A stretch of DNA of 64,000 nucleotides from positions 62,001 through 126,000 of the forward strand of contig NZ_JADF01000019.1 in assembly GCF_000518245.1 (NCBI RefSeq). Direction: 5' to 3'. Of the stretch, positions 1 to 64,000 are shown piece by piece (positions within the stretch are counted from its first letter, which is position 1; each line of letters begins with the position of its first letter). Source of the stretch: Brachyspira alvinipulli ATCC 51933 (GTDB lineage: Bacteria; Spirochaetota; Brachyspiria; Brachyspirales; Brachyspiraceae). The notes beneath the pieces were generated by a model. It saw nothing but the letters and a program-made list of their open reading frames with translations, was not told the DNA's origin and made no database searches. The position numbers were made by a program, and so were the translations under genes.

Positions 1-2
1 CA

Positions 3-1706
3 TTTGTTCTTAATGATTATGAAACTTTGTATAATGAAGGTCAGCTTAATAATAATGACTTATTATGTAATTATGTAAATTATAATATAGGATGCTTTTA
101 TTATTGTTTATACCTTGATAGTTTAAAAGATGATTTTTTTGAGAAATCTTTATTTTTCTTGTCTCATACAGATTATAATTTGGCTGTAACTGATTTGTAT
201 AGAATTAAGTATATAGAAAATCGAAACAATAAATATTTTGATTTGGCTTTAGAGTATATAAATAATAATTATAAATATGATATAAAAAATTTTTCAAAGA
301 AGGCAGAATTATATTATGAAAGATACAAAATAGATCATAATAATAAATATTTTGATATTGCTTTAGAAAATTATAATTATGCTTTGAATGTAAATATATA
401 TGATAAAACTTTATATTATAATTTAGCTCTTCTTCATCATACAAAACTTATAGAAAATAAAATACATGATTATAAAGAAGCTGAAAAAAATTATCTTACA
501 GCAATAGATTTAGATAATTCATATTTAAAGGCAATAGAGAATTTAGCTTTTTTATATTTATTTGCATACAGCATATATAATACAGATGATATATATAATA
601 GTTCTTTATCATGTTATGAAAGTGTATTAACTGATAATCCTAATTCTATTATAGCTTTGGAAGGTTTGGGATATTTATACTATCTTAAATCATATAAAAG
701 TGATAATGAATTAAAATATGATTATATTATTAAATCAATTCATTATTATGAGCATGCTTTATTTTTGGGGGCATCAATAGATTCTATTTATGAAAAATTT
801 AAAGATGCATATATTGTTTTGTTTAATTACTGTTCTGATAAGGTTTCTATAAATGAATATTTTGATAGATATATTAATATTCTTAAGGATGACAGAAATT
901 TAGCTAATAAGCATTTATTTATACTTAATAATGTTATGTATGATATGGATAAGAATATAAAGCATTTAATTAAGGCTGGCAAGTGCTTAAACAGTTTGAA
1001 AATGGATATATCTTCTATAAGGTTATGCGGCAAATTTTTTAAGTTGTTATTTGAAATTACTAAAAAACCAAAATACGGATTATTGGCAGTATTTTATTAT
1101 GAATATATGTCTAATATAGAAAAAAATAATGCTGATTATTATTTTGATTCTGGAATTTTATATCATAGACTTTATTTAAAAACAAAAAATTACGAATATG
1201 TTATTAGTGCTTTTCATTGCTACAGCAGGGTTTTAGATATAAATCCTAGTTATCCCAAATGCAATTATAATAGGGCATTGGTATTAAAATATTTATTTGA
1301 AAAGACTTTAAAAATAGATTATATAGAAAATGCATTTGAGAATTTGGTTCATTCTGTAAAACTTGGAAATGTAGAGGCTTATTCTTTAATTGCTGATGTT
1401 TATTTACTTCTTTATAAAAAGCATGAGAAAAAGGAAGAGTATTTGAATAAGGCTATAGATAATTATAATCTTTCTATAAAAAATAATTTTTACGGAAGAA
1501 ATGAATATGAAGTTTATTTCGGTATAGGTTTTTGTTATTATTTAAAATATAAAGTTCATAGAGAAATAGAAGATTATTTTAATAAGTCTTTAGAATATTA
1601 TAAATATGCTTTGAATGTTGATAAATATAATGGAAAAATAAAGAGGTTTATAAGATATTTATACATAGTAAAAAAGATTATTCCGCCTTCTTCTGGTATT
1701 AATTAA
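3..1706 (+). CDS. Tetratricopeptide-repeat protein (5' end outside window)
   Basis: The frame is open to the left edge, so the N-terminus lies outside the window; the first start-like codon inside (TTG at 27) is probably internal. About 560 visible residues form repeated helix pairs of the TPR type, with recurring 'YNLALLHH', 'A-E-Y' and 'ALNVN(I/K)Y' patterns spaced about 34-40 residues apart. Aromatic content is very high (Y, N, K). No signal peptide or catalytic motif is visible in the part seen. TPR proteins are protein-interaction scaffolds; no partner can be named. The gene is followed by a 99-bp gap before the NfeD-type gene. Confidence 0.8.
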   Translation, partial: FVLNDYETLYNEGQLNNNDLLCNYVNYNIGCFYYCLYLDSLKDDFFEKSLFFLSHTDYNLAVTDLYRIKYIENRNNKYFDLALEYINNNYKYDIKNFSKKAELYYERYKIDHNNKYFDIALENYNYALNVNIYDKTLYYNLALLHHTKLIENKIHDYKEAEKNYLTAIDLDNSYLKAIENLAFLYLFAYSIYNTDDIYNSSLSCYESVLTDNPNSIIALEGLGYLYYLKSYKSDNELKYDYIIKSIHYYEHALFLGASIDSIYEKFKDAYIVLFNYCSDKVSINEYFDRYINILKDDRNLANKHLFILNNVMYDMDKNIKHLIKAGKCLNSLKMDISSIRLCGKFFKLLFEITKKPKYGLLAVFYYEYMSNIEKNNADYYFDSGILYHRLYLKTKNYEYVISAFHCYSRVLDINPSYPKCNYNRALVLKYLFEKTLKIDYIENAFENLVHSVKLGNVEAYSLIADVYLLLYKKHEKKEEYLNKAIDNYNLSIKNNFYGRNEYEVYFGIGFCYYLKYKVHREIEDYFNKSLEYYKYALNVDKYNGKIKRFIRYLYIVKKIIPPSSGIN

Positions 1707-1805
1707 AATAATAATAAGTCAATTATTAAAGTTGAAAAAAATAAAACTTATACTAAAATATCTGTAATAGAATAAATATCTATTTTCTATAAGAGAGGGA
1801 AATTT

Positions 1806-3140
1806 ATGAAAAATATAAGAATATTTTTATTGAGTATTTTTATTTTAACATTATCGAATTTATTATACTCTGAAAATAATAAAGTATATGTAATAAATAA
1901 ACTTGAGTTTCAAGAAGTTAATAGATGGTATGCCGGATATATAAAAAAGTCAATAGATAAAGCTAATGAAGATAATGCAGATTTAATAATACTTGAACTT
2001 GATACTCCCGGAGGTCTTTTATCTTCTGCTTTGTCTATAAAAAATTATATAATAGAAAGCGAAGTTCCTGTTGTTGTTTATATTAATAAGAATGCATTAT
2101 CTGCCGGTGCTTTAATATCATTGAGTGCTAAAGAGATTTATATGTCTGACGGCAGTGTAATAGGTGCGGCAACTCCTGTTTATTTGAATGGAGATGAGGT
2201 AAAAAAAGCAGGAGAGAAAGAAGTTAGTGCTATGCGTGCTGCCATGAGAGCATCAGCAGAAGCAACAAAAAAGAATACTAAAGCAGCTGAGGCTATGGTT
2301 GATGAGACTATAGTTTTAACTAAAGGAGAAGATGGTATTGATTTGGATGATAAAACTCTTCTTACTTTAAGTGCCGATGAAGCTATAAAAATAAATATAG
2401 CAGATAAGAAAGCTAATTCAATAAAAGAGATAATAGAATTAAAGGGGCTTTCTGATAATTCAGAGATTATAACAGTTGAAGAAGAGAATTATGATTTTAT
2501 ATTAAGATTTTTATTGAATCCATTTGTATTAAGTTTATTAATGTCAATCGGTATAGCAGGAATATATTTAGAGATAAAAACTCCTGGTTTCGGGGTAGGG
2601 GGAGTAACTGCCATAATAGCATTTTCAATATTTTTCTTTGTGCAGTTTTTTTCAGGAGACAGCAGTTTATTAGAGCCTGCAATATTTTTATTGGGTGCTG
2701 TTCTTATTTGTGTTGAGATATTTCTTATACCAGGTTTTGGGATTACAGGAATACTTGGAATAATTGCTATATTGGCAAGCGTGTTTATGTCTTTTGGAAT
2801 ACATAATATAGCCATAGCTGTATTTGTTATATTTATTTCTTTAATAATAGATATAATACTTATAATACTTATAGCTAGATTTATGACTAAATCCAAAGAG
2901 TTTAAAAATAAAATCACATTAAGCAGCGATACAGCAGGGTATCATTCAAGTGTTTCTTATAATCATTTACTCAATAGGGAAGGTGTAGCGGATACTTTTT
3001 TCAGACCTGCAGGATATATAATAATAGATAATAAAAGATACGATGCTGTTAGCGAGGGCGAATTTATAGACAAAGGAAGCAATTTGAAAGTTATTCTAGT
3101 TGAGGGAAATAGAATTGTTGTAAAGAAACTTAATGACTAA
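1806..3140 (+). CDS. NfeD-family membrane serine protease (ClpP-like, nodulation-efficiency D)
   Basis: The 444-residue protein starts with a signal peptide (MKNIRIFLLSIFILTLSNLLYS). A ClpP/crotonase-fold protease domain follows with 'ELDTPGGL' and the nucleophile segment 'NALSAGALISLSA', and a lysine-bearing helix lies 45-60 residues later. In archaeal and bacterial NfeD1b (STOPP) proteins a Ser-Lys dyad cleaves hydrophobic membrane-protein substrates. Four hydrophobic helices lie at about residues 230-360, and a C-terminal soluble domain resembles the NfeD OB fold ('GYIIIDNKRYDAVSEGEFIDKGSNLKVI'-type, here split by context). NfeD is often paired with a stomatin/SPFH gene, but none is adjacent. 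The start is supported by an AGAGAGG ribosome site just upstream. Confidence 0.88.
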   Translation: MKNIRIFLLSIFILTLSNLLYSENNKVYVINKLEFQEVNRWYAGYIKKSIDKANEDNADLIILELDTPGGLLSSALSIKNYIIESEVPVVVYINKNALSAGALISLSAKEIYMSDGSVIGAATPVYLNGDEVKKAGEKEVSAMRAAMRASAEATKKNTKAAEAMVDETIVLTKGEDGIDLDDKTLLTLSADEAIKINIADKKANSIKEIIELKGLSDNSEIITVEEENYDFILRFLLNPFVLSLLMSIGIAGIYLEIKTPGFGVGGVTAIIAFSIFFFVQFFSGDSSLLEPAIFLLGAVLICVEIFLIPGFGITGILGIIAILASVFMSFGIHNIAIAVFVIFISLIIDIILIILIARFMTKSKEFKNKITLSSDTAGYHSSVSYNHLLNREGVADTFFRPAGYIIIDNKRYDAVSEGEFIDKGSNLKVILVEGNRIVVKKLND

Positions 3141-3147
3141 AATAATA

Positions 3148-3186
3148 TAAGCTAGAAATATAAACAAACTATAAATTTCTAGCTTA
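3148..3186 (+). terminator. Inverted repeat downstream of the NfeD-family gene
   Basis: Perfect 12-bp arms TAAGCTAGAAAT and ATTTCTAGCTTA flank a 15-base loop, directly after the nfeD-type stop. The tail is AT-rich rather than a clean U-tract, so it may also stabilise the transcript end. It lies 47 bases before the end of the convergent small gene. Confidence 0.6.
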
Positions 3187-3232
3187 AAATTTATTTATAT
3201 AATTCATGAAGTTCTCCAATGCTAAAATCATA

Positions 3233-3469
3233 TTAAGCAAGTGAACTGAAAGCTCTTACTGATGCAATATCTATTCTAAGCTGAAGTACATATCTTTTAC
3301 CATCACGGCCTATAGCATAAGTGTATCTGCTTGATAGAGGAGATATGCCGCTTCCTTGCTGACTAATCTTCTGAGGATTATTTGTATTTTGAACTGATGA
3401 TATATTTGCTCTTGGTGAAACTGCTGCTGCAGGTTGTTGCTGTACATTATTTATTTTATTAATAGTCAT
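3233..3469 (-). CDS. Small hypothetical protein with a SprA-like 'DGKRY' segment
   Basis: This is a 78-residue protein with a good ribosome site (AAAGGAG, 9 bases before ATG), so it is likely translated. The N-terminal half is low-complexity (Q, P, A, S, N). The second half contains 'YTYAIGRDGKRYVLQLRIDI', which loosely recalls the stretch after the metal-binding motif in SprA-related putative metalloproteases, where a Y-x-GPDGKRYAVGGEVxID pattern is typical. The HExxH-type motif itself is absent. Function is unknown. It is transcribed away from recX, sharing a short intergenic region. Confidence 0.55.
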   Translation of the reverse strand: MTINKINNVQQQPAAAVSPRANISSVQNTNNPQKISQQGSGISPLSSRYTYAIGRDGKRYVLQLRIDIASVRAFSSLA

Positions 3470-3547
3470 ACTAATAACTCCTTTTATTTAGTACTTTAAC
3501 CGTATATATTAACGGTAATATAAAAAAAACCTTAACAACTTTATTTT

Positions 3548-4201
3548 GTGCTTGCAAAACATATCATTTATTATATTATTTCATACATGGTTATTTTAAA
3601 AATGAAATTAAAAGGCGATAAAATATACATAAAAGTATCAGGCGGCGATGTATTCAGCATACCAAAAAATGGTACTTATGAGCTTGATATATATGAGGGA
3701 ATGGAAATAGAATATGAAGAGATACCTCATATAAGAAATAAAGCTTATGAATCTGCGGCAAGAAAATCTGCTGTGTCAATTTTAAAACGCGGTTTTATAA
3801 GCGAGGGAATGCTTAGAGAAAAATTATCTAAAAAAGGTCATAAAAAAAGATTTATAAGCTATGCTGTTGCTTACTGCAAAGAATATGATTTAATAGATGA
3901 TAAAAGATTTGTAAAGATAGCTATTAACAGTTTAAAACTTAAAGGCAAAAGCAAAAGGCATATTATAGACTATTTAAAGAAATGCAAAATAAAAAGTTCA
4001 TTAATAGAAAGAGCAGAAAACTCAATAAGCGATAAAAGCGATGAGAGAGCATTAAAAGAGGCTATAAAAAAATATTATAGAGTTTATGAGCATAAAGATA
4101 AAAAGGAAGATTATATTATAAAAGCTCTTATGAGAAAGGGTTTTAAATATGATAGAATAAAATATTTAGTAGGCAAATATTTAGAAAAAAAGAAAAAATA
4201 A
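3548..4201 (+). CDS. recX: Regulatory protein RecX
   Basis: The protein of up to 217 residues has the three-helix repeats of RecX: 'AARKSAVSILKRGFISEGMLREKLSKKGH' followed by 'YDLIDDKRFVKIAINSLKLKGKSKRHIIDYLKK' and a C-terminal 'ALMRKGFKYDRIKYLV'. RecX caps RecA filaments and damps recombinase and coprotease activity. The listed start is GTG at 3548; ATGs at 3587 and 3602 are equally plausible and give a family-typical N-terminus (MKLKGDKIYIKV). No strong ribosome site decides among them. recA is not in the window. Confidence 0.85.
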   Translation: MLAKHIIYYIISYMVILKMKLKGDKIYIKVSGGDVFSIPKNGTYELDIYEGMEIEYEEIPHIRNKAYESAARKSAVSILKRGFISEGMLREKLSKKGHKKRFISYAVAYCKEYDLIDDKRFVKIAINSLKLKGKSKRHIIDYLKKCKIKSSLIERAENSISDKSDERALKEAIKKYYRVYEHKDKKEDYIIKALMRKGFKYDRIKYLVGKYLEKKKK

Positions 4202-4226
4202 GCCCGCATATATTTTGCAGGCTTAT
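4198..4226 (-). terminator. Rho-independent terminator for purA
   Basis: A 10-bp stem with one mismatch (ATAAGCCCGC / GCAGGCTTAT) sits 14 bases past the purA stop. On the minus strand it is followed by a T-rich run (the complement of the A-rich recX 3' end). It overlaps the recX stop codon. Confidence 0.7.
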
Positions 4227-4240
4227 AAAAAAATCAATTA

Positions 4241-5524
4241 TTAAAAAATATTTTTTACTATTATAGTTTCTTCTCTTCCGGCACCTACTGATACAATAGA
4301 GATATCTGTTTCAATTACTTCGCTTAATCTTTTTAAATATTTTTTAGCATTTTCCGGAAGCTTATTATATTCTCTTATATCTCTTGTGCTAGTTTTCCAG
4401 CCTTCAAATTCTTCGTATACAGGCTCTGCTTTTGAAAGCACTTCTAAATCTGCAGGATATCCTTCTAATATTTTACCATTATATTTATAGGCAACACATA
4501 TTTTTAGTTTATCCAATTCATCTAATATATCAAGTCTTGTAATAGCTATAGAATCAAGTCCGTTCACATAAGAAGCATATTTAACAACGCATGCATCAAG
4601 CCATCCGCATCTTCTAGCTCTTCCTGTAACAGTACCGTATTCTCCGCCTTTATCTCTTATAGCCTGTCCTATTTCATCATGCAGTTCTGAAGGGAAAGGA
4701 CCTTCTCCAACCCTTGTAGAATAAGCTTTTACAACGCCTATAACATTATCAATTTTTCTAGGACCTACACCCGAACCTGTACAAGCTCCGCCTGCAGCAG
4801 GGTAGGATGATGTTACAAAAGGATAAGTTCCATGATCCAAATCAAGCATAGTTGCCTGAGCACCTTCAAATAATATATTTTTCTTTTCTTTAATAGCTTT
4901 ATTTAATATTGTAGTAGTATCAGCAACATAAGGCTTTAATCTCTCGGCATATTCCAAATATTCTTTTAAAAGCTCATCATAATTAACGCCTTCATGATTA
5001 TAAAGTTTTTTAAGAAGTTTATTTTTAAGTTCTACATTAAACTTTAATTTTTTAGCGAATGTTTCTTTATTCATAAGATCGGATATTCTAATTCCTAAAC
5101 GGCTTGCCTTATCCATATAGCATGGACCTATTCCGTTTTTAGTTGTTCCAAGTTTATTTTCTCCTAAATCTTCTTCCTGAAGTTCATCAAGTATTTTATG
5201 ATAAGGCATTAATACATGAGCTCTGTCTGAAATTTTAAGATTTGACATATTTACTTTTTTTTCTATAAGAGCATCTATTTCATCCAAAAAAACTTTAGGT
5301 TCTATTACTACTCCATTTCCTATAATGCATACTTTATCTTTATGAAGTATGCCTGAAGGAAGAAGCCTTAATTTATATTTAATATTATTAACTACAACAG
5401 TATGTCCTGCATTACTTCCGCCCTGAGAACGCACAACATATTCGCATTTTCCGGCAAGATAGTCTACTATTTTTCCCTTACCCTCATCTCCCCATTGGGT
5501 ACCTACTATGATTACTGAAGCCAT
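4241..5524 (-). CDS. purA: Adenylosuccinate synthetase
   Basis: PurA makes adenylosuccinate from IMP and aspartate with GTP, the first committed step to AMP. The N-terminus MASVIIVGTQWGDEGKGKIVD carries the GTP-binding P-loop, and 'GSNAGHTVVV', 'NGIGPCYMDKASRLGIR', 'DHGTYPFVTSS' and 'TVTGRARRCGWLD' are all family signatures. I placed the start at 5524 (MASVII) rather than an in-frame codon 36 bases upstream, because AAAGGAG lies at normal spacing before this ATG and the family begins here. Length (427 residues) is normal. Confidence 0.97.
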   Translation of the reverse strand: MASVIIVGTQWGDEGKGKIVDYLAGKCEYVVRSQGGSNAGHTVVVNNIKYKLRLLPSGILHKDKVCIIGNGVVIEPKVFLDEIDALIEKKVNMSNLKISDRAHVLMPYHKILDELQEEDLGENKLGTTKNGIGPCYMDKASRLGIRISDLMNKETFAKKLKFNVELKNKLLKKLYNHEGVNYDELLKEYLEYAERLKPYVADTTTILNKAIKEKKNILFEGAQATMLDLDHGTYPFVTSSYPAAGGACTGSGVGPRKIDNVIGVVKAYSTRVGEGPFPSELHDEIGQAIRDKGGEYGTVTGRARRCGWLDACVVKYASYVNGLDSIAITRLDILDELDKLKICVAYKYNGKILEGYPADLEVLSKAEPVYEEFEGWKTSTRDIREYNKLPENAKKYLKRLSEVIETDISIVSVGAGREETIIVKNIF

Positions 5525-5708
5525 ATGTTCAAACTCCTTTCTATAGATAGTGTAAAACACACAAAGGCAATTATATAAATTTTTGATAAGAATTTCAAGA
5601 TACTTTGAATAGAAATATTTATTTTATATAAAATAGATATGTAACTTTTTTAAATTATTGGTAAAATATAAAGGTGTTTTATTTTAATATAAGTAAAGGA
5701 TTTATAAT

Positions 5709-7271
5709 ATGAATGAAAATTTAGATTGGCAATTACATCAAATGCATAATGAAGGCAGACATCATGATATAATAAAACTTATATTATCGCTTCCTGAGGA
5801 GAGTTTGGACGATGATTTAAAAGGACTTCTTGCTGTTGCCTATAACAATACTGGTAAATTTGATTTGGCAATAGAAACACTTAATTCTTTAAGCGAAGAA
5901 ACTAGAAATCATCATACTTGGTTTTATAAAATATCTTATGCTTATTTAGGTAAAACAGATATAGGCAATGCTTCTTATAATATAGAAAAGGCAATATCTA
6001 TTCTTGAAATTAATAAGCCAAATATAAGTATAGAAGAATATAATTATTATAACAATTTATATAATGGATTTAAAGAAGAGATAAAAAAAGATGGTATGCA
6101 TTATACAGCAAACAGTGTTGATATTAATGATGCCGATTCTATCATAAAGGATATATCATCTATTTTATCTAATGATGTAGAACATGAAATAGTGGAAGGA
6201 AGTATTGTTATAAAGGATTGGAATGTATTTATAAATGCTTATATAGATCAAGTCAATGACAGAAGTGCTACGGTAAATTATTATATATCAAGTCCTAATT
6301 GGGATAGAGATATATTTGAATGCTGTGCTAGTATAGGAAAGGATGCTAATACTGCACTTGGTCTTTCAAATGGAAGTTTTGTATTTGGTATAATGACTGG
6401 AATAAAAGCTATGAATGAAGGCAGAATACTTGATGAGGCGGAAAGTGAATTTGCAGGAAAAAAACATAAATGGAAAGTTTATACAAGTAATATTGTTAAT
6501 ATGGGAAACAATAACGGTGTGCCTAAAAATGTTAATACTTATTGGAATATGTTTAAAGATGATATATTAAAACGTATAGGAAATCAAAAAATTTGCTACA
6601 TAAAAATATATGGGGCAAAAGCTAAGAATGATTATTCCATAGGAGAGCTTAGAATAAATGATGTTAATATACCAGAGCTCAGCGATAAAATGAATGAGTA
6701 TGTTAAGACTTGGGGAGAAACTGATTTTTCATCTGATAAGCAGTTTTTCTTTTTGGTTCAGGAAGAAGAAACTTATACTCCTTATCCATACAGCAATGAA
6801 GAGATTTTTAATTTTGTTCAGCAGTATTCAAACATTGTTTTAAACTTAGAAGAAACAGATGATGCTTATGAAAAACTTGAGGATATGGCTTATGATTTAG
6901 TAAAAGATAATAGTTTAGCTGTTGATTTATTTTTATTTTTGCCGGAAATATGTGCTGATAATGAGTTTTTTAATGAACTTCATTCTGGAGAGAAAATCAA
7001 TTTTATTTTTGGATCAAAAGAAAAAAATCAAACAGTGTATAAGACTCAGCTTTATACATATTACCTTATTAATAATTATATTTTTGAACTTTTTAGAAAT
7101 GGTATGTTTAATGGAAAAGAAAATGAGATTTATGCTAAGTTTATAAATATGAGTGCTTTATATAATATATATATACAAATAAAGGAAGATTATGAAAAGA
7201 AAAATAAAAAACTTGAAAATCTTGAAGTAAATTTAAGCTATAATGTATCTGATTCTTATATATTATGCTGA
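5709..7271 (+). CDS. Hypothetical protein with N-terminal TPR-like region (possible DUF6348-like core)
   Basis: This is a cytosolic protein of 520 residues. Residues 1-120 look like TPR helices ('LLAVAYNNTGKFDLAIETLNSL', 'WFYKISYAYLGKTDIGNASYNIEKAI'). The middle (about 160-350) is an alpha/beta domain with 'FECCASIGKDANTALGLSNGSFVFG' and 'KICYIKIYGAKAKNDYS', which I associate only weakly with the DUF6348 type. The C-terminal third is helical. There is no signal peptide and no catalytic motif I recognise. A ribosome site AAAGGA precedes the ATG. It is monocistronic as far as visible. Confidence 0.6.
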   Translation: MNENLDWQLHQMHNEGRHHDIIKLILSLPEESLDDDLKGLLAVAYNNTGKFDLAIETLNSLSEETRNHHTWFYKISYAYLGKTDIGNASYNIEKAISILEINKPNISIEEYNYYNNLYNGFKEEIKKDGMHYTANSVDINDADSIIKDISSILSNDVEHEIVEGSIVIKDWNVFINAYIDQVNDRSATVNYYISSPNWDRDIFECCASIGKDANTALGLSNGSFVFGIMTGIKAMNEGRILDEAESEFAGKKHKWKVYTSNIVNMGNNNGVPKNVNTYWNMFKDDILKRIGNQKICYIKIYGAKAKNDYSIGELRINDVNIPELSDKMNEYVKTWGETDFSSDKQFFFLVQEEETYTPYPYSNEEIFNFVQQYSNIVLNLEETDDAYEKLEDMAYDLVKDNSLAVDLFLFLPEICADNEFFNELHSGEKINFIFGSKEKNQTVYKTQLYTYYLINNYIFELFRNGMFNGKENEIYAKFINMSALYNIYIQIKEDYEKKNKKLENLEVNLSYNVSDSYILC

Positions 7272-7384
7272 TAATAAACTATAAATAAAAAGTATAATTT
7301 GATATAATACAAAAATATAAATTATAGTATTGATTATATCCTAAGTGTTAATATAATTAATAAAAAACATTAAGGATATAATAT

Positions 7385-7951
7385 ATGGAAATGAAAGAGT
7401 TTATTGAGTATTGCAGAGAGGGTAACCCTATAAGAAGCACAGAGAAAGAGAAGGGTGCTTTGCTATTTCAATGTTCTCATGAGGCAATGAAAATAACAAG
7501 TAAATTAAATAATAAATACAATACTTCAGATGAGGTTAGAAAGCTATTTGAAGAACTTACAGGAAGAGAAATTGATCCAAGTTTCATGTGCTTTCCTCCT
7601 TTTTATACAGATTTTGGAAAAAATATTATTATAGGAAAAAATGTATTTATAAACATGAATTGCAATTTTCAAGACAGAGGCGGTATAATAATAGGGGACG
7701 GTACTCAAATAGGTATGAATGTAGCTATATCTACTTTAAATCATGGTTTTAATTTAGATGACAGAGATGTTACTTATGCGTCAAAAGTAGTTATAGGGAA
7801 GAATGTATGGATAGGCTCTGGTGTATCTATAGTTCCTAATGTAACTATAGGGGATAATTCGATAATAGCATCTGGTGCTGTTGTAACTAAGGATATACCT
7901 TCAAATGTACTTGTTGGCGGAGTTCCTGCGAGAATTATAAAAAATATATAA
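7385..7951 (+). CDS. Hexapeptide-repeat O-acetyltransferase (maltose/galactoside acetyltransferase type)
   Basis: The 188-residue protein has a left-handed beta-helix made of hexapeptides ('IIIGKNVFINMNCNF', 'GIIIGDGTQIGMNVAI', 'VVIGKNVWIGSGVSIVPNVTIGDNSIIASGAVVTKD'). The 'TLNHGF' segment carries the catalytic-type histidine of LacA/Maa enzymes, which move acetyl from acetyl-CoA to a sugar hydroxyl. An N-terminal helical Maa-type region is present. The real sugar acceptor cannot be told. The gene ends 9 bases before the end of the convergent hsdS. Confidence 0.85.
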   Translation: MEMKEFIEYCREGNPIRSTEKEKGALLFQCSHEAMKITSKLNNKYNTSDEVRKLFEELTGREIDPSFMCFPPFYTDFGKNIIIGKNVFINMNCNFQDRGGIIIGDGTQIGMNVAISTLNHGFNLDDRDVTYASKVVIGKNVWIGSGVSIVPNVTIGDNSIIASGAVVTKDIPSNVLVGGVPARIIKNI

Positions 7952-7960
7952 TTTTGAATT

Positions 7961-9088
7961 TTAGAAAATATTGTTTTTAAATAGTTTTTGCATAATTCCT
8001 TTTTTCTGCTGCTTATGCAAATGAAGAAGCATTTTTAAATTATCAATTTGCTTATCTATAATAAATATAAGTTCTGATATTTTATTTTGCTCTTCAATGC
8101 TAGGCAGCTTTATTGTCATATCTGTTAATGTGCTTAAAACTATATAAGGAGTATTTCCTTTGTTTCTTTCTTTTTTGATTTTTTGTTTTAAAAATAAATC
8201 TAAATAATATTTTATGTATTTTATATTTTCTGTAAAATCCATTAATACATAAGTTCTTTGATAAGCATTAAATTTTCCTTTATAATAATGAATATAACCC
8301 ACATAAGCCCCGTTTCCTGATATAAGCAATGCTTCTCCATCAAATGCATAGGTATTTATTGTATAATATTCCTTAGCACATGTATAGAATCTGTATTTTC
8401 CATTTTCCTCCATAGCATTGGCATCAAGTTTTCCTGTTTTTATACTTCTGCTTATTTCGGATAATTTTTTAACTCTCCATTTATCATTGAATTCTTTAAA
8501 TCTTACTTCTCCGCTTAAAAGTTTCTGCATAACTCCTTTTTTATATAATTCCTTTTTTTCTATTAATTGATTAAGATTTTCTATTACATTATCGCATATT
8601 GTAAGTATTTCTGCTATGCGTTTTTGTTCCTCGATTGGCGGCAGTGCAATGCGGCATTCTCCTATTTCATGCATATTTATCTTTTTTGGAAATGCGGCAT
8701 GCAGTGTTTTTGAAATAAGTTCTTTTTGAAAATTACAGGATAGTATTGAATAATACAAATATTTATAATAAACATCTTTATTTATATTTGTAAATAAACA
8801 TACCGTTACATAATAGGCTATATCTTCATCTTTTTGAACAATTGCAGGAATGCCTATATTTCCTATTCTGGTCATAAATATATCATTTTTTTTAGCTTTA
8901 ATTTTGTATAAATTATTATAATCTTCTTTTGATATAAATTTATTGCTGCTGTGTATATTATTAATGTTTTCTGCACTTATAAATTTTATTCCGCTTTTTG
9001 TGTATTTTGGCGTAGTATGTATTCCATCTTGTATAGTGCATATTTCTTTAAGTTTTACTATACGCAGATTTTTTTTATTATGCTTCAT
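7961..9088 (-). CDS. hsdS: Type I restriction-modification specificity subunit HsdS (orphan)
   Basis: The 375-residue protein has the standard HsdS plan. Target-recognition domain 1 (about 10-150) is followed by the conserved helix 'PPIEEQKRIAEILTICDNVIENLN...YKKGVMQKLLSGEVRF'; domain 2 (about 205-325) is followed by a second copy 'PSIEEQNKISELIFIIDKQIDNL...KKGIMQKLF'. HsdS chooses the two half-sites recognised by the HsdM2S methylase. No hsdM or hsdR is adjacent, so it is an orphan here; it may supply alternative specificity to a complex encoded elsewhere, or be a remnant. It is intact and not frameshifted. Confidence 0.87.
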   Translation of the reverse strand: MKHNKKNLRIVKLKEICTIQDGIHTTPKYTKSGIKFISAENINNIHSSNKFISKEDYNNLYKIKAKKNDIFMTRIGNIGIPAIVQKDEDIAYYVTVCLFTNINKDVYYKYLYYSILSCNFQKELISKTLHAAFPKKINMHEIGECRIALPPIEEQKRIAEILTICDNVIENLNQLIEKKELYKKGVMQKLLSGEVRFKEFNDKWRVKKLSEISRSIKTGKLDANAMEENGKYRFYTCAKEYYTINTYAFDGEALLISGNGAYVGYIHYYKGKFNAYQRTYVLMDFTENIKYIKYYLDLFLKQKIKKERNKGNTPYIVLSTLTDMTIKLPSIEEQNKISELIFIIDKQIDNLKMLLHLHKQQKKGIMQKLFKNNIF

Positions 9089-9204
9089 AAAAAAACCTGA
9101 ATGATTATTTAAAATATAGTATAAATAATAATATTAATTTATTCAACTGTATTATAATTTTATTAATTTTATGTTATACTACAAGACTATGAAGATCATA
9201 ATTT

Positions 9205-9246
9205 GAATGATTTTTATAATGTGTAACTTAATAAGTAAAATCATTC
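9205..9246. repeat. Inverted repeat upstream of a small lipoprotein gene
   Basis: Perfect 10-bp arms GAATGATTTT and AAAATCATTC are separated by 22 bases, about 45 bases before the lipoprotein start at 9291 and about 120 bases upstream of hsdS. It could be an operator for either divergent gene or a transcript leader hairpin; nothing distinguishes these. Confidence 0.45.
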
Positions 9247-9290
9247 TACCGATAATATACAAAAAGTTTATGTAATTTTGGAATTTATTT

Positions 9291-9722
9291 ATGCATAGAG
9301 TTTATCTTTTATCTTTGATGAGCGCATTGGTATTTTTATCATGCAGTGAAAAAAAAGAGAGTAAACAGTATATGGGGAATTTAGAGGAGAATATAAATAC
9401 TGTAGATGTAGATATAAAAAGCAGAAATTTTGATGCGATAAGTTTAATAAAAAACAGCTCATTTACAACATATCCAAACATAAAAATAGAAGATTTAATA
9501 TCATCATTTAATAGTGTAGAATGGCAGGATTTCATAGCCGAAGATGATTATATGCGTTATATAGATATGATAGGCAAATATGATACAAACGAATATATAA
9601 TACAATTTAAATTACTAGATCATTACAGATGGGAACTGTATGCATTTGAAATTAATAGAACTGCATATTCAATAGATGAAGTTGCAAGCAGTTTATATAC
9701 TATTTATACCAATAAAAAATAA
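9291..9722 (+). CDS. Small putative lipoprotein
   Basis: The 143-residue protein has a short signal peptide ending in a lipobox (MHRVYLLSLMSALVFLSC, cysteine at residue 18), so it is probably lipid-anchored. The mature part is charged and mixed alpha/beta ('NSVEWQDFIAEDDYMRYIDMIGKYDTNEYIIQFKLLDHYRWELYAFEINR'-type, broken here), and I do not recognise its family. Only 5 bases separate its stop from the end of the convergent lipoprotein gene. Confidence 0.7.
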   Translation: MHRVYLLSLMSALVFLSCSEKKESKQYMGNLEENINTVDVDIKSRNFDAISLIKNSSFTTYPNIKIEDLISSFNSVEWQDFIAEDDYMRYIDMIGKYDTNEYIIQFKLLDHYRWELYAFEINRTAYSIDEVASSLYTIYTNKK

Positions 9723-9727
9723 TATAA

Positions 9728-10267
9728 TTAATAACTGTAAGTTAATGATATACTTGCTCTTTTTATAGCTATAGGACCTGCTGTACCTCTTGATAATTTT
9801 ATCTGAATTGATTGGCTTCTGTCTATATCATCTCCTAAAGTCCAATCATTTTTCTGAGGTTCAAATAAACCTACTGTAGTACTTACTGCACCTTTTTTGC
9901 CCAAGAAAATTTTGACATCATAATAAACTATAACTATTCCTCTATTTCCTTTAACAGTTTGTTCTGTAATCTTTAATGGAGATGATAATGATGCAGATTT
10001 AATTTCTTGTTCTGACATATTTTCTATGTCTTTTCCTCCTATAACATAATAGGTTTTTCCATCAATTTCTATAGCCTGAACTTCTTTATCTGCACCGTAT
10101 ACTGTGACTTTCTTTTGAGGAGTATCTTCTCTTGTAATAGTCTTTTCTTCTTCTTTTTTACTACTATTATTGTCAGCAGTTTTTGTTGTATCTTCTTTAG
10201 TCGGCATAGTTGCACAGCTTGTAATTATAAATATAGAACTAATAGCAATAAAAAATTTCTTAAACAT
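9728..10267 (-). CDS. Putative lipoprotein
   Basis: The 179-residue protein begins MFKKFFIAISSIFIITSCA, a clear lipoprotein signal with the cysteine at residue 18. A Lys/Glu/Thr-rich linker (about 20-55) leads to a beta-rich C-terminal domain ('VTVYGADKEVQAIEIDGKTYYVIGG', 'GNRGIVIVYYDVKIFLGKKG'). It is probably exposed in the periplasm or at the outer membrane. The family is not recognised. A GGAGGG ribosome site precedes the ATG. Confidence 0.72.
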   Translation of the reverse strand: MFKKFFIAISSIFIITSCATMPTKEDTTKTADNNSSKKEEEKTITREDTPQKKVTVYGADKEVQAIEIDGKTYYVIGGKDIENMSEQEIKSASLSSPLKITEQTVKGNRGIVIVYYDVKIFLGKKGAVSTTVGLFEPQKNDWTLGDDIDRSQSIQIKLSRGTAGPIAIKRASISLTYSY

Positions 10268-10438
10268 GAACCCTCCGTAATCTACCTCTAATTTTCATAT
10301 TACTTTTTATCTCGGAAAATATTTTGCTAAAATTAAAATATTTTCTGTTAATAATTATTGAATAAAATTTATAGTTATTATAGTATAACAAATAAGAATT
10401 AAATTCATAAAATATTATTTTAAATAAAGGATATTAAA

Positions 10439-11425
10439 ATGCAAATTTCAGAAAATAGATATGATAATATGATATACAATAAAAGCGGAAAAAGCGGTCT
10501 AAAACTGCCAATTATTTCTTTTGGACTTTGGCATAATTTCGGTGAAAACTGTGACTATAATAATATGAAAGAATTAGTGAAAACGGCATTTGATAACGGA
10601 ATAACTCATTTTGACTTAGCAAATAATTACGGACCTCCTTATGGTTCTGCTGAAATAAGTATGAGTAAAATATTAAATGATGGATTAAATAAATATAGAG
10701 ATGAACTTATTATAAGTACAAAAGCGGGTTATGATATGTGGGATGGTCCTTATGGTAATTGGGGAAGTAAAAAATATTTAATAGCAAGTATTAATCAAAG
10801 TTTAAAAAGATTAAATATTGAATATGTTGATATTTTTTATCATCATAGAATGGATCCTGAAACTTCGCTTGAAGAGACTATGGAAGCATTAACTAGAATT
10901 GTGAAAGACGGAAAAGCCCTTTATATAGGTCTTTCAAATTATGATGGAGTTACCATGGAAAGAGCCTCTAAACTGTTTGCTTTGGCTAATGTTCCTTTTA
11001 TTATAAATCAAAACAGATATTCGATATTTGATAGAACAATAGAAAATAATGGACTTAAATTGAAAGCTAAAAAATTAGGAAAAGGTATAATAGCATACAG
11101 TCCTTTAGCACAGGGATTATTAACTGACAAGTATATAAACGGTATTCCTGAAGACAGCAGAATAGCTATGGATGGAAGATATTTAAAACAGGATGCAATA
11201 ACAAGAAAGAGATTAGAACAAATAGTAAAACTTAATAAATTAGCAGAACAAAGAGGTGAGAGTTTAGCTCAAATGGCTTTAAGATGGGTGTTGAGAGATG
11301 AAGAGGTTACAAGCGTATTAATAGGTGCTTCTAAACCAAGTCAAATAATAGAGAATTTGAAAATTTTAAATAAATCTATTCTCACAGATGAGGAATTAAG
11401 AAATATTGATAATATATCTTTATAA
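10439..11425 (+). CDS. yghZ: Aldo/keto reductase, YghZ (L-glyceraldehyde-3-phosphate reductase) type
   Basis: The 328-residue protein is an NADPH-dependent reductase with a TIM-barrel. The tetrad residues are visible in order: Asp and Tyr in 'THFDLANNYGPPYGSAE', Lys in 'IISTKAGYDMWDGPYGNWGSKK', His in 'DIFYHHRMDPETSLEET'. The insertion 'YDMWDGPYGNWGSKKYL' is characteristic of the YghZ/Gpr branch, which reduces L-glyceraldehyde 3-phosphate and detoxifies methylglyoxal. The C-terminal NADP motif 'VLIGASKPSQIIENL' is present. AAAGGAT lies before the ATG. Confidence 0.88.
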   Translation: MQISENRYDNMIYNKSGKSGLKLPIISFGLWHNFGENCDYNNMKELVKTAFDNGITHFDLANNYGPPYGSAEISMSKILNDGLNKYRDELIISTKAGYDMWDGPYGNWGSKKYLIASINQSLKRLNIEYVDIFYHHRMDPETSLEETMEALTRIVKDGKALYIGLSNYDGVTMERASKLFALANVPFIINQNRYSIFDRTIENNGLKLKAKKLGKGIIAYSPLAQGLLTDKYINGIPEDSRIAMDGRYLKQDAITRKRLEQIVKLNKLAEQRGESLAQMALRWVLRDEEVTSVLIGASKPSQIIENLKILNKSILTDEELRNIDNISL

Positions 11426-11434
11426 TATAGTAAG

Positions 11435-11465
11435 GGCTAATGCATATAAATAACATACATTAGCC
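11435..11465. terminator. Hairpin between convergent genes
   Basis: Perfect 8-bp arms GGCTAATG and CATTAGCC, with a 15-base loop, lie between the stops of the aldo/keto reductase and the peptidase gene. T-rich tails are weak on both sides, so bidirectional termination is likely but not certain. Confidence 0.5.
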
Positions 11466-11494
11466 TTCACTTTAATTTAAGGAGTTAATTTAAG

Positions 11495-12673
11495 TTAGTA
11501 ACCGTAAAACGATGAATTTACAATCAAATATCTGTCTTTGCCTTTAGTATTAACATCAGGATTATAAACTATATATGTATCATCACCAAGCTCAACATAT
11601 CTTAAAAGTGTATCATCAGACATGAAGTCCCCTTTAACATATATAGCAGCACCCGGAGCCATAGGACAATTATATTGTGTTGTTATTATCTTAGGTTTTG
11701 TTATAATTTTGCCATTATATCCGTATAAGCCGCTTTTGTCATTTTTATAATTAGCTTCAAGCCATGTAGCATAAAGCTCGCTCCAATCTTTAAATTGCTT
11801 AATATTTTTATTTGCAGCATAAATTATAGCTTTATAAGTTCCTCTATATTCTTCCGGAGCGTTTGCTATATCTTTGTATATTTCAAAACCGTTTTTAGAA
11901 TGAAGTCCAAGCCAATACATAAAAAGCGAAACAGTAGCATATTTATGAACTGTATATCCTTGATTCCAATTAATAAAATAATCTCCTTTGGTTATCAAAT
12001 ACATTGAGTCTGTATTATAATAGTTAAGTCTATTTTCCGGTACTTTTCCTCTGTAAGTAATAACAGCTGCTTCAGATAATGCTTCATCTACCCATATATC
12101 AAATGAACTGCTGCTTTTGCTTTCAAGCTGACTGTAATGTATAACATGATGAAGCTCATGTGCTATTGTGTTTACTACAGATTCTATATTTTCCCAGCCG
12201 TTTATATAATCTAAAAATATTATATTTTCATCATCATTTTTTATTTCATCAAGACCATCTAATATAGAATAGCCTTGCATATATGGTTTATCTCCTGTAT
12301 ATCCTCCATTAATATCCATTATTAAAAGGGTTAATTTTCCGTCCAATTTTCCATATAAATATTCTTCTAAATCATGTATTTTTGAAGTTTCTGATATTAC
12401 TTGCTGCAAATCTCTCTCATTTATTTTTAATCCGTTTTCTAAATAAACGTCTATTTTTGAAGTAGAGTATATATTTTTAGCTTTTAAACTTTCTTTTGAA
12501 TAATTGTTATTTATGTATCTTACAGCATTAAATGTTTTTTCTGTATTTTTGCCTTTGTAGATATTATAACTTACAGGATTTCTTAAAACTTCATTTATAC
12601 TTGAATATTCTTTAGCATTTAAAAAATTGCAAATAAAAAAAATAGTTATAAGCAGTATTAAATATTTTCTCAT
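11495..12673 (-). CDS. Secreted zinc metallopeptidase, M30 (hyicolysin-like) type
   Basis: The protein has a signal peptide (MRKYLILLITIFFICNFLNA) and a zinc motif 'NTIAHELHHVIHYSQ' (HExxH). About 27 residues downstream comes 'WVDEALSEAAVITY', whose glutamate fits the third zinc ligand of gluzincin-type enzymes; M30 peptidases have this spacing. It is likely exported to the periplasm or beyond. The start at 12673 is chosen because the signal peptide begins there; an in-frame ATG exists 18 bases upstream. Its target is unknown. Confidence 0.8.
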   Translation of the reverse strand: MRKYLILLITIFFICNFLNAKEYSSINEVLRNPVSYNIYKGKNTEKTFNAVRYINNNYSKESLKAKNIYSTSKIDVYLENGLKINERDLQQVISETSKIHDLEEYLYGKLDGKLTLLIMDINGGYTGDKPYMQGYSILDGLDEIKNDDENIIFLDYINGWENIESVVNTIAHELHHVIHYSQLESKSSSSFDIWVDEALSEAAVITYRGKVPENRLNYYNTDSMYLITKGDYFINWNQGYTVHKYATVSLFMYWLGLHSKNGFEIYKDIANAPEEYRGTYKAIIYAANKNIKQFKDWSELYATWLEANYKNDKSGLYGYNGKIITKPKIITTQYNCPMAPGAAIYVKGDFMSDDTLLRYVELGDDTYIVYNPDVNTKGKDRYLIVNSSFYGY

Positions 12674-12740
12674 AATAAACCCTATTAACATATTTGCAAT
12701 ATTATCGGAAAAAAGGCTTCAATACAAAAGTATTAAAAAA

Positions 12741-12769
12741 ATAGAATAGGCTTTAAAAACCTATTCTAT
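12741..12769 (-). terminator. Terminator of the methylthioribose operon
   Basis: A perfect 10-bp stem, ATAGAATAGG / CCTATTCTAT, with a 9-base loop, lies 20 bases past the last gene of the operon. On the minus strand it is followed by TTTTTTAATAC. Confidence 0.85.
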
Positions 12770-12788
12770 AAAACATAATAGAGATATA

Positions 12789-13214
12789 TTAATTAATGAT
12801 GACACCCTTTGTAATTATCATACATGCATATATAGCAGTTTCTCCTGTGGCAACACAGGCATAAGCATTTTTTGCCCTTTCATAAAATGAAAATCTGTCT
12901 ATATATTCAAATTTTTTAAATGTATTATCATGTTTTCTTAGAATAGCCTCGTATTTATCCCATATTTCAGGTTTGGAATTATCATTTGGTTTCATTAAAG
13001 TAACAGGATATTCTACAAATTGATCTAAAGGCATAAACTGCATAATAGCATTTAATATATCGCAATTAAAATGTCCGTCTAATCTTGCAAGCCTTTTGCT
13101 GTAAGTAGAAGCGGCAAAATTAGAATCTCCAATAACTAAAGTGTCTCCATGCCCCATACTCATCATAATATGCATCAAATCCGGAGATATAATATTTGGA
13201 ATATTTTTTAACAT
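12789..13214 (-). CDS. RbsD/FucU-family sugar mutarotase
   Basis: The 141-residue protein carries the family signature 'MMSMGHGDTLVIGDSNFAA', whose histidine is the catalytic base, and a C-terminal 'ERAKNAYACVATGETAIYACMIITKGVI'. Family members interconvert alpha/beta or pyranose/furanose anomers of ribose or fucose. As the last gene of the mtnK-mtnA-ABC operon it probably supplies the correct anomer of methylthioribose or 5-deoxyribose to the kinase; that is inference from context. It starts 11 bases after the permease stop. Confidence 0.85.
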   Translation of the reverse strand: MLKNIPNIISPDLMHIMMSMGHGDTLVIGDSNFAASTYSKRLARLDGHFNCDILNAIMQFMPLDQFVEYPVTLMKPNDNSKPEIWDKYEAILRKHDNTFKKFEYIDRFSFYERAKNAYACVATGETAIYACMIITKGVIIN

Positions 13215-13225
13215 ATTTTCAATCC

Positions 13226-14215
13226 TTATGATTTTCTCTTAGATAAACTGAATGTGAATGCTAAAGCTGTAACAAGTACGCATCCTTTAATAAAATCCTG
13301 TGTATAATAAGGCACATTAAGCATAGTAAGTCCGTTTATAAGCATACCTATAAATACAGCACCTACTATAGTACCGAAAGGATTAGGTTTCTGTGCCCCT
13401 AATACAGCATATCCTATAAGAGCAGAAGCTATAGCATCCATAAGCAAAGTACCGCCTGAAGATACATCTCCTCTTCCAACTCTTGCAGCTAAGACAATAC
13501 CGGCAAAACTAGCTACGAATCCTGATATTATATATGCTAATATTCTATATCCGTAAATATTAACTCCTACAAGTCTTGCAGCCTCGCTGTTTCCTCCTAT
13601 AGCATAAAATATTCTTCCGTATCTAGTTAAAGATAATACTATAAATACTATAATAGCTATTAAAAACATAAATGCTACAGGCACAGGTATTAAATCAAAT
13701 AATCTTCCTTGTCCTAAGAATTTAAATCCTTCATCAAATACACCTTCAGCAGTTTTTCCATTTGCTAAAGTCATTCCGTTTCCTATAGATCTTCCTGCAG
13801 AAGGTATAAGCTGTAATCCTTGAACTAAGAACATCATTCCTAAAGTAGTTAATAAATCAGGTATTTTTAATTTTACTATTAAAAGTCCATTAACTAATCC
13901 TATAAAAGCTCCTATTGATAAGCATATAATAATAGCATGATATCCCTGCAGTCCAAGAACTATCATACAATAAGAAGCTATCATTACAGATAAAGATGCA
14001 ACGGCGCCTATAGATAAGTCCATTCCATTAACAATTAAAGGGAAAGTTTCTCCAAGTGCTAATATTGCATATATAGTTATACCAAGAAGTATAGAAAATA
14101 AATTTGATGATGTAAGAAATACCGGTCTTGTTATAGAGAAAAATATAAATAACAAAGCCATTATTATCAAAAAACCGTATTTTATAGAAAATTGTGTTAT
14201 CATTTTTTTGTTCAT
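13226..14215 (-). CDS. ABC sugar-transporter permease (RbsC type)
   Basis: The 329-residue membrane protein has about 8-10 hydrophobic helices and the carbohydrate-uptake-2 permease signature 'EAARLVGVNIYGYRILAYIISGFVASFAGIVLAAR'. Other RbsC hallmarks are 'GETFPLIVNGMDLSIGAVASL' and 'LLTTLGMMFLVQGL'. It forms the membrane channel of the transporter encoded by the neighbouring ATPase and binding protein. Its start overlaps the ATPase stop by one base, so translation is probably coupled. The substrate is inferred from the operon to be methylthioribose or a related pentose. Confidence 0.9.
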   Translation of the reverse strand: MNKKMITQFSIKYGFLIIMALLFIFFSITRPVFLTSSNLFSILLGITIYAILALGETFPLIVNGMDLSIGAVASLSVMIASYCMIVLGLQGYHAIIICLSIGAFIGLVNGLLIVKLKIPDLLTTLGMMFLVQGLQLIPSAGRSIGNGMTLANGKTAEGVFDEGFKFLGQGRLFDLIPVPVAFMFLIAIIVFIVLSLTRYGRIFYAIGGNSEAARLVGVNIYGYRILAYIISGFVASFAGIVLAARVGRGDVSSGGTLLMDAIASALIGYAVLGAQKPNPFGTIVGAVFIGMLINGLTMLNVPYYTQDFIKGCVLVTALAFTFSLSKRKS

Positions 14216-15750
14216 TATTTTTGCTCCTCAGTATTATTTAACTCATCAATATTGCAGCTTATATAGTGAAGTAATTTATCTCTGTCTATTTCATTTCCGT
14301 ATTGTTCAAAAACCATTTTGCCTGAATTAAATACTATTATTCTGTCTGCTACTTCTATAGCCTCATCTAAATCTGCAACTAAAATCAATGCCGCACTATC
14401 TTTAATATTTTTTCTTAAATATTCTCCCATATCAAATCTTGATGCTATATCAACACCTTGAAACGGCTCATCCAATATTATCAAATTATAGTTTTGGAAT
14501 ATCCATCTTGCTACTATAACCTTTTGCTGATTACCTCCGGATAAACTGTCCATCATATCTTCAATAGAACCATATTTAAGAGATAATTTTTCTACTATAT
14601 CCAAAGAAGATTTTTTCTCCAATTTTTTTTCCATTATAAGTTTAGGACTGAATTTATTTAAAAAAGGAATAGTAATATTTTCTGTTATACTAAAGTTTGG
14701 GAAAATAGCATTGTTGCTTCTATCTTCCGGCACTAAGTGTATTCCGTTTTTTATAGCCTTGCCTATATTTTTATGCTCTATTTTTTGACCGTTCATAAAT
14801 ATTTCACCGCTTATAGGCTTTTTTATAGAAAATAAAGTTTCTCCGAATTCACTTTTACCTGCACCTATCAATCCTACTATGGCTGTTATCTCTCCTTTAT
14901 ATAAAGTAAGATTAATAGGACTTCCATTTTTCATAAAAACTAAATCTTTAGTTTCTAATAACGGCTCCATTTTTCTCTCTTCTTTAGCAACAGCTTTTAC
15001 AGTTTTTGGTACAGAACCTATCATTGCAGTAACTATTTTATTTACTTTAATAGGCTTTTCCATTATATCAGATACTTTTCCGTCTCTTATAACTACAACA
15101 TTATCAGCTATTCTTTCTATCTCATGAAGCCTGTGAGAAACATATAATATAGTGACATTTTTTTCTCTTAAACCATTAAGCTTATCAAATAAAATCTCAG
15201 TTTCTTTTTCAGATATAGCAGCTGTAGGCTCATCTAATATAAGAAGTTTAGGATTTGATTCTAAAGCTCTTGCTATTATTATAAGCTGTCTTTCGCTTTG
15301 ACTAGTCCAAAATACCTCTTTATTTAATATGCTGTGATCTATTCCCATTAAATCGGCTACTCTTTCAGCATGCTCCATATAGTCTTTTTTCTTAATAAAA
15401 AAATTCTTTTTATTGGTTAAAATATCTTTAAGCACTAAATTTTCTGCAACGGTCATACTTTGCACCACACCCTGATTTATAATCTGATGCACTGTTTGTA
15501 TTCCTTTAGAATAAGCATCAAGCGGGCTTGTGAATTTTACCAAATTTCCTTCTACAAATATTTCGCCGTCATATTTTGTATGATATCCGCAGATTATTTT
15601 TATTAGTGTAGATTTTCCAGCACCATTAGCTCCGACTATAGCTGTAATATCTCCTCTTTTAAAATCGAAAGATATTGATTCCAATGCTCTAGTGGAGCCG
15701 AATGATTTACCTATGTTTTTTAAGTTTATTATAGCGTCTTTATTACTCAT
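14215..15750 (-). CDS. ABC sugar-transporter ATP-binding protein, two ATPase domains (RbsA type)
   Basis: The 511-residue protein has two tandem ABC domains. The first has Walker A 'GANGAGKST', a signature region 'WTSQSERQLIIIARAL' and Walker B 'LLILDEPTAA'. The second has a Walker A-like 'GLIGAGKSE', 'DSLSGGNQQKVIVARW' and 'LIILDEPFQG'. In RbsA-type proteins the first site is often degenerate; here domain 1 lacks a canonical LSGGQ (it reads WTSQSERQ), while the second domain has LSGGN. It overlaps mtnK by 4 bases (ATGA-type coupling) and the permease by one base. Confidence 0.92.
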   Translation of the reverse strand: MSNKDAIINLKNIGKSFGSTRALESISFDFKRGDITAIVGANGAGKSTLIKIICGYHTKYDGEIFVEGNLVKFTSPLDAYSKGIQTVHQIINQGVVQSMTVAENLVLKDILTNKKNFFIKKKDYMEHAERVADLMGIDHSILNKEVFWTSQSERQLIIIARALESNPKLLILDEPTAAISEKETEILFDKLNGLREKNVTILYVSHRLHEIERIADNVVVIRDGKVSDIMEKPIKVNKIVTAMIGSVPKTVKAVAKEERKMEPLLETKDLVFMKNGSPINLTLYKGEITAIVGLIGAGKSEFGETLFSIKKPISGEIFMNGQKIEHKNIGKAIKNGIHLVPEDRSNNAIFPNFSITENITIPFLNKFSPKLIMEKKLEKKSSLDIVEKLSLKYGSIEDMMDSLSGGNQQKVIVARWIFQNYNLIILDEPFQGVDIASRFDMGEYLRKNIKDSAALILVADLDEAIEVADRIIVFNSGKMVFEQYGNEIDRDKLLHYISCNIDELNNTEEQK

Positions 15751-17009
15751 AATTTATCTACCGCAGAATATTCATTTACAATACTTGCCACTTTTTCTAT
15801 ATCATTTATATTATCTCTGTTTATTAAAAACTCTTTTCCTATTTTTAAGCATATCCAATCTAATCTAGCTCTTTCATCTAAATCAGTAATGCCTGAAATG
15901 TCTTTATTTTTTGCAAGTCCTAAAGTTCTTCTTATAAGAACACATCCTGCAAAACCAACAGCATCTTTGAATATTCTATTTAATACAGTTTTAATATATT
16001 CTTCAGAATGTTTTTTTCCTTCCGGATAATTCCAATATAATGGTTTAGTTTCTTCTAAATGTTTTTTCCATAGAGCTTCAAATTTACTCAAAGTTCCAGT
16101 AATCATATATTTAGCAGTATCAAATAACCACTTTCTAAATTCTTTTGAATTTGTGCCTAATCTTTTTTGATGATATTCCTGAGAAATATAAGCCATAAAG
16201 AAATTAGCCATAGCTTTTCCTACATCAAAACCTATAGGACCATAGAATGCAAATTCAGGGTCTATTACATAAGTTTCTTCCTCATTACCCATAAAACTGC
16301 CCAAATGGAAATCTCCATGAAGCAATGCTTCAGCTTTAGTCATAAATGCATATCTCATTTCTGCGGCAGCTGTTTTTAATTTGCTGTCTCTTTGGAATTT
16401 TCTTACCTCTTCCATATTTAATTTTTCATGGTAAATATTAGTTTCATTTTCTTCAAAAGGATGAGTGAAAATAAAATCTTCTGTTAAACTGCATAATTCT
16501 GCATTCATATATTCAACTACAAGATTCTTTTTAGTCTTTCCATCCAAATAATAATCAGAAGTATAAAATAAAGTTTTTGAAAGAAAATCAGTTAAATCCT
16601 CTGCTACTTTAGGGAATTTTTTACCTTCTATTATTTCTCCTCTAAGAACTTTATGTTTATTTAAATTCTGCATTATAACAACGCACATATCTTCAGAAAA
16701 ATAATATACTTCAGGTACTAAATTAGGACATAATTTGTGCTGTTCTTTAAGAGCTTTAATTTCTATTTTCATTCTGTCCTTTTCTAAAGGATAGCTTTCC
16801 CCAACGCATCTTAAGAAAGGAACTGACTGTTTTAATATTACAGTTTCTTTTTCATTTTTAGCATTTGTAATGCTGTATACGAAATTTAAATTACCGTCCC
16901 CAATTTCTTTTATTTGTAAATTATCGAAATCAGAAAATATTTTTTTTATTTCATCTATAGTTTTTAAATAATCTATTATTGTATCTACTGTTAATTGTTT
17001 GTAAGACAT
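15747..17009 (-). CDS. mtnK: 5-methylthioribose kinase
   Basis: The 420-residue protein is of the aminoglycoside-phosphotransferase/choline-kinase fold. It shows 'EIGDGNLNFVYSI' (glycine-rich loop), 'ALLHGDFHLGSFMG' (catalytic loop HGDxH) and 'YVIDPEFAFYGPIGFDVG' (metal-binding DPE). MtnK phosphorylates 5-methylthioribose at C1 with ATP in methionine or adenine salvage. Placed between mtnA and ABC transporter genes, it suggests uptake and salvage of external methylthioribose or 5-deoxyribose. It starts 17 bases after mtnA. Confidence 0.93.
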   Translation of the reverse strand: MSYKQLTVDTIIDYLKTIDEIKKIFSDFDNLQIKEIGDGNLNFVYSITNAKNEKETVILKQSVPFLRCVGESYPLEKDRMKIEIKALKEQHKLCPNLVPEVYYFSEDMCVVIMQNLNKHKVLRGEIIEGKKFPKVAEDLTDFLSKTLFYTSDYYLDGKTKKNLVVEYMNAELCSLTEDFIFTHPFEENETNIYHEKLNMEEVRKFQRDSKLKTAAAEMRYAFMTKAEALLHGDFHLGSFMGNEEETYVIDPEFAFYGPIGFDVGKAMANFFMAYISQEYHQKRLGTNSKEFRKWLFDTAKYMITGTLSKFEALWKKHLEETKPLYWNYPEGKKHSEEYIKTVLNRIFKDAVGFAGCVLIRRTLGLAKNKDISGITDLDERARLDWICLKIGKEFLINRDNINDIEKVASIVNEYSAVDKL

Positions 17010-17026
17010 ATTTTATCTCCTTAAAA

Positions 17027-18073
17027 TTAATTAAAGGCCTTTTTTAAATTATCTATATAAGGAGGTTTTATTATACCTTTTTCTGTAATAAAACCTGTTA
17101 TAAGTTTATTAGGGGTAACATCGAATGCCGGATTTCTAACTTTAATATCCAAAGGAGCAGTCTGCACTCCGGCGAAGTTCATAACTTCTTTAGAATTTCT
17201 TTCTTCTATTATTATATCATTTCCTGTTTTAGTATTTAAATCGAAAGTAGTAGAAGGGCATGCTATATAGAAAGGTATATTGAAATATTTAGCCAAAATA
17301 GCCACTCCCATAGTACCTATTTTGTTAGCAGCATCTCCGTTTTCAGCTACTCTGTCGCATCCTACTATTACTAAATCAACAAGTCCTTTAGACATTATAA
17401 ATGCAGCCATATTATCGCATATTAAAGTAACATCTATACCGGCTTCATTAAGTTCAAAACTAGTTAATCTTGCTCCTTGAAGCAATGGTCTTGTTTCATC
17501 TGCATATACTCTTATTTTTACACCGTTTTGATGAGCTATATACATTGGAGCTAATGCTGTACCTATTCCGCTAACGGCTAATCTTCCTGCATTACAATGA
17601 GTTAATACGCCGCAATTTTCTTTTAATAATTCAGCACCGTATTCTCCTATTTTCTGACATATATCAACATCTTCAGAATGTATTTTCTTAGCTTCTGCTT
17701 CTAATATATTATATAATTCTAATGAAGATTTATCAGTATTTCCATTTATAGTATTAAACATTCTATTTAAAGCATAACTCAAATTCACAGCAGTAGGTCT
17801 TGAAGAGTTTAAATATTTAGCTCTTTCTTCAACAAATCTTATAAAATCATTGCTATTTAAATCAGTTTTCTTTTTTAAATCTATAAGCAAAGAATAAGCA
17901 GCTGCAACCCCAATAGCAGGAGCTCCCCTTACTTTTAACTCTTTTATAGCATCATATGCATCTTCTACAGTTGATAATTTTATTTCTTTTACAGTTATAG
18001 GTATTAATGTTTGATCTAATATATATAACTCATCTCCAGTCCATCTTACAGTAGGTATTCTTGAATTTGTCAT
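17027..18073 (-). CDS. mtnA: S-methyl-5-thioribose-1-phosphate isomerase
   Basis: MtnA converts methylthioribose 1-phosphate (or 5-deoxyribose 1-phosphate) to the ribulose form. Family marks are 'KVRGAPAIGVAAAYSLLID', 'GVLTHCNAGRLAVSGIGTAL' (catalytic cysteine) and 'IVGCDRVAENGDAANKIGT' (catalytic aspartate). The length of 348 is typical. No downstream dehydratase (mtnB), enolase (mtnC/W) or dioxygenase (mtnD) is in this operon, so the full methionine salvage route is not shown here. A dihydroxyacetone-phosphate shunt would need a class II aldolase elsewhere. Confidence 0.94.
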   Translation of the reverse strand: MTNSRIPTVRWTGDELYILDQTLIPITVKEIKLSTVEDAYDAIKELKVRGAPAIGVAAAYSLLIDLKKKTDLNSNDFIRFVEERAKYLNSSRPTAVNLSYALNRMFNTINGNTDKSSLELYNILEAEAKKIHSEDVDICQKIGEYGAELLKENCGVLTHCNAGRLAVSGIGTALAPMYIAHQNGVKIRVYADETRPLLQGARLTSFELNEAGIDVTLICDNMAAFIMSKGLVDLVIVGCDRVAENGDAANKIGTMGVAILAKYFNIPFYIACPSTTFDLNTKTGNDIIIEERNSKEVMNFAGVQTAPLDIKVRNPAFDVTPNKLITGFITEKGIIKPPYIDNLKKAFN

Positions 18074-18095
18074 GTTATAATCCTTAAATATTTAT

Positions 18096-18137
18096 TATAC
18101 AGCGATACATAATTTTACTAATATGCATCGCTGTATA
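18096..18137 (-). other. Intercistronic hairpin after the binding-protein gene
   Basis: Perfect 11-bp arms TATACAGCGAT and ATCGCTGTATA lie between the substrate-binding-protein stop and mtnA. There is no U-tract after it on the minus strand. It probably protects the upstream message from 3' decay, so that the binding protein is made in excess over the enzymes, as in many transport operons. Confidence 0.65.
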
Positions 18138-18151
18138 CTTTTATATAATAA

Positions 18152-19216
18152 TCATTCAGCCATAGGTATCCAACTGGCTGTCATATTTGTAGTTTTGTTA
18201 AATTCAGGGAATTTAGCCTGAAGCTCTTCCATATTTTTAACACCAGCTTCTCTAAGCATATCTTGAGTAAATAAAGTAGGAGTTATTAATATATCATCAG
18301 GAATTTTTTCTCCTGCAACTTTTAATGCTAATGCTCTTACAGACAATGCTCCTATAAGTCTAGGGCTTGTAGCAGCTGTTGCAACCCATGGACTTCCTTC
18401 TTTAATCATTAATTCTATATCTTGAGTTGATATATCAGCACTGTATACTTTTACTTTATCATTTAATCCCTCTTCATCTAAAGCAAGAACAACACCTTTA
18501 GCAAATTCATCATAAGGTGCAAAATAAGCATTTATTTGAGGATTAGATTTTAAAGTAGCTTTTACTTGCTCAGCATTTTTTACAGAGAAAGGAGATTCTA
18601 CTGTACCAGTTCTGGCTATTTCTTTCATATTAGGGAATTCTTTTTTGAATTCAGTGAAAGCCTGATCTCTTTTATCCAAAGGCAATATACCTGCAAAGTA
18701 TACATATCCTATATTAGCCTGCTGATTATAATCTTTGTTCATAGCATCTAAAGCCATTCTTCCTAAAGCATGATCATCCTGAGCTATTTGATTGATTTCA
18801 GGATTTTGAACATCAACATCGAATGCTACAACAGGTATTCCAGCAGCTACAGCATCGGCAGCAGGTTTGGATAATGTTTCAGTAAGTCCGTGATCCAATA
18901 TTATACCATCTACTTTCATATTAATAGCTTGATAAACGAAATCTGCCTGAGCCTGATTATCCATATTTTTTCCGAATACAGTTAATTGTATTCCCATTAA
19001 ATCAGCTTGTTTTTGAGCTCCGTCCTGCCACATTTGCATAAACTCGCCTTCAACCATTTGTCTTATTAAAGCAAAATGAATCTTTTTGCTTCCGTCAAAA
19101 GGAGCAGGAGCCCCTTCCAATTTTGTTGTTGAAGATGCAGATGAAGAAGAACCCTGACTGCATCCTATTGAGAATAATAATATAACTATAGATAATATTA
19201 TAGTTAATTGTTTCAT
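18152..19216 (-). CDS. Sugar-binding lipoprotein of the ABC transporter (RbsB type)
   Basis: The 354-residue protein starts MKQLTIILSIVILLFSIGC, with the lipobox cysteine at residue 19. A Ser/Ala linker and a type I periplasmic-binding fold follow: 'IHFALIRQMVEGEFMQMWQDGAQKQADLMGIQ', 'NMKVDGIILDHGLTETLSKPAADAVAAGIPVVAFDVDVQ', 'NAYFAPYDEFAKGVVLALDEEGL'. It delivers the sugar to the permease. First gene of the operon, preceded by AAAGGAG and a consensus promoter. Ligand assignment to methylthioribose or 5-deoxyribose rests only on the neighbours. Confidence 0.9.
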   Translation of the reverse strand: MKQLTIILSIVILLFSIGCSQGSSSSASSTTKLEGAPAPFDGSKKIHFALIRQMVEGEFMQMWQDGAQKQADLMGIQLTVFGKNMDNQAQADFVYQAINMKVDGIILDHGLTETLSKPAADAVAAGIPVVAFDVDVQNPEINQIAQDDHALGRMALDAMNKDYNQQANIGYVYFAGILPLDKRDQAFTEFKKEFPNMKEIARTGTVESPFSVKNAEQVKATLKSNPQINAYFAPYDEFAKGVVLALDEEGLNDKVKVYSADISTQDIELMIKEGSPWVATAATSPRLIGALSVRALALKVAGEKIPDDILITPTLFTQDMLREAGVKNMEELQAKFPEFNKTTNMTASWIPMAE

Positions 19217-19243
19217 AATATTAACTCCTTTAATTGTGCTTGA

Positions 19244-19261
19244 ATTTTAGTATAGTAAAAT
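19244..19261. promoter_or_regulatory. Candidate LacI-family operator over the -10 box
   Basis: The palindrome ATTTTACTATACTAAAAT (minus-strand reading, arms of 6 with a 6-base centre) contains the operon's -10 hexamer. A repressor bound here would block the promoter. Assignment to the divergent LacI-type regulator is inferred. Confidence 0.6.
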
Positions 19262-19277
19262 GGTTTTAAATTGTCAA
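19249..19277 (-). promoter_or_regulatory. Sigma-70 promoter of the mtn/ABC operon
   Basis: On the minus strand TTGACA (19277-19272), a 17-base spacer and TATACT (19254-19249) give a near-consensus promoter about 33 bases before the binding-protein ATG. Confidence 0.85.
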
Positions 19278-19293
19278 TAAAATATACATATTT

Positions 19294-19317
19294 ATTTTAC
19301 TAAAAATTAAGTAAAAT
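19294..19317. promoter_or_regulatory. Second candidate operator upstream of the -35 box
   Basis: Perfect 8-bp arms ATTTTACT and AGTAAAAT with an 8-base centre share the ATTTTA-T half-site of the -10 palindrome. A third, looser copy (ATTTTAGTAAAT) lies at about 19392-19403, just before the regulator's own promoter. Spaced sites suggest looping or autoregulation. Confidence 0.5.
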
Positions 19318-19411
19318 ATAACATTCATATTATAAAAATAACTGTGTATAGAATGATATTTTAATTAATTTAAACTTAAAAAAATACTTAAATTTTAGTA
19401 AATATTCTGTA

Positions 19412-19440
19412 TTGATTTTATATACTTTTGATAGTATTAT
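19412..19440 (+). promoter_or_regulatory. Promoter of the LacI-family gene
   Basis: TTGATT, 17 bases, then TATTAT, about 30 bases upstream of the ATG at 19471. An operator-like half-site lies just upstream. Confidence 0.6.
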
Positions 19441-19470
19441 TAATAAATAAAATAAATTGGTAAATGACTA

Positions 19471-20499
19471 ATGAAAAATAACAATAAAATAAATCTTGCT
19501 GATATAGCAAAAAAAGCGGGTGTTTCCGTAGCTGCGGTATCTCTAGTTTTGAATAATAAAAACGGAGTTGGAGCAGAACTTTCTAAAAAAATTAATGAAA
19601 TAGCTATGGATATGGGATATAAGCAGAATAAAAAAAATACTTATAACAAAAGAATAGCTTTTATAAAAATAGAGAGGCATGGACATATATTGAATGAAAC
19701 TCACAATGTTTTTTTAGCTGATTATATACAAGGAACTATAGACAGAAGTAAAATATTAAATTATAAATTAGAAATTTTAAGTTATTCAAAAGATCAAATA
19801 AATTCTATTAAACCCTATATAGAATCAGAGAATTATTCAGGAATCATAATTTTAAGTACAGAACTTTATAGGGAAGATGTTGTGTTATTATCATCTATAG
19901 ATATACCAATTGTATTTTTAGATGCTTATTATCCATATATAAAATGTCATTTTGTAACAATGAATAATGAGAACTGTATATTTCAATTAGTAGAGCATTT
20001 AGTTGATCTTGGACATAAGAGAATAGGGCTTGTTGACAGTAAATCCAATGCTTCAAATCTTATTATTAGGAGAGAGGCTTTTTATAAATCTTTAAAATAT
20101 TTTAATTTGGAATTTGATTCAAAGGATTATTTTTTAGTGGATTCTGTTTATGATAAAACAGTTGCTGATATGGAAGAATATTTATCTAAAACTAAAGATA
20201 TGCCTACAGCTTTAGTTTGTGTTAATGATACTATAGCTATAGGTATTATGAAAGCTTTAAAAAATGCAGGATATGATATACCTAAAGATATATCCATAGT
20301 GGGGCATGATAATTTACCTACCGGTTTATTTATAGATCCTATATTAACGACTATAGATGTACCTAAAATAAATATAGCACAATCGGCTGTTGATATATTG
20401 GATAAAGAAATAAGATTTCCTCAGAATGATTATTATAAAGTATGCATGATAAATGGAATGCTTATGCCTAGAGAAAGCAGTGCAAGAATAAATTTATAA
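19471..20499 (+). CDS. LacI-family transcriptional regulator
   Basis: The 342-residue protein has an N-terminal helix-turn-helix 'NLADIAKKAGVSVAAVSLVLN' and hinge 'KINEIAMDMGYKQN'. A periplasmic-binding-like sensor domain follows ('LVEHLVDLGHKRIGLVD', 'ALVCVNDTIAIGIMKALKNAGYDIPKDISIVGHDN', 'LTTIDVPK'). It is divergent from the transporter/mtnK/mtnA operon and shares its regulatory region, so it probably represses that operon and responds to its sugar or sugar phosphate. The end overlaps the convergent tsaC-type gene by 6 bases. Confidence 0.9.
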   Translation: MKNNNKINLADIAKKAGVSVAAVSLVLNNKNGVGAELSKKINEIAMDMGYKQNKKNTYNKRIAFIKIERHGHILNETHNVFLADYIQGTIDRSKILNYKLEILSYSKDQINSIKPYIESENYSGIIILSTELYREDVVLLSSIDIPIVFLDAYYPYIKCHFVTMNNENCIFQLVEHLVDLGHKRIGLVDSKSNASNLIIRREAFYKSLKYFNLEFDSKDYFLVDSVYDKTVADMEEYLSKTKDMPTALVCVNDTIAIGIMKALKNAGYDIPKDISIVGHDNLPTGLFIDPILTTIDVPKINIAQSAVDILDKEIRFPQNDYYKVCMINGMLMPRESSARINL

Positions 20500-21084
20500 G
20501 CGGACATTTCCTTGACGCAAAATTTTATTTTCTAAACAGTCATATAATGTAGAAGGAACTTTATTTTCTATAACTCCCGCATTAACTATTAAATCGACTT
20601 TGTCTTTATAAATTTCTGCTAATTTATTTCCGTCTAATATAACACCGTATCCGCTTGGATTGGCAGAAGGAGCTACTATAGGGGGAGTAGATTTTAATAT
20701 AGTTTCCATATATTCATCTTTTGGAATTCTTAATGCTACTGTGGATTTTAAGTATAGGAAATTGTTTTTAAGAGAGTCAGAAAGAGGCATAATAAAAGTT
20801 AATTCTCCCGGAACATTGTTTTTTATTATATCAGGAACTTCCATATTTGAGAATTTACTGCAGTATTTTATATCTTTTATTAGTATCAAAAGAGGCTTAT
20901 CTTTTTCTCTTTCTTTTATCTTATAAATCTTATTAACAGCATCAACATTAAAAGCATCAGCGAGCATTCCGTAAACTGTATCTGTAGGAGAAATTACAAC
21001 ACCGCCTTTATTTATTACTTTTATAACTTCATTTGCGGCATACTCTATACTTTCTTTGTTGTTTTTATCAATATTGATTATCAT
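20494..21084 (-). CDS. tsaC: Threonylcarbamoyl-AMP synthase (YrdC/Sua5 domain)
   Basis: The 196-residue protein makes threonylcarbamoyl-AMP from threonine, bicarbonate and ATP for the t6A37 modification of ANN-decoding tRNAs. Visible signatures are 'GGVVISPTDTVYGMLADAFN', 'KIKEREKDKPLLILI' (the KxR/SxN region), 'VALRIPKDE' and 'PPIVAPSANPSGYG'. The length fits the short TsaC form without the Sua5 C-terminal domain. It lies 6 bases downstream of the receiver-domain gene and may be co-transcribed with it. Confidence 0.9.
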   Translation of the reverse strand: MIINIDKNNKESIEYAANEVIKVINKGGVVISPTDTVYGMLADAFNVDAVNKIYKIKEREKDKPLLILIKDIKYCSKFSNMEVPDIIKNNVPGELTFIMPLSDSLKNNFLYLKSTVALRIPKDEYMETILKSTPPIVAPSANPSGYGVILDGNKLAEIYKDKVDLIVNAGVIENKVPSTLYDCLENKILRQGNVRL

Positions 21085-21090
21085 TGAAAC

Positions 21091-22113
21091 TCACCTTTTG
21101 ATTAAAGTAGGGTGAACAAATACGCTTGCAAATCCTCTTCTTTTAGCATTATGCAAGGCAAGTAAAACGGGAGCTATCTCTTTATCCATACTTTCTACAT
21201 GGTAATTTTTTTTGTATGCTGTGTATGAAATACCTGCGGATATCGTATATTTTATTATCATTCCGTTATATTCTAATTCATTTTTATCAACAAAATTTCT
21301 TATCTCTTCTAATTTTTTATCATAGAATTTTATACTCATTCTATTAAATGCCACCATAAATTCATTATTATCAAAACGTGCAAGTATATCTTCTCTTCTG
21401 GTGGACTTTCTTAGCACTTCTGTAAATTTAAGCATTATCTCTTCTGCAGCAATAATACCAAATTCATTAATAATCTCTTCAAGCCCATCTATAGAAAAAC
21501 AAGCAAGTACAATAGTTTCCTCATGTCTTACAGTTTCATAAAGAAGTCTTGTAAATTGTTCATAAAATTCTTTTTTGTTCCAAAGGCCTGTTTCCAAATC
21601 TACATTTAATATATCATCATATTTCTTTTGTGCTTCTTTATATGATTGATAATTTCTATTAGAAACTTCTGTCATATCATTTAAAGAATTCTGAAGATAA
21701 TCTGCTTGTTTTATTAATTTTTGATGTTCTAAGTAAAGTTTTCTATATTTTAAACAGCTGTTTACTCTAACTACCAATTCCATTTCATCAAAAGGTATAA
21801 ATATAAGTCCGTCAATTCCTAAATTAATAGCTTCTTCTATAAACTCCATTTTTCTATATGGAGTACTGAGCAGAATAACAGGCGTACCCTTTGTAGATTC
21901 CTGATTTTTAAATGTATCAAGCAGTTGCAAACCTTGGGAATCTCCTATATCAGCGTCAAGCAATATTAAATCTATAGTGCTTTCATTAGCTATATTTACA
22001 GCCTGTGAACGTGATTTTGTTGATATAGGGTTATAATGTCTCTCTCTTAGTATATCAACAAATCTTTCTAAAAGATCTGATCTGTGTTCTACTACTAAAA
22101 TGTTTTCATTCAT
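21091..22113 (-). CDS. Response regulator with degenerate GGDEF domain
   Basis: The 340-residue protein has an N-terminal receiver domain ('NILVVEHRSDLLERFVDIL', phospho-acceptor aspartate in 'DLILLDADIGDSQGLQLL', lysine region 'FIPFDEMELVVRV'). A coiled segment (about 125-165) leads to a GGDEF-like domain ('NVDLETGLWNKKEFYEQFTRLL', 'LACFSIDGLEEIINEFG', 'RFDNNEFMVAF'). Where active cyclases have GG(D/E)EF this protein has DNNEF, losing both glycines, so diguanylate cyclase activity is doubtful; it may bind a nucleotide or partner instead. No histidine kinase is adjacent. Confidence 0.85.
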   Translation of the reverse strand: MNENILVVEHRSDLLERFVDILRERHYNPISTKSRSQAVNIANESTIDLILLDADIGDSQGLQLLDTFKNQESTKGTPVILLSTPYRKMEFIEEAINLGIDGLIFIPFDEMELVVRVNSCLKYRKLYLEHQKLIKQADYLQNSLNDMTEVSNRNYQSYKEAQKKYDDILNVDLETGLWNKKEFYEQFTRLLYETVRHEETIVLACFSIDGLEEIINEFGIIAAEEIMLKFTEVLRKSTRREDILARFDNNEFMVAFNRMSIKFYDKKLEEIRNFVDKNELEYNGMIIKYTISAGISYTAYKKNYHVESMDKEIAPVLLALHNAKRRGFASVFVHPTLIKR

Positions 22114-22290
22114 AATTAATTACATCTTTAAAAAGTATAAATTCATATATTACAATATCGTAAATTTATAGAATATATTGAATAAAAAATAGAAGCTGAA
22201 TATCAATGAATTATCAATATTGACAAAATATATATGTTTATAATATAATAATTACCGACCATATTAATAAAAATATATTTAGATTGAATT

Positions 22291-23697
22291 ATGTCAGAAA
22301 AAATTAGAAAATACCCAACCCTTTATGTGAAAAATTTTGCTAAAATTAAAGAGGCTGAAGTTGAACTAGCTCCGTTTACACTTTTTGTAGGCGACAACAA
22401 CAGCGGAAAGAGTTATTTAATGACTTTAATTTATGGATTGATTCAATATACTAACAAAGTAATAGATATCATATTTAAAGATGAAAAAACTTTAGAAGAG
22501 CTTGAAGAATATAAAAAAACTAAAGATATTATAGATAATTATATTGAAACTTTAGATTTTGATAAATCAGAGAATATGTCTATTGAAGAAATAAAAAATT
22601 TTATAGATTTATTTAATGCATTATTGAATAAATACTCAAATAACGTAGTCAATTATATATTTAATTCAAGTAATGAAATTATTTTGGAATATATAGAATG
22701 TAAATTAAATTATGATAAATTTTTATTTAAAAAAGTTAAATCAAAGAATATTCGTGATGATATAGAAATATCTTTTATTGGTATAAGAAAAGGAGGGATA
22801 GAAAGAGGAGTTGGATATACAAAAGATAAAGTACGATATAGAGAAATTATAAAAAATATGGTTGATTTTATTATAAATAGTTATTTTCAAATACAATATG
22901 AACTTTCAAAAACAAATAAAATATTTTTGCCTGTTTCAAGAACTGGTTTTTTATTGACAAAAAGTGATATAGCTAGTTCTGCAATTATTGATAAATATGA
23001 TAGATATACAGAAGAAAAAAATAATCAATACTTATCAAGACCTGTTATTGATTTTTTAAATCATTTAAATTATTTATCTAAACAAAATAATAAAATAGAA
23101 CATATGACAAAAAAATTATATTTCATGATTAATTTCTTTGAAGAAAATTTAATCTCTGGACAAATAAATATTAATTCTGAAACAGGAAATATTTATTATC
23201 AGCCTAAAAATATGAATACAGAATTTCAAATGTATTTATCTTCTGCTGTTATTACAGAACTAGCACCTTTATACCTATTTTTGAAATACGGCTTAATAAA
23301 ATATAGATTATTAATGGAAGAGCCTGAAATTTCTTTGCATCCTTATCTTCAGCAGCAATTAACAAGAGTTTTTATTAAATTAATTAATAGTCATATTCAT
23401 ATTTTAATAACAACTCATAGCGATACAATTATTCAGCATATAAATAATATGATTAAATTAAATGCTAATAGTGAAGATAAAAGAAAAGAGCTTATGCAAA
23501 TTTATAATTATGATGAAGATGATTTGATTTCAGAAGATAAGGTTAAAATGTATCAGTTTGATATTGAAAAAGACGGATTTACCAAAGTGACGGAATTAGA
23601 GGGTTCTAAATATGGTTTTGAAGTTCCTACATTCCATGATTATTTAATCAAAGTATCTAAAGAATTCGACGACTTTATTGAAAAATTGGATAATTAA
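22291..23697 (+). CDS. AAA-family ATPase (AAA15/21, OLD/RecF-like), possible defence protein
   Basis: The 468-residue protein has a Walker A 'GDNNSGKS' at residues 34-41, right after a RecF/OLD-type start ('LYVKNFAKIKEAEVELAPFTLFVG'). A long variable helical insert (about 60-310) follows, then an ABC-type Walker B with D-loop 'LLMEEPEISLHPYLQQQL' at about 340 and 'ILITTHSDTIIQHI'. No TOPRIM nuclease domain is fused, unlike OLD. The next gene, which it almost touches, has a PD-(D/E)XK-like pattern, so the pair resembles ATPase-plus-nuclease anti-phage modules. The role is inferred. Confidence 0.85.
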   Translation: MSEKIRKYPTLYVKNFAKIKEAEVELAPFTLFVGDNNSGKSYLMTLIYGLIQYTNKVIDIIFKDEKTLEELEEYKKTKDIIDNYIETLDFDKSENMSIEEIKNFIDLFNALLNKYSNNVVNYIFNSSNEIILEYIECKLNYDKFLFKKVKSKNIRDDIEISFIGIRKGGIERGVGYTKDKVRYREIIKNMVDFIINSYFQIQYELSKTNKIFLPVSRTGFLLTKSDIASSAIIDKYDRYTEEKNNQYLSRPVIDFLNHLNYLSKQNNKIEHMTKKLYFMINFFEENLISGQININSETGNIYYQPKNMNTEFQMYLSSAVITELAPLYLFLKYGLIKYRLLMEEPEISLHPYLQQQLTRVFIKLINSHIHILITTHSDTIIQHINNMIKLNANSEDKRKELMQIYNYDEDDLISEDKVKMYQFDIEKDGFTKVTELEGSKYGFEVPTFHDYLIKVSKEFDDFIEKLDN

Positions 23698-23701
23698 TTT
23701 T

Positions 23702-24337
23702 ATGCAAGAATTGTATGATAAAATATGTAAATTAAACAAGTATTATAATAAGGATATATTTGAATTTTATATTATCAATAGTAATTCATTTTGCCATGAA
23801 GAGAGTATTGAAGATAGTAATTCCAATCATAATATTATAAATTACAACATTATTCTGCCATACAATAATTGTATTTTAATTAGAAAAATAGAGGGAAATA
23901 ATAAATTTTATCATTTAAATAAAAATAATTCAGCAGATATTTTTTTAATATCAAAAATTGCTGCTGATTCATATAAATTAGATATTTTGGAAATAAAATC
24001 ATCTATTAGTATAACGGAATTAGAAAGATTATCAGATCAATTAATATATGGATATTTAAGAGTTATGACTTTGATATCACCCCTGCATTTAAATATTAAT
24101 AAAATAGAGTTATATGTAGCTTTTTACGAAGATAATAATATATATACTAATTTAGATTATTTATCTAATTCCAAGCGAAAATTAGCAATGATGAATATTC
24201 CATGTTGGAAGCAAAATAAAATATATTTAGCAAAAACAATACCAAATAATTTTTTTAATTCTAAAGAAATCAATATAATAAAGTTGAGATATGATAATTA
24301 TACTCTAAATAATAATAGGGCAATTATAAATATATAA
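23702..24337 (+). CDS. Predicted PD-(D/E)XK-like nuclease partner of the AAA ATPase
   Basis: The 211-residue protein (ATG at 23702; an upstream TTG at 23678 would overlap the ATPase) starts 4 bases after the ATPase stop, implying coupled translation. A beta-strand aspartate in 'SADIFLI' is followed 18 residues later by 'LDILEIKSS', then a helix 'LERLSDQLIYGYLRV'. D-x(17)-E-x-K and a following Q...Y helix is the layout of many PD-(D/E)XK/RecB-like nucleases. No known family name is claimed. Very Asn/Ile/Tyr-rich composition suggests horizontal origin. Confidence 0.55.
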   Translation: MQELYDKICKLNKYYNKDIFEFYIINSNSFCHEESIEDSNSNHNIINYNIILPYNNCILIRKIEGNNKFYHLNKNNSADIFLISKIAADSYKLDILEIKSSISITELERLSDQLIYGYLRVMTLISPLHLNINKIELYVAFYEDNNIYTNLDYLSNSKRKLAMMNIPCWKQNKIYLAKTIPNNFFNSKEINIIKLRYDNYTLNNNRAIINI

Positions 24338-24408
24338 TATTAATAGCAAAAAATTCTTAATATATTTTAATATTTTTCGAAATTTATCTGTTATAGTAAA
24401 ATATATAT

Positions 24409-24437
24409 TTGAAATAAAAAGCATTTTGTGTTATTAT
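24409..24437 (+). promoter_or_regulatory. Promoter of the aspartate kinase gene
   Basis: TTGAAA, a 17-base spacer and TATTAT lie about 40 bases upstream of the ATG at 24477; AGGAGG-type ribosome site (TGGAGGATAAG) follows. Confidence 0.65.
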
Positions 24438-24476
24438 ATATAGTAATTTTTTAACAACTTATGGAGGATAAGTAAA

Positions 24477-25832
24477 ATGAAAGTAGCAAAATTTGGAGGC
24501 TCTTCTGTAGCAAATGCAAGTCAGATAAAAAAGGTTGTAGATATAGTTCTAGCCGATAAGGATAGAAGAATTGTTGTAGTATCTGCACCTGGAAAGAGAT
24601 TAAAAGAAGACACCAAAGTGACCGATTTACTTATTACTCTAGCTGAAACTATTATTTCCTGTAAGGATGGAAAATTAGAATTAAAAATTATTATAGAAAG
24701 ATTTAAAAATATAGTAGATGAGCTTTCTCTTTCTAATGAACTTTTAGAAGAAATACAAAGTGATATATTAAAGAGAATAGCTGAAGATAAAAGCATTCCA
24801 ACTAAATTTATAGATGGAGTTAAGGCTTTAGGTGAGGATTTATCTGCTAAAGTAATAGCAGCTTATATTAATTCACTTGGTGTTGATGCTAAGTATGTTA
24901 ATCCTAAAGATGCAGGACTTCTTCTATCTGAGGAGTTTGGAAATGCGGCAGTTTTGGAGAAATCTTATGCTAATTTAGCTAAACTAAAAGATGAAACTTC
25001 TTTAGTAATATTCCCAGGATTTTTCGGATATACAGAAAAAGGAGATGTTGTAACTTTTCCTAGAGGAGGAAGCGATATTACAGGTGCTATTTTAGCTAAG
25101 GCTGTTAATGCAGAAGTTTATGAAAACTTTACTGATGTTGACGGAGTATTTGCAGCTGCTCCTAATATAGTTGATAATCCTAGATTGATAGAAGAGTTTA
25201 CATATAGAGAGATGAGAGAATTAAGTTATGGTGGATTTAATGTACTTCATGCTGAGGCTTTACAGCCTGTTTATGAAGCTAATATTCCAGTTCATATACT
25301 TAATACAAATAATCCATCAGCTAAAGGTACTAGAATAGTTGCAAGCAGAAATAAAAATGTTAATCCTGTAGTAGGCGTTTCTGGAGAGGCTGATTTCTCT
25401 TGTCTTTATGTTAGTAAATATTTGATGAATAGAGAAGTGGGGTTTGGTAGAAAACTTTTAGAGATAATAGAAGATGAAAATATACCTTATCAGCATGCTC
25501 CTTCAGGAATAGATAATATTTCTGTAATAGTTAGAAATTCTGCAATTACAGAAGAAAAAGAAAAACGTATATATGAAAGAGTACGTGATGAACTTAATGT
25601 TGATAATGTTTATTTTGAACATGGACTTGCTTTGATAATGCTTGTTGGAGAGGGCATGCAGCAATGTATTGGTGTTTCTGCAAGAGCTATGCATGCTATG
25701 GAGAAATGCAATATCAATATAGAAATGCTTAACCAAGGCATAAGTGAAGTAAGTATTATGATAGGCGTTAAAGATGATGATTTAAATAGAGCTATAAAGA
25801 GTATATATAAATCTTTCTTTGAAGAGCATTAA
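24477..25832 (+). CDS. lysC: Aspartate kinase (monofunctional)
   Basis: The 451-residue enzyme phosphorylates aspartate in the first step to lysine, threonine and methionine. The N-terminus MKVAKFGGSSVANA holds the amino-acid-kinase signature; 'FPGFFGYTEKGDVVTFPRGGSDITGAILA' and 'VYENFTDVDGVF' form the active site. Two ACT domains at the C-terminus ('VVGVSGEADFSCLYVSKYL', 'ALIMLVGEGMQQCIGVSARAMHAMEKCNINIEMLNQG') allow feedback control. Single gene with its own promoter and terminator. Confidence 0.94.
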   Translation: MKVAKFGGSSVANASQIKKVVDIVLADKDRRIVVVSAPGKRLKEDTKVTDLLITLAETIISCKDGKLELKIIIERFKNIVDELSLSNELLEEIQSDILKRIAEDKSIPTKFIDGVKALGEDLSAKVIAAYINSLGVDAKYVNPKDAGLLLSEEFGNAAVLEKSYANLAKLKDETSLVIFPGFFGYTEKGDVVTFPRGGSDITGAILAKAVNAEVYENFTDVDGVFAAAPNIVDNPRLIEEFTYREMRELSYGGFNVLHAEALQPVYEANIPVHILNTNNPSAKGTRIVASRNKNVNPVVGVSGEADFSCLYVSKYLMNREVGFGRKLLEIIEDENIPYQHAPSGIDNISVIVRNSAITEEKEKRIYERVRDELNVDNVYFEHGLALIMLVGEGMQQCIGVSARAMHAMEKCNINIEMLNQGISEVSIMIGVKDDDLNRAIKSIYKSFFEEH

Positions 25833-25853
25833 AAAATAATCAGTAAAATTATT

Positions 25854-25886
25854 TTGGGCTTTAATTATTTTTTAATTAAAGCCCAA
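25854..25886 (+). terminator. Rho-independent terminator of lysC
   Basis: Perfect 14-bp arms TTGGGCTTTAATTA / TAATTAAAGCCCAA around a short T loop are followed by an uninterrupted T-run to about 25895. Confidence 0.93.
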
Positions 25887-25957
25887 TTTTTTTTTATATT
25901 AAATTGATTTTTTACGTAAATATAGTAGAATAATTTTTATTTTTTTGGAGAAACATT

Positions 25958-26365
25958 ATGAATAAAGGTACAGTAAGATCCATTCCAATGCTTATTATAT
26001 TATCAATAGTAACATGTGGTATTTATTATCTCTATTGGATTTATAAAACTACAGATGAAATTAAAAACTTTATGGAAAGAGAAGATATTAACCCAGCTTT
26101 GGAATTGATATTGACTTTAGTAACTTGTAATTTATATACTTTATATTGGTATTATAAATATGGAAAGATAGTATATTTAGAGATGACTAAAAAAGTAGGA
26201 ATTGATAGTGTAGAAGATAGTACAATATTATTGGTAATATTAGATTTATTTGTAGCTATCGTATCATGTGCTATATTGCAAGATAAATTAAATACAATAT
26301 GGAATAGTATTGATGATGATACAAAAGCTATAGAAATACATCCTGAAGAAAACGATAATCAATAA
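25958..26365 (+). CDS. DUF4234-family small membrane protein
   Basis: The 135-residue protein has the DUF4234 pattern: 'GTVRSIPMLIILSIVTCGIYYLYWIYKTTDEIK', then 'PALELILTLVTCNLYTLYWYYKYGK', with three hydrophobic helices and conserved tryptophan/tyrosine pairs. Function is unknown. A longer paralogue lies at 32660-33226 with nearly the same N-terminal 80 residues. Ends just before a strong bidirectional terminator. Confidence 0.85.
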   Translation: MNKGTVRSIPMLIILSIVTCGIYYLYWIYKTTDEIKNFMEREDINPALELILTLVTCNLYTLYWYYKYGKIVYLEMTKKVGIDSVEDSTILLVILDLFVAIVSCAILQDKLNTIWNSIDDDTKAIEIHPEENDNQ

Positions 26366-26380
26366 AGATTATATTATAAT

Positions 26381-26414
26381 AAAAAAGGCTTACCTAAATT
26401 GGTAAGCCTTTTTT
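26381..26414. terminator. Bidirectional terminator between convergent genes
   Basis: A perfect stem AAAAAAGGCTTACC / GGTAAGCCTTTTTT with a 6-base loop serves the DUF4234 gene on the plus strand and the HEAT-repeat gene on the minus strand; both strands end in T-runs. Confidence 0.95.
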
Positions 26415-26421
26415 ATTAAAA

Positions 26422-27525
26422 TTAATTTGTTGTATCTAAAGTTTCTTCTACAGAAGAAGTGCTTCCTCCCATTACAGAGTTAGCTAAATCTTTTATTTTT
26501 TTACTAGCGGATGATTCAGATAATGTTTTTATAGCATCAAGCATATTTCCTGTAGGAGGAGAATCTTTATATAGATTTAGTATTTCAATTGTAATGGCTT
26601 CGGAATTATCATTTTTAAGTCTGTATATTAAAAGCTCTTCGATTTCTGATTCTGTTTTATAATTTCCTAAAGCCTTAATAGCATATATACGTACTGAATC
26701 GCTGTCATTTTTAGCAGCCTCTACAATATCCTTTTTTACATCACCATAAGCATTATACTCAGGAAGAATATATATAACTCTTGCTGTTATTTCCGGTAAA
26801 TCTTCATCTAATAGCTTCTGAAGTATTTCATAATTTTCTGCACTAGGGTATGCTCCCAATGCTACAACTGCCATATAACGAACTAAAGCAGGCTCTCCTA
26901 CATTTTGAGCAGAATTCCTAGCTATTTCTTCTCCTTTAGGGTCTTTAGTTTCACTAAAATATCTTAATATTTCCACTTTTGTACTTGATCCTACTATATT
27001 ATTAGTATACTGTTCAAGTAAATAATCTGCTGCCATTGTTGATTTTATAGAACCTAAGGCATTTATCATACTGTCTAATACTAAACCTTTAGCATTTGTA
27101 ATATCTGCCATAATATAAGTTTCAAATTTTATATCAGGATATATAGAACATAAATAATATGCATCCTTACGCACATTATCATTCTCATCTTGAATAGCAT
27201 ATTCTATTATAGATTTAGCATTATCATTTTTAACTTGTTTAAAAAAGTTAATGATTTCAGATTTAACTCTGCTATTCATCTCTTCAGGATAATGAGCTGC
27301 AAGCATTGCAATATCAGCCTCATTTTTAGTATTTTTAATTTTACCTATAGTTGCAATTTTTTGAGAAGGTGTTCCATATTGAAAAGTTTTTTCAAAATCT
27401 GGATTTGCTAATCCTATACTTGTGTTTGTAGTAGGTTCTGGTGATATTTCCGGGGTTGTTTCCTGTGAGAATAACTCGAAGCTAATACATAATAAAAAAA
27501 TAAATATAATTTTTCTCATAAACAA
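26422..27525 (-). CDS. HEAT-repeat exported protein
   Basis: The 367-residue protein has a signal peptide (MRKIIFIFLLCISFELFSQ, possible cleavage after FSQ) and a Pro/Thr-rich linker (ETTPEISPEPTTN). Seven to nine HEAT-type helical repeats follow ('YAIQDENDNVRKDAYYLCSIY', 'VEAAKNDSDSVRIYAIKALGNY', 'VRYMAVVALGAYPSAENYEIL'). HEAT solenoids bind proteins. The start is TTG at 27525 or ATG at 27519; AAGGAG is nearer ideal spacing for the TTG. Probably periplasmic. Confidence 0.8.
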   Translation of the reverse strand: MFMRKIIFIFLLCISFELFSQETTPEISPEPTTNTSIGLANPDFEKTFQYGTPSQKIATIGKIKNTKNEADIAMLAAHYPEEMNSRVKSEIINFFKQVKNDNAKSIIEYAIQDENDNVRKDAYYLCSIYPDIKFETYIMADITNAKGLVLDSMINALGSIKSTMAADYLLEQYTNNIVGSSTKVEILRYFSETKDPKGEEIARNSAQNVGEPALVRYMAVVALGAYPSAENYEILQKLLDEDLPEITARVIYILPEYNAYGDVKKDIVEAAKNDSDSVRIYAIKALGNYKTESEIEELLIYRLKNDNSEAITIEILNLYKDSPPTGNMLDAIKTLSESSASKKIKDLANSVMGGSTSSVEETLDTTN

Positions 27526-27561
27526 AAATAAAAATCTCCTTAAAAGTTATTTTATATAAAG

Positions 27562-27596
27562 AAAACCCCTTCAATTTATAAAATTAAAGGGGTTTT
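27562..27596 (-). terminator. Terminator after the OmpA-like lipoprotein gene
   Basis: A 16-bp stem with a single mismatch (AAAACCCCTTCAATTT / AAATTAAAGGGGTTTT) lies 15 bases after the stop at 27611; the minus-strand tail is TTTTCTTT. Confidence 0.9.
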
Positions 27597-27610
27597 AATA
27601 TTTTCAAAAA

Positions 27611-28258
27611 TTAATTTCCTTGGTACGTACTTTCTGCTTTAACATCCAAATTTGAAATATAAGTATTATATTTTACCATATCTTCATCATTTTCAATAAC
27701 AATGAATTCGTATCTTCTTAAAGCATCCTGAGAAGGATATTCAGGCAAAGCCTCACCTAAAGGACTTTCTATTACTCTGTTAGAATCTACTCCTTTATTT
27801 AACAAGTAAGCCTTACCGTTTTTAGCTCTTAATACAGAAAGATTATAGTTATAAGGATAAGCTCTTCCTCTGTTGCTTGTATGAGCTTCTAAAACTATAC
27901 TGGTATTAGTATTATTATTTAAAAACTCTACAACCTGTGAAAATACTGTATCAGCATTAGCAGGCATATTTGTTTCTACAAACTTGAAAATTATTTTAGG
28001 GTCAGTTTCAAGCACTTTACCTCTTTCTGTAAGTCTTATAGAAGCACCAGCAGGCAAATAAAGTTCTTTAGGTTCTTCAGGAGCTTGTTCCTCTTCTATA
28101 ATAACATCCTCAGGAGTATCAGATTCTTCTTGTACCTGTTCTTCAGCAGGTGCTTCTCTTTCAGCAATAGCCTCTGCTGGAATACCGCCTTGAGTTGTAG
28201 TCTTACATGATACTATGACAAAGATCAATAAAATAAAAATAAATAAAATTTTTTTCAT
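27611..28258 (-). CDS. OmpA-domain lipoprotein
   Basis: The 215-residue protein has a lipoprotein signal (MKKILFIFILLIFVIVSC), an acidic Glu/Pro-rich linker (about 25-65) and an OmpA-like peptidoglycan-binding domain ('IIFKFVETNMPANADTVFSQVVEFLNN', 'SIVLEAHTSNRGRAYPYNYNLSVLRAKNGKAYLLNKGVDSNRVI', 'RRYEFIVI'). It would tie the outer membrane or periplasmic face to the cell wall. It is the downstream member of a tandem pair with the next entry, 21 bases apart. Confidence 0.87.
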   Translation of the reverse strand: MKKILFIFILLIFVIVSCKTTTQGGIPAEAIAEREAPAEEQVQEESDTPEDVIIEEEQAPEEPKELYLPAGASIRLTERGKVLETDPKIIFKFVETNMPANADTVFSQVVEFLNNNTNTSIVLEAHTSNRGRAYPYNYNLSVLRAKNGKAYLLNKGVDSNRVIESPLGEALPEYPSQDALRRYEFIVIENDEDMVKYNTYISNLDVKAESTYQGN

Positions 28259-28279
28259 TATTTTGCTTAAACCTCGATA

Positions 28280-28897
28280 TTATTTTGTTTCTGCATTAAT
28301 GTCGACAGTTTTAGCAAAATCGTTATACTTTTTCAAATCATTTTCATCCATTATGATTATAAATTCGCATCTTCTATTTTCTTTTAAAGTAGGATATTCA
28401 GGTAAAGCCTCTCCAAATGCATTTTTTAATAATTTACTATTTGCAGCTCCCAATTTTATTATATAATTGAAGCTTGTATCAGATCTTCTTTTAGATAAAT
28501 TATAATTATAAGGAGCAGGGCCATCTTTACTTGAGTTTCCTTCTACCATAATTCTAATATCTGGATTATCATTAATTATTTGATGAACTAGATTATAAGC
28601 CTCTTTGTAACTTCCTATTTCTATAGTTTTGTCAAAAGCAAATTTTACTTCATAGTTATTTGCCGGCTTTCCTACATCAGTTTTAGATTTAGGATCATGT
28701 AATACTAAAACACTGCCTCTAGGAGTATTTCTAACGGTAGCTCCATCCGGAAGATTTAATCCCTTTTTAGCTGATTGATTATCAGCCTGTTTAGTATTGA
28801 ATCCGGAACCGCTTTCAGGTCCAGCAGCTACTGGGGCACTTTTACATGCTACAATAGCGATAAAACTTAAACACATAATTAAGACTATTTTTTTCAT
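28280..28897 (-). CDS. OmpA-domain lipoprotein (paralogue)
   Basis: The 205-residue protein starts with a lipoprotein signal (MKKIVLIMCLSFIAIVAC). The OmpA-like C-terminal domain reads 'YEVKFAFDKTIEIGSYKEAYNLVHQIINDNPDIRIMVEGNSSKDGPAPYNYNLSKRRSD' (split by context) and ends 'NRRCEFIIIMDENDLKKYND'. The shared 'LPDGATVRNTPRGSVL' / 'LPAGASIRLTERGKVL' segment ahead of the OmpA domain shows that the two neighbours are duplicates. Upstream 188 bases hold the operon promoter region, where I see no strong element. Confidence 0.87.
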   Translation of the reverse strand: MKKIVLIMCLSFIAIVACKSAPVAAGPESGSGFNTKQADNQSAKKGLNLPDGATVRNTPRGSVLVLHDPKSKTDVGKPANNYEVKFAFDKTIEIGSYKEAYNLVHQIINDNPDIRIMVEGNSSKDGPAPYNYNLSKRRSDTSFNYIIKLGAANSKLLKNAFGEALPEYPTLKENRRCEFIIIMDENDLKKYNDFAKTVDINAETK

Positions 28898-29085
28898 GTT
28901 TTTTCCCTTAAGAACAATATTTTAATTTTTGGTAATATTATGCTAATAACAATTAACATAATACTATTATAACAAGTTTTTAATTGCATTTGTAAAATAT
29001 TTATTATTTTTAAAAAATATTTTATCATGTTTTAGAATTAAAAACTATAAGCTTTTATTATAAATCGGATAATTTTGAAAAATCA

Positions 29086-30810
29086 TTATTTTTTATTATT
29101 TACATAAATACATTCGAATGTATCTCCTAAATTTTTCTTTTGTGCTATGGAGCGGTATAATTTTGAAATTCCTTTATTGTTTCTAATTAAATTTAAATTA
29201 AATATATCGCAGAATCTGTTATAATAAATACTTTGATTTTCTAAATTTATTCTTTTTAATGAATATTTAGATAGAAGTATATCTAAGGATTTAGGATTAG
29301 CCTCAAAAGCATGATCTGTAGGAACTATAGAAAAATAATTTTTATTGAATCTTCCGCTTATTCCATATCCATTTGGTGTGGCGAATGCTAATATTCCATC
29401 ATCTTTAAGTGAATATAATATTTTACTTAAAATATTTTCAAAATTATATATATGCTCTACAACATACCATGCTGTAATTATATCGTATTCTTTTTCTTTG
29501 TATTCAAAATCTAATAATGAACAATTATGAACATTAAGATTTAATGTATTTATGCAGTAATCTGATGCATATTTGCTTATTTCTATACCTTCAGTATTAT
29601 ATCCATTTTCTGATGCTTCTTTTAGGAAAAAACCCATAGCACTGCCTATATCAAGTATTTTTCCTTTCGGTTTTATTTTCTTTATTTTTTCTAAACGTCT
29701 TCTGGCTAATGCTCTTAAATTTTCGCTGTCTTCTTCATAAGTTTTTCCATACTGATTCTTATAATCTTCTACAAAATATTTTGATGAATAATCCGTAAAC
29801 GGAGGAAGAAAATATTTTCTAAATAATGTATCACATTTTTTGCATTTATATAAATTAGATTCTAAATTCCTATTTTTCATTTCTATAAAACTGCTTGAGC
29901 AGAAAGGACATTTTATATCTTTAAAATCTTTTATATTATCTATAATAGTTTTTATTCTTTCTAATGATTTTTCTGTATCTATTGAGTTAGCATTTTCTGT
30001 ATATTTATTCTGTGTATCTCTGTCAAATAGAAATTCTTTTAATTTTTTTACAGCTTCATTTATATTAACATTCTCAAAAAAGCCTATATTAAAAAATAAA
30101 TCCCTCTGACTTTTAGCTAAATCATCATGGTATTTTGTAGGTGAAAGCAATACTGTTGGTATTGAGGCTTCTATGCATTCAAAAGCTGTAAGCCCGAAAT
30201 ATGTAATAACTGCACTATATGGTTTTGAAAAAATATCCGGGCTGAAATTTATATATTTTATATTAGGATATTCGCTTTCTTTTTCTATATCTATTAAAAC
30301 GAAATCCTTATTTTCAATTCTGCTTATAATTTCTAACGCTTTTTTCTTTAATTCATTATTAAATCCCAAATAAAGCAGAACAGGGGCATTCTCATCATAT
30401 TTAGGTTTTACATTTGAATTCAAAATAGTAGCTATAAAAGGCTTTATATTAACATCTTTAGAATTATCAACATTAGGAAGCATTTCTATAACTATGTCGG
30501 CAAATTTTCTTTCATTTCCTACGCTGTCAATTATAATAACATTTGATATAGTTTTAAGTTCTTTTATAAATCTTGATTCTACTTCTCTGCTGTCTACTAT
30601 TATTAAATAAGGGTTAATAGATTTTATTTCATTATATTTGCAAGTTTTTATACTTGCATCTTTGAATATATCGCTGTTATTATTAATAGAAGAAAATACA
30701 AAATTGTAATAATCTTTTAATTTATTAGCTATAAACTTCATGCGGGTTATATGCCCAAATCCGTATATAGTTCCTATGTCTGTTATTATACATATATTAT
30801 TGTTGTGCAT
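29086..30810 (-). CDS. PseG-like glycan hydrolase/transferase fused to a zinc-ribbon SAM methyltransferase
   Basis: The 574-residue protein joins two enzymes. Residues 1-290 are PseG-like ('ICIITDIGTIYGFGHITRMKFIANKL', 'AVITYFGLTAFECIEASIPTVLLS'), the family that removes UDP in pseudaminic-acid synthesis and resembles GT28. A four-cysteine ribbon 'CPFCSSSF...CKKCDTLF' (about 300-335) leads to a class I methyltransferase with motif I 'ILDIGSAMGFF' (about 385), 'YDIITAWYVVEHI' and 'GILAFATPNGYG'. The order suggests maturation of a surface or flagellar glycan. No other nonulosonate gene is adjacent. It is a long intact frame, not an assembly join. Confidence 0.8.
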   Translation of the reverse strand: MHNNNICIITDIGTIYGFGHITRMKFIANKLKDYYNFVFSSINNNSDIFKDASIKTCKYNEIKSINPYLIIVDSREVESRFIKELKTISNVIIIDSVGNERKFADIVIEMLPNVDNSKDVNIKPFIATILNSNVKPKYDENAPVLLYLGFNNELKKKALEIISRIENKDFVLIDIEKESEYPNIKYINFSPDIFSKPYSAVITYFGLTAFECIEASIPTVLLSPTKYHDDLAKSQRDLFFNIGFFENVNINEAVKKLKEFLFDRDTQNKYTENANSIDTEKSLERIKTIIDNIKDFKDIKCPFCSSSFIEMKNRNLESNLYKCKKCDTLFRKYFLPPFTDYSSKYFVEDYKNQYGKTYEEDSENLRALARRRLEKIKKIKPKGKILDIGSAMGFFLKEASENGYNTEGIEISKYASDYCINTLNLNVHNCSLLDFEYKEKEYDIITAWYVVEHIYNFENILSKILYSLKDDGILAFATPNGYGISGRFNKNYFSIVPTDHAFEANPKSLDILLSKYSLKRINLENQSIYYNRFCDIFNLNLIRNNKGISKLYRSIAQKKNLGDTFECIYVNNKK

Positions 30811-30991
30811 TAGAGTGTACTTATTCTTAAATATTATTTTAATTGCTATGCATTATATAATAAAAAAATATAATTACAAATAAAAAACTTACAGCATATT
30901 AAAAAAGTTAATAACAATATGTTATTTTTAAATTTCAGAGTAAAAGTTATTAAAATTTTGAAGGGCGGGATAGTAAAAATTAAATATAAAA

Positions 30992-31022
30992 AACCCCAAA
31001 TAGTATTAAACTATATGGGGTT
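30992..31022 (-). terminator. Terminator of gatB
   Basis: A 13-bp stem with one mismatch (AACCCCAAATAGT / ACTATATGGGGTT) lies 20 bases past the gatB stop; the minus-strand tail begins TTTTTTATA. Confidence 0.88.
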
Positions 31023-31042
31023 CATTATATACAAATATTTAA

Positions 31043-32494
31043 TTATTCGCTTAAAATCTTTCTTAAAACTTCATTAACAAGTTTAGGGTTACCCTGTCCC
31101 TTAGTAGCTTTCATTGTCTGACCTACTAAGAAACCGAATGATTTTTCTTTACCTGCTTTGAAGTCTGCTACTGATTTAGGATTTTCTTCTAAAACTTTTC
31201 TGATTATTGTTTCAAGCTCACCTGTATCGCTAACTTGCTTGATGCCTTTTTTCTCAACTATAGCAGAAGGAGCTTCTCCTGTTTCGCACATATCCTCAAA
31301 AATTTCTTTAGCTATTTTACCGCTTATAACGCCTTCATCTATAAGTTTGAAAATCTCACCTATATGCTCTGCTTTAGGTTTGAAATCTTTTATAGTTTGA
31401 AGTTTTTTATTTAAGTAAGCATTAACTTCAACCATTATCCAGTTGCTTATTTTCTTAGGCTGTTTAGGATAAGCTTTAACTGCTGCCTCATAATAATCAG
31501 CTAATGCAGCATCTTCTGTTAATACAACTATATCCTGATCTGGTAAATCATAATCTTTTTTAAGTCTTTCGCGTTTTTGCTGAGGAAGTTCTGGAAGCTC
31601 TTTTTTAGCCTGTTCAATTTCTTCATCTTTAAGAACTAAAAGAGGTATATCTGGGTCTGGGAAATATCTGTAATCTGCAGCACCCTCTTTTGAACGCATA
31701 CCCTTTGTAGTGTTTTCTTTAGCATCGTAAAGTCTAGTTTCTTGTAAGATTTTCTCGCCGTTATTTAAAGCTTTAATTTGTCTTTTTATTTCATAGTCAA
31801 TAGCAAGTCTTACATTTCTAAAACTGTTCATGTTTTTTACTTCAGTTTTAGTACCAAGTTCAGTACTTCCTTTAGGGCGTATAGAAACGTTGGCATCGCA
31901 TCTTAAAGAACCTTCTTCCATGTTACAATCAGAAACATCAATATATTTAAATATTTTTTTAAGCTCTGTTAAATATTGATAAGCTTCCTCACCTGTAGAA
32001 ATATCAGGCTCGCTTACACATTCTATCAAACAGCATCCAGCACGGTTTAAGTCTACATAGCTTAAAGGTCTTCCTGTATCATCATGCACAAGTTTACCAG
32101 CATCTTCTTCCATGTGTATTCTATTTATTCTTATACTTTTATTATAAGAAGAACCATCATCATTAAGTACAGTTATATCAAGATGACCTTCTGTACAGAT
32201 TGGTTCGTCCATTTGAGTAATCTGATAATAAGAAGGCAAATCCGGATAAAAATAATGTTTTCTAGCGAATCTGCTTTTCTTTTGAATAGTGCAGTTAGTA
32301 GCAAGTCCTGCTTTGATAGTTTTATGCACCATTTCTTTATTAACTATAGGCAAAGTACCAGGGTGAGCCTGACATCTTGGACAAGTAAGAGTGTTTGCAG
32401 GAGCACCGAAAGTGTTTGGGCATGAACAGAATGCTTTAGTTTTAGTATTAAGCTGAACATGCACTTCTAATCCTATGACTGCTTCATATTCCAT
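31043..32494 (-). CDS. gatB: Aspartyl/glutamyl-tRNA amidotransferase subunit B
   Basis: The 483-residue protein is the tRNA-binding kinase subunit of GatCAB, which converts Glu-tRNA(Gln) and/or Asp-tRNA(Asn) to the amide form. It shows 'YEAVIGLEVHVQLNTKTKAFCSC', 'CPRCQAHPGTLPIVN', 'KHYFYPDLPSYYQITQ', 'EDAGKLVHD', 'DLNRAGCCLIECVSEPDI' and the C-terminal Yqey domain ending in 'GFLVGQTMKATKGQGNPKLVNEVLRKIL'. gatA and gatC are not next to it. Length is normal. Confidence 0.96.
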   Translation of the reverse strand: MEYEAVIGLEVHVQLNTKTKAFCSCPNTFGAPANTLTCPRCQAHPGTLPIVNKEMVHKTIKAGLATNCTIQKKSRFARKHYFYPDLPSYYQITQMDEPICTEGHLDITVLNDDGSSYNKSIRINRIHMEEDAGKLVHDDTGRPLSYVDLNRAGCCLIECVSEPDISTGEEAYQYLTELKKIFKYIDVSDCNMEEGSLRCDANVSIRPKGSTELGTKTEVKNMNSFRNVRLAIDYEIKRQIKALNNGEKILQETRLYDAKENTTKGMRSKEGAADYRYFPDPDIPLLVLKDEEIEQAKKELPELPQQKRERLKKDYDLPDQDIVVLTEDAALADYYEAAVKAYPKQPKKISNWIMVEVNAYLNKKLQTIKDFKPKAEHIGEIFKLIDEGVISGKIAKEIFEDMCETGEAPSAIVEKKGIKQVSDTGELETIIRKVLEENPKSVADFKAGKEKSFGFLVGQTMKATKGQGNPKLVNEVLRKILSE

Positions 32495-32659
32495 ATTATT
32501 TAATCCTAATTATTAAAGTAATTTTTAAAAATATTATGTTTATTTTATATGAATTCGTATTTTTTTTCAACATATAGTTAAACTCTTTTTCGTTTATTAA
32601 GATTTGAAAACAATAAAAAATTGAAAGTATATAGTAATAGGGTAGAATGTAAATAAAAA

Positions 32660-33226
32660 TTAATTTTTATTATAATGAGCTTCTTTTACCTTCTTCCATA
32701 TAGTGTTTAATTTATTTTGCATAATAATATCAGGAATAAGCAGCATAGCAGTAATTAGTAGAACAACAATAATAAATGCTAATATAGTACCAGCAAATAT
32801 TAATAATATTTCAGGATTCAAAGTAAAACTATTATATGCTCCTCCGTAAAGTACTGCCATACCGCTTACCAATACTCCCATAACAAAAGCAAATATTAAT
32901 CCCCCTATAATTGGCATACCTACAAATAATACGATAATAAATGAAACCATACTTATTTGAGTAACATCATTTTTATCGTTTTCATCAATTTTTAAAGCTA
33001 TTTCTTTATGAATAATATTTCCGTATTTATTATACCAAAATATGCTGTAAAGATTGCAGGTAATAATACTAAGCAACAGTTCTAATTCAGGAGATATGTC
33101 CTTTCGTTTAGTAAATTTTTTAACTTCTAAGCTGATATAATAAATCCAATAGAAATGGTATATTCCTAAAGTAAAGAAGTTTAGAATAAACATTGCAGGA
33201 ATTGATCTTACAGCACCTATATTCAT
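32660..33226 (-). CDS. DUF4234-family membrane protein (longer paralogue)
   Basis: The 188-residue protein matches the 25958 gene in its first 80 residues ('GAVRSIPAMFILNFFTLGIYHFYWIYYISLEVKKF', 'PELELLLSIITCNLYSIFWYNKYG'). It adds a hydrophobic insert of two or more helices (about 105-170) before the shared end 'QNKLNTIWKKV'. Function unknown. It is the last intact chromosomal gene before the hairpin array and the prophage. Confidence 0.83.
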   Translation of the reverse strand: MNIGAVRSIPAMFILNFFTLGIYHFYWIYYISLEVKKFTKRKDISPELELLLSIITCNLYSIFWYNKYGNIIHKEIALKIDENDKNDVTQISMVSFIIVLFVGMPIIGGLIFAFVMGVLVSGMAVLYGGAYNSFTLNPEILLIFAGTILAFIIVVLLITAMLLIPDIIMQNKLNTIWKKVKEAHYNKN

Positions 33227-33246
33227 AAAATTATTTCCATTATTGC

Positions 33247-33440
33247 TATGTTCGCCTCGCCTTAAAGTAGTGAATAAGTAAACTTATTCACACGTCTGTG
33301 CCCCTGTGGGGCTGGCTCGGCTCACTTGTTTGTTGCTATGTTCGCGACGAAGTCCACATTGAGAAGCAATGTGCAGCCGCCTTAAATAAGCTAGTGAGTA
33401 AACTCACTAGCTGGCTTCGGCACGCTTCGCGAAAGTGCAT
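33247..33440. repeat. Array of four perfect hairpins in a GC-richer stretch
   Basis: Four stem-loops follow one another: 33270-33291 (arms GTGAATAAG / CTTATTCAC, loop TAAA), 33300-33312 (GCCCC / GGGGC, loop TGT), 33355-33373 (CACATTG / CAATGTG) and 33389-33412 (AGCTAGTGAG / CTCACTAGCT, loop TAAA). Two sub-units share the frame GCTATGTTCGC, then CGCCTTAAA, hairpin, and GGCTCGGCTCACTT or GGCTTCGGCAC. A related unit lies at 50247-50311. No gene is seen between 33227 and 33547. It looks like a REP- or MITE-like palindromic element family. Confidence 0.8.
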
Positions 33441-33547
33441 ATTAAAAACCTATTTATTAAATGTAAAAACTTGTTAGTAATTAATAAAATCCAACAATAT
33501 TGCCTCACTTCCTTTATCAGAAAAAAGATATATAACAAAATAATCAT

Positions 33548-34063
33548 TTAATTTATTAAAATATCTCCAAGTTTTATCTGCGAACCATGAATAAAGCCAT
33601 GAATCGTACCTTTGCCGTCATTATCATCAGGGGGTAAGTAATACACTTCAATCCAGTTTTTTTCCCAATCACTTAAATTGCCGTTAATATCAGCTTCCAA
33701 TAAAAGTCCACCATTATTAATCATATCATTTTTCAAAATCTTTCCTATTATTTTTCCATTTGGTTTATCTCTTATATTCACATAATCATCTTTAGAATTA
33801 TATTCAAGAGTATCATAATAATTTCTATCATAATTATCTTTAGTAAAATACTCTGTTTTAATATCTCCTAATAGTTTAAAATTTACAAGCTCTCCATAAG
33901 CCTCTCTTCCTGCTTCACCTTCTCCATAAAAAGAATAGTTTCTTATTGTTACCTCCGCCCTTACAGCAGCAGCACCTAAAAATCTTTTATTTAAAGGTTC
34001 TGGTAATTTTACTTTAATATTTTCTAATAAAACTCCGAAGTCTAATCTTTCAAATTCTTTATA
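33548..34063 (-). pseudogene. 5'-truncated gene with SH3-like C-terminal domain
   Basis: The frame runs 171 codons from just after a TAA at 34066-34064 to a stop at 33548, with no ATG, GTG or TTG start until the GTG at 33781, which sits deep inside an evident domain. The visible protein reads '...FERLDFGVLLENIKVKLPE', 'RFLGAAAVRAEVTIRNYSFYGEGEAG', then an SH3-like domain 'YVNIRDKPNGKIIGKILKND' to the end. The first part of the gene is missing, and the direct repeats and prophage begin immediately beyond, so integration or deletion probably removed it. Confidence 0.65.
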
Positions 34064-34087
34064 TTAAAAATAACATAAATTGTCAAA

Positions 34088-34145
34088 GACAAATAACATT
34101 CAAACACTAGACAAATAATATTCAATTTTGACAAATCACATTGAA
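34088..34145. repeat. Three direct repeats upstream of the early operon
   Basis: GACAAATAACATTCAA (34088-34103), GACAAATAATATTCAA (34110-34125) and GACAAATCACATTGAA (34130-34145) recur at 22 and 20 bases, about two helical turns. They lie between the truncated chromosomal gene and the first phage gene. They may be operators for the early promoter or arm-type integrase sites. A TTGACA is embedded at 34128-34133, but no good -10 box follows at normal spacing. Confidence 0.7.
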
Positions 34146-34240
34146 CTTCAAAATAAAAATTCATGCTAATTCTAAGATTAATATGCTGGTAAATACAGAG
34201 ATGTATTTTTTATAAAAAACAATACTTTAAGGAGTAAAAA

Positions 34241-34420
34241 ATGTTAGTAAAAGAATTCAAAAAAGAATTAGAAAACTTTGAAGATGATGCTCAAATATTT
34301 GTTCGTGTCAAAGATGAAAAAGATAGAATCACTTTAGCAGATTTCGGAGGAATAATTACAAGTGAAGAATTAGGACTTGGAGTTATAGTTCCTTTATTTA
34401 AGGTAAATAAGGAGAAATAA
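34241..34420 (+). CDS. Small phage protein, first gene of the early operon
   Basis: The 59-residue ORF starts with ATG after AAGGAG at ideal spacing. The sequence 'MLVKEFKKELENFEDDAQIF' continues as an acidic/hydrophobic mix ending 'VPLFKVNKEK'; it recalls small phage proteins that end in a strand pair, but I do not recognise it. The stop abuts the next ATG at 34421 with the next ribosome site inside this gene (AAGGAG), so the two are coupled. Confidence 0.7.
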   Translation: MLVKEFKKELENFEDDAQIFVRVKDEKDRITLADFGGIITSEELGLGVIVPLFKVNKEK

Positions 34421-34780
34421 ATGTCGGATTTGATAAAAAGTGATAACAAGAAAGACATATTTGTTTCTAATCAGCCAAATATAGAAACTAACAAAAATAC
34501 AAAAACTTTATGCTATGAAGCAGAACCTCAAATACTATCTTTAGACATAATTTACTTAATTGAAAGAGGCATTGAAGATTTAGACTGCAATGTAGAGTTT
34601 GATTTAGATGACGGAAATTATCCTTCAGATTTAGCTCCTAGCAGTTATGAGAAAATAGAAGAAACATTAAAAAAAGCAGGTATTGATATTGAGGCATTAA
34701 ATAAGCAGATCAATAAGGCTATGTTTGGAGAAGACGAATGTTTGAAATATTATCCGTATAAGGAGGTTGAAGAAGAATGA
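34421..34780 (+). CDS. Hypothetical phage protein
   Basis: The 119-residue acidic protein contains 'YLIERGIEDLDCNVEFDLDDGNYPSDLAPSSYEKIEETLKKAGIDIEAL'-type helices and no recognisable motif. It overlaps the next gene by 4 bases (ATGA), showing translational coupling in a tightly packed operon. Confidence 0.65.
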   Translation: MSDLIKSDNKKDIFVSNQPNIETNKNTKTLCYEAEPQILSLDIIYLIERGIEDLDCNVEFDLDDGNYPSDLAPSSYEKIEETLKKAGIDIEALNKQINKAMFGEDECLKYYPYKEVEEE

Positions 34781-34965
34781 AATGTGATATGTGTAAAGAA
34801 TATTTTGATGATAATGAATATTTGTTTGAAGTGAATATCGAAGATTCAGGAAGCAGAACCTGTTATGAATTATGCGAAGAATGTGCTGATAAAGTTAGGG
34901 ATTATATAGAAAGCTATTATAAAAAGCAAAAAGAAAAAGAACGTATATATGGTTCATCAAATTAG
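34777..34965 (+). CDS. Small two-CxxC zinc-binding protein
   Basis: The 62-residue protein has 'MKCDMCKEYF' and 'CYELCEECADKV', two Cys-x2-Cys pairs spaced to bind one zinc, followed by a lysine-rich helix. Such treble-clef mini-proteins are common in phage early regions and bind DNA or protein. Similar architecture recurs at 40909 and 46736. Confidence 0.7.
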   Translation: MKCDMCKEYFDDNEYLFEVNIEDSGSRTCYELCEECADKVRDYIESYYKKQKEKERIYGSSN

Positions 34966-34982
34966 TAGGAATAAAAAACAAA

Positions 34983-35261
34983 ATGAAAACAGAAGAGATT
35001 AAAGAGCAGATAAAACAATATGATGATGATTTAATAATAAAAATTAAGGACTGTAATAATATTGAATTAGTAAAAAGCTGGGGTGATTTGTATTTTGATA
35101 TTTTTGAGAATTGTAATCATAAGGTGCGAAACATTAAAGCAGCTGATTTAAAAAAGAAATTAGCTAACGGAGCTTCAAATGTTATGGTGCGTAAAGGAAA
35201 CAGTATTTTTCCAATTATCAAAATATCTAAAAGAGGTAAATATTTAATAATTCAATATTAA
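34983..35261 (+). CDS. Hypothetical phage protein
   Basis: The 92-residue protein has an acidic N-terminal helix and a basic C-terminal strand region ('GASNVMVRKGNSIFPIIKISKRGKYLIIQ'). No family recognised. It is in line with the early operon, and AAGGAGG just past its stop serves the next gene. Confidence 0.6.
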   Translation: MKTEEIKEQIKQYDDDLIIKIKDCNNIELVKSWGDLYFDIFENCNHKVRNIKAADLKKKLANGASNVMVRKGNSIFPIIKISKRGKYLIIQY

Positions 35262-35272
35262 GGAGGTGTTAA

Positions 35273-35554
35273 ATGGCTATGGAACATAGAAAAGCAATAG
35301 AATGGTCAATAATGATGGCAGAAATGGAGCTTGATGAAGGACTTGAGGCAAATACTTCGGAAATGGTTCAGATATGGAAAGAACAGGGATTAAAAGTAAA
35401 TGATAAAGCCAATATCTATGAAAAAATTGGAACACTTGACAGTATGTCATTTATAGATTGTTTGAATGAACCTGAAAGAAAACTCTATAAAACAATATAT
35501 GAATATACAAGAGAGTCAAAAATTGCCAAAGTAATGGAAGAAAATATTAAATAA
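35273..35554 (+). CDS. Hypothetical phage protein
   Basis: The 93-residue mostly helical protein begins 'MAMEHRKAIEWSIMMAEMELDEGLEANTSEMV'-like (split by context) and is methionine-rich at the N-terminus. The ribosome site AAGGAGG is strong. No function can be assigned. Confidence 0.62.
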   Translation: MAMEHRKAIEWSIMMAEMELDEGLEANTSEMVQIWKEQGLKVNDKANIYEKIGTLDSMSFIDCLNEPERKLYKTIYEYTRESKIAKVMEENIK

Positions 35555-35573
35555 TTTTTATTGGGGGTATCCA

Positions 35574-35792
35574 ATGATAAAAGCTATTAAAGAAAAAATA
35601 AAAAATTTTTTCAAACATCGTAAATATTTAGTATGTCCTGTATGCGGGGATAATGTAGAAGGCAGTTGCAGAGTATTGAATCTAACTGTAGACGGCACGG
35701 TTGGGGCTTATGCTTTACATAGAGAATGCGAAAAGAAATTAGAAGAGTCAGGAAGTCAAATAAAACTAAAGAAAGTACAAACTTTATATTAA
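35574..35792 (+). CDS. Small zinc-finger protein
   Basis: The 72-residue protein has a basic N-terminus and 'LVCPVCGDNVEGSC', then 'ALHRECEKKLEESG', giving a C-x2-C...H-x3-C zinc site. Its ribosome site is an uninterrupted G-run (TTGGGGG) rather than AGGAG, a feature shared by a few genes of this operon. Confidence 0.65.
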   Translation: MIKAIKEKIKNFFKHRKYLVCPVCGDNVEGSCRVLNLTVDGTVGAYALHRECEKKLEESGSQIKLKKVQTLY

Positions 35793-35811
35793 AAATGAAA
35801 AGGAGAACAAT

Positions 35812-36453
35812 ATGCAAGTAATGAGCAAGGCATCTTATGAACAGCCTCAAACAGGATATGTAAAAGCAAAATGTTTATCAGTTGTAGACGGAAGATATGA
35901 TAAAGCAGTTTATAACGGTATAGAAAAATGGACAAGAAGAGTATTTTTGATTTTTGAAATTAATCAAAAAGTAACTAGAGGGGAAGAAAAATATATAGGT
36001 AAAAATATGATATTTCCAAAAGAGTTTACATCATCGGCAAGTCCTAATTCTATTTTAAGAAAAATGCTTGAAGAATGTAGAGGTAAAAGATTTGGAGAAA
36101 AAGTTGATTCTAAAGGTAATATCATATTGATGACAGAAAAGAAAAATGAAGAAACAGGAAAAATAGAAGAAGTGCCTTTTAAAATAGAAAGTTTACAGGG
36201 GCTTGATTGTATTTTGCTATTTGAGAATGTAGGAAAAGATAAGAACTATATTACTATAACAAAAATATTACAACTTCCTAGAAATGAAGAACCTATCATA
36301 AGGGAAAATAACATAGGATATTATCCTGATTATTTGGCAAGAAAAATAACTTTAAGACCTGAAGTAAATCCTGATGAATTATCACAGCCTATAAGAGGCT
36401 ATCCTGATGGTTATTTAGTGGAAGAAGAAGATGATGATGAAGTACCTTTCTAA
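35812..36453 (+). CDS. SSB-like single-stranded DNA-binding protein
   Basis: The 213-residue protein ends in an acidic tail with the tip 'EEEDDDEVPF', matching the DDDIPF tip by which bacterial SSB recruits replication and repair proteins. The body is beta-rich ('GYVKAKCLSVVDGRYDKAVYNG', 'RRVFLIFEINQKVTRGEEKYIGKNMIFPKEF', 'GLDCILLFENVGKDKNYITITKIL'), compatible with an OB fold. Position in the early region beside replication genes fits. The OB fold is inferred; the tail is directly visible. Confidence 0.7.
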   Translation: MQVMSKASYEQPQTGYVKAKCLSVVDGRYDKAVYNGIEKWTRRVFLIFEINQKVTRGEEKYIGKNMIFPKEFTSSASPNSILRKMLEECRGKRFGEKVDSKGNIILMTEKKNEETGKIEEVPFKIESLQGLDCILLFENVGKDKNYITITKILQLPRNEEPIIRENNIGYYPDYLARKITLRPEVNPDELSQPIRGYPDGYLVEEEDDDEVPF

Positions 36454-36565
36454 TGAAAAAGATCAGTTTGAGATTTCTTTTTCTGAAGATGATTATTTAG
36501 AAGATAAAAATAATATTGATTGTGATGATTGGCTTAATATAAAAACGCCATTTGATGATGATTAA
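36431..36565 (+). CDS. Small acidic protein overlapping the SSB-like gene
   Basis: A 44-residue ORF starts at the first of three ATGs (36431, 36434, 36437) inside the last codons of the SSB-like gene, in another frame. It continues 'KYLSNEKDQFEISFSEDDYL' and ends 'TPFDDD'. The acidic DDD-type end mimics the SSB tail that overlaps it. A GAAGAAGAAG purine run precedes the start. It fills an otherwise empty 110-base gap, so translation is likely but unproven. Confidence 0.45.
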   Translation: MMMKYLSNEKDQFEISFSEDDYLEDKNNIDCDDWLNIKTPFDDD

Positions 36566-36577
36566 AGGAATATTATT

Positions 36578-36787
36578 ATGCTTGAAAGATTAACAAAGAT
36601 AGAAAAAGAGATAGATTTTTTATTTCAAGGCTGTGAACCTCATAATATTCCTGACATAAGAATAAAGCATATTTTAGGATGCGGGCTTACAAAAGATAAA
36701 GTGATTATAAAAGTTTTGAAAGATATTTATGAGGCAAGACAAAGAGGCATCAATATAGAAGAATTGAAATATTTAAGAGAGGGTTAA
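36578..36787 (+). CDS. Hypothetical phage protein
   Basis: The 69-residue helical protein ('KIEKEIDFLFQGCEPHNIPDIRIKHILGCG') follows AAAGGA. The sequence 'GLTKDKVIIKVLKDIYEARQRG' suggests a small helical bundle. Not recognised. Confidence 0.6.
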   Translation: MLERLTKIEKEIDFLFQGCEPHNIPDIRIKHILGCGLTKDKVIIKVLKDIYEARQRGINIEELKYLREG

Positions 36788-36818
36788 TAAAAAATTAATT
36801 ATTAGGGGGGATAGTACA

Positions 36819-37271
36819 ATGGAGAAAATATTAAAAAATCAAGAAGAAGAAATTGCTTTTCAATGGAGAGGCAATTCAGAAAATCCTGATATAAAGAAGG
36901 CTATAGAGTTAAAAATAGCTTTTATAATGCCTGGTATGTCTGATGATACAACTCTTTGGGTAAAGACAGGAGAATATGAGGCAGCAGCTAAAGAAACAAT
37001 AGCAAGAGTAAAATATCAGAATGTGCCTATGGATTATTGGATAGTTATTTCGGATTGTATAGAAAAAGATAATGAAATAAAACATGTAAAGAAAGTAAAA
37101 ATCATAAAAGATAAAAAGTTTTCAAGCAAATATCATATTCTAAATGATGAACCTACTCTATTTGATAACGAAGAAAATGAAACTGAAGAAGATAAACATC
37201 TGAAAGGAGAATTAAAAGAGGCAGTACAAAATTTCTCGGATAAAACAGGTATTAAAGTAGAGGTTTGCTGA
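36819..37271 (+). CDS. Hypothetical phage protein
   Basis: The 150-residue protein has an alpha/beta N-terminal part ('KKAIELKIAFIMPGMSDDTTLWVKTGEYEAAAKETIARVKYQNVPMDYWIVI'-type, broken here), an acidic linker with 'PTLFDNEENETEEDKH' and a short C-terminal helix. 'PTLFD' resembles the minimal clamp-binding pentapeptide form QL(S/D)LF only loosely. Ribosome site is a G-run (GGGGGG) 9 bases before ATG. Confidence 0.6.
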   Translation: MEKILKNQEEEIAFQWRGNSENPDIKKAIELKIAFIMPGMSDDTTLWVKTGEYEAAAKETIARVKYQNVPMDYWIVISDCIEKDNEIKHVKKVKIIKDKKFSSKYHILNDEPTLFDNEENETEEDKHLKGELKEAVQNFSDKTGIKVEVC

Positions 37272-37273
37272 TT

Positions 37274-38188
37274 ATGGAACATTCTTTTGATATAAAAATA
37301 GCAGAAAAATACGGCGTAGTAGAAGCTATTGTTTATAAAAATTTGCTTTTTTGGATTATGAAAAATAAAGCAGAAGGCAAAAATTACCATGACGGTAAAT
37401 ATTGGTCATATAATACTATTAAATCTTTTCAGGAGTTGTTTCCTTATCTTTCTTATGAAAAAATAAGAAATGCTATTAATAAACTTGTAGAGAAAAAAGT
37501 ATTATTAAAGGGAAATTATAATGTTAATAAATATGACAGAACTTTATGGTATGCTTTTGTTGAAGAGCCTGAGGAATTAAAAACTATAAAAGCACCTATT
37601 GATAATAACAATTCCAATACTGAAAATAAAAAAATAGATGATGATAATAACATAAATCCAAATGGCAATAACAATAATCCAAATGGTGATGGTAACAAAT
37701 CCAATTTAGGAAATCCACAAATGGATTTAGGAAGCAGCCCAAATATTGCAGATATAAGCACTAATAATAATACTAATATAACCCAATATAATAATACAGA
37801 TTTTTTAAACGGCGAAAAAAAATCTGAAGTTTATTTGGAAATTAAAGATGGTGTAACCCGTTACAAAGGGATTAGCAGCTTCGATATATTTGCTAAATAT
37901 ACTGTTCATTTTTTGTCAATACTGCTTGCGAATACCGGAACTGAATTAAAAAATTATTTAAAACCTATAGAAATAGACAGACTTAAAAACAATTTTGAAA
38001 ACAGAGTATCTAATTCAGGAAGTGCTTTGCTTTTTGCTTTAGATGAGGCTTTTAAGCAGCCTATTTCATACAGACAGATTAATTTTATAAAATGCTTGAA
38101 TATATATTTAATAGAAGGTTCTAATTTGTCTTTAAAAGACACTGAATATACAGAACAGATTATAGAACTTGAATATTATAAAGGATAA
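37274..38188 (+). CDS. Phage replication protein with winged-helix N-terminus (replisome-organiser type)
   Basis: The protein of about 304 residues starts with a winged-helix domain ('IAEKYGVVEAIVYKNLLFWI', 'WSYNTIKSFQELFPYLSYEKIRNAINKLVEKKVL') typical of phage initiators and DnaD-like organisers. A low-complexity Asn/Asp linker (about 120-175) connects to a helical C-terminal domain (about 195-300). It would bind the phage origin and help load the host helicase; no DnaB or DnaC homologue is visible here. I use ATG at 37274 rather than TTG at 37265. Confidence 0.7.
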   Translation: MEHSFDIKIAEKYGVVEAIVYKNLLFWIMKNKAEGKNYHDGKYWSYNTIKSFQELFPYLSYEKIRNAINKLVEKKVLLKGNYNVNKYDRTLWYAFVEEPEELKTIKAPIDNNNSNTENKKIDDDNNINPNGNNNNPNGDGNKSNLGNPQMDLGSSPNIADISTNNNTNITQYNNTDFLNGEKKSEVYLEIKDGVTRYKGISSFDIFAKYTVHFLSILLANTGTELKNYLKPIEIDRLKNNFENRVSNSGSALLFALDEAFKQPISYRQINFIKCLNIYLIEGSNLSLKDTEYTEQIIELEYYKG

Positions 38189-38191
38189 TAT

Positions 38192-38902
38192 ATGGCAAAA
38201 CAGGTTAATAAAACAGAAGTATCTTCTTTGAGTGAAGAAGAAAGAGAAAAGAAAAAATTATCTCATAGATATTTTTATTTAAAAGAGATGATTAATTTTA
38301 AAAATGAATATGGTATTGAAAATATTGATGCTGTATATCTTTTTAGATTTTTATGTCTGCTCGATAATTTTTGCTCATATAAAAACATATCTATAGAAAA
38401 ATATATAAATATGTCTATGAATGAAAGTTTTTATCTTAGTATAAAAGAAAAATTATCAAATGAGGCAGAGTTTAGAAAGTCTACTATTAAAGCTATAGAA
38501 CTTTGCGTAGAAGTTTGTCAAAAGCAGTATGATAATAAAAAATTAGACAGATTATATTATATTGATGATTTTATTTCAGATTTATCAGTTTTTGCAGGTG
38601 AGAGATATGCCTATGTTGGACATTCATATAATTTTTATTCTCCAAGCATATTTTTAGAAGAAGATCCTCTCTATGATAATGAAATAAAGCCTGATATAGA
38701 AAAAATAAAATCAAATGATGCTTTATCTGATGCTCAAAAAATTATAGAAATACAAAAAATAACTTCTGATTATATTTCAAATTATACAGAAAAAATAGCT
38801 GATTTAAAAAAATTGAAGTTAGAAAGAAAAGCTGATGAAAAACTTAGAGGTTATTGTTTAGCAAAACAATTAATAGAAGAAAGTCAAAGAGGTGCTTTAT
38901 GA
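38192..38902 (+). CDS. Hypothetical helical phage protein
   Basis: The 236-residue protein is strongly helical and charged, with 'LSEEEREKKKLSHRYFYLKEMINFKNEYG', a central Tyr/Phe-rich part and a coiled-coil-like C-terminus ('AQKIIEIQKITSDYISNYTEKIADLKKLKLERKAD'-type). It starts 3 bases after the replication gene and overlaps the next by 4, so it may act with the replication protein. No family recognised. Confidence 0.6.
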   Translation: MAKQVNKTEVSSLSEEEREKKKLSHRYFYLKEMINFKNEYGIENIDAVYLFRFLCLLDNFCSYKNISIEKYINMSMNESFYLSIKEKLSNEAEFRKSTIKAIELCVEVCQKQYDNKKLDRLYYIDDFISDLSVFAGERYAYVGHSYNFYSPSIFLEEDPLYDNEIKPDIEKIKSNDALSDAQKIIEIQKITSDYISNYTEKIADLKKLKLERKADEKLRGYCLAKQLIEESQRGAL

Positions 38903-39192
38903 TTAAAAATACTTCTAAAATAGCTAAGAAAAAAATAGACAGTAAAGGCATTACAAGAACTCAAAAAGAAAAAATATTGAAATACGTTAAAGAAGTTAAT
39001 CGTCCTGTTACAAGAAATGAAATAGCTAATGCTTTAGGATTTTCTATTAATGCAGTATGCGGCAGAGTATGGACTTTAATTAATGAGGATAAAGAGCTTG
39101 TAGAAGAAGAAGAGATGATATTATGCAGTGTGTCGGGGTTCAAGTGTCATGCTGTAAAAATTAATCCAATAAAACAAGGTAGATTATTTTAA
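38899..39192 (+). CDS. Small helix-turn-helix protein
   Basis: The 97-residue protein (ATG at 38899 after AGAGGTG) has a winged-helix or MarR-like element 'QKEKILKYVKEVNRPVTRNEIANALGFSINAVCGRVWTLIN' (split here by context) and a small beta hairpin. Likely DNA-binding; a VSR/HTH role in early or middle control is possible. The end, 'IKQGRLF', is a typical clamp-motif-like QxxLF terminus, seen in proteins that bind the beta clamp. Confidence 0.65.
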   Translation: MIKNTSKIAKKKIDSKGITRTQKEKILKYVKEVNRPVTRNEIANALGFSINAVCGRVWTLINEDKELVEEEEMILCSVSGFKCHAVKINPIKQGRLF

Positions 39193-39212
39193 AAAATAAT
39201 TGGGGGGGTTCA

Positions 39213-39422
39213 ATGAATAATCTAAATGAATACGGCATATCTATTTTAGAAAAGAAAGAAGTAAATGAAAAAGATAGAGATGTTGAAATAAGAGCAGACA
39301 GTCAATATATGCAAGCAGCTGATATAAAACTTGAAGATTTAGACTGTGATGCTTTCAAAGATTTTTACGGTTCTTGGAGAGGCAAAGACATAAAAAGTTT
39401 AATATCAATGGAGGCTGAATAA
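39213..39422 (+). CDS. Hypothetical phage protein
   Basis: The 69-residue acidic protein has 'NEYGISILEKKEVNEKDRDVEIRADSQYMQAADIKLEDLD'-type sequence (split by context). It uses a seven-G ribosome site (TTGGGGGGG). The stop overlaps the next start by one base. Confidence 0.6.
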   Translation: MNNLNEYGISILEKKEVNEKDRDVEIRADSQYMQAADIKLEDLDCDAFKDFYGSWRGKDIKSLISMEAE

Positions 39423-39856
39423 TGAAAAAAATAAAAATATATTTAAGCGGTGCTATTACAAATAGAGAAAATTATAAACAAGAGTTTTATGAGGCAAGAG
39501 ATAAAGTTCTTGATTTTATGAAAAGCAGAAATATAGAATGCGAAATTATAGTTCCTTTTGAATATGATAATCTTAATAAAACAGGAAGATGGGAAGATTA
39601 TCTAAAGAATGACATAAAAATACTTGTAGACTGCGATTGCCTTATAGACATAGAAAATGAAAGCTATAACTCAAAAGGTGCTATATTAGAGAAAATAATA
39701 TGTGTATATTTAGGAATACCTATTATTTCTTTAAGCTCATTTTTAGAAAGTCAAATGATTAATAATTATTCTACTACAAAAATAAATAAAAACTTCTTTG
39801 AAAATATGAAAATTGATGATTTTAAAGAGTTCGGCGAAATGCAGTATGATGTTTGA
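39422..39856 (+). CDS. DUF4406 protein (nucleoside 2-deoxyribosyltransferase-like fold)
   Basis: The 144-residue protein starts 'KIKIYLSGAITNRENYKQEF' and has 'GRWEDYLKNDIKILVDCDCLIDIENESYNSKGAILEKIICVYLGIPIIS' (split by context). This is the DUF4406 pattern: a Rossmann-like fold related to nucleoside 2-deoxyribosyltransferases, frequent in phages and thought to act in nucleotide metabolism. It precedes a DUF1599 gene, consistent with a nucleotide-handling pair. Confidence 0.8.
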   Translation: MKKIKIYLSGAITNRENYKQEFYEARDKVLDFMKSRNIECEIIVPFEYDNLNKTGRWEDYLKNDIKILVDCDCLIDIENESYNSKGAILEKIICVYLGIPIISLSSFLESQMINNYSTTKINKNFFENMKIDDFKEFGEMQYDV

Positions 39857-39873
39857 TATAAGGAGATTTAAAT

Positions 39874-40368
39874 ATGAATAAAGAAGAACTTATAACTAAA
39901 AAAATAGATTCTTTGAAATGTAAGGGACAGTATGATACAGATATTAAAGACAGTATTAATAATATGTTTCTTCATTTTAATAAATTAAAACATAAGGTAT
40001 TAAACGGAAATTACAAAGTAAAAAATCATCTATATAGCTTAATACATTCTTCTGTCAATACTGCTGTATTAAAACAATATAAATGTCTTGGATACGAAGA
40101 TATAAAAAATAAATATGAGGAATTGGAAAAACTGCTTATAAAGAAAAATGCTGATTATGGAAATAGTTTTGATAAAACGCTTGATGAGTTTGGAATTAAT
40201 ACAGGCTTGGTGAGGATTGCTGATAAGATTAATAGAATTGCTAATTTGAAAGATAAAGATGAAGAGCAGATACAGGCAGAAGAAAAGCTGGAAGAAACTA
40301 TTTTGGATATAGCAGGCTACAGCGTATTGTTTTCTATATATTTAGAGAATAACTATAAAAGGAGATAA
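39874..40368 (+). CDS. DUF1599 / Nmad1-like nucleotide-associated protein
   Basis: The 164-residue protein has an N-terminal helical region and a C-terminal domain with 'KNADYGNSFDKTLDEFGINTGLVRIADKINRIANL' and 'EETILDIAGYSVLFSIYL' (split by context). The 'DYGNSF' and 'IADKxNRI' pattern marks DUF1599/nucleotide-modification-associated domain 1, an all-alpha fold related to NTP pyrophosphatases and linked to modified bases in phages. Substrate is unknown. Confidence 0.78.
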   Translation: MNKEELITKKIDSLKCKGQYDTDIKDSINNMFLHFNKLKHKVLNGNYKVKNHLYSLIHSSVNTAVLKQYKCLGYEDIKNKYEELEKLLIKKNADYGNSFDKTLDEFGINTGLVRIADKINRIANLKDKDEEQIQAEEKLEETILDIAGYSVLFSIYLENNYKRR

Positions 40369-40370
40369 CA

Positions 40371-40889
40371 ATGACTAAAAATTTAAAAATAGATTTAATT
40401 GCTTTATTGGCTGATAAACTTAATGACTTGGATAATGAAAAATTTAAAGCATTATTTAGTGATGAAGATTTTGATTCTATGGATGCTGATGAAATAATAG
40501 CAGAATTAGAGACAGAATTACGCTATCAAGGTTTACTTGATAGTTTTAATGAATTAAATGAAAAAATAAATAATCTCTTTTATCCTGAAGAATCTTTTGA
40601 TGCTAATAAATTAATCAGAGAATATTCCTCATATAAATCTCAATTTAAAATTGATAGTTATAATTCTGATAGATTTTGTATTAGGATAAATGGTTCTTTT
40701 GATACTGTTGTATGGGTAAGATTTGAAAATAATTCCTATGAGATAAAGTTGGAATGTAAAACTTTAGATAATGCAGATTGGTCTAAAAAAGAAACATTAG
40801 AAAAACCTAGAAAAATCGCAGTATTAAATCAAGTAGATAGCTTCATTATGTATTATTTTGATAATAAAGAGAGATTGGGATTTTTGTAA
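40371..40889 (+). CDS. Hypothetical phage protein
   Basis: The 172-residue protein has an acidic helical N-terminus ('LADKLNDLDNEKFKALFSDEDFD') and a beta-rich C-terminus ('DRFCIRINGSFDTVVWVRFENNSYEIKLECKTL'-type). No family recognised. It starts 2 bases after the DUF1599 gene. Confidence 0.6.
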   Translation: MTKNLKIDLIALLADKLNDLDNEKFKALFSDEDFDSMDADEIIAELETELRYQGLLDSFNELNEKINNLFYPEESFDANKLIREYSSYKSQFKIDSYNSDRFCIRINGSFDTVVWVRFENNSYEIKLECKTLDNADWSKKETLEKPRKIAVLNQVDSFIMYYFDNKERLGFL

Positions 40890-40908
40890 TTTTGTAGGAG
40901 GCTTGAAT

Positions 40909-41073
40909 ATGAAATGTGAAGTTTGTAATAAAAATAAAGCTATAAAAGAAACTGCTTATCAGATAGAAAGTTCAATAACATTAGTTTCTGTATGTGATGA
41001 ATGTGCTTCAGATATAGAAAATACTAATCATATTTTTAATACAAGATATGAAATACAGGGAGAAGTTAAATAA
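40909..41073 (+). CDS. Small two-CxxC zinc protein
   Basis: The 54-residue protein starts at ATG 40909 after GTAGGAGG. It has 'MKCEVCNKNKAIKETA' and 'VSVCDECASDIEN', giving two CxxC pairs. It closely resembles the 34777 gene product in plan. The stop overlaps the VRR-NUC start by one base. Confidence 0.65.
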   Translation: MKCEVCNKNKAIKETAYQIESSITLVSVCDECASDIENTNHIFNTRYEIQGEVK

Positions 41074-41600
41074 TGATAGTTTTTAGTAAAATTGATGAGG
41101 CAGATAGAATAAAAAAATATAAGCGAATAAGACAATTAATTGAAGTTGAGAAAAGAGATAAAGATCCTTTTAGAGAAAGTCAAATACAGAATATGATTAT
41201 AGAGTATCTTAATGAACAAAATATTGACTATCACCCTTCTATGAGCGGAATTAAGGCTAGCAGCGGACTTGCTAAGTTTATGAAAAGTCAAGGTATAAAT
41301 GAAGGACATAGCGATTTAATTATTTATGCCAAGACTAAAAAACATGAAATACTTCTTCTTGAATTAAAAACAGCGAAAGGCAGATTATCTGATGTACAAA
41401 AAGAATGGCTTAGAAATAAAGCAAAGCAGGGTTATGCTGTGAGTGTTGCTCATGGATATTATGATGCTGTTTATAAAATAGAAAGATATTTAGAAGATAA
41501 GCCTATTTTGTATGGTATCAAAAATGTTAAGAAGCACACAAGAAAAATTAATTATTTCAGGCTTCCTAATATTAGAAGATTTATAAGGAGAACAGCATAA
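41073..41600 (+). CDS. VRR-NUC domain nuclease
   Basis: The 175-residue protein shows the VRR-NUC signature: 'RESQIQNMIIEYLNEQN', 'GHSDLIIYAK' (metal-binding Asp), 'EILLLELKTAKGRLSDVQKEWL' (E-x-K core) and 'GYAVSVAHGYYDAVYKI'. The domain is a PD-(D/E)XK endonuclease, seen in phage early regions and in FAN1, that cuts branched DNA. Likely used in phage recombination or replication-fork processing. Confidence 0.88.
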   Translation: MIVFSKIDEADRIKKYKRIRQLIEVEKRDKDPFRESQIQNMIIEYLNEQNIDYHPSMSGIKASSGLAKFMKSQGINEGHSDLIIYAKTKKHEILLLELKTAKGRLSDVQKEWLRNKAKQGYAVSVAHGYYDAVYKIERYLEDKPILYGIKNVKKHTRKINYFRLPNIRRFIRRTA

Positions 41601-41785
41601 TGAAAAATACAGGCAGAACGTTAGTAAATATATTTAACTTCATTGGGTATAGCAATAATTTTAATAAATATGTAAACGGTTTCTATAAGAATGATAAAAG
41701 CTACGATGTACGTACTTTTGGTCAAAAATATATAAATAGCAATAAGTATAAAAGAGTAAAGAAGAATAAAAGGAAAAGCAAATGA
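41600..41785 (+). CDS. Small basic phage protein
   Basis: The 61-residue protein is rich in Lys, Asn and Tyr with a C-terminal 'KYKRVKKNKRKSK' tail suited to nucleic-acid contact. It overlaps the genes on both sides by 1-4 bases. Not recognised. Confidence 0.5.
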   Translation: MKNTGRTLVNIFNFIGYSNNFNKYVNGFYKNDKSYDVRTFGQKYINSNKYKRVKKNKRKSK

Positions 41786-42048
41786 GAAAAGTAAGAAGAT
41801 TTTTTAATCATTATAAAAGAACACGTTTATTAATGCTTCAAAAGATAAAAATTAAATTATTAGAATATGGATATAAGGCAGAATATAATAATTTCGATGT
41901 TGAGTTTTATATAGGCAAAAAACTGTATTTCATAGAATTATTTAGAGAGCAGATAAGATTATTTGATGATAAAGATTTTGAGTTCTATTACAGTAATATT
42001 AATCAGCTTTTTAATAAAATAAAAGAACTTAGAGATAAGGAGCTTTAA
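41782..42048 (+). CDS. Hypothetical phage protein
   Basis: The 88-residue protein has a very basic N-terminus (MRKVRRFFNHYKRTRLLM) and a strand-rich middle ('FDVEFYIGKKLYFIELFREQIRLF'). It starts 4 bases inside the previous gene. Not recognised. Confidence 0.55.
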   Translation: MRKVRRFFNHYKRTRLLMLQKIKIKLLEYGYKAEYNNFDVEFYIGKKLYFIELFREQIRLFDDKDFEFYYSNINQLFNKIKELRDKEL

Positions 42049-42050
42049 TT

Positions 42051-42272
42051 ATGGAATTAAAAACTATAGGAAAAACAGAAAAGACTAAAAGAGCTATAAG
42101 TGAGTTTTTAGGAAAAGACATTGACATAAAATTAAATAATAAAGAACTTATATTGAATTATAAAGATAAAGATTTCTGTTTTATTTGTATAGATCATTTT
42201 TTGAGAATAACTATATACCCTATAAATATAATTTTTAATTTAGCAGATGCCCTGCTGATTTTTATACTATGA
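42051..42272 (+). CDS. Hypothetical phage protein
   Basis: The 73-residue protein has 'LKTIGKTEKTKRAISEFLGKD', two beta-strand-like segments and a hydrophobic end. It overlaps the following small ORF by 4 bases. Not recognised. Confidence 0.5.
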   Translation: MELKTIGKTEKTKRAISEFLGKDIDIKLNNKELILNYKDKDFCFICIDHFLRITIYPINIIFNLADALLIFIL

Positions 42273-42370
42273 AAGAACTTGCTGATATACTAATTATTCT
42301 ATCAAATGCGGATAAGAAAAAAGAACTGCTAGCAATAGTAAAAGAAAATTATATTGAAGTGTATGTATAA
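42269..42370 (+). CDS. Tiny phage ORF
   Basis: A 33-codon ORF starts with ATG overlapping the previous stop (ATGA) and reads 'MKELADILIILSNADKKKEL', continuing to a Tyr/Val end. It fills an otherwise empty 100-base gap and its overlap is the rule in this operon, so it is probably translated. Function unknown. Confidence 0.4.
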   Translation: MKELADILIILSNADKKKELLAIVKENYIEVYV

Positions 42371-42382
42371 GGAAATTTGAAT

Positions 42383-42823
42383 ATGTCAATATATTTATGC
42401 TGTAAGAAATGCGGAAAGATTTTGAATAAAAATAATACTGCTATGTATAGGAACAAATTTTATTGTAAGGAGTGCCGTTTTGCTATGAATAAAAATGAAA
42501 TAAAGTTCAGTAAAAATTACCCTAAACTTTGGGGACAAACTCAAGCTAAATTAATTGCTGTTGAGGATATAAATATTGATGAGAATACGAATAAAGATTT
42601 GCTGGAATATGATACAAAAGCTAATGACGGCTCTTATTATGAATTGAAGAAAGGAAAATATATTCAGCTTGTTTTCTTAGGAAATAAAAATATTCCTTTT
42701 TGTACTATTAGAAGTATTTACGGACAGTACGGAAATAAAAAAGAATATTATCAGGCTAAAATCGGCGAAGTATTTAATATAGTAATGGTTTATGAAAATC
42801 CTAAATTACCATTGGAGGGATAA
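42383..42823 (+). CDS. Zinc-ribbon phage protein
   Basis: The 146-residue protein starts at ATG 42383 (AAGGAA ahead). It has an N-terminal four-cysteine ribbon ('CCKKCGKIL', 'FYCKECRF') followed by a beta-rich domain ('QAKLIAVEDINIDENTN', 'GKYIQLVFLGNKNIPFCTIRSIYG'). The ribbon suggests nucleic-acid binding. Not recognised as a named family. Confidence 0.6.
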   Translation: MSIYLCCKKCGKILNKNNTAMYRNKFYCKECRFAMNKNEIKFSKNYPKLWGQTQAKLIAVEDINIDENTNKDLLEYDTKANDGSYYELKKGKYIQLVFLGNKNIPFCTIRSIYGQYGNKKEYYQAKIGEVFNIVMVYENPKLPLEG

Positions 42824-42824
42824 A

Positions 42825-43190
42825 ATGAAACATAATAGATTTAATAAAAGAGATAACAGCTATTTAAAACATAAAAAAGAATTATTTGAAGAAATGAAAG
42901 GAAGATGCGGTTACTGCGGATGCGAATTAGATTATAAAAAAGCTACTATAGATCATAAAGTACCTTTGTCTATCGGCGGTACTAATGATAAATATAATCT
43001 TTTAATATGCTGCTGGAGCTGTAATCATTATAAGCAGAGAAGAGATGTAGAAGGCTTTAGAAAATCTGTAGCAAATACTATTAAAAGATTGAACTGCAAT
43101 TCTGCTTACAGGCTTGCTTTGAAATATGAAAGAATAAAAGAAGAAGATATTAATAAAGATGTAGTGTTCTATTTTGAAAGGAGAAAATAA
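42825..43190 (+). CDS. HNH endonuclease
   Basis: The 121-residue protein has the HNH core: 'CGYCGCEL', 'ATIDHKVPLSIGGTNDKYNLLICCWSCNHYK' with the paired CxxC zinc ligands and central His. ATG at 42825 follows GGAGGG. In phages such proteins can be homing enzymes or packaging helpers; lying far from the terminase and in line with neighbours, it could serve either role or act in recombination. Confidence 0.85.
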   Translation: MKHNRFNKRDNSYLKHKKELFEEMKGRCGYCGCELDYKKATIDHKVPLSIGGTNDKYNLLICCWSCNHYKQRRDVEGFRKSVANTIKRLNCNSAYRLALKYERIKEEDINKDVVFYFERRK

Positions 43191-43960
43191 TGAAAAAAGA
43201 AATCATTAAACAAATAAAAGAAAAAATAGAACAAATGGAAAATATTGAGTTTGATAGAGATATATTAGATACAGCTAAAGAAAATAATATAGCAATAATA
43301 TTCGGAAGCGATGAAGATTATTTAATCTTTGAAGGTGCTGTATGCGATGAAATTAATGTATGCCGTAAAGAAACTATTTATATTGATAAAAGAAAAGATG
43401 ACTGCTATTTAATACTAGAAGCTAATTTAGATTCTCTTTATGAAGAATTAGATTATATTCCTCCTGATTTAGTGTCTGAACTTTTGAAAAAACATTTTAA
43501 GAAATTAATAAAATTAGAAGCTGATTATGAAAACGGCTGGAACTTTAAAGCAGAAGCACCTGAAGGGTATATTGTAGATTATAGTAATTTTACTGTTAAG
43601 GATTACAAAGGCTTAATATTGGATTTGAATATGTATAGTGAAAATATTATTCAGAAAGAACTTGATTTAGAGCTTTTGAAAAATAAATTAGAAAAACTTG
43701 ATAGTAATATAGCTTTTTATTCTGAAAAAAATTATGGGTATGGTATTTACACTATAAGTTTTGACGGATTATTTAGGATTATATTCTTTTATTCTGAAAT
43801 TAATATGGAGAATATAGATATTCATAATATTCATCCAAGTAATGCTTTAGATTTTAATAATATTGATAAGGTTAAATATGTATTGGATTTTATTAAAAAT
43901 AATAAATCTGAAATAATACAGGCTGTAAAAGATAGTATTAAGGAAGTGAATAATGACTGA
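43190..43960 (+). CDS. Hypothetical phage protein
   Basis: The 256-residue protein has an acidic mixed fold with several strand segments ('IAIIFGSDEDYLIFEGAV', 'DDCYLILEANLDSLYEELDYIPPDL') and a second half of similar size that may be a repeat ('NKLEKLDSNIAFYSEKNYGYGIYTISFDGLFRIIFFYSEI'-type). It overlaps both neighbours. No family recognised. Confidence 0.6.
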   Translation: MKKEIIKQIKEKIEQMENIEFDRDILDTAKENNIAIIFGSDEDYLIFEGAVCDEINVCRKETIYIDKRKDDCYLILEANLDSLYEELDYIPPDLVSELLKKHFKKLIKLEADYENGWNFKAEAPEGYIVDYSNFTVKDYKGLILDLNMYSENIIQKELDLELLKNKLEKLDSNIAFYSEKNYGYGIYTISFDGLFRIIFFYSEINMENIDIHNIHPSNALDFNNIDKVKYVLDFIKNNKSEIIQAVKDSIKEVNND

Positions 43961-44456
43961 TACTAAAAAACAATCAGAGGTTCAGCAGTTTGAAATAAGT
44001 AAAGAGGGTTTCTTAAAACTGAAAGAGTTTATTAAAACATTAGCCAATCCTTTTGGGTATGTTATTCAAATCATCAGTAAAGATAAAGCTAGAAGCAACA
44101 GACAGCAGAATTGGTACTTCGGTATGCTTATGCCTGCTATACGTTACTTTCTTACTGAAGAATGGGATAACATTAAGGATAACGACATGATGCATAAACA
44201 AATAGAATATACCCTCTCTGAAATATACTATGAAGATAAAATATATTCTGTTAAAGATAAAAACGGCAGAGAAATGAAATATACAAAGCTCTCTATCGCA
44301 TTTAATAATATGAGCCATAAAAAGTTTCAGGATTATTTAAAGAAAATATTAATTAATCTTTCAAGATTTACAGGTTTTGAAGTTGGAAATCTTGAGGAAT
44401 TAATAAAAGAATACTGTCTACAGACAGGCGAAGAATACAAGCCTTATAAAGGTTAA
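43953..44456 (+). CDS. NinB-like phage recombination protein
   Basis: The 167-residue protein contains 'ISKDKARSNRQQNWYFGMLMPAI', which resembles the 'K..RS..QN..w.gml..i' segment of NinB (lambda Orf family), and a helical C-terminus with 'LINLSRFTGFEVGNLEEL'. NinB/Orf binds ssDNA and SSB and helps Red-type recombination. An SSB-like and a VRR-NUC gene in the same operon support this. The match is by eye only, so moderate confidence. Confidence 0.5.
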   Translation: MTDTKKQSEVQQFEISKEGFLKLKEFIKTLANPFGYVIQIISKDKARSNRQQNWYFGMLMPAIRYFLTEEWDNIKDNDMMHKQIEYTLSEIYYEDKIYSVKDKNGREMKYTKLSIAFNNMSHKKFQDYLKKILINLSRFTGFEVGNLEELIKEYCLQTGEEYKPYKG

Positions 44457-44469
44457 AGGAATTAATATA

Positions 44470-44877
44470 ATGAAAGTAGAAGATTTAAAGAAAGAACTTA
44501 CAGCTAAAATAAAGAATTTGATTCTTGAAATCTTAAAAGATTTTGATCTATCAAGATGCAAAATAAAAATAAAGATATTCAAAATAAAAGAATATAAAGG
44601 AAAGTCATACGAAAATCAATGTAATATTTATATAATTAAAGATAATTTAATTTATAAGATACATTATCATAACTTTAATATTATAAGCATTTCAATATAC
44701 TCTAAAAAAGATTTATTAATCACTCGTTATGCCTATGATATTATATATAGAGATTATAAAGCATATCCTTTGGAAGAAATTATACAATTTTTAGATAGTG
44801 AAGCTGTAAAGATAATAAGAAAATTACATAAATCAAAAAGAACATTAAGAACAAAATTAAAAAATATCTTGGAGTGA
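44470..44877 (+). CDS. Hypothetical phage protein
   Basis: The 135-residue basic protein alternates short strands and helices ('CKIKIKIFKIKEYKGKSYENQCNIYIIKDNLIYKIHYHNF'-type). Related in style to the products at 45193 and 45872 (acidic head, strand pair, final helix), suggesting a small paralogue family. Not recognised. Confidence 0.55.
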   Translation: MKVEDLKKELTAKIKNLILEILKDFDLSRCKIKIKIFKIKEYKGKSYENQCNIYIIKDNLIYKIHYHNFNIISISIYSKKDLLITRYAYDIIYRDYKAYPLEEIIQFLDSEAVKIIRKLHKSKRTLRTKLKNILE

Positions 44878-44880
44878 AAA

Positions 44881-45189
44881 ATGAAAGAAAATAAAGATTA
44901 TTTTTTAATTAAAATTGATTCTATAGGTAAAAGAAAGGCTTGGGACTTATATAATAATACAGGGGCAGGTATTTATCGTAGAGAACAAACAAAAGAATAT
45001 CAGGACTTTATTAAAGAAAAACATGAACTACCTTCTGAAATAATAAAAAATCAAAAAATAAAATTATATTGTAAAAGATGTGATAAAGTCTTTCCCGTAA
45101 GTTATATACAGCTTCAAAATCCATTTGGATATGACTGTTTTTTTGTATGCCCTGTTTGTAAAAGTATTTTAGAAAAATATAAGGAGTGA
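44881..45189 (+). CDS. Zinc-ribbon phage protein
   Basis: The 102-residue protein ends in a four-cysteine ribbon: 'LYCKRCDKVFPV' and 'FVCPVCKSILEKY'. The N-terminal part has 'KIDSIGKRKAWDLYNNTGAGIYRRE'. Likely nucleic-acid binding. AAGGAGTG after its stop begins the next gene's site. Confidence 0.6.
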   Translation: MKENKDYFLIKIDSIGKRKAWDLYNNTGAGIYRREQTKEYQDFIKEKHELPSEIIKNQKIKLYCKRCDKVFPVSYIQLQNPFGYDCFFVCPVCKSILEKYKE

Positions 45190-45192
45190 AAA

Positions 45193-45513
45193 ATGAACGA
45201 GGATATTATTAAAAATAAAATTAAAGAATTAGATAAAAATAATATTAGTATAAGTATTAGTACTCTTTTGGTAACAATATGGATAAACGATTTTTTTTGT
45301 ATAACATACTTTAAGGATAATTCTATGTCTTTTGACATTGATAGTAAAGATGAAGATAAAAGTATGATTTATGATTATGATGTAGATATGCCTAAAGATA
45401 CAGTAGATAACGTTGATAATTATATAAATACAATAAGTTTTTTTAAGAGAAATAAAAATAAAATCCAAAATATAATGAGAAAAGAATTTAAAAAAGTAGA
45501 ATATGAGGAGTGA
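45193..45513 (+). CDS. Hypothetical phage protein
   Basis: The 106-residue acidic protein has 'ISISTLLVTIWINDFFCITYFKDN' and a helix 'DTVDNVDNYINTISFFKRNKNKI'; the same layout as 44470 and 45872 products. Not recognised. Confidence 0.5.
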   Translation: MNEDIIKNKIKELDKNNISISISTLLVTIWINDFFCITYFKDNSMSFDIDSKDEDKSMIYDYDVDMPKDTVDNVDNYINTISFFKRNKNKIQNIMRKEFKKVEYEE

Positions 45514-45516
45514 AAA

Positions 45517-45861
45517 ATGGAGTTTATAAAATCTTTTGTTTTTTATGATTATAATACTACTGATGTAATGATATTTTTAGCGGCTGCTGTTATTTTTAAT
45601 ATTATCATTATGCTTATATTATACCCTAGCAGAATACTTCATTTATTACATGAAAGTTATGATAAAAAATATCTTAATGAATTAAATAAAATAACAGCTT
45701 ATTTAAAAAGAGGTATAATCTTGAGTTTTATATCTATGTGCTTAGTGATATTCAATATGATATTTTTAATAATTTTATATTTAAGTTTTCTTATAGTTTC
45801 AAATACTCTATCTGCTTTTTTTATGTTTATTAAGATTTGGCTAATTCCTAGAAATGAATAA
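45517..45861 (+). CDS. Small phage membrane protein
   Basis: The 114-residue protein has hydrophobic helices at about 18-40 and 66-105 ('VMIFLAAAVIFNIIIMLIL', 'ILSFISMCLVIFNMIFLIIL'), separated by a charged loop. It lies in the early operon, far from lysis genes, so a holin role is not suggested; superinfection exclusion is possible but unsupported. Confidence 0.55.
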   Translation: MEFIKSFVFYDYNTTDVMIFLAAAVIFNIIIMLILYPSRILHLLHESYDKKYLNELNKITAYLKRGIILSFISMCLVIFNMIFLIILYLSFLIVSNTLSAFFMFIKIWLIPRNE

Positions 45862-45871
45862 GGAGAAATAA

Positions 45872-46210
45872 ATGTTAAGAGATAGCGAACTTTTTAAAAA
45901 AGATTTTGAGCTTTTAAAGCAAAAATACTTAAAAAATATTATTGATGATATATCTAATATTTTAACAAAAAATGTGCCTGAATTAAAAGAAGTCAATAAA
46001 GACTATGAAAAGCATATTGTCAGTTTTAGTTTTGAATATAGAAATATTTTATCATTACAAAACGAATTAGAATATACAGAAATAAAATTAAAGGTAAATA
46101 AGAAGCTGGATTTTATTGCTTATATAAATACTACTCAATACACTAAAATTGATAAGATATTACAGTTTGTCAAAAATTATATAAAAAGATTTCATAAGTA
46201 TGGGTGTTAG
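45872..46210 (+). CDS. Hypothetical phage protein
   Basis: The 112-residue protein has an amphipathic N-terminus and strands 'HIVSFSFEYRNILSLQNELEYTEIKLKV', then a final helix. Layout resembles the products of 44470 and 45193. Not recognised. Confidence 0.5.
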   Translation: MLRDSELFKKDFELLKQKYLKNIIDDISNILTKNVPELKEVNKDYEKHIVSFSFEYRNILSLQNELEYTEIKLKVNKKLDFIAYINTTQYTKIDKILQFVKNYIKRFHKYGC

Positions 46211-46213
46211 ATT

Positions 46214-46450
46214 ATGAGTATAAATTTTGATAAACAAAAATATATGTTTCTTAATGGTGTCAAATATATGATAGAAGATATAGAGGCATATTCCTATAAC
46301 TATATAAGAATGTATATTATTTTAATATTGAAAGAAAATAATGAAGAAGAAAAAATTATAAAATATTTTAATAGAAATAATTTACGCAATGATGTAAACA
46401 AATTAAATCAATTATCAGTTTTTAGAAAAGAACAAAGAAAAAAATATTGA
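46214..46450 (+). CDS. Small hypothetical phage protein
   Basis: The 78-residue helical protein ('MYIILILKENNEEEKIIKYF', 'NDVNKLNQLSVFRKEQRKK') starts 3 bases after the previous stop. Not recognised. Confidence 0.5.
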   Translation: MSINFDKQKYMFLNGVKYMIEDIEAYSYNYIRMYIILILKENNEEEKIIKYFNRNNLRNDVNKLNQLSVFRKEQRKKY

Positions 46451-46484
46451 ATTAAATATTTACAGCAGTAAAGGTGTAGATGGA

Positions 46485-46724
46485 ATGAAAAGAAGATTAG
46501 ATATTCAAAAAAGACTTGAAAACATTGGAGAATATTTTTCTTTTAAAACAGAATACATTATGGATAAAAATTTAACTGATTTAGAGTTTAGATTCTTATG
46601 TTTTTTATCTTTATTTGCTCCTCTTCCAAAAAATGAATATACGGAAGAACTGCTAAATATTAGCACAGAAACATTAATAAGAGTTATTGATGATTTAAAA
46701 GAAAAAGGATATATAAAAAAATAG
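46485..46724 (+). CDS. Winged-helix-like small phage protein
   Basis: The 79-residue protein has 'LTDLEFRFLCFLSLFAPLP' and 'NISTETLIRVIDDLKEKGYI', a layout typical of a winged helix-turn-helix. A regulator of later phage genes is possible. The match is to the fold pattern only. Confidence 0.5.
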   Translation: MKRRLDIQKRLENIGEYFSFKTEYIMDKNLTDLEFRFLCFLSLFAPLPKNEYTEELLNISTETLIRVIDDLKEKGYIKK

Positions 46725-46735
46725 GAGATTTGAAA

Positions 46736-46909
46736 ATGGATAAAACTGTATGCGTGTCTTGTAATAAGGAAATTGAATCTGAAAATACTTATATACTAAG
46801 AGTATTTCAGAAAAAAGAGGCTTTAGGAACTGTTGGCGAAGTTCAGATTTGTGAGGCAGAGCTATGTAATAAATGCTTTGCGGCAGTGATGTTTCAAATA
46901 AGTAAATAA
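46736..46909 (+). CDS. Small two-CxxC zinc protein
   Basis: A 57-residue ORF starts at ATG 46736 after TAGGAGATT. It has 'VCVSCNKEI' and 'AELCNKCFAAVMF', two CxxC pairs, as in the products of 34777 and 40909. The three look like a scattered mini-family of zinc-binding proteins. Confidence 0.6.
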   Translation: MDKTVCVSCNKEIESENTYILRVFQKKEALGTVGEVQICEAELCNKCFAAVMFQISK

Positions 46910-46955
46910 AAAGTGAATTAAGTTTTAATTTATAAAATAAGGAGGTTATATTTTT

Positions 46956-47342
46956 ATGGACTATTTGTATTCAAAACCTATAAATCTTATGCTAAGCCCT
47001 TCATTGATAAATCATAGTATTATTGAAGATGCAGATGGAAATAAGATTGATTTAAATAATCTTAATAGTACAGAACTAAATAATAATATTATTAAATGTC
47101 TTAGCAAAAGAATAGACTTTTTAGAAAATAGAGTTGATTTTTTAGAAGAAAATCAAAAGAAAATCTTAAAACTTCTTATAGATACTATAAATACTGATAT
47201 TAAATCTATAGAACGTCAGTTAAAAAAATCAGATAATATTAGTAAAAACTTTGATGCTAATATAAATGCTATAGATAAAAAAGAAGTAAATAGAAGAAAC
47301 TTATATCCTGATAGAATTAATAGCAGTGTAAGAAAAAAATAA
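46956..47342 (+). CDS. Coiled-coil hypothetical phage protein
   Basis: The 128-residue protein has a central coiled coil ('LSKRIDFLENRVDFLEENQKKILKLLIDTINTDIKSIERQL'-type) with a repeated 'DFLEN/E' heptad pattern and a basic C-terminus. AAGGAGG precedes ATG with a slightly long spacing. Oligomeric; function unknown. Confidence 0.55.
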   Translation: MDYLYSKPINLMLSPSLINHSIIEDADGNKIDLNNLNSTELNNNIIKCLSKRIDFLENRVDFLEENQKKILKLLIDTINTDIKSIERQLKKSDNISKNFDANINAIDKKEVNRRNLYPDRINSSVRKK

Positions 47343-47360
47343 ATATTTTTGGGGTAGTCA

Positions 47361-47987
47361 ATGGAAAATAATAATAAAAAAAATAGTTCTATAAGAAAGC
47401 TAAAAACTTCTGCTTCTATAGCTAAAAACGATGAATATTTTACGCCTCCTGAAGCAGTGTACCCTATCGCTGAATTATTAAAAAAATACAATATTAATAA
47501 TATTTTAGAGCCTTGCGATACAAATAATAATTCTAATATTGCTAAAGTATTAAGAGAATATAATTTTAATGTTTATAGCTCATCTATCAAAGAAAGCAAC
47601 TATATTCTTAATATGCCTGTGAAAACAAATGTATTTGTTGTTACTAATCCGCCTTATTCTCTTAAAGATGCTTTTATTGAAAAAAGTGTTTATCTTATAG
47701 AGAAAAATATTATAAACGGTTTTGCCTTTCTTCTTCCTACTATGGCTTTACATGGAGTAAAAAGGCATAAGTTTTTTAATCAATTAAATAATCTTGGCTT
47801 TAGTATAAAAACTTTAATATTTGATAAAAGAGTTGAGTTTACATCTTTTGAAAACATTAAATATTTAAATAAGCCCTGGTTTGATGTTGCTTGGTTTGTA
47901 TTCATTAAAGAAAAAGAAGTGTTTAATGAAGTGAAATTTGTCAAACTTCAGAAGAGAGAAAAAGATAATTTTGAGCATTTATTATAA
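47361..47987 (+). CDS. Phage N6-adenine DNA methyltransferase-like protein
   Basis: The 208-residue protein has an N-terminal 'DEYFTPPEAVYPIAELL' (the FTP segment of N6-adenine methylases) and motif IV 'VVTNPPYSLKDAF'. Motif I (normally a glycine-rich DPxxGxG) reads 'ILEPCDTNNNSNI', so the SAM-binding glycines are missing and activity may be lost or changed. Most likely an orphan phage methyltransferase that protects DNA from host restriction. Its ribosome site is TTGGGG. Confidence 0.65.
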   Translation: MENNNKKNSSIRKLKTSASIAKNDEYFTPPEAVYPIAELLKKYNINNILEPCDTNNNSNIAKVLREYNFNVYSSSIKESNYILNMPVKTNVFVVTNPPYSLKDAFIEKSVYLIEKNIINGFAFLLPTMALHGVKRHKFFNQLNNLGFSIKTLIFDKRVEFTSFENIKYLNKPWFDVAWFVFIKEKEVFNEVKFVKLQKREKDNFEHLL

Positions 47988-48005
47988 TAACTATAAGGAG
48001 AATAT

Positions 48006-48200
48006 ATGAAAAGAGATAATATAAAAGACATTATATTAAGCAATATTCATAAAATAGATCCTGATAAATATTATAATACTTTTGATTTGCTTAGATTATT
48101 TGGTACAGGTATTACTCCGACTAGAAATTTTATTACTAAAAAAATACCTATAGAAAAAAGACATGTTATTACATTAAAAGAACATTCAAAATATAATTAA
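48006..48200 (+). CDS. Small hypothetical phage protein
   Basis: The 64-residue protein starts after AAGGAG and includes 'PDKYYNTFDLLRLFGTGITP' and 'IPIEKRHVITLKEHSK'. It could be a minimal DNA-binding helix-turn-helix (LLRLFGTG) but I do not assign it. Confidence 0.5.
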   Translation: MKRDNIKDIILSNIHKIDPDKYYNTFDLLRLFGTGITPTRNFITKKIPIEKRHVITLKEHSKYN

Positions 48201-48220
48201 AATTTATTTAGGAATAAATA

Positions 48221-48436
48221 ATGGATAATAAAATAAAAAGAAATACTAAAAAAACTTTGGTAGTATCCGGAGCAGATATTATTAATGCAGTACAGTCCAA
48301 TAATAAAAATATTGACTGTACTGCTGATTATAAAACTTGTAAATATTTTTCAAGCGGAGAATGTAATCATAAAACTTTATTAAATATTGATGAGGCAGTG
48401 ATATGTCCTTATTATCTTATAAATAAAAAAGACTAA
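48221..48436 (+). CDS. Small cysteine-containing phage protein
   Basis: The 71-residue protein has 'DYKTCKYFSSGECNHKTLLNI' style spacing of Cys and His and 'VICPYYLINKKD' at its end. It is the last plus-strand early gene; its stop overlaps the end of the convergent minus-strand gene by 4 bases. Confidence 0.5.
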   Translation: MDNKIKRNTKKTLVVSGADIINAVQSNNKNIDCTADYKTCKYFSSGECNHKTLLNIDEAVICPYYLINKKD

Positions 48437-49095
48437 ATCTTTAAAGTTTTTTTCATCTCATAAGATATATTTTTAAATATAATATTACTTTTAAGTATCT
48501 TTTTAGCCGATTTTTTGAATATTGGTCTTTTTCTTACTTTTTTCTTTCGGCTTAATATTCTAATCGGCTTTATATCTCCTCTTTTTGTACCTACTCTTTC
48601 ATATATAGCAGCTTCTTTTCCTTTGGGTTTTAACATAAAGAATCTTTTATCTCTTTTCTTTAATTTACATTCTTTTATTCTTTCGCCTATTTGTCTAATA
48701 TTTCCCATTTTATTAAATCTGTATCTATTTGGTATAACCTTTTTATAACTGTTTTCTCTTCCGATTAGTGTTGCGATTGGGTTTATAGTTAATGACTGTC
48801 CCCAAATATTGCGGCTTAATGGCTTGCCGGACTCATGATACTCTTGATATTCTGCTGTGCTTCCTACTATGCTTTTTTTATCTTTTTTAGTTGCTTTTTT
48901 TACCTGTATAACACTTAAAGGATAATTTTTTCTTATGGTAAACTCTTTTTTAGTTTCTTCTCTTGCTTCTCTTTGTATATTAAAAGCTGCCTGATTAAGT
49001 ATTTTTGCAGTTTTTTTATCTGCAAATTTTTCTAACTTTTTTAATTTTTCCGTAAGTTCTTTGAATGTTATTGTTTCAGCCATAATATTATCCAT
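48433..49095 (-). CDS. Tail/head-completion-like protein (HK97 gp10 or lambda Z type)
   Basis: The 220-residue basic protein has an N-terminal helix 'KLEKFADKKTAKILNQAAFNIQREAREETKKEF', then 'VIQVKKATKKDKKSIVGSTAEYQEYHESGKPLS' (split by context) and a basic C-terminus ('ILSRKKKVRKRPIFKKSAKKIL'). This resembles gp10-like or minor-tail Z proteins, which join head and tail. It lies on the minus strand, far from the terminase-portal module, which is unusual for such a gene, so the call is tentative. Confidence 0.45.
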   Translation of the reverse strand: MDNIMAETITFKELTEKLKKLEKFADKKTAKILNQAAFNIQREAREETKKEFTIRKNYPLSVIQVKKATKKDKKSIVGSTAEYQEYHESGKPLSRNIWGQSLTINPIATLIGRENSYKKVIPNRYRFNKMGNIRQIGERIKECKLKKRDKRFFMLKPKGKEAAIYERVGTKRGDIKPIRILSRKKKVRKRPIFKKSAKKILKSNIIFKNISYEMKKTLKI

Positions 49096-49146
49096 TATTA
49101 AAAGAATAATATCAAGTTATAAAATAGAAAGTGAATCAATAAAAAC

Positions 49147-49175
49147 GGCGGCAATTACTTTTAATAATCACCGCC
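49147..49175 (-). terminator. Terminator in the minus-strand phage block
   Basis: GGCGG / CCGCC stem with inner ATTA/TAAT pairs lies about 45 bases past the gene at 49221; on the minus strand it is followed by GTTTTTATTG. It would separate the membrane-protein genes from the tail-like gene. Confidence 0.75.
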
Positions 49176-49220
49176 TAAAAACTAAAAACTAAAAAATAAA
49201 AAATAAGAAACAATTACTTA

Positions 49221-49571
49221 TTACATCTTTGTCATAGCTTCTTCTACTTCTTCGTCCGTATCATAGCCTTTATAGTGTTCTCTTGCGTATTTTTTATATT
49301 CTTTCATATATTCTTCATCTTCAAGTTTGTCCGGATCGCCTTGATATATATACCATTTGTTGTTTTCTTCGTCTAAATAAGCATCTACTACACTTCTTAT
49401 AGCAGGTTCTCCTTCTACAAAATTATATAATTTATCTGTTATAGACACAAGTTTTAATACAAATCTCTTAAAAAGTGTGTTTTTATCTCCGTCCTTTTTC
49501 ATAGAAATCCATTTGAATAATTCTGTAATATTTATAAGTATGAATAGTAAAGGTTTTAATAAAGTTTTCAT
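49221..49571 (-). CDS. Small membrane-associated phage protein
   Basis: The 116-residue protein has an N-terminal hydrophobic helix ('LLKPLLFILINITELFKWI'), a middle 'FVEGEPAIRSVVDAYLDEENN' and an acidic C-terminus. It resembles the 49617 product (hydrophobic head, leucine-rich helix, 'Y-x-x-GE' and an acidic tail), so they may be paralogues. Ribosome site AGGAG is present. Confidence 0.6.
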   Translation of the reverse strand: MKTLLKPLLFILINITELFKWISMKKDGDKNTLFKRFVLKLVSITDKLYNFVEGEPAIRSVVDAYLDEENNKWYIYQGDPDKLEDEEYMKEYKKYAREHYKGYDTDEEVEEAMTKM

Positions 49572-49616
49572 TATATACTCCTATTGTTATTATATTCGCA
49601 AAAAAATGGCTTATAT

Positions 49617-50225
49617 TTATTTTGTAAAATTGTAAATAACCATAATTTCATCTGGGTTTTCATCTTCTGCTATTATCTTTTTTATTCTTTCTAATGCTTC
49701 ATGGGGATTTGAGGACTGCATACTCATTATTTCTTTTATATCTTCATCATAAGCGTAAACAATAGCTTCATTATTTGCTATTTTACGGTTTTCTCTTGCT
49801 TTATAAACGGCATAAATAAGTCTATTTCCTTCTTCGTATATATCCCAATCTTCTTCAGTCCAATGAGTATATTCATCTTCTTCGCCTTCTACTCCTTTGG
49901 CTATTAATTCTTCTTCTATGTATTTATCAATTTCTTCATCTGTGGGTTCTTTTCCTCCCCAATATTCCCAATCATAAGTATATAGCTTTCCGTCTTTATA
50001 TCTTCTTTGGAATGTTACCTTTAATGTATCCGTATCTTCGCCCTTTATATAACTATGTAATGACTCTATTAAAGAAGTAAGTTTTAATAAAGAGGCTGTT
50101 TTTTCTATTTCATTATCTTTTATTAGACTGAGTTTTATAGTATGTATTAATTTAAGCACCCATATAAAAGGTATTAATATTGGAATTGATAAATATCTCA
50201 ATATTGTTTTTAATATGTTTGTCAT
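49617..50225 (-). CDS. Membrane-associated phage protein, likely paralogue
   Basis: The 202-residue protein starts with a hydrophobic segment ('ILRYLSIPILIPFIWVLKLI'). A helix 'ASLLKLTSLIESLHSYIKGE' follows, and the rest is strongly acidic ('EEDEYTHWTEEDWDIYEEGN', 'KKIIAEDENPDEIMVIYN'). It sits between the FtsK-like motor gene and its smaller relative. Function unknown. Confidence 0.6.
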   Translation of the reverse strand: MTNILKTILRYLSIPILIPFIWVLKLIHTIKLSLIKDNEIEKTASLLKLTSLIESLHSYIKGEDTDTLKVTFQRRYKDGKLYTYDWEYWGGKEPTDEEIDKYIEEELIAKGVEGEEDEYTHWTEEDWDIYEEGNRLIYAVYKARENRKIANNEAIVYAYDEDIKEIMSMQSSNPHEALERIKKIIAEDENPDEIMVIYNFTK

Positions 50226-50246
50226 TTTTTATAACTCCAATTATTA

Positions 50247-50311
50247 TTATGTTCGCCTACGCTTTAATTATATCGATAATAAATTATCGATATGCTTCGG
50301 CTCACTTATTT
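50247..50311. repeat. Palindromic element related to the 33.3 kb array
   Basis: TATGTTCGCCTACGC and a TTTAAT stretch lead into a perfect stem at 50270-50293 (ATATCGATAA / TTATCGATAT, loop TAAA), followed by GCTTCGGCTCACTT. Frame and loop match the elements at 33247-33440 while the stem sequence is different. Confidence 0.75.
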
Positions 50312-50331
50312 ATATATTCTATTATTGTTCC

Positions 50332-50397
50332 GCCGAAAAAATTGCTGCTAGGCTATATACAATAAATTGCACATTCGTGTAGGCAATTTTTTACGGC
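50332..50397. repeat. Imperfect long inverted repeat at the end of the FtsK-like gene
   Basis: GCCGAAAAAATTGC and GCAATTTTTTACGGC pair with one bulge across a 37-base loop, ending 3 bases before the FtsK-like stop. It may act as a transcript-end hairpin for the motor gene; no separate U-tract is seen. Confidence 0.5.
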
Positions 50398-50399
50398 TG

Positions 50400-51634
50400 T
50401 TATCTATTTATATATTCTATTATTCTTTCTATTTCTTCAGTTGTAATATTCGGTACTTGTATATGCTCTAATTTTATACTGTCTTTTCTTTTTAGCAAGG
50501 CATCACCGTTGCCTATTAAATCTTCTGCTCCTTTATGGTCTAATATTACTCTGCTGTCTGTATTACTAGCAACTGATAAAGCTATTTTTGTAGGCAAGTT
50601 CGCTTTTAATTCGCCTGTTAGCACTTTAGCACTAGGTCTTTGTGTGGCTGCTATTAAATGTATACCGGCACTTCTTCCTAAAGATGCTATAGTATTTATT
50701 ATTCTTTCGGCTTCTTTCTTTATATCTCTGCTTAATAAGTCCTGAAGCTCATCTATAATAAGCACTATATATGGAAGTTTATTTCTTACTCTTTTATTAT
50801 ATTCTTGTATATTTCTTGCTCCTTTCTTTGTTATTTTATTGTTTCTTTCTCTCAATTCTCCTTCAATATTTCTTAGTGCTGATATTATATCATCATCGTT
50901 GTTCAATGAATTATCTATCAAATGCGGAAGTTCATTAAATATGCTTAATTCATTTTTCTTATCTATAAGCATTAATTGTAATTCTTCATCCGTCTTCTTA
51001 TATATAAGGCTTGTTATTATAGATGCTAAGCATACGCTTTTACCGCTTCCTGTTTCTCCTGCTATAAGCATATGCGGTGCTTTTGCTAAATCAATAGCTG
51101 TTTTTTCATTATCCGTGTTTATGCCTAAGTATAAAGGAAGTTCAAAATTATTATCATCATTAATAACTTCTTTTAAGCCAAAATATCTGCTATTATCTAT
51201 TTTTATATATTCAATAGCTAATGTCTTTGGGGCATAATATTTATTTAATCTTATATTATCGCCGAACACGCATTTTAAGCTATTTTCTAATGTACTTAGT
51301 GTATAGCTTTTTATTATGCTGTTATCATACTTGAATATATAATTAATAGCTATTCTTGATTCTTTTACTTCCTTTGAAATTATATTAATTTTTAATTCTT
51401 TCAATATGTTTTCTATCTCTTCAATATTTATATAATCATTAGATATAGTTTCTTTGCTTTCGTTTAATAAATCAAGTCTTGGATAATTATATTCTTTTTT
51501 AGTTTCCTTTTTTTATTATTTTTAATATGCTTTATTAAATTAAATACAAAAACTATCGCCTTAAAAGAATGTTCAATTAAAACTATTAAGCATTGTAATA
51601 AAACATTGAAACACATTAAAGTCCCTATTATCAT
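50400..51634 (-). CDS. FtsK/SpoIIIE-like DNA translocase, membrane-anchored via a probable -1 frameshift
   Basis: The motor frame (50400-51404, 334 codons) has Walker A 'AGETGSGKSVCLASI', Walker B 'IVLIIDELQDLL' and 'IHLIAATQRPSAKVLTGELK', all FtsK/SpoIIIE marks. Upstream, a second ORF starts at ATG 51634 after AAGGAGG and encodes a hydrophobic N-terminus ('FNVLLQCLIVLI', 'AIVFVFNLI'). It runs in another frame to 51464. Both frames meet at a run of seven A (51514-51508, minus strand) followed by GG. The motor frame is open from there to its TTG at 51404 with no Met. A -1 slip gives one 411-residue protein: anchor, linker, motor. Alternative: an indel or a TTG-started cytosolic motor. Confidence 0.75.
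51508..51514 (-). promoter_or_regulatory. Candidate slippery heptamer (A-run) for -1 frameshifting
   Basis: On the minus strand the anchor frame reads AAT AAT AAA AAA AGG; seven A allow tandem Lys-tRNA slippage back by one base to enter the motor frame (AAG GAA ACT). The dnaX-type A-AAA-AAG is the known analogue. No clear stimulatory hairpin or internal Shine-Dalgarno was identified by eye. Confidence 0.5.
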
Positions 51635-51686
51635 TTGCAGTTCCTCCTTATTAAGTATTGTTTTATTTTTTTATTATCACTTCGTG

Positions 51687-51713
51687 AAGCTAGCTAATAT
51701 ATATAACTAGCTT
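51687..51713 (-). repeat. AAGCTAG hairpin downstream of the clamp-like gene
   Basis: Minus strand AAGCTAGTTA / TAGCTAGCTT form a stem with one U-G wobble. The same AAGCTAGT family of hairpins occurs at 54626-54659 and 33389-33412. Confidence 0.55.
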
Positions 51714-51741
51714 AGAGAAAAGGGCTTAATTTATATCATCT

Positions 51742-53337
51742 TTACGCTGTTTTCAATATATCTATTTTTTTGGTATCCGTAATATGCCATGTATAAGGCT
51801 TTTTACAATTATTGTACTTCATATTAAATAATGCTATTTTCTCATCATCTGTCATTTTTAAGCTGTTAATATATTTGATTAATTCAATAGCATTATAATT
51901 ATTATAATCAATAATTTTTCTGCTATACTTTATAAATGTTACATTATGTTCTTTTTTATTTTGTCTTATAATAAATCTTCTTTGCTGTCTTGTTAGTATT
52001 GTTTCTTTTGCTGTATTTTCTTTTGTATGTTCTTTACTTTCTATAAAGTTTTTAATATACTCTTCTATCTGTTTATTATATTCCTCATCTATTCCCATAA
52101 GCATTATTAAAAATACAGCATTATTATGTAGTATTTTTAATGGTTTTGAAGGCTCTTTATATATTTCAAGAGTTATTTTATTATTATTATCTTTATTAAT
52201 TGTCTGAGATAATATATTTAATAGATGATCATAATTTATATTTAATGTATGTTCTATATTACTATTTATATTATCTATTATTACATTTGATATATTATGT
52301 ATGTCGCTGTCGGCATAATCTGCTATTGTCAAAATAAGCTGATTTTTATTAAACTTCATTTTCAAGCATTTTGATTTTATTTTGTTTGATTTTTTTAGAC
52401 TTTTTACTGCTTTTTGTATTTCTATCATCTGCTGATTATTTAATATTACATTATATAGTTTTTTATATTCGTCTTTATATTTTTCATTTGCTGTACATGG
52501 TATAATACTTTTATAATTTGGATATGATGCTTCTATTAAAGAACTTGTATATATATAATCATTGTCTATTATTTGTATATATTCGTCATTAATAAATATT
52601 TTTACTGTATCTTCATTATCAATATCTTTATCTATATTAGAGATATTTTTTAATAATGCTTTTATTGCTTCGCTTGGTATAACGGCATTATTTAATTTTC
52701 TGCCTTCGTAATTCATTTTATAAATAGCTATCTGTCTGCCGTCTGTGGACACTATATTTAATGTATTATTATCTAAAAAATCAAAATATAAGCCTTTTAA
52801 TGCCGGACTTCTGAAATTATCTTTTGAAACTGTATTTATACTTTTTTTGAATATATTAAAAAGTTCTTTTTTATTTAATATTATATAATCTTTAAAATTT
52901 CTATTAATATGGCTGTCCGGGTATTCGTCCGCATTCATACCTATGATTAAATGCTGTGTATTTATTTTTCTTTCTCTGCTGTATTTATCTTCTTTTTTTA
53001 TGATATAAGTACCTTTATAAAACATATATATTTTTTGATTTTCCTGTACTGATATATTTATAAAGTCTGCATCATGTTCTTTTATTATATCAAAAAACTT
53101 TTTAGCATATACGCATATTCTGAAATTGTCTTGATTATGATTTATTACTTTTATTCTTTTTTCTATAAAAATATTTTTATCAGTTGCGGCAAGAGTTAAT
53201 ATATTATTTTTAAGCTGTAATAATACATTGCTTTCAATATTATATATTACTTTGCTTTGTATTATTGACATAAAAGTATTTTTTATATCTTTTAAGTTTT
53301 TAGTATTTATTGTTATATAATTAGTTATTTGTTCCAT
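51742..53337 (-). CDS. Beta-sliding-clamp (DnaN)-like protein with C-terminal extension
   Basis: The 531-residue protein has the three-domain clamp pattern. 'SPALKGLYFDFLDNNTLNIVSTDGRQIAIYKM', 'NAVIPSEAIKALLKNI' and 'DEYIQIIDNDYIYTSSLIEASYPNYKSIIP' (split by context) match DnaN domain 2; an end like 'HNNAVFLIMLMGI' (about residue 412) corresponds to the usual VMPMR C-terminus. About 118 extra basic residues follow ('LTRQQRRFIIRQNKKEHNV'). A phage-coded clamp would recruit polymerases or mismatch and ligase partners. The start box AAAGGGCTTAAATATG is shared with neighbours. Confidence 0.82.
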   Translation of the reverse strand: MEQITNYITINTKNLKDIKNTFMSIIQSKVIYNIESNVLLQLKNNILTLAATDKNIFIEKRIKVINHNQDNFRICVYAKKFFDIIKEHDADFINISVQENQKIYMFYKGTYIIKKEDKYSRERKINTQHLIIGMNADEYPDSHINRNFKDYIILNKKELFNIFKKSINTVSKDNFRSPALKGLYFDFLDNNTLNIVSTDGRQIAIYKMNYEGRKLNNAVIPSEAIKALLKNISNIDKDIDNEDTVKIFINDEYIQIIDNDYIYTSSLIEASYPNYKSIIPCTANEKYKDEYKKLYNVILNNQQMIEIQKAVKSLKKSNKIKSKCLKMKFNKNQLILTIADYADSDIHNISNVIIDNINSNIEHTLNINYDHLLNILSQTINKDNNNKITLEIYKEPSKPLKILHNNAVFLIMLMGIDEEYNKQIEEYIKNFIESKEHTKENTAKETILTRQQRRFIIRQNKKEHNVTFIKYSRKIIDYNNYNAIELIKYINSLKMTDDEKIALFNMKYNNCKKPYTWHITDTKKIDILKTA

Positions 53338-53372
53338 ATTTAAGCCCTTTATTTTGTTATTGTTTTTAGTTT

Positions 53373-53633
53373 TTATTTTATTATTAATACTTTATCATCG
53401 TAGCAAGCTATTAAATTACTTGCTAAGCCGATGTTATAATCGTTTAAATGATTTTCACGCATAAAAGTATTTTTATTCTGTTCTTTATAGCTGCTTAAAT
53501 CTTTATAATTAATATCTAAGTCAAAAAAGCTATTTTTAATACTTCTTTCAAAATAATAAAAAAGTTCTTTTTTACCCTCATTAGATATTTTTTTATTGTC
53601 TTTATTAAGCTGTAAAAATGTTTGTATATCCAT
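53373..53633 (-). CDS. Small hypothetical phage protein
   Basis: The 86-residue protein has 'QTFLQLNKDNKKISNEGKKELFYYFERSI' and a hydrophobic end ('NIGLASNLIACYDDKVLII'). It ends 35 bases before the clamp-like gene. Unlike several neighbours it uses a different leader (AAAGGCGG). Not recognised. Confidence 0.55.
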   Translation of the reverse strand: MDIQTFLQLNKDNKKISNEGKKELFYYFERSIKNSFFDLDINYKDLSSYKEQNKNTFMRENHLNDYNIGLASNLIACYDDKVLIIK

Positions 53634-53645
53634 AGACTACCGCCT

Positions 53646-53996
53646 TTAATATCTTAATTGCTTTAAAATTTCTCTTTTCTCTTCCTCGCTGTCAAAATCT
53701 TTATAATCATTTTTTAAGAAGTTATATAATTTTTGCTTGTTTCTATAAAATATAGTTTGTCTTATAGTAGATATATTTTTATATTCATTTTCTAGTATGT
53801 TTATTATGATCTCATCTATATTTGATATTTTAAAAGATAATTCTTTTATTATATTGCTTCTTTCTCTTATATAATAATATGCTGAGTATGTATACTCGTT
53901 ATTAGATAATAATACATTGTCTTTTTTTAATATTTTATTTATTTCTTTTTTTAATATCTTTTTTGTATTTAAATTTAATGTTTCATAAGTAATCAT
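53646..53996 (-). CDS. Small hypothetical helical phage protein
   Basis: The 116-residue charged helical protein ('KKILKKEINKILKKDNVLLSNNEYTYSAYYYI', 'FLKNDYKDFDSEEEKREILKQL') follows the box AAAGGGGGCTTAATAATG, and its leader contains the hairpin element at 54037-54121. Not recognised. Confidence 0.55.
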   Translation of the reverse strand: MITYETLNLNTKKILKKEINKILKKDNVLLSNNEYTYSAYYYIRERSNIIKELSFKISNIDEIIINILENEYKNISTIRQTIFYRNKQKLYNFLKNDYKDFDSEEEKREILKQLRY

Positions 53997-54036
53997 TATT
54001 AAGCCCCCTTTATTTTTTACTTGCTTTTTTTTTTAT

Positions 54037-54121
54037 AAGCTGTTATAATAAAGCCAGCTTTTAAGGACTTGCATATTACCAGTATACAAGCCCCAATAAT
54101 AGCAAATTATTTACTATTATT
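54037..54121 (-). ncRNA. Structured element A (three hairpins) after tiny membrane-peptide gene A
   Basis: On the minus strand three stems follow in order: AATAATAG / CTATTATT (54121-54095, spanning the peptide stop codon), CTTGTATA / TATGCAAG with a U-G wobble (54090-54068), and AAGCTG / CAGCTT (54060-54037), then an A-rich run into the next gene's leader. The arrangement is repeated at 55059-55145 with base changes that keep pairing. No U-tract, so it is not a simple terminator. Confidence 0.65.
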
Positions 54122-54187
54122 GATTATTACTACGATTGTTATTAAGTCTATTATCATAGTAATAATTAAAAGCGTGGTTTTATCCAT
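54107..54187 (-). CDS. Tiny hydrophobic membrane peptide A
   Basis: A 26-codon ORF starts with ATG at 54187 after GGGAGG (7-base spacing). It is an almost wholly hydrophobic single membrane span ('ITMIIDLITIVVII') with a charged start (MDKTT) and end (NNSK), plus a central Asp. The copy B peptide ('ITILLDILTILVII') is clearly homologous. The size and type match type I toxin or phage small membrane peptides; activity is unknown. Confidence 0.6.
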   Translation of the reverse strand: MDKTTLLIITMIIDLITIVVIINNSK

Positions 54188-54282
54188 CTTAGTGCCTCCC
54201 ATCACTCTAAATTTATATAATACAGTCCCAAGCTGTTTATATAGCCTTTATTAAAATATTAGCTATTTTGATTTAATCTTTT

Positions 54283-54591
54283 TTATATATTTTTTATAAT
54301 ATATTTTTCCTTTTTATCCTCTGTTTCAAACTTTGTTATTATTTCTAAATTATCCGTATAATCTTTTTTTTCTATTTCCTTTACTTCAATTATTAATTGC
54401 TCTATGTCTATACATTCATTACTATTTTTTAAATGATTATAAAGACTTGTTAAACCTTCTAAAGTAAAGCCCAAATATTCATAAGCCGTACAATTATTTA
54501 TTTTTTTGTTATATCCTTGTATACATGCCGATTCTTTTGCATAATACTCAAATAATTCTATAAATGTATTTTTATTTAAAATAGTTCTCAT
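54283..54591 (-). CDS. Small hypothetical phage protein
   Basis: The 102-residue protein ('EYYAKESACIQGYNKKINNCTAYEYLGFTLEGLTSLYNHLK'-type) has an acidic C-terminus. It shares the leader box (AAAAGGGCTTGAAACATG) and the general plan (hydrophobic core helix, Glu-rich second half) with the 54665 product. Not recognised. Confidence 0.55.
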   Translation of the reverse strand: MRTILNKNTFIELFEYYAKESACIQGYNKKINNCTAYEYLGFTLEGLTSLYNHLKNSNECIDIEQLIIEVKEIEKKDYTDNLEIITKFETEDKKEKYIIKNI

Positions 54592-54625
54592 GTTTCAAGC
54601 CCTTTTGATTTTTTTAGTTTTTTAT

Positions 54626-54659
54626 AAGCTAGCTAGTGAAAAAATATACTAACTAGCTT
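54626..54659 (-). repeat. AAGCTAGT hairpin in the leader of the 54283 gene
   Basis: Minus strand AAGCTAGTTAGT pairs with ACTAGCTAGCTT over 12 bases with one U-G wobble, followed by CTTATAAAAAA as in the tail of elements A and B. The wobble is a mismatch on the plus strand, suggesting that the minus-strand RNA is the functional form. Confidence 0.6.
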
Positions 54660-54664
54660 TTTTA

Positions 54665-54964
54665 TTAATGTCTGTAATATAATACAGAATCTACATCATT
54701 ATAATTTTTAAATTTTCTTATAATATATTCGTCTTCGTCTATATCTGTTATATTGTATTCTTTTTTGTATTCATTTTCTGTCAATTCTCCATAATCGCAG
54801 CATAATGCTACAATGTCAAATTCAATTTGTTCGTTTGTTTCTTCTTCAAATTCTTCTAAATATTCAAATAATTCTATTAATCCAATTCTTGAAAAATTAT
54901 TTTTATATGTTTCGTTTGATTCAAATTCTTGTATAAAATCGTATTCTTTTAATGTTTTTGTCAT
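54665..54964 (-). CDS. Small acidic phage protein
   Basis: The 99-residue very acidic protein ('IELFEYLEEFEEETNEQIEFDIVALCCDYGELTENEYKKEYNITDIDEDEYIIRKF'-type, split by context) follows the box AAAGGGGCTTAATTATG. The acidic surface could mimic DNA, as in anti-restriction proteins; that is only a guess. The gene lies just below tiny-peptide element B. Confidence 0.55.
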   Translation of the reverse strand: MTKTLKEYDFIQEFESNETYKNNFSRIGLIELFEYLEEFEEETNEQIEFDIVALCCDYGELTENEYKKEYNITDIDEDEYIIRKFKNYNDVDSVLYYRH

Positions 54965-55058
54965 AATTAAGCCCCTTTAATTTTTTAGTTTTTTCTTAAA
55001 TCTGCGGCAGGTTTATTTTTTACTTACCTGTCTATTTTTTTACTTGCTTTTTTTTTAT

Positions 55059-55145
55059 AAGCTGTTATAATAAAGCCAGCTTTTAAGGACTTGTATATTG
55101 CTAGTATACAAGCCCCAAACATAGCAAGTATTATTTACTATGTTT
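55059..55145 (-). ncRNA. Structured element B (three hairpins) after tiny membrane-peptide gene B
   Basis: Minus-strand stems AAACATAG / CTATGTTT (55145-55117, across the peptide stop), CTTGTATA / TATACAAG (55112-55090) and AAGCTG / CAGCTT (55082-55059) correspond one-to-one with element A. Two base pairs in the first stem differ from A with compensating changes, which supports a conserved RNA fold. Confidence 0.65.
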
Positions 55146-55205
55146 GATTATTACTAATATTGTCAGAATATCTAACAAAATAGTAATAAATAGAAACTCT
55201 AACAT
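55131..55205 (-). CDS. Tiny hydrophobic membrane peptide B
   Basis: A 24-codon ORF starts with ATG at 55205 after AAGGAGG (about 8-base spacing). It begins MLEFLF, has the core 'ITILLDILTILVII' and ends KHSK. It is a single membrane span with one central Asp and is homologous to peptide A, 1.0 kb further along the transcript. The strong ribosome site argues for real translation. Confidence 0.6.
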   Translation of the reverse strand: MLEFLFITILLDILTILVIIKHSK

Positions 55206-55277
55206 TTTTTTATCCTCCTTATTTTTTAGATTTATATAATAATACTATTGTGTAGGGATAGTATTTTATATAGCAAA

Positions 55278-55544
55278 TTAATATTTTATTCCGTTTATAA
55301 AAACTTTGTCCTCTACTTCAATTTTTAATTTGTTAAGTGTTTGAAGTTCTTTAATTAAATGTTCTGTAAATACTTTGATTGTTTTTGTTTTATACTGTTC
55401 TTTAGTTTCTATTGTTATAGCTTCTTTTAATTTTGTGTTTTTAAAGATTATTTTGTTTTTGCAGAATGTTATTGTAGTTCTGTTGTTTACTGTGTAATCT
55501 TTAGTTATTAATTCTTTTAATTGTTCTTTTTTTATTATAGTCAT
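55278..55544 (-). CDS. First small protein of the minus-strand phage block
   Basis: The 88-residue basic protein ('ELITKDYTVNNRTTITFCKNKIIFKNTKLKEAITIETKEQYKTKTIKVF'-type) is strand-rich. It is the first gene after the consensus minus-strand promoter and has the GGGAGGGCTTAACAATG box. Probably early regulatory or accessory; not recognised. Confidence 0.6.
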   Translation of the reverse strand: MTIIKKEQLKELITKDYTVNNRTTITFCKNKIIFKNTKLKEAITIETKEQYKTKTIKVFTEHLIKELQTLNKLKIEVEDKVFINGIKY

Positions 55545-55585
55545 TGTTAAGCCCTCCCGCTCTCTCTCATTGTTTATATATATAT

Positions 55586-55614
55586 ATTATACTCAATTTG
55601 TGCTTAAATGTCAA
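55586..55614 (-). promoter_or_regulatory. Consensus promoter of the minus-strand phage block
   Basis: Minus strand TTGACA (55614-55609), a 17-base spacer containing AAGCAC, and TATAAT (55591-55586). Full match to both sigma-70 hexamers. It drives the block containing the small proteins, tiny peptides, clamp and motor. Confidence 0.9.
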
Positions 55615-55741
55615 TAGTTTTAAGCACAAAAAGCACAAAAAATATTCAAAAATATTAAAAAAATTGCTTTTTTCTTGGGTTTATCCTATTTTTGAATAGA
55701 ATAATATAATTTATTAATATTATTGTGCTTAAATTGTGCTT
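55600..55741. promoter_or_regulatory. Five GTGCTT boxes: candidate RHH operators
   Basis: GTGCTT at 55600-55605, inverted AAGCAC at 55622-55627 and 55631-55636, GTGCTT at 55725-55730 and 55736-55741. The first lies in the spacer of the minus promoter; the last pair abuts the -35 of the plus promoter. Regular TTGTGCTTAAA context. They suit the ribbon-helix-helix protein encoded alongside. Confidence 0.75.
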
Positions 55742-55768
55742 GATTTTTATTTAAAAATATATTATATT
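55740..55768 (+). promoter_or_regulatory. Promoter of the RHH regulator
   Basis: TTGATT (55740-55745), 17 bases, TATATT (55763-55768), just after the paired GTGCTT boxes and about 35 bases before the ATG. Suggests autoregulation. Confidence 0.7.
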
Positions 55769-55802
55769 CTTATATATAAATAAAAAATAAAGGGGTTATG
55801 CT

Positions 55803-56150
55803 ATGGACGAATTAAACAAAAAAAAATACGTATATAAGAGGCTAAGCTCTACAATCAATTTAAATGATGACGAGTTTAATTTACTTGATGATATTGTTGA
55901 AAAAACCGGAATGAATAAAAATCAAATTGTTACTTATGCTTTACGGGAATATTTTAAAAAATATACTGATGAGAATAAACAAGCTGATTCTAATATAGAA
56001 AATAATAATATAATAGTAGATAATCAAAATAATAGTAATGTTCAAATAGATAAATTGAATAATTCTATTAATATATTAAATCAATCTATTAATAATTTAG
56101 CTAGTTTAATAAATAAAAATTCTTCTGATGATACAAAAAAGGTACTGTAA
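55803..56150 (+). CDS. Ribbon-helix-helix (CopG-like) regulator
   Basis: The 115-residue protein has an N-terminal RHH domain ('YVYKRLSSTINLNDDEFNLLDDIVEKTGMNKNQIVTYALREYFKKY', split by context), an Asn-rich middle and a C-terminal heptad-like 'INILNQSINNLASLI' that may oligomerise. Such proteins bind tandem operators as dimers. It faces the minus block across the GTGCTT cluster and precedes the packaging genes, placing it as the likely switch between the two arms. AAGGGG ribosome site. Confidence 0.82.
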   Translation: MDELNKKKYVYKRLSSTINLNDDEFNLLDDIVEKTGMNKNQIVTYALREYFKKYTDENKQADSNIENNNIIVDNQNNSNVQIDKLNNSINILNQSINNLASLINKNSSDDTKKVL

Positions 56151-56558
56151 ACTGATTTTTTTCGCCTATGTGGGCTTTTGTGCCCGCCGGAAAAATTTTC
56201 TCACAAAGTTTTTTTGAAAGTTAACTGATTAACTAGTTAACTGAATTTACACCCTAAGGCATTCATTTTTAATAAAGTCCCTCTCTACTCTTAAAAACGC
56301 ACTAAAAATAATGCCTTTATAGTACAGTTTTTAGCCTAATTTATAGCTAATATTGTATTCTTTGATTATAAATCAATTAAAAATAAAATAAAGTATGATA
56401 AATTTGTGTTGATTTTGTATTGTGAAACATTAAAATTAAGGCGTTTTTGCTTAGTTAATTAACTAAAAGTTAACTTTTTAGTTAACTAGTTAACTTGTTC
56501 GGAACGTTAATTTAATTTACTTTTTAATTAATCATAATTGTGAAAGCAAACTAAATAT
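56151..56558. other. 408-base non-coding region before the terminase
   Basis: No credible ORF is seen. It holds a GGGC / GCCC hairpin near 56171-56186 and the AGTTAACT boxes listed separately. The place just upstream of the terminase small subunit is where lambda-like phages keep cos or pac, but the end site cannot be identified from sequence alone. Confidence 0.6.
56219..56495. repeat. AGTTAACT box clusters upstream of terminase
   Basis: Perfect AGTTAACT at 56219-56226, 56235-56242, 56468-56475, 56480-56487 and 56488-56495, plus variants at 56229-56234 (TTAACT) and 56453-56464 (AGTTAATTAACT). Two clusters are about 220 bases apart. Likely targets of a terminase small subunit, a repressor or an origin-binding protein. 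Confidence 0.7.
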
Positions 56559-57215
56559 ATGGCGACTTATGTAGGGTTAAAAGAATTTTCAGAAATAATA
56601 GGCTGTTCTAAGGCTAATATCACACAATGTATAAAAAGAAATGACAGCAGAATAGTATATATTAGAGATGATAATGGAAAAATACTTATAGATTTAGAAC
56701 AGTCCAAAGCAAAATGGAATCTATCAAGAAATATTTATACTGATAAATTAATCAAAAAAGAAAAATCATCTGAAAAAAACATAAAAAAAGCTGAAATAGA
56801 GCCTTTATCAGAAAATGACAATCAAAAAATAAGTTCTTTTATTAAATCTGGAAGCAAGAAGCCTGTAATCAATGAAACTTTAGACATAGAAACAGCAAAA
56901 ATACACTCTCTAACAGCTGATGCGGTAAAAAAATCCTTTGAATATCAGATTTTAAGAGGAAAATTAATAGAAAGAAAATATTTAGAATTAGTTTTGCCTA
57001 ATATCCTGTCTACTTTAAGAGCAAGAAGCGAACTTTTGCCAAAAAGACTTTCAAATGCTATAGCTAATCTTATAAAAAATAAATATGAAGTTGAATTACC
57101 TATAGAAGATTTAATGATAGATATGAGAAATGTTTTAGAAAAAGATATTGAAGATTTGCTTAATTATGTAGTAGATGAAAATAGGAAGTTTTTTGATAAT
57201 TTAAGGAGCAGCTAA
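56559..57215 (+). CDS. Phage terminase small subunit (Nu1-like)
   Basis: The 218-residue protein begins with a helix-turn-helix ('YVGLKEFSEIIGCSKANITQCIKRNDSRIVY') like Nu1 of lambda. A charged linker and a helical assembly region follow ('TLRARSELLPKRLSNAIANLIKNKYEVELPIEDL'). It recognises the packaging site and brings in the large subunit encoded 3 bases downstream. AGTTAACT boxes just upstream are candidate target sites. Confidence 0.82.
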   Translation: MATYVGLKEFSEIIGCSKANITQCIKRNDSRIVYIRDDNGKILIDLEQSKAKWNLSRNIYTDKLIKKEKSSEKNIKKAEIEPLSENDNQKISSFIKSGSKKPVINETLDIETAKIHSLTADAVKKSFEYQILRGKLIERKYLELVLPNILSTLRARSELLPKRLSNAIANLIKNKYEVELPIEDLMIDMRNVLEKDIEDLLNYVVDENRKFFDNLRSS

Positions 57216-57218
57216 ATT

Positions 57219-59267
57219 GTGGAAGGTATTAATTTAGAGAATATTTTATCAAAAACTACATTAATTCAATGGGCTGATGATGATATTTTATATATAGAGG
57301 ATATGGTAAGAAAATATTTACAGCCTAGAAAAAAAACAGATATTATTAATTATATAGAAAAAACAAGAGTATTAAATGAAAGAGTTTCGGCAATTCCCGG
57401 ACTTTATAATTATAAAATCACACCTTATTTAAGAGAAATAATAAGAAACTTTGATGAAGACAGCCCTATTCAATATGTAGATTTTATGAAAGGAGCACAA
57501 ATTGGAGTAACTGTAGGAATTGATGAAAACTTAATGATTTATTTAATAGGTAATTCTCCAGCACCTATTTTATTTTTGGCTTCTACTTCAGAAGTTGCCG
57601 AGCAGATATTCGCTTTAAGAATGAACCCATCTATAGAAGAATCAGGGCTTGGACATTTAATTAAATCTGCCAATAAAAATAAAAAAAGCAGAGAAACAGG
57701 AAACACAAAAAACTATAAATCTTTTGATGGCGGCTTTATTCAAATAGGAGGACTTCAAACAATATCAAAATTAAAATCATTTTCCATAAAAGTTTTAATA
57801 ATTACGGAAGCAGATGAAGCAAAAAGCGATGTTGGAGGACAAGGAAATGCTATAACTTTGGCAGAAAGAAGAACAGATGCTTATAGTTTGATGAGAAAAA
57901 TACTTATAGAATCCACACCGAAGATGGCTACAGGAGAATCGTATATTGAAGAAAGATTTTTAAAAGGCGATCAAAGATATTATCATGTGCCTTGTAAGGA
58001 CTGCGGAGAACTTCAAATATTAGAGTTTGAAAGATTAAAATATGAATTAGATGAAAACGGAATATTAATACCTTCTTCAGTTCATTATGAATGTAAATAC
58101 TGCGGATCTCATTGGAAAGAAGCTGATAAGGAATATTTTTTGAAAACTTTTGAAGACGGAGGCAAGGCAAAATGGATACCCTTAGCAAAATCAAAGAATC
58201 CTAATAGAAGAAGCTATCATCTATCATCATTGTATGCACCTTTAGGGTTTAGAAGCTGGGAAAGTATAGTTTATGATTATATAGAAGCATTAGAGTTTGA
58301 AAAAAACGGAGATAATACTTATATGAAAGTATTTTGTAATACCGTTTTGGGAGAAACTTATAAATCCTATGAAGAAGCTCCGCCTTATGAAAGAATTTTT
58401 AATAAAAACAGAGATAATTATTTAAGAGAAAGAATAAATGAATACGGAGAGATAACTCAGTCTACTTTGGATATAGAGAATCTTCCTTACAAGCCTTTGT
58501 TCTGCAACATAGCAGCAGATATACAAAAAAATTATATAGAAGTAGGAGTATTTTTATGGTGCGAAGGATATAGAAGCTATTTAATAGGTTATCATAGATT
58601 AGACGGAAATACTTCAAATTTAAATAGCAGATGCTGGAAACTGCTTGAAATATTGATAAAATCATCGCATTTAGACTTTTATGCTTCTATGATTTTTATT
58701 GATAAAGGTTTTATTCCTGCTACTGTAACAGATTTTTGTGAGAATATACATAATCAGCTTAAAGTAAACGGTAATATTATATTTCCTATTAAGGGAGATA
58801 GTACAGGTAAATTATTTAGAAAACAAGAAACCAATGAAAATAAAAGACCTTATTCATTAATTATTAATTCAAATATAGCTAAAGAAGAAGTTTACAGTGC
58901 TTTGGCATTAGAACTTACAGAAGAAGAACCCTTACCTCCTAGATGGGCATATTTTCCTAATGATGTGAATATAGATTTCTTTAGAATGCTTACAGCAGAA
59001 GAAAAGATAAAAAAACATTTGCCAAGCGGAAAGGTAAAATATGATTGGGTATTAAGAACAGGGCAGAAAAGAAATGAAGCATTAGATATATTTTCTTATA
59101 GTACGGCAGCAGCATTTTTCTATATTGATAATATAGCAAGAAAAGATGATAAAGGAAATATTAATTATAAAGAATTATGGCATTATTTATCTGATTCAGG
59201 GGCTTGGTTTGAGCATTTAGATAAATTTTCTGAAAAAAAAGATGAAAATAATTTGAGTACATTTTAA
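57219..59267 (+). CDS. Phage terminase large subunit (lambda GpA family)
   Basis: The 682-residue packaging motor and nuclease starts at GTG. The ATPase part has the variant Walker A 'MKGAQIGVTVG' (about 90-100) and 'VLIITEADEAKSD' as Walker B. A zinc-type pair 'CKDCGELQILEF' and 'YECKYCGSHWKEAD' follows, and the nuclease half starts near 'FCNIAADIQKNYIEVGVFLW' and has 'GDSTGK' and 'EALDIFSYSTAAAFF'. The length and motifs are those of lambda GpA. It cuts concatemers and pumps DNA into proheads through the portal encoded at 63340. Confidence 0.9.
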   Translation: MEGINLENILSKTTLIQWADDDILYIEDMVRKYLQPRKKTDIINYIEKTRVLNERVSAIPGLYNYKITPYLREIIRNFDEDSPIQYVDFMKGAQIGVTVGIDENLMIYLIGNSPAPILFLASTSEVAEQIFALRMNPSIEESGLGHLIKSANKNKKSRETGNTKNYKSFDGGFIQIGGLQTISKLKSFSIKVLIITEADEAKSDVGGQGNAITLAERRTDAYSLMRKILIESTPKMATGESYIEERFLKGDQRYYHVPCKDCGELQILEFERLKYELDENGILIPSSVHYECKYCGSHWKEADKEYFLKTFEDGGKAKWIPLAKSKNPNRRSYHLSSLYAPLGFRSWESIVYDYIEALEFEKNGDNTYMKVFCNTVLGETYKSYEEAPPYERIFNKNRDNYLRERINEYGEITQSTLDIENLPYKPLFCNIAADIQKNYIEVGVFLWCEGYRSYLIGYHRLDGNTSNLNSRCWKLLEILIKSSHLDFYASMIFIDKGFIPATVTDFCENIHNQLKVNGNIIFPIKGDSTGKLFRKQETNENKRPYSLIINSNIAKEEVYSALALELTEEEPLPPRWAYFPNDVNIDFFRMLTAEEKIKKHLPSGKVKYDWVLRTGQKRNEALDIFSYSTAAAFFYIDNIARKDDKGNINYKELWHYLSDSGAWFEHLDKFSEKKDENNLSTF

Positions 59268-59335
59268 TATTTAAAAATATTGAAATTTATACTATACTAT
59301 TATATTAGTATTATATTTTTATATAAAGGTTAATA

Positions 59336-61932
59336 ATGTCAGAAGAGCTTCTACAAAGAGATTTAATTAAAAATCCTGATAAAATAGGAACATGGAATTT
59401 TTATAATATAGGTTCTACTACTGTAAAAACCTTAAAAAGTGCTAATATAATTAGAAATATTGATTATGGTAAAGATATTGATCAAAAAAAATTGATGCTT
59501 TAATTACTAAAGAAAAAGATATTATAGCAATTATAGAATATAAATCTCCTAGAAATTTTAATACTGAATATAAAAAAAATAAAGCCATTAATCAAGAAAT
59601 TAATGTGGCAAAACAATTAAATACAAAATTAATGATAGCAACAGATACAAAAGAAACATTGTGGATAAATGTATTAACAGGAAATACTATTAAAGATAAA
59701 AATGGTCAAGATTTTAAATATTTATTTGATTATAAAGATACTAAACTATTTGATGTGATAAATAATATTATTCATTCTATAAACAGTGATAATGATAGAA
59801 TATTACCTAAAAAATTAATTGATCCAACAGATTTATCTAAACAAATATGGCAGGATGTTTGGAGTGTTAGCGGCGCTACTCCTGAAAACTGTTTATATAC
59901 TTTTGTAGAATTGTTTATTTTTAAATATTTGAGTGATTTGAATATATTAAAAGGTGATTTTAATTTTTATGAACTTTTAAAAAAATATAGCAAAAATGAA
60001 GAAAATTATGTTTTACAGCATTATGCAGATATTATAAGACCAAAAATAAAAGAATTATTTCCTGCTGGTATAGATAAAACAACTATTATTAATGGTACAA
60101 TATTTGTTAGTAAAGAACAAAAAGCAATAGATGGATATGGTACTGTTTTTAGAAAAGTATTAGAAAAATTTAATAATTATGGAAAGTTAGAATATATAGA
60201 TTATGATTTTAAAAGTAAACTTTTTGAAAGTTTTCTAAAAGAAAGTATTAGTAAAAAAAATTGGGGGCAATATTTTACTCCAATTAAAGTAGTAAGAGCT
60301 ATAAATGAAATGGCTTATAGTGAATTAAGGGAAGGAATAGTTATATGTGATCCTGCCTGCGGAGTTGGCAAATTTCCTTTGGAGTTTATAAAAGAAAATA
60401 TTAGGAAATTCTTTTTTATAAAAGATAATAAAATAGAGTGTAAAATTAAAATAGTTGGATTTGATAAGGGATTTGATAAAGATGAGCAAAAAACTATTAT
60501 TTTAGCTAAAGCAAATATGCTTATTTATTTTTGTGATATTATAAAGGAAAACCCTGAATATACAAAAGAATTTGCAAATTTATTTAATGAAACATTTACA
60601 CTAAAAACTAATTCTATATTAGGAACTTTATCAGAACCTATTGAAAATATGTATGATTTAATTTTAACAAATCCTCCATATGTTACAAGCGGAAGCAGTA
60701 ATCTTAAAGAAGAAATATTAAAAGATATAAATCTTAAAAATTATTTTAAAATAAATTCTTTAGGTGTTGAAGGGCTTTTTATGGAATGGATTGTTAGAGC
60801 ATTAAAGCCATCTGGTAAAGCATTTATCATATTGCCTGATGGTATTTTTAATAGAAAGTATGATAAAAATCTTAGAAAATTTATTTTAGATAACTGCTAT
60901 ATAGATGCCATTATATCATTACCTATAAAGACTTTTTTTACGACTCCTAAAAAAACATATATATTAGCTATAACTAAAAAAAATAATTTATCTGATATAC
61001 AAACATCACCTGTATTTACTTATTTGTGCAGCGAAATAGGAGAAAGTAGAGATATAAACAGATTCGATATAGAACAAGATGATTTAAAAAAAGCTGTAAA
61101 ATTGTTTAATTTATTTAATGGAAATAAAGAATATTTTTCAGAAATAAATTCAGATAATAGATGCAAAATACAGGATATTGCTAGATTTATAGATAATATT
61201 GAAACACAATGGATTATTGAAAAAGATTGGACAGAAACTGAAAAAGCTGAATTAGGAATAATAGAAAAAAATAAACCTATTTCTATATTTGATTTTTCAA
61301 ATACGATAAATATGATAGTAGATAATGTAAAAGAACATCAGCAGTTAATAGATATGTATTCTCTAACTGAAACCTGTGAAATGACTGAAAAATATATAGG
61401 AGGTGAAACAGGTCTTTTTTTTATAGAAAAAGGTAATTCAAAATATACAAAAAAATATATGAATAAAAATAAAGGTGTATTTCCTGTATATTCCTCTAAA
61501 ACAACAGATAAAGGCATAATTGATTATATAAACACTTATGATTATGATTGCGAATGTTTAACTTGGACTACAGATGGTACATATGTTGGTACAGTTTTTA
61601 TTAGAAATGGCAAGTTTTCTATGACAACACATTGCGGAGCTTTATTTTTAAAAGATGAATTTAAAAATAAAATATCAATAAAGTATTTATACGCAATATT
61701 AAACAACATATTGCCATTACATAAAGTAGGCGAAGGTTCTAATAAAAGATTAGGAAAAGAACTTATAGAAAAAATAAAAATAAAAATACCAATTGATAAT
61801 AATGGAAATTACGATATAATTAAGCAAGAAGAAATAGCAGAAAAATATTTGAAAATAGAAGAAATTAAAAAAAATATTATATCTGAACTTAACATTATAA
61901 ATAATATCAGTGTTGATATAGGTTTAAAATAA
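59336..61932 (+). pseudogene. Single-chain R-M-S (type IIG-like) restriction-modification gene with an A8 frameshift
   Basis: ATG at 59336 opens a 55-codon frame that stops at 59503. From an A8 run (59484-59491) the -1 frame continues to 61932, so a -1 slip would give 865 residues. Order: N-terminal PD-(D/E)XK-like part ('KIDALITKEKDIIAIIEYKSP'), methylase with 'GQYFTPIKVVRAINEM', 'CDPACGVGKFPLEF' and 'LTNPPYVTSG', then a type I-like target domain ('GVFPVYSSKTTDKGIIDYI', 'LHKVGEGSNKRLGKELIEKIKIKIP'). It sits between terminase and gpW, a typical moron position. It may be phase-variable, frameshift-translated, or broken. Confidence 0.8.
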
Positions 61933-62088
61933 TTAAATAAATCTATACAGTTATATATATTATTTTTTTATTCAAAATTTCTTTACATGTTAAATTAATT
62001 ATTTGGCTATATATTGTTTAATATAATTATTAATACTAAATTTTCCGAAAAGATGAAAATAATAAAACAGACAAAGAATAAATATCTT

Positions 62089-62706
62089 TTAATCTATTTT
62101 TATATATTCCTTTATTTTTTTGAAATTATAGTCAACTAATTTTATGTCGCCAATATCAAAAGTTTCAGGCTGTTTTGAATAAGTGTATATTATACATTTA
62201 AAATTCCAAGTTTCAAAACTAGCTAAATCATTTGTACCTACTGCATAAGCTCTTTTTTTACCTTCTGTATCAAAAATATCGAATTTCATTCCTAATTCAG
62301 GCAGAGGATAATCCATTTTATTTGAAACCATAACACTTAAATAAGCAGTGCCATTATTATCTGTCATAGGTAAAATATCTAAAGTTGTAAAATGTTCAGG
62401 TTCTACCATAATTCTATTCCATACTTCTCTTTTATAAGTTTCTGTATCATTATTATTATTATCATTATTATTAACGTATTCTTCTTTAGAAGGTAAATTG
62501 TTACTAATTAAAGATATAATTGCTAATATAACTATTATTAAAAAAATAAAACCTATAATTTTAGGAGGTGTTGTTTTACTTCTGCAGTGAGGGCAAACAG
62601 TAGCCCAATATTTTATTTCTTCCTTACATTTAGGGCAAACAGTAGCCCAATATTTTATTTCTTCCTTACATTTAGGGCATATTCTAGTTTCTTTTTTATT
62701 ACTCAT
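62089..62706 (-). CDS. Zinc-ribbon membrane protein with duplicated ribbon motif
   Basis: The 205-residue protein has three CPxC pairs at its N-terminus ('ICPKCKEEIKYWATVCPKC', then 'YWATVCPHC'), the middle unit being a tandem copy. A transmembrane helix ('IIGFIFLIIVILAIISLIS') follows, then a Ser/Asn-rich linker and a beta-rich domain ('EVWNRIMVEPEHFTTLDILPM', 'LGMKFDIFDTEGKKRAYAVG'). It resembles cytosolic zinc ribbons tethered to an exported domain. Antisense to phage structural genes, it looks like an inserted cargo gene. Confidence 0.7.
   Translation of the reverse strand: MSNKKETRICPKCKEEIKYWATVCPKCKEEIKYWATVCPHCRSKTTPPKIIGFIFLIIVILAIISLISNNLPSKEEYVNNNDNNNNDTETYKREVWNRIMVEPEHFTTLDILPMTDNNGTAYLSVMVSNKMDYPLPELGMKFDIFDTEGKKRAYAVGTNDLASFETWNFKCIIYTYSKQPETFDIGDIKLVDYNFKKIKEYIKID
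62590..62673. repeat. Perfect 42-bp tandem duplication
   Basis: Two identical in-frame 42-base units (62590-62631 and 62632-62673) add 14 residues with one extra CPKC pair to the zinc-ribbon protein. The lack of any difference points to a recent duplication by slippage. Confidence 0.9.
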
Positions 62707-62828
62707 AATTAAATCCTAACTTTATTATTTAGCAGAATTATAAAATATATTTTTATTTTGTAAACATCTTATAGTATCTATTTTTTGTATACATTGTTCG
62801 GAGCGTGAAATTAGTTCATAATTCATTT

Positions 62829-63095
62829 ATGAAAAAGAGCATTTACACAGAAGAAGAACTTATAGAAAAAATAAAAAAAATTGATGAAGAAATAGAAAAA
62901 CAGATGAGTATGTTTGAATACGATGTCGGAGACGGACAGGGTAATCAAAAAGTAAAATACCGCTCTTTAGATGAATTAAGAAATTATAAAAAAGATTTAG
63001 AAAAGCAGTTAGAAGAATTAAATCCTGAATATGCAAGAACAAAGTTCTACTCTATAAGGGGAAATATAGGAAACCGAAGGGGGACTGTAGAATGA
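62829..63095 (+). CDS. gpW-like head-tail joining protein
   Basis: The protein of about 88 residues (ATG 62829; GTG at 62805 would add 8) has a helix 'EELIEKIKKIDEEIEKQM', a beta pair 'DGQGNQKVKYRSLDELR' and a helix 'YKKDLEKQLEEL'. This is the gpW fold order of lambda, where gpW sits between terminase and portal genes exactly as here. It stabilises DNA in the filled head. The ribosome site is weak. Confidence 0.75.
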   Translation: MKKSIYTEEELIEKIKKIDEEIEKQMSMFEYDVGDGQGNQKVKYRSLDELRNYKKDLEKQLEELNPEYARTKFYSIRGNIGNRRGTVE

Positions 63096-63349
63096 TAAAT
63101 GCAGGAGAAGCAAAAAAAATAAAATTAAGTATTTTTACAAAGTGTAGATTTGTTATTTATTTGTTTTTGCTTAATTGCTATATCGTAAAAAATTCAAGCA
63201 AGGGTAAGTATAATTTAGAATTTAAAGAATATTTTTTAATGAGAATATTCTTTAGGAAATGGGATATTAACAATATAGAAAAATTATTAATAAATAAAGG
63301 TTATAGACTAACCTTAGTAAATGGAAAAAGAGGCATAACTTGGGAATAA
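63092..63349 (+). CDS. Small hypothetical phage protein
   Basis: The 85-residue protein has a basic/aromatic N-terminus and 'LINKGYRLTLVNGKRGITWE' at its end. The ATG overlaps the gpW stop by 4 bases, and its own end overlaps the portal start. Not recognised. Confidence 0.5.
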   Translation: MINAGEAKKIKLSIFTKCRFVIYLFLLNCYIVKNSSKGKYNLEFKEYFLMRIFFRKWDINNIEKLLINKGYRLTLVNGKRGITWE

Positions 63350-64000
63350 TAAAAGATTTTTTAGGTATAGTAAGAGATATTAAATCTATTAATTCTTTGT
63401 CTTCCAAAGAAGAATTAAATAATAATGCCTATTTTTATACAGGTATTAATTATCGTTCGGTAGGTGCTAAGATAGAATATGGACTTAGCGATCTTACTTA
63501 TGAACATTTTGATAGAGAAATACTTGTAAGAAGAAGCAGACAGACAGAATTTGATTCTCCTCATTATAGGGCTTTAGTTTATTGGCTTGCTACTTACGTT
63601 ATAGGAAGCGGCTTAAATATAAGTATTACTCCTAATTGGGATATTTTAGAAATTACTGATATAAAAGAAAGAGAAAAATATCAAAAAACTATAGAACATA
63701 GAGTAAATAATATATTAAAAAGTAAAGAAGTCGATTTTTTAGAACATTCTCATACAGGTCAGTTATTCAGAGAAATATTCAAAACATTTATTGTAGACGG
63801 TGAAGTTTTTATACAGGTTATATATGACCATAAAACTAAAATAAATGAATTCAAATTAAATCCTGTCAAATTAAGAGTAATACCTACAGAATGTATTTAC
63901 GGATTAGTTAATGAAAGTAAAGACGGAATAAAACAGGATAGATATGGAAGGGATATTGGATATTATATAGCAGTATATGATGTTGATGACACTTCAAGCT
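63340..64000 (+). CDS. Lambda-type phage portal protein (3' end outside window)
   Basis: From TTG at 63340 (AGAGG upstream) the frame is open to the window end. The translation shows 'EILVRRSRQTEFDSPHYRAL', 'YWLATYVIGSGLNISITP' and 'FRE-IFKTFIVDGEVFIQVIY' (split), the GpB-type portal pattern of an Arg-rich head, 'R-x-L-x-x-x-V-x-G-x-G' and a strand pair. It forms the DNA gate between head and terminase. About 220 of a probable 500 residues are present. Confidence 0.82.
   Translation, partial: MGIIKDFLGIVRDIKSINSLSSKEELNNNAYFYTGINYRSVGAKIEYGLSDLTYEHFDREILVRRSRQTEFDSPHYRALVYWLATYVIGSGLNISITPNWDILEITDIKEREKYQKTIEHRVNNILKSKEVDFLEHSHTGQLFREIFKTFIVDGEVFIQVIYDHKTKINEFKLNPVKLRVIPTECIYGLVNESKDGIKQDRYGRDIGYYIAVYDVDDTSS

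Follow-up and report, generated by a model that had tools for sequence, protein, structure and literature searches.

The window, a 64,000-nt stretch of the Brachyspira alvinipulli ATCC 51933 genome (NZ_JADF01000019.1, positions 62,001 to 126,000), carries two copies of a short element, A and B, 1.0 kb apart in a prophage block and both on the minus strand. Copy A extends from 55272 to 55044 and copy B from 54243 to 54021, in each case from a hairpin designated H0 to the −35 box of a predicted antisense promoter, and the two are 85% identical across the ~150 nt that they share. The order within each copy is H0, GGAGG, peptide ORF, H1 across the stop codon, H2 and an A/T-rich tail, with GGAGG located 7–8 nt 5′ of the start codon in both copies and H0 through tail taking up 206–220 nt. 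A search of the B. alvinipulli genome revealed no third copy. The features are listed below in window positions.

55586–55614, minus strand: leftward operon promoter TTGACA-17-TATAAT, 5′ of an 88-aa gene and copy A (12/12 consensus)
55233–55272, minus strand: copy A H0, 5′ of the ribosome site (TATATAA/TTATATA as outer stem)
55214–55218, minus strand: copy A ribosome-binding site GGAGG
55131–55205, minus strand: copy A peptide coding sequence, MLEFLFITILLDILTILVIIKHSK, 24 aa (frame intact in 6/6 homologues)
55147–55190, minus strand: copy A Hc, a covarying hairpin within the coding sequence
55116–55146, minus strand: copy A H1, with the last codons as 5′ arm and the stop codon in the loop
55087–55115, minus strand: copy A H2, 3′ of the stop codon
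55059–55082, minus strand: copy A H3, window-specific and unconserved
55044–55071, plus strand: copy A predicted antisense promoter (TTGCTT 55044–55049, 16 nt, TATAAT 55066–55071, TG 55063–55064)
54214–54243, minus strand: copy B H0
54195–54199, minus strand: copy B ribosome-binding site GGAGG
54107–54187, minus strand: copy B peptide coding sequence, MDKTTLLIITMIIDLITIVVIINNSK, 26 aa
54123–54166, minus strand: copy B Hc, a hairpin within the coding sequence
54094–54122, minus strand: copy B H1, spanning the stop codon
54065–54093, minus strand: copy B H2
54037–54060, minus strand: copy B 3′ tail, the H3 sequence, with additional pairing to the opening codons of copy B
54021–54049, plus strand: copy B predicted antisense promoter (TTGCTT 54021–54026, 17 nt, TATAAT 54044–54049, TG 54041–54042)

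Both copies lie where the initial annotation had described two minus-strand elements ~1.0 kb apart encoding peptides of 24 and 26 residues, and the ribosome site that it noted is present as GGAGG before each start codon. H0, the covarying Hc within the coding sequence and, in the tail, the predicted antisense promoter with its invariant extended −10 box are additional to that description.

We assessed the distribution of the element by DNA and covariance-model searches of 26 Brachyspira species, with one genome per species, and found it in four of the 26, the source genome included, while a neighbour-gene search in IMG/VR yielded one further phage carrying it. Together with A and B, the four homologues, all in related Brachyspira phages, gave six sequences for comparison. 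An 86-aa gene of the same operon was confined to exactly those four element-bearing genomes, so all five known phages of the family carry the element, which in each case comes after the gene that opens the leftward operon (88 or 101 aa). The slot of copy B is filled by a 225-aa gene in the IMG/VR phage. Another phage record, L030 (IMGVR_UViG_2545555860_000006, 46.7 kb), has both copies with identical sequence at 6312–7581 and evidently represents the very phage that the window carries. No homologue was detected outside Brachyspira among the 124 other genera searched in a sample of the phylum, and DNA searches of phages gave no match; the sole plasmid match from the DNA search, 29 bases in Sinorhizobium, and short weak matches in G001, G003, G005 and G018 were discarded as chance. 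The initial annotation had recognized no known family, and this agrees with the database searches: the Rfam covariance-model search returned nothing near any gathering score, the peptides were without a family in Pfam, NCBIfam and PHROGs (one sub-threshold match of a peptide to a transporter model was attributed to chance), and tblastn found no phage relative of the peptide. Judged by these searches, the element is new in sequence and restricted to a single family of Brachyspira phages.

The six peptides are 23–26 aa long and each has one hydrophobic span (GRAVY 1.3–2.2), in keeping with the size and hydrophobicity of type I toxins (<60 aa, usually hydrophobic), and those of copies A and B have a central Asp and a K-containing C-terminus. 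Start codon and reading frame were intact in all six sequences. Variable columns numbered 12, 3 and 16 at the first, second and third codon positions, so that second-position changes were few, and pN/pS ranged from 0.03 to 0.34 among orthologues and from 0.17 to 0.34 between copy A and the orthologues, with copy B more diverged (0.46–0.82). These values indicate that the peptide is under purifying selection; its role as a toxin is putative. We also considered a second short ORF, which has a TTG start within H2 and 18 codons in A and B, and rejected it, as it is truncated by a stop in L022 and L023.

Selection on the fold of the mRNA was assessed across the same six sequences. Within Hc, H1 and H2, 95% of cells were paired, and seven pairs were altered on both sides, in 11 cells. 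None of 500 shuffles matched this pairing, and slid controls paired in just 35–53% of cells. The shuffle test ignores relatedness and the six sequences are few and related, so the case for structure also leans on the distinct pair types and on a bias in mismatch type: G-U occurred in 15 cells (7 columns) and A-C in one cell (1 column). Since this ratio would reverse on the opposite strand, the minus-strand transcript is indicated as the selected molecule. The folds of both copies were also better than every one of 200 dinucleotide shuffles (z = −5.2 and −5.8), and with the covariation of Hc, H1 and H2 they give the element the structured mRNA characteristic of type I systems.

The individual hairpins differed in how they vary. 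The outer seven pairs of H0 are invariant in the six homologues, and its inner stem occurs in two versions, AATACTAT/ATAGTATT and ACAG/CTGT, both of which pair. In Hc, 89% of cells were paired over the six homologues and two pairs were changed on both sides; a further pair runs from A-U through G-U to G-C with a Thr to Ala change at one end and a Val to Ala change at the other, indicating that in Hc an RNA constraint is superimposed on the peptide constraint. H1 showed both-sided changes at five of its 12 pairs across homologues, with the arm variants AAACATAG/CTATGTTT, AATAATAG/CTATTATT, AAGAATAG/CTATTCTT and AATAACAAG/CTTGTTATT; in the last of these a codon is lost from the end of the peptide and the hairpin is retained with altered arms. 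All cells of H2 were paired, and its four variable pairs were all G-U exchanges valid only in the minus-strand RNA. The initial annotation had placed the 5′ arm of H1 in the last codons, with two pairs changed on both sides between A and B, and had given a U-G wobble as the only difference in H2; we found both to be accurate, the two H2 stems differing by a single U-A to U-G change. Its third hairpin, H3, did not hold up as a selected structure, being the same in A and B and having 2–3 of its six pairs broken in all four outside homologues. On the whole, the homologues compensate changes in the arms and keep the frame, the opposite of the uncompensated arms and broken frames that would speak against an RNA structure coupled to a selected peptide. 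Neither H1 nor H2 was retained as a candidate mRNA terminator, as both are without a U-tract (checked in the window, L022 and part of L023).

The tail sequence ATTATAACA is invariant though the overlapping H3 varies, and its plus-strand reading, TGTTATAAT, is an extended −10 box that is invariant in six of six sequences and faces back across the peptide gene. A −35 box with TTG lies 16–17 nt upstream in all six (TTGCTT in four copies, TTGATT or TTGACT otherwise), and conservation of the element stops at this box. The tail therefore appears to be kept for the plus-strand extended −10 box and not for H3. The −35 box is poor in four copies (3/6 consensus), and the promoters were absent from the output of a consensus scanner that demands 4/6 in this box. 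Across 6.8 Mb of strand, TGNTATAAT sites numbered 1108 vs. 638 for the reversed control, an enrichment suggesting that the host probably uses promoters of this type; by genome density, the chance of TGNTATAAT in a given 60-nt stretch is ~1%. The predicted promoter may fire in the host. We found no clear terminator for the predicted antisense RNA. A terminator-like hairpin with a T-run at 54624–54663 points rightwards on the plus strand between two leftward genes, and L046 has a similar one at ~6110–6142 with a changed inner stem and no rightward ORF there. We dropped this hairpin as a dedicated terminator for a copy B antisense RNA, because L046, which is without copy B, has its counterpart in the gap between the 96- and 102-aa genes.

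In the consensus fold, the region of the ribosome site and start codon pairs with the tail. For copy B, the duplex between the start region and its own tail has an energy of −16.5 kcal/mol, vs. −7.9 to −9.0 for duplexes with the tails of the four outside homologues. The first codons of copy B are wholly different from those of the other copies, yet the pairing with its own tail is strong (equalled in 5 of 1000 shuffles of the tail and in 23 of 1000 shuffles of the start region). The corresponding pairing in the G024 homologue was similar, equalled by 38/1000 tail and 18/1000 start-region shuffles, that of copy A (−7.8 kcal/mol) was no better than shuffles, and the remaining homologues were weak. 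The ribosome site was not clearly more hidden by this pairing. These values are suggestive of start-region/tail pairing in some copies. The tails of A and B are 93% alike vs. 55–57% for their 5′ parts, and for this reason the tail of copy A may have been overwritten by that of copy B.

The comparisons establish, at the level of sequence, a conserved peptide, a selected minus-strand RNA structure and a conserved antisense promoter sequence. We interpret the element as a phage-borne module resembling type I toxin-antitoxin systems and present twice in the window, a reading to which we assign a probability of about 0.6 and in which antisense RNA and toxicity are predicted. The initial annotation had offered a type I toxin-antitoxin system or a leader-peptide switch; conservation of the antisense promoter makes the type I-like option the best reading, and the variable downstream gene speaks against the switch. 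Under the type I-like reading, the 24–26 aa membrane peptide would come from the second cistron (copy A) of a leftward early operon, on an mRNA in which H0, Hc, H1 and H2 form a compact structured domain of ~210–220 nt. An antisense RNA would begin at the extended −10 promoter in the 3′ tail and traverse H2, H1 and the coding sequence, and the resulting duplex would silence the peptide by a translation block, by decay through RNase III or by both; we counted the presence of RNase III for such silencing. In most copies, the 3′ tail may in addition keep the start region in long-range pairing until it is trimmed. A more specific and tentative proposal, which we regard as possible and somewhat doubtful, is that the element represents a new RNA-controlled membrane-peptide family, integrated into the early operon of a phage family and with its coding sequence forming part of a selected RNA fold. 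Start-region/tail pairing, tail trimming and antisense RNA would then jointly set when a toxic peptide appears in the course of infection, and the module would not serve prophage addiction.

Among other explanations, the one that survives best is a structured early mRNA for a non-toxic or mild membrane peptide (for example in superinfection exclusion or host takeover), with the antisense promoter being minor or part of general operon control. RNA structure would then protect or time the message of a gene that stands second in its operon, the consensus promoter, conserved and flanked by putative operator repeats, suggests that this may be mainly an early lytic gene, and peptide and RNA structure are conserved in five of five phages. 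We nevertheless consider it unlikely, as it leaves unexplained the back-facing extended −10 box that is invariant in both copies and all homologues. A leader-peptide switch, in which H1 is opened as the last codons are translated and a downstream gene is thereby controlled, is very improbable. In its favour, H1 has coding sequence as its 5′ arm and the stop codon in its loop, and would be melted by a ribosome terminating there. Against it, the downstream gene varies (99, 116, 106, 141, 141 and 96 aa) and has a ribosome site of its own, with its start ~100–170 nt past the peptide stop; H1 and H2 are not followed by a U-tract terminator, and no conserved alternative pairing to the downstream start was found. 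Least credible is a DNA-level palindromic repeat without RNA function, in which template switching maintains the complementarity of the arms. Quasi-palindrome correction can yield both-sided changes and the element is duplicated in the window, but the greater tolerance of G-U (7 columns) than of A-C (1 column) is an RNA signature specific to one strand, purifying selection acts on the peptide and the operon position is fixed.

In comparison with known systems, the type I-like reading gives a layout that appears closest to yonT/SR6 and an RNA logic that appears closest to aapA/IsoA. Like the element, yonT/SR6 of the Bacillus subtilis prophage SPbeta is a prophage-encoded small toxin gene in an operon with polycistronic mRNA, and its antisense promoter, located at the 3′ end, has an extended −10 box; YonT differs in having 58 aa and an unrelated sequence and in belonging to another phylum, and no conserved hairpin chain is reported for it in the account consulted (PMC5848175). 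In Helicobacter pylori, aapA/IsoA combines a ~30 aa peptide and a structured mRNA of ~225 nt, close to the 206–220 nt of the element, whose start region is paired with the 3′ end and freed by trimming of ~35 nt, with a short antisense RNA opposite the ORF (PMC6733600). Unlike the phage element, aapA/IsoA is chromosomal, and no family match links the two; here the predicted antisense promoter is 3′ of the stop codon, and start/tail pairing is suggestive and missing in copy A. Convergent overlap of toxin mRNA and antisense RNA on prophages, with small hydrophobic toxins, also characterizes txpA/RatA, bsrG/SR4 and the Clostridioides difficile modules (CD0977.1-RCd11 and others; PMC6563280, PMC7699646). 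The C. difficile toxins have 30–56 aa and lysine-rich C-termini, whereas the peptides described here are without a family match. Duplication of a type I locus is known from zorO-orzO/zorP-orzP in E. coli O157:H7 (PMC3919570). That duplication is the likeness to copies A and B, and toxin and RNA are different. The antitoxin RNA of zorO-orzO/zorP-orzP is divergent beside the toxin gene and not opposite its 3′ end.

A 2025 paper records type I systems earlier only in Proteobacteria, Firmicutes and Tenericutes and adds Cyanobacteria (PMC12390103). Our literature search, made in one open-access library and hence not proof of absence, found no type I system in a spirochaete, and as far as could be found this would be the first type I-like system in Spirochaetota. 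If the module is real, it widens the phylum range of type I systems with a member that has no sequence kin among known families, and it places a single stretch of DNA under three constraints, those of peptide, mRNA fold and antisense promoter. It also suggests that comparative RNA structure together with a conserved antisense −10 box can reveal loci that sequence searches miss.

The leftward operon promoter is conserved, with TTGAC[A/T]-17-TATAAT preceding the first operon gene in five of five phages, and in the window (55586–55741) about five AAGCACAAA/TTTGTGCTT copies, putative operator repeats, lie around it. On account of this conservation and of the repeats around the promoter in the window, the peptide probably ranks among the early products of the phage, with repression in the lysogen. 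The other phages keep the promoter but differ in their repeats (TTTCCGTGA in L022 and L046, TTTCTCG in L023), a pattern resembling specificity groups of repressors. A divergent 115-aa gene at 55803–56150, ribbon-helix-helix-like by eye, is a candidate repressor for these operators, and different small genes (71, 90 and 118 aa) occupy its place in other phages. Strings of the GGGGCTTAA type occur on the minus strand 5′ of several early-gene starts (~55556, 54975, 54602 and 54010), and H2 has as its 3′ arm the complement of such a string (AAGCCCTT in homologues). At 51742–53337, the window encodes a phage DnaN-like sliding clamp with a C-terminal extension, and a second clamp gene, diverged or partial, adjoins it in two related phages (G004 C5 404028–404783 and G021 C63 9414–10550). 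Finally, a protein encoded at 62089–62706 has a tandemly duplicated zinc-ribbon segment with CPKCKEEIKYWATV present twice, and its homologue in L046 (1100–1675) has a single CPKCKEEIKYWATV-type segment.
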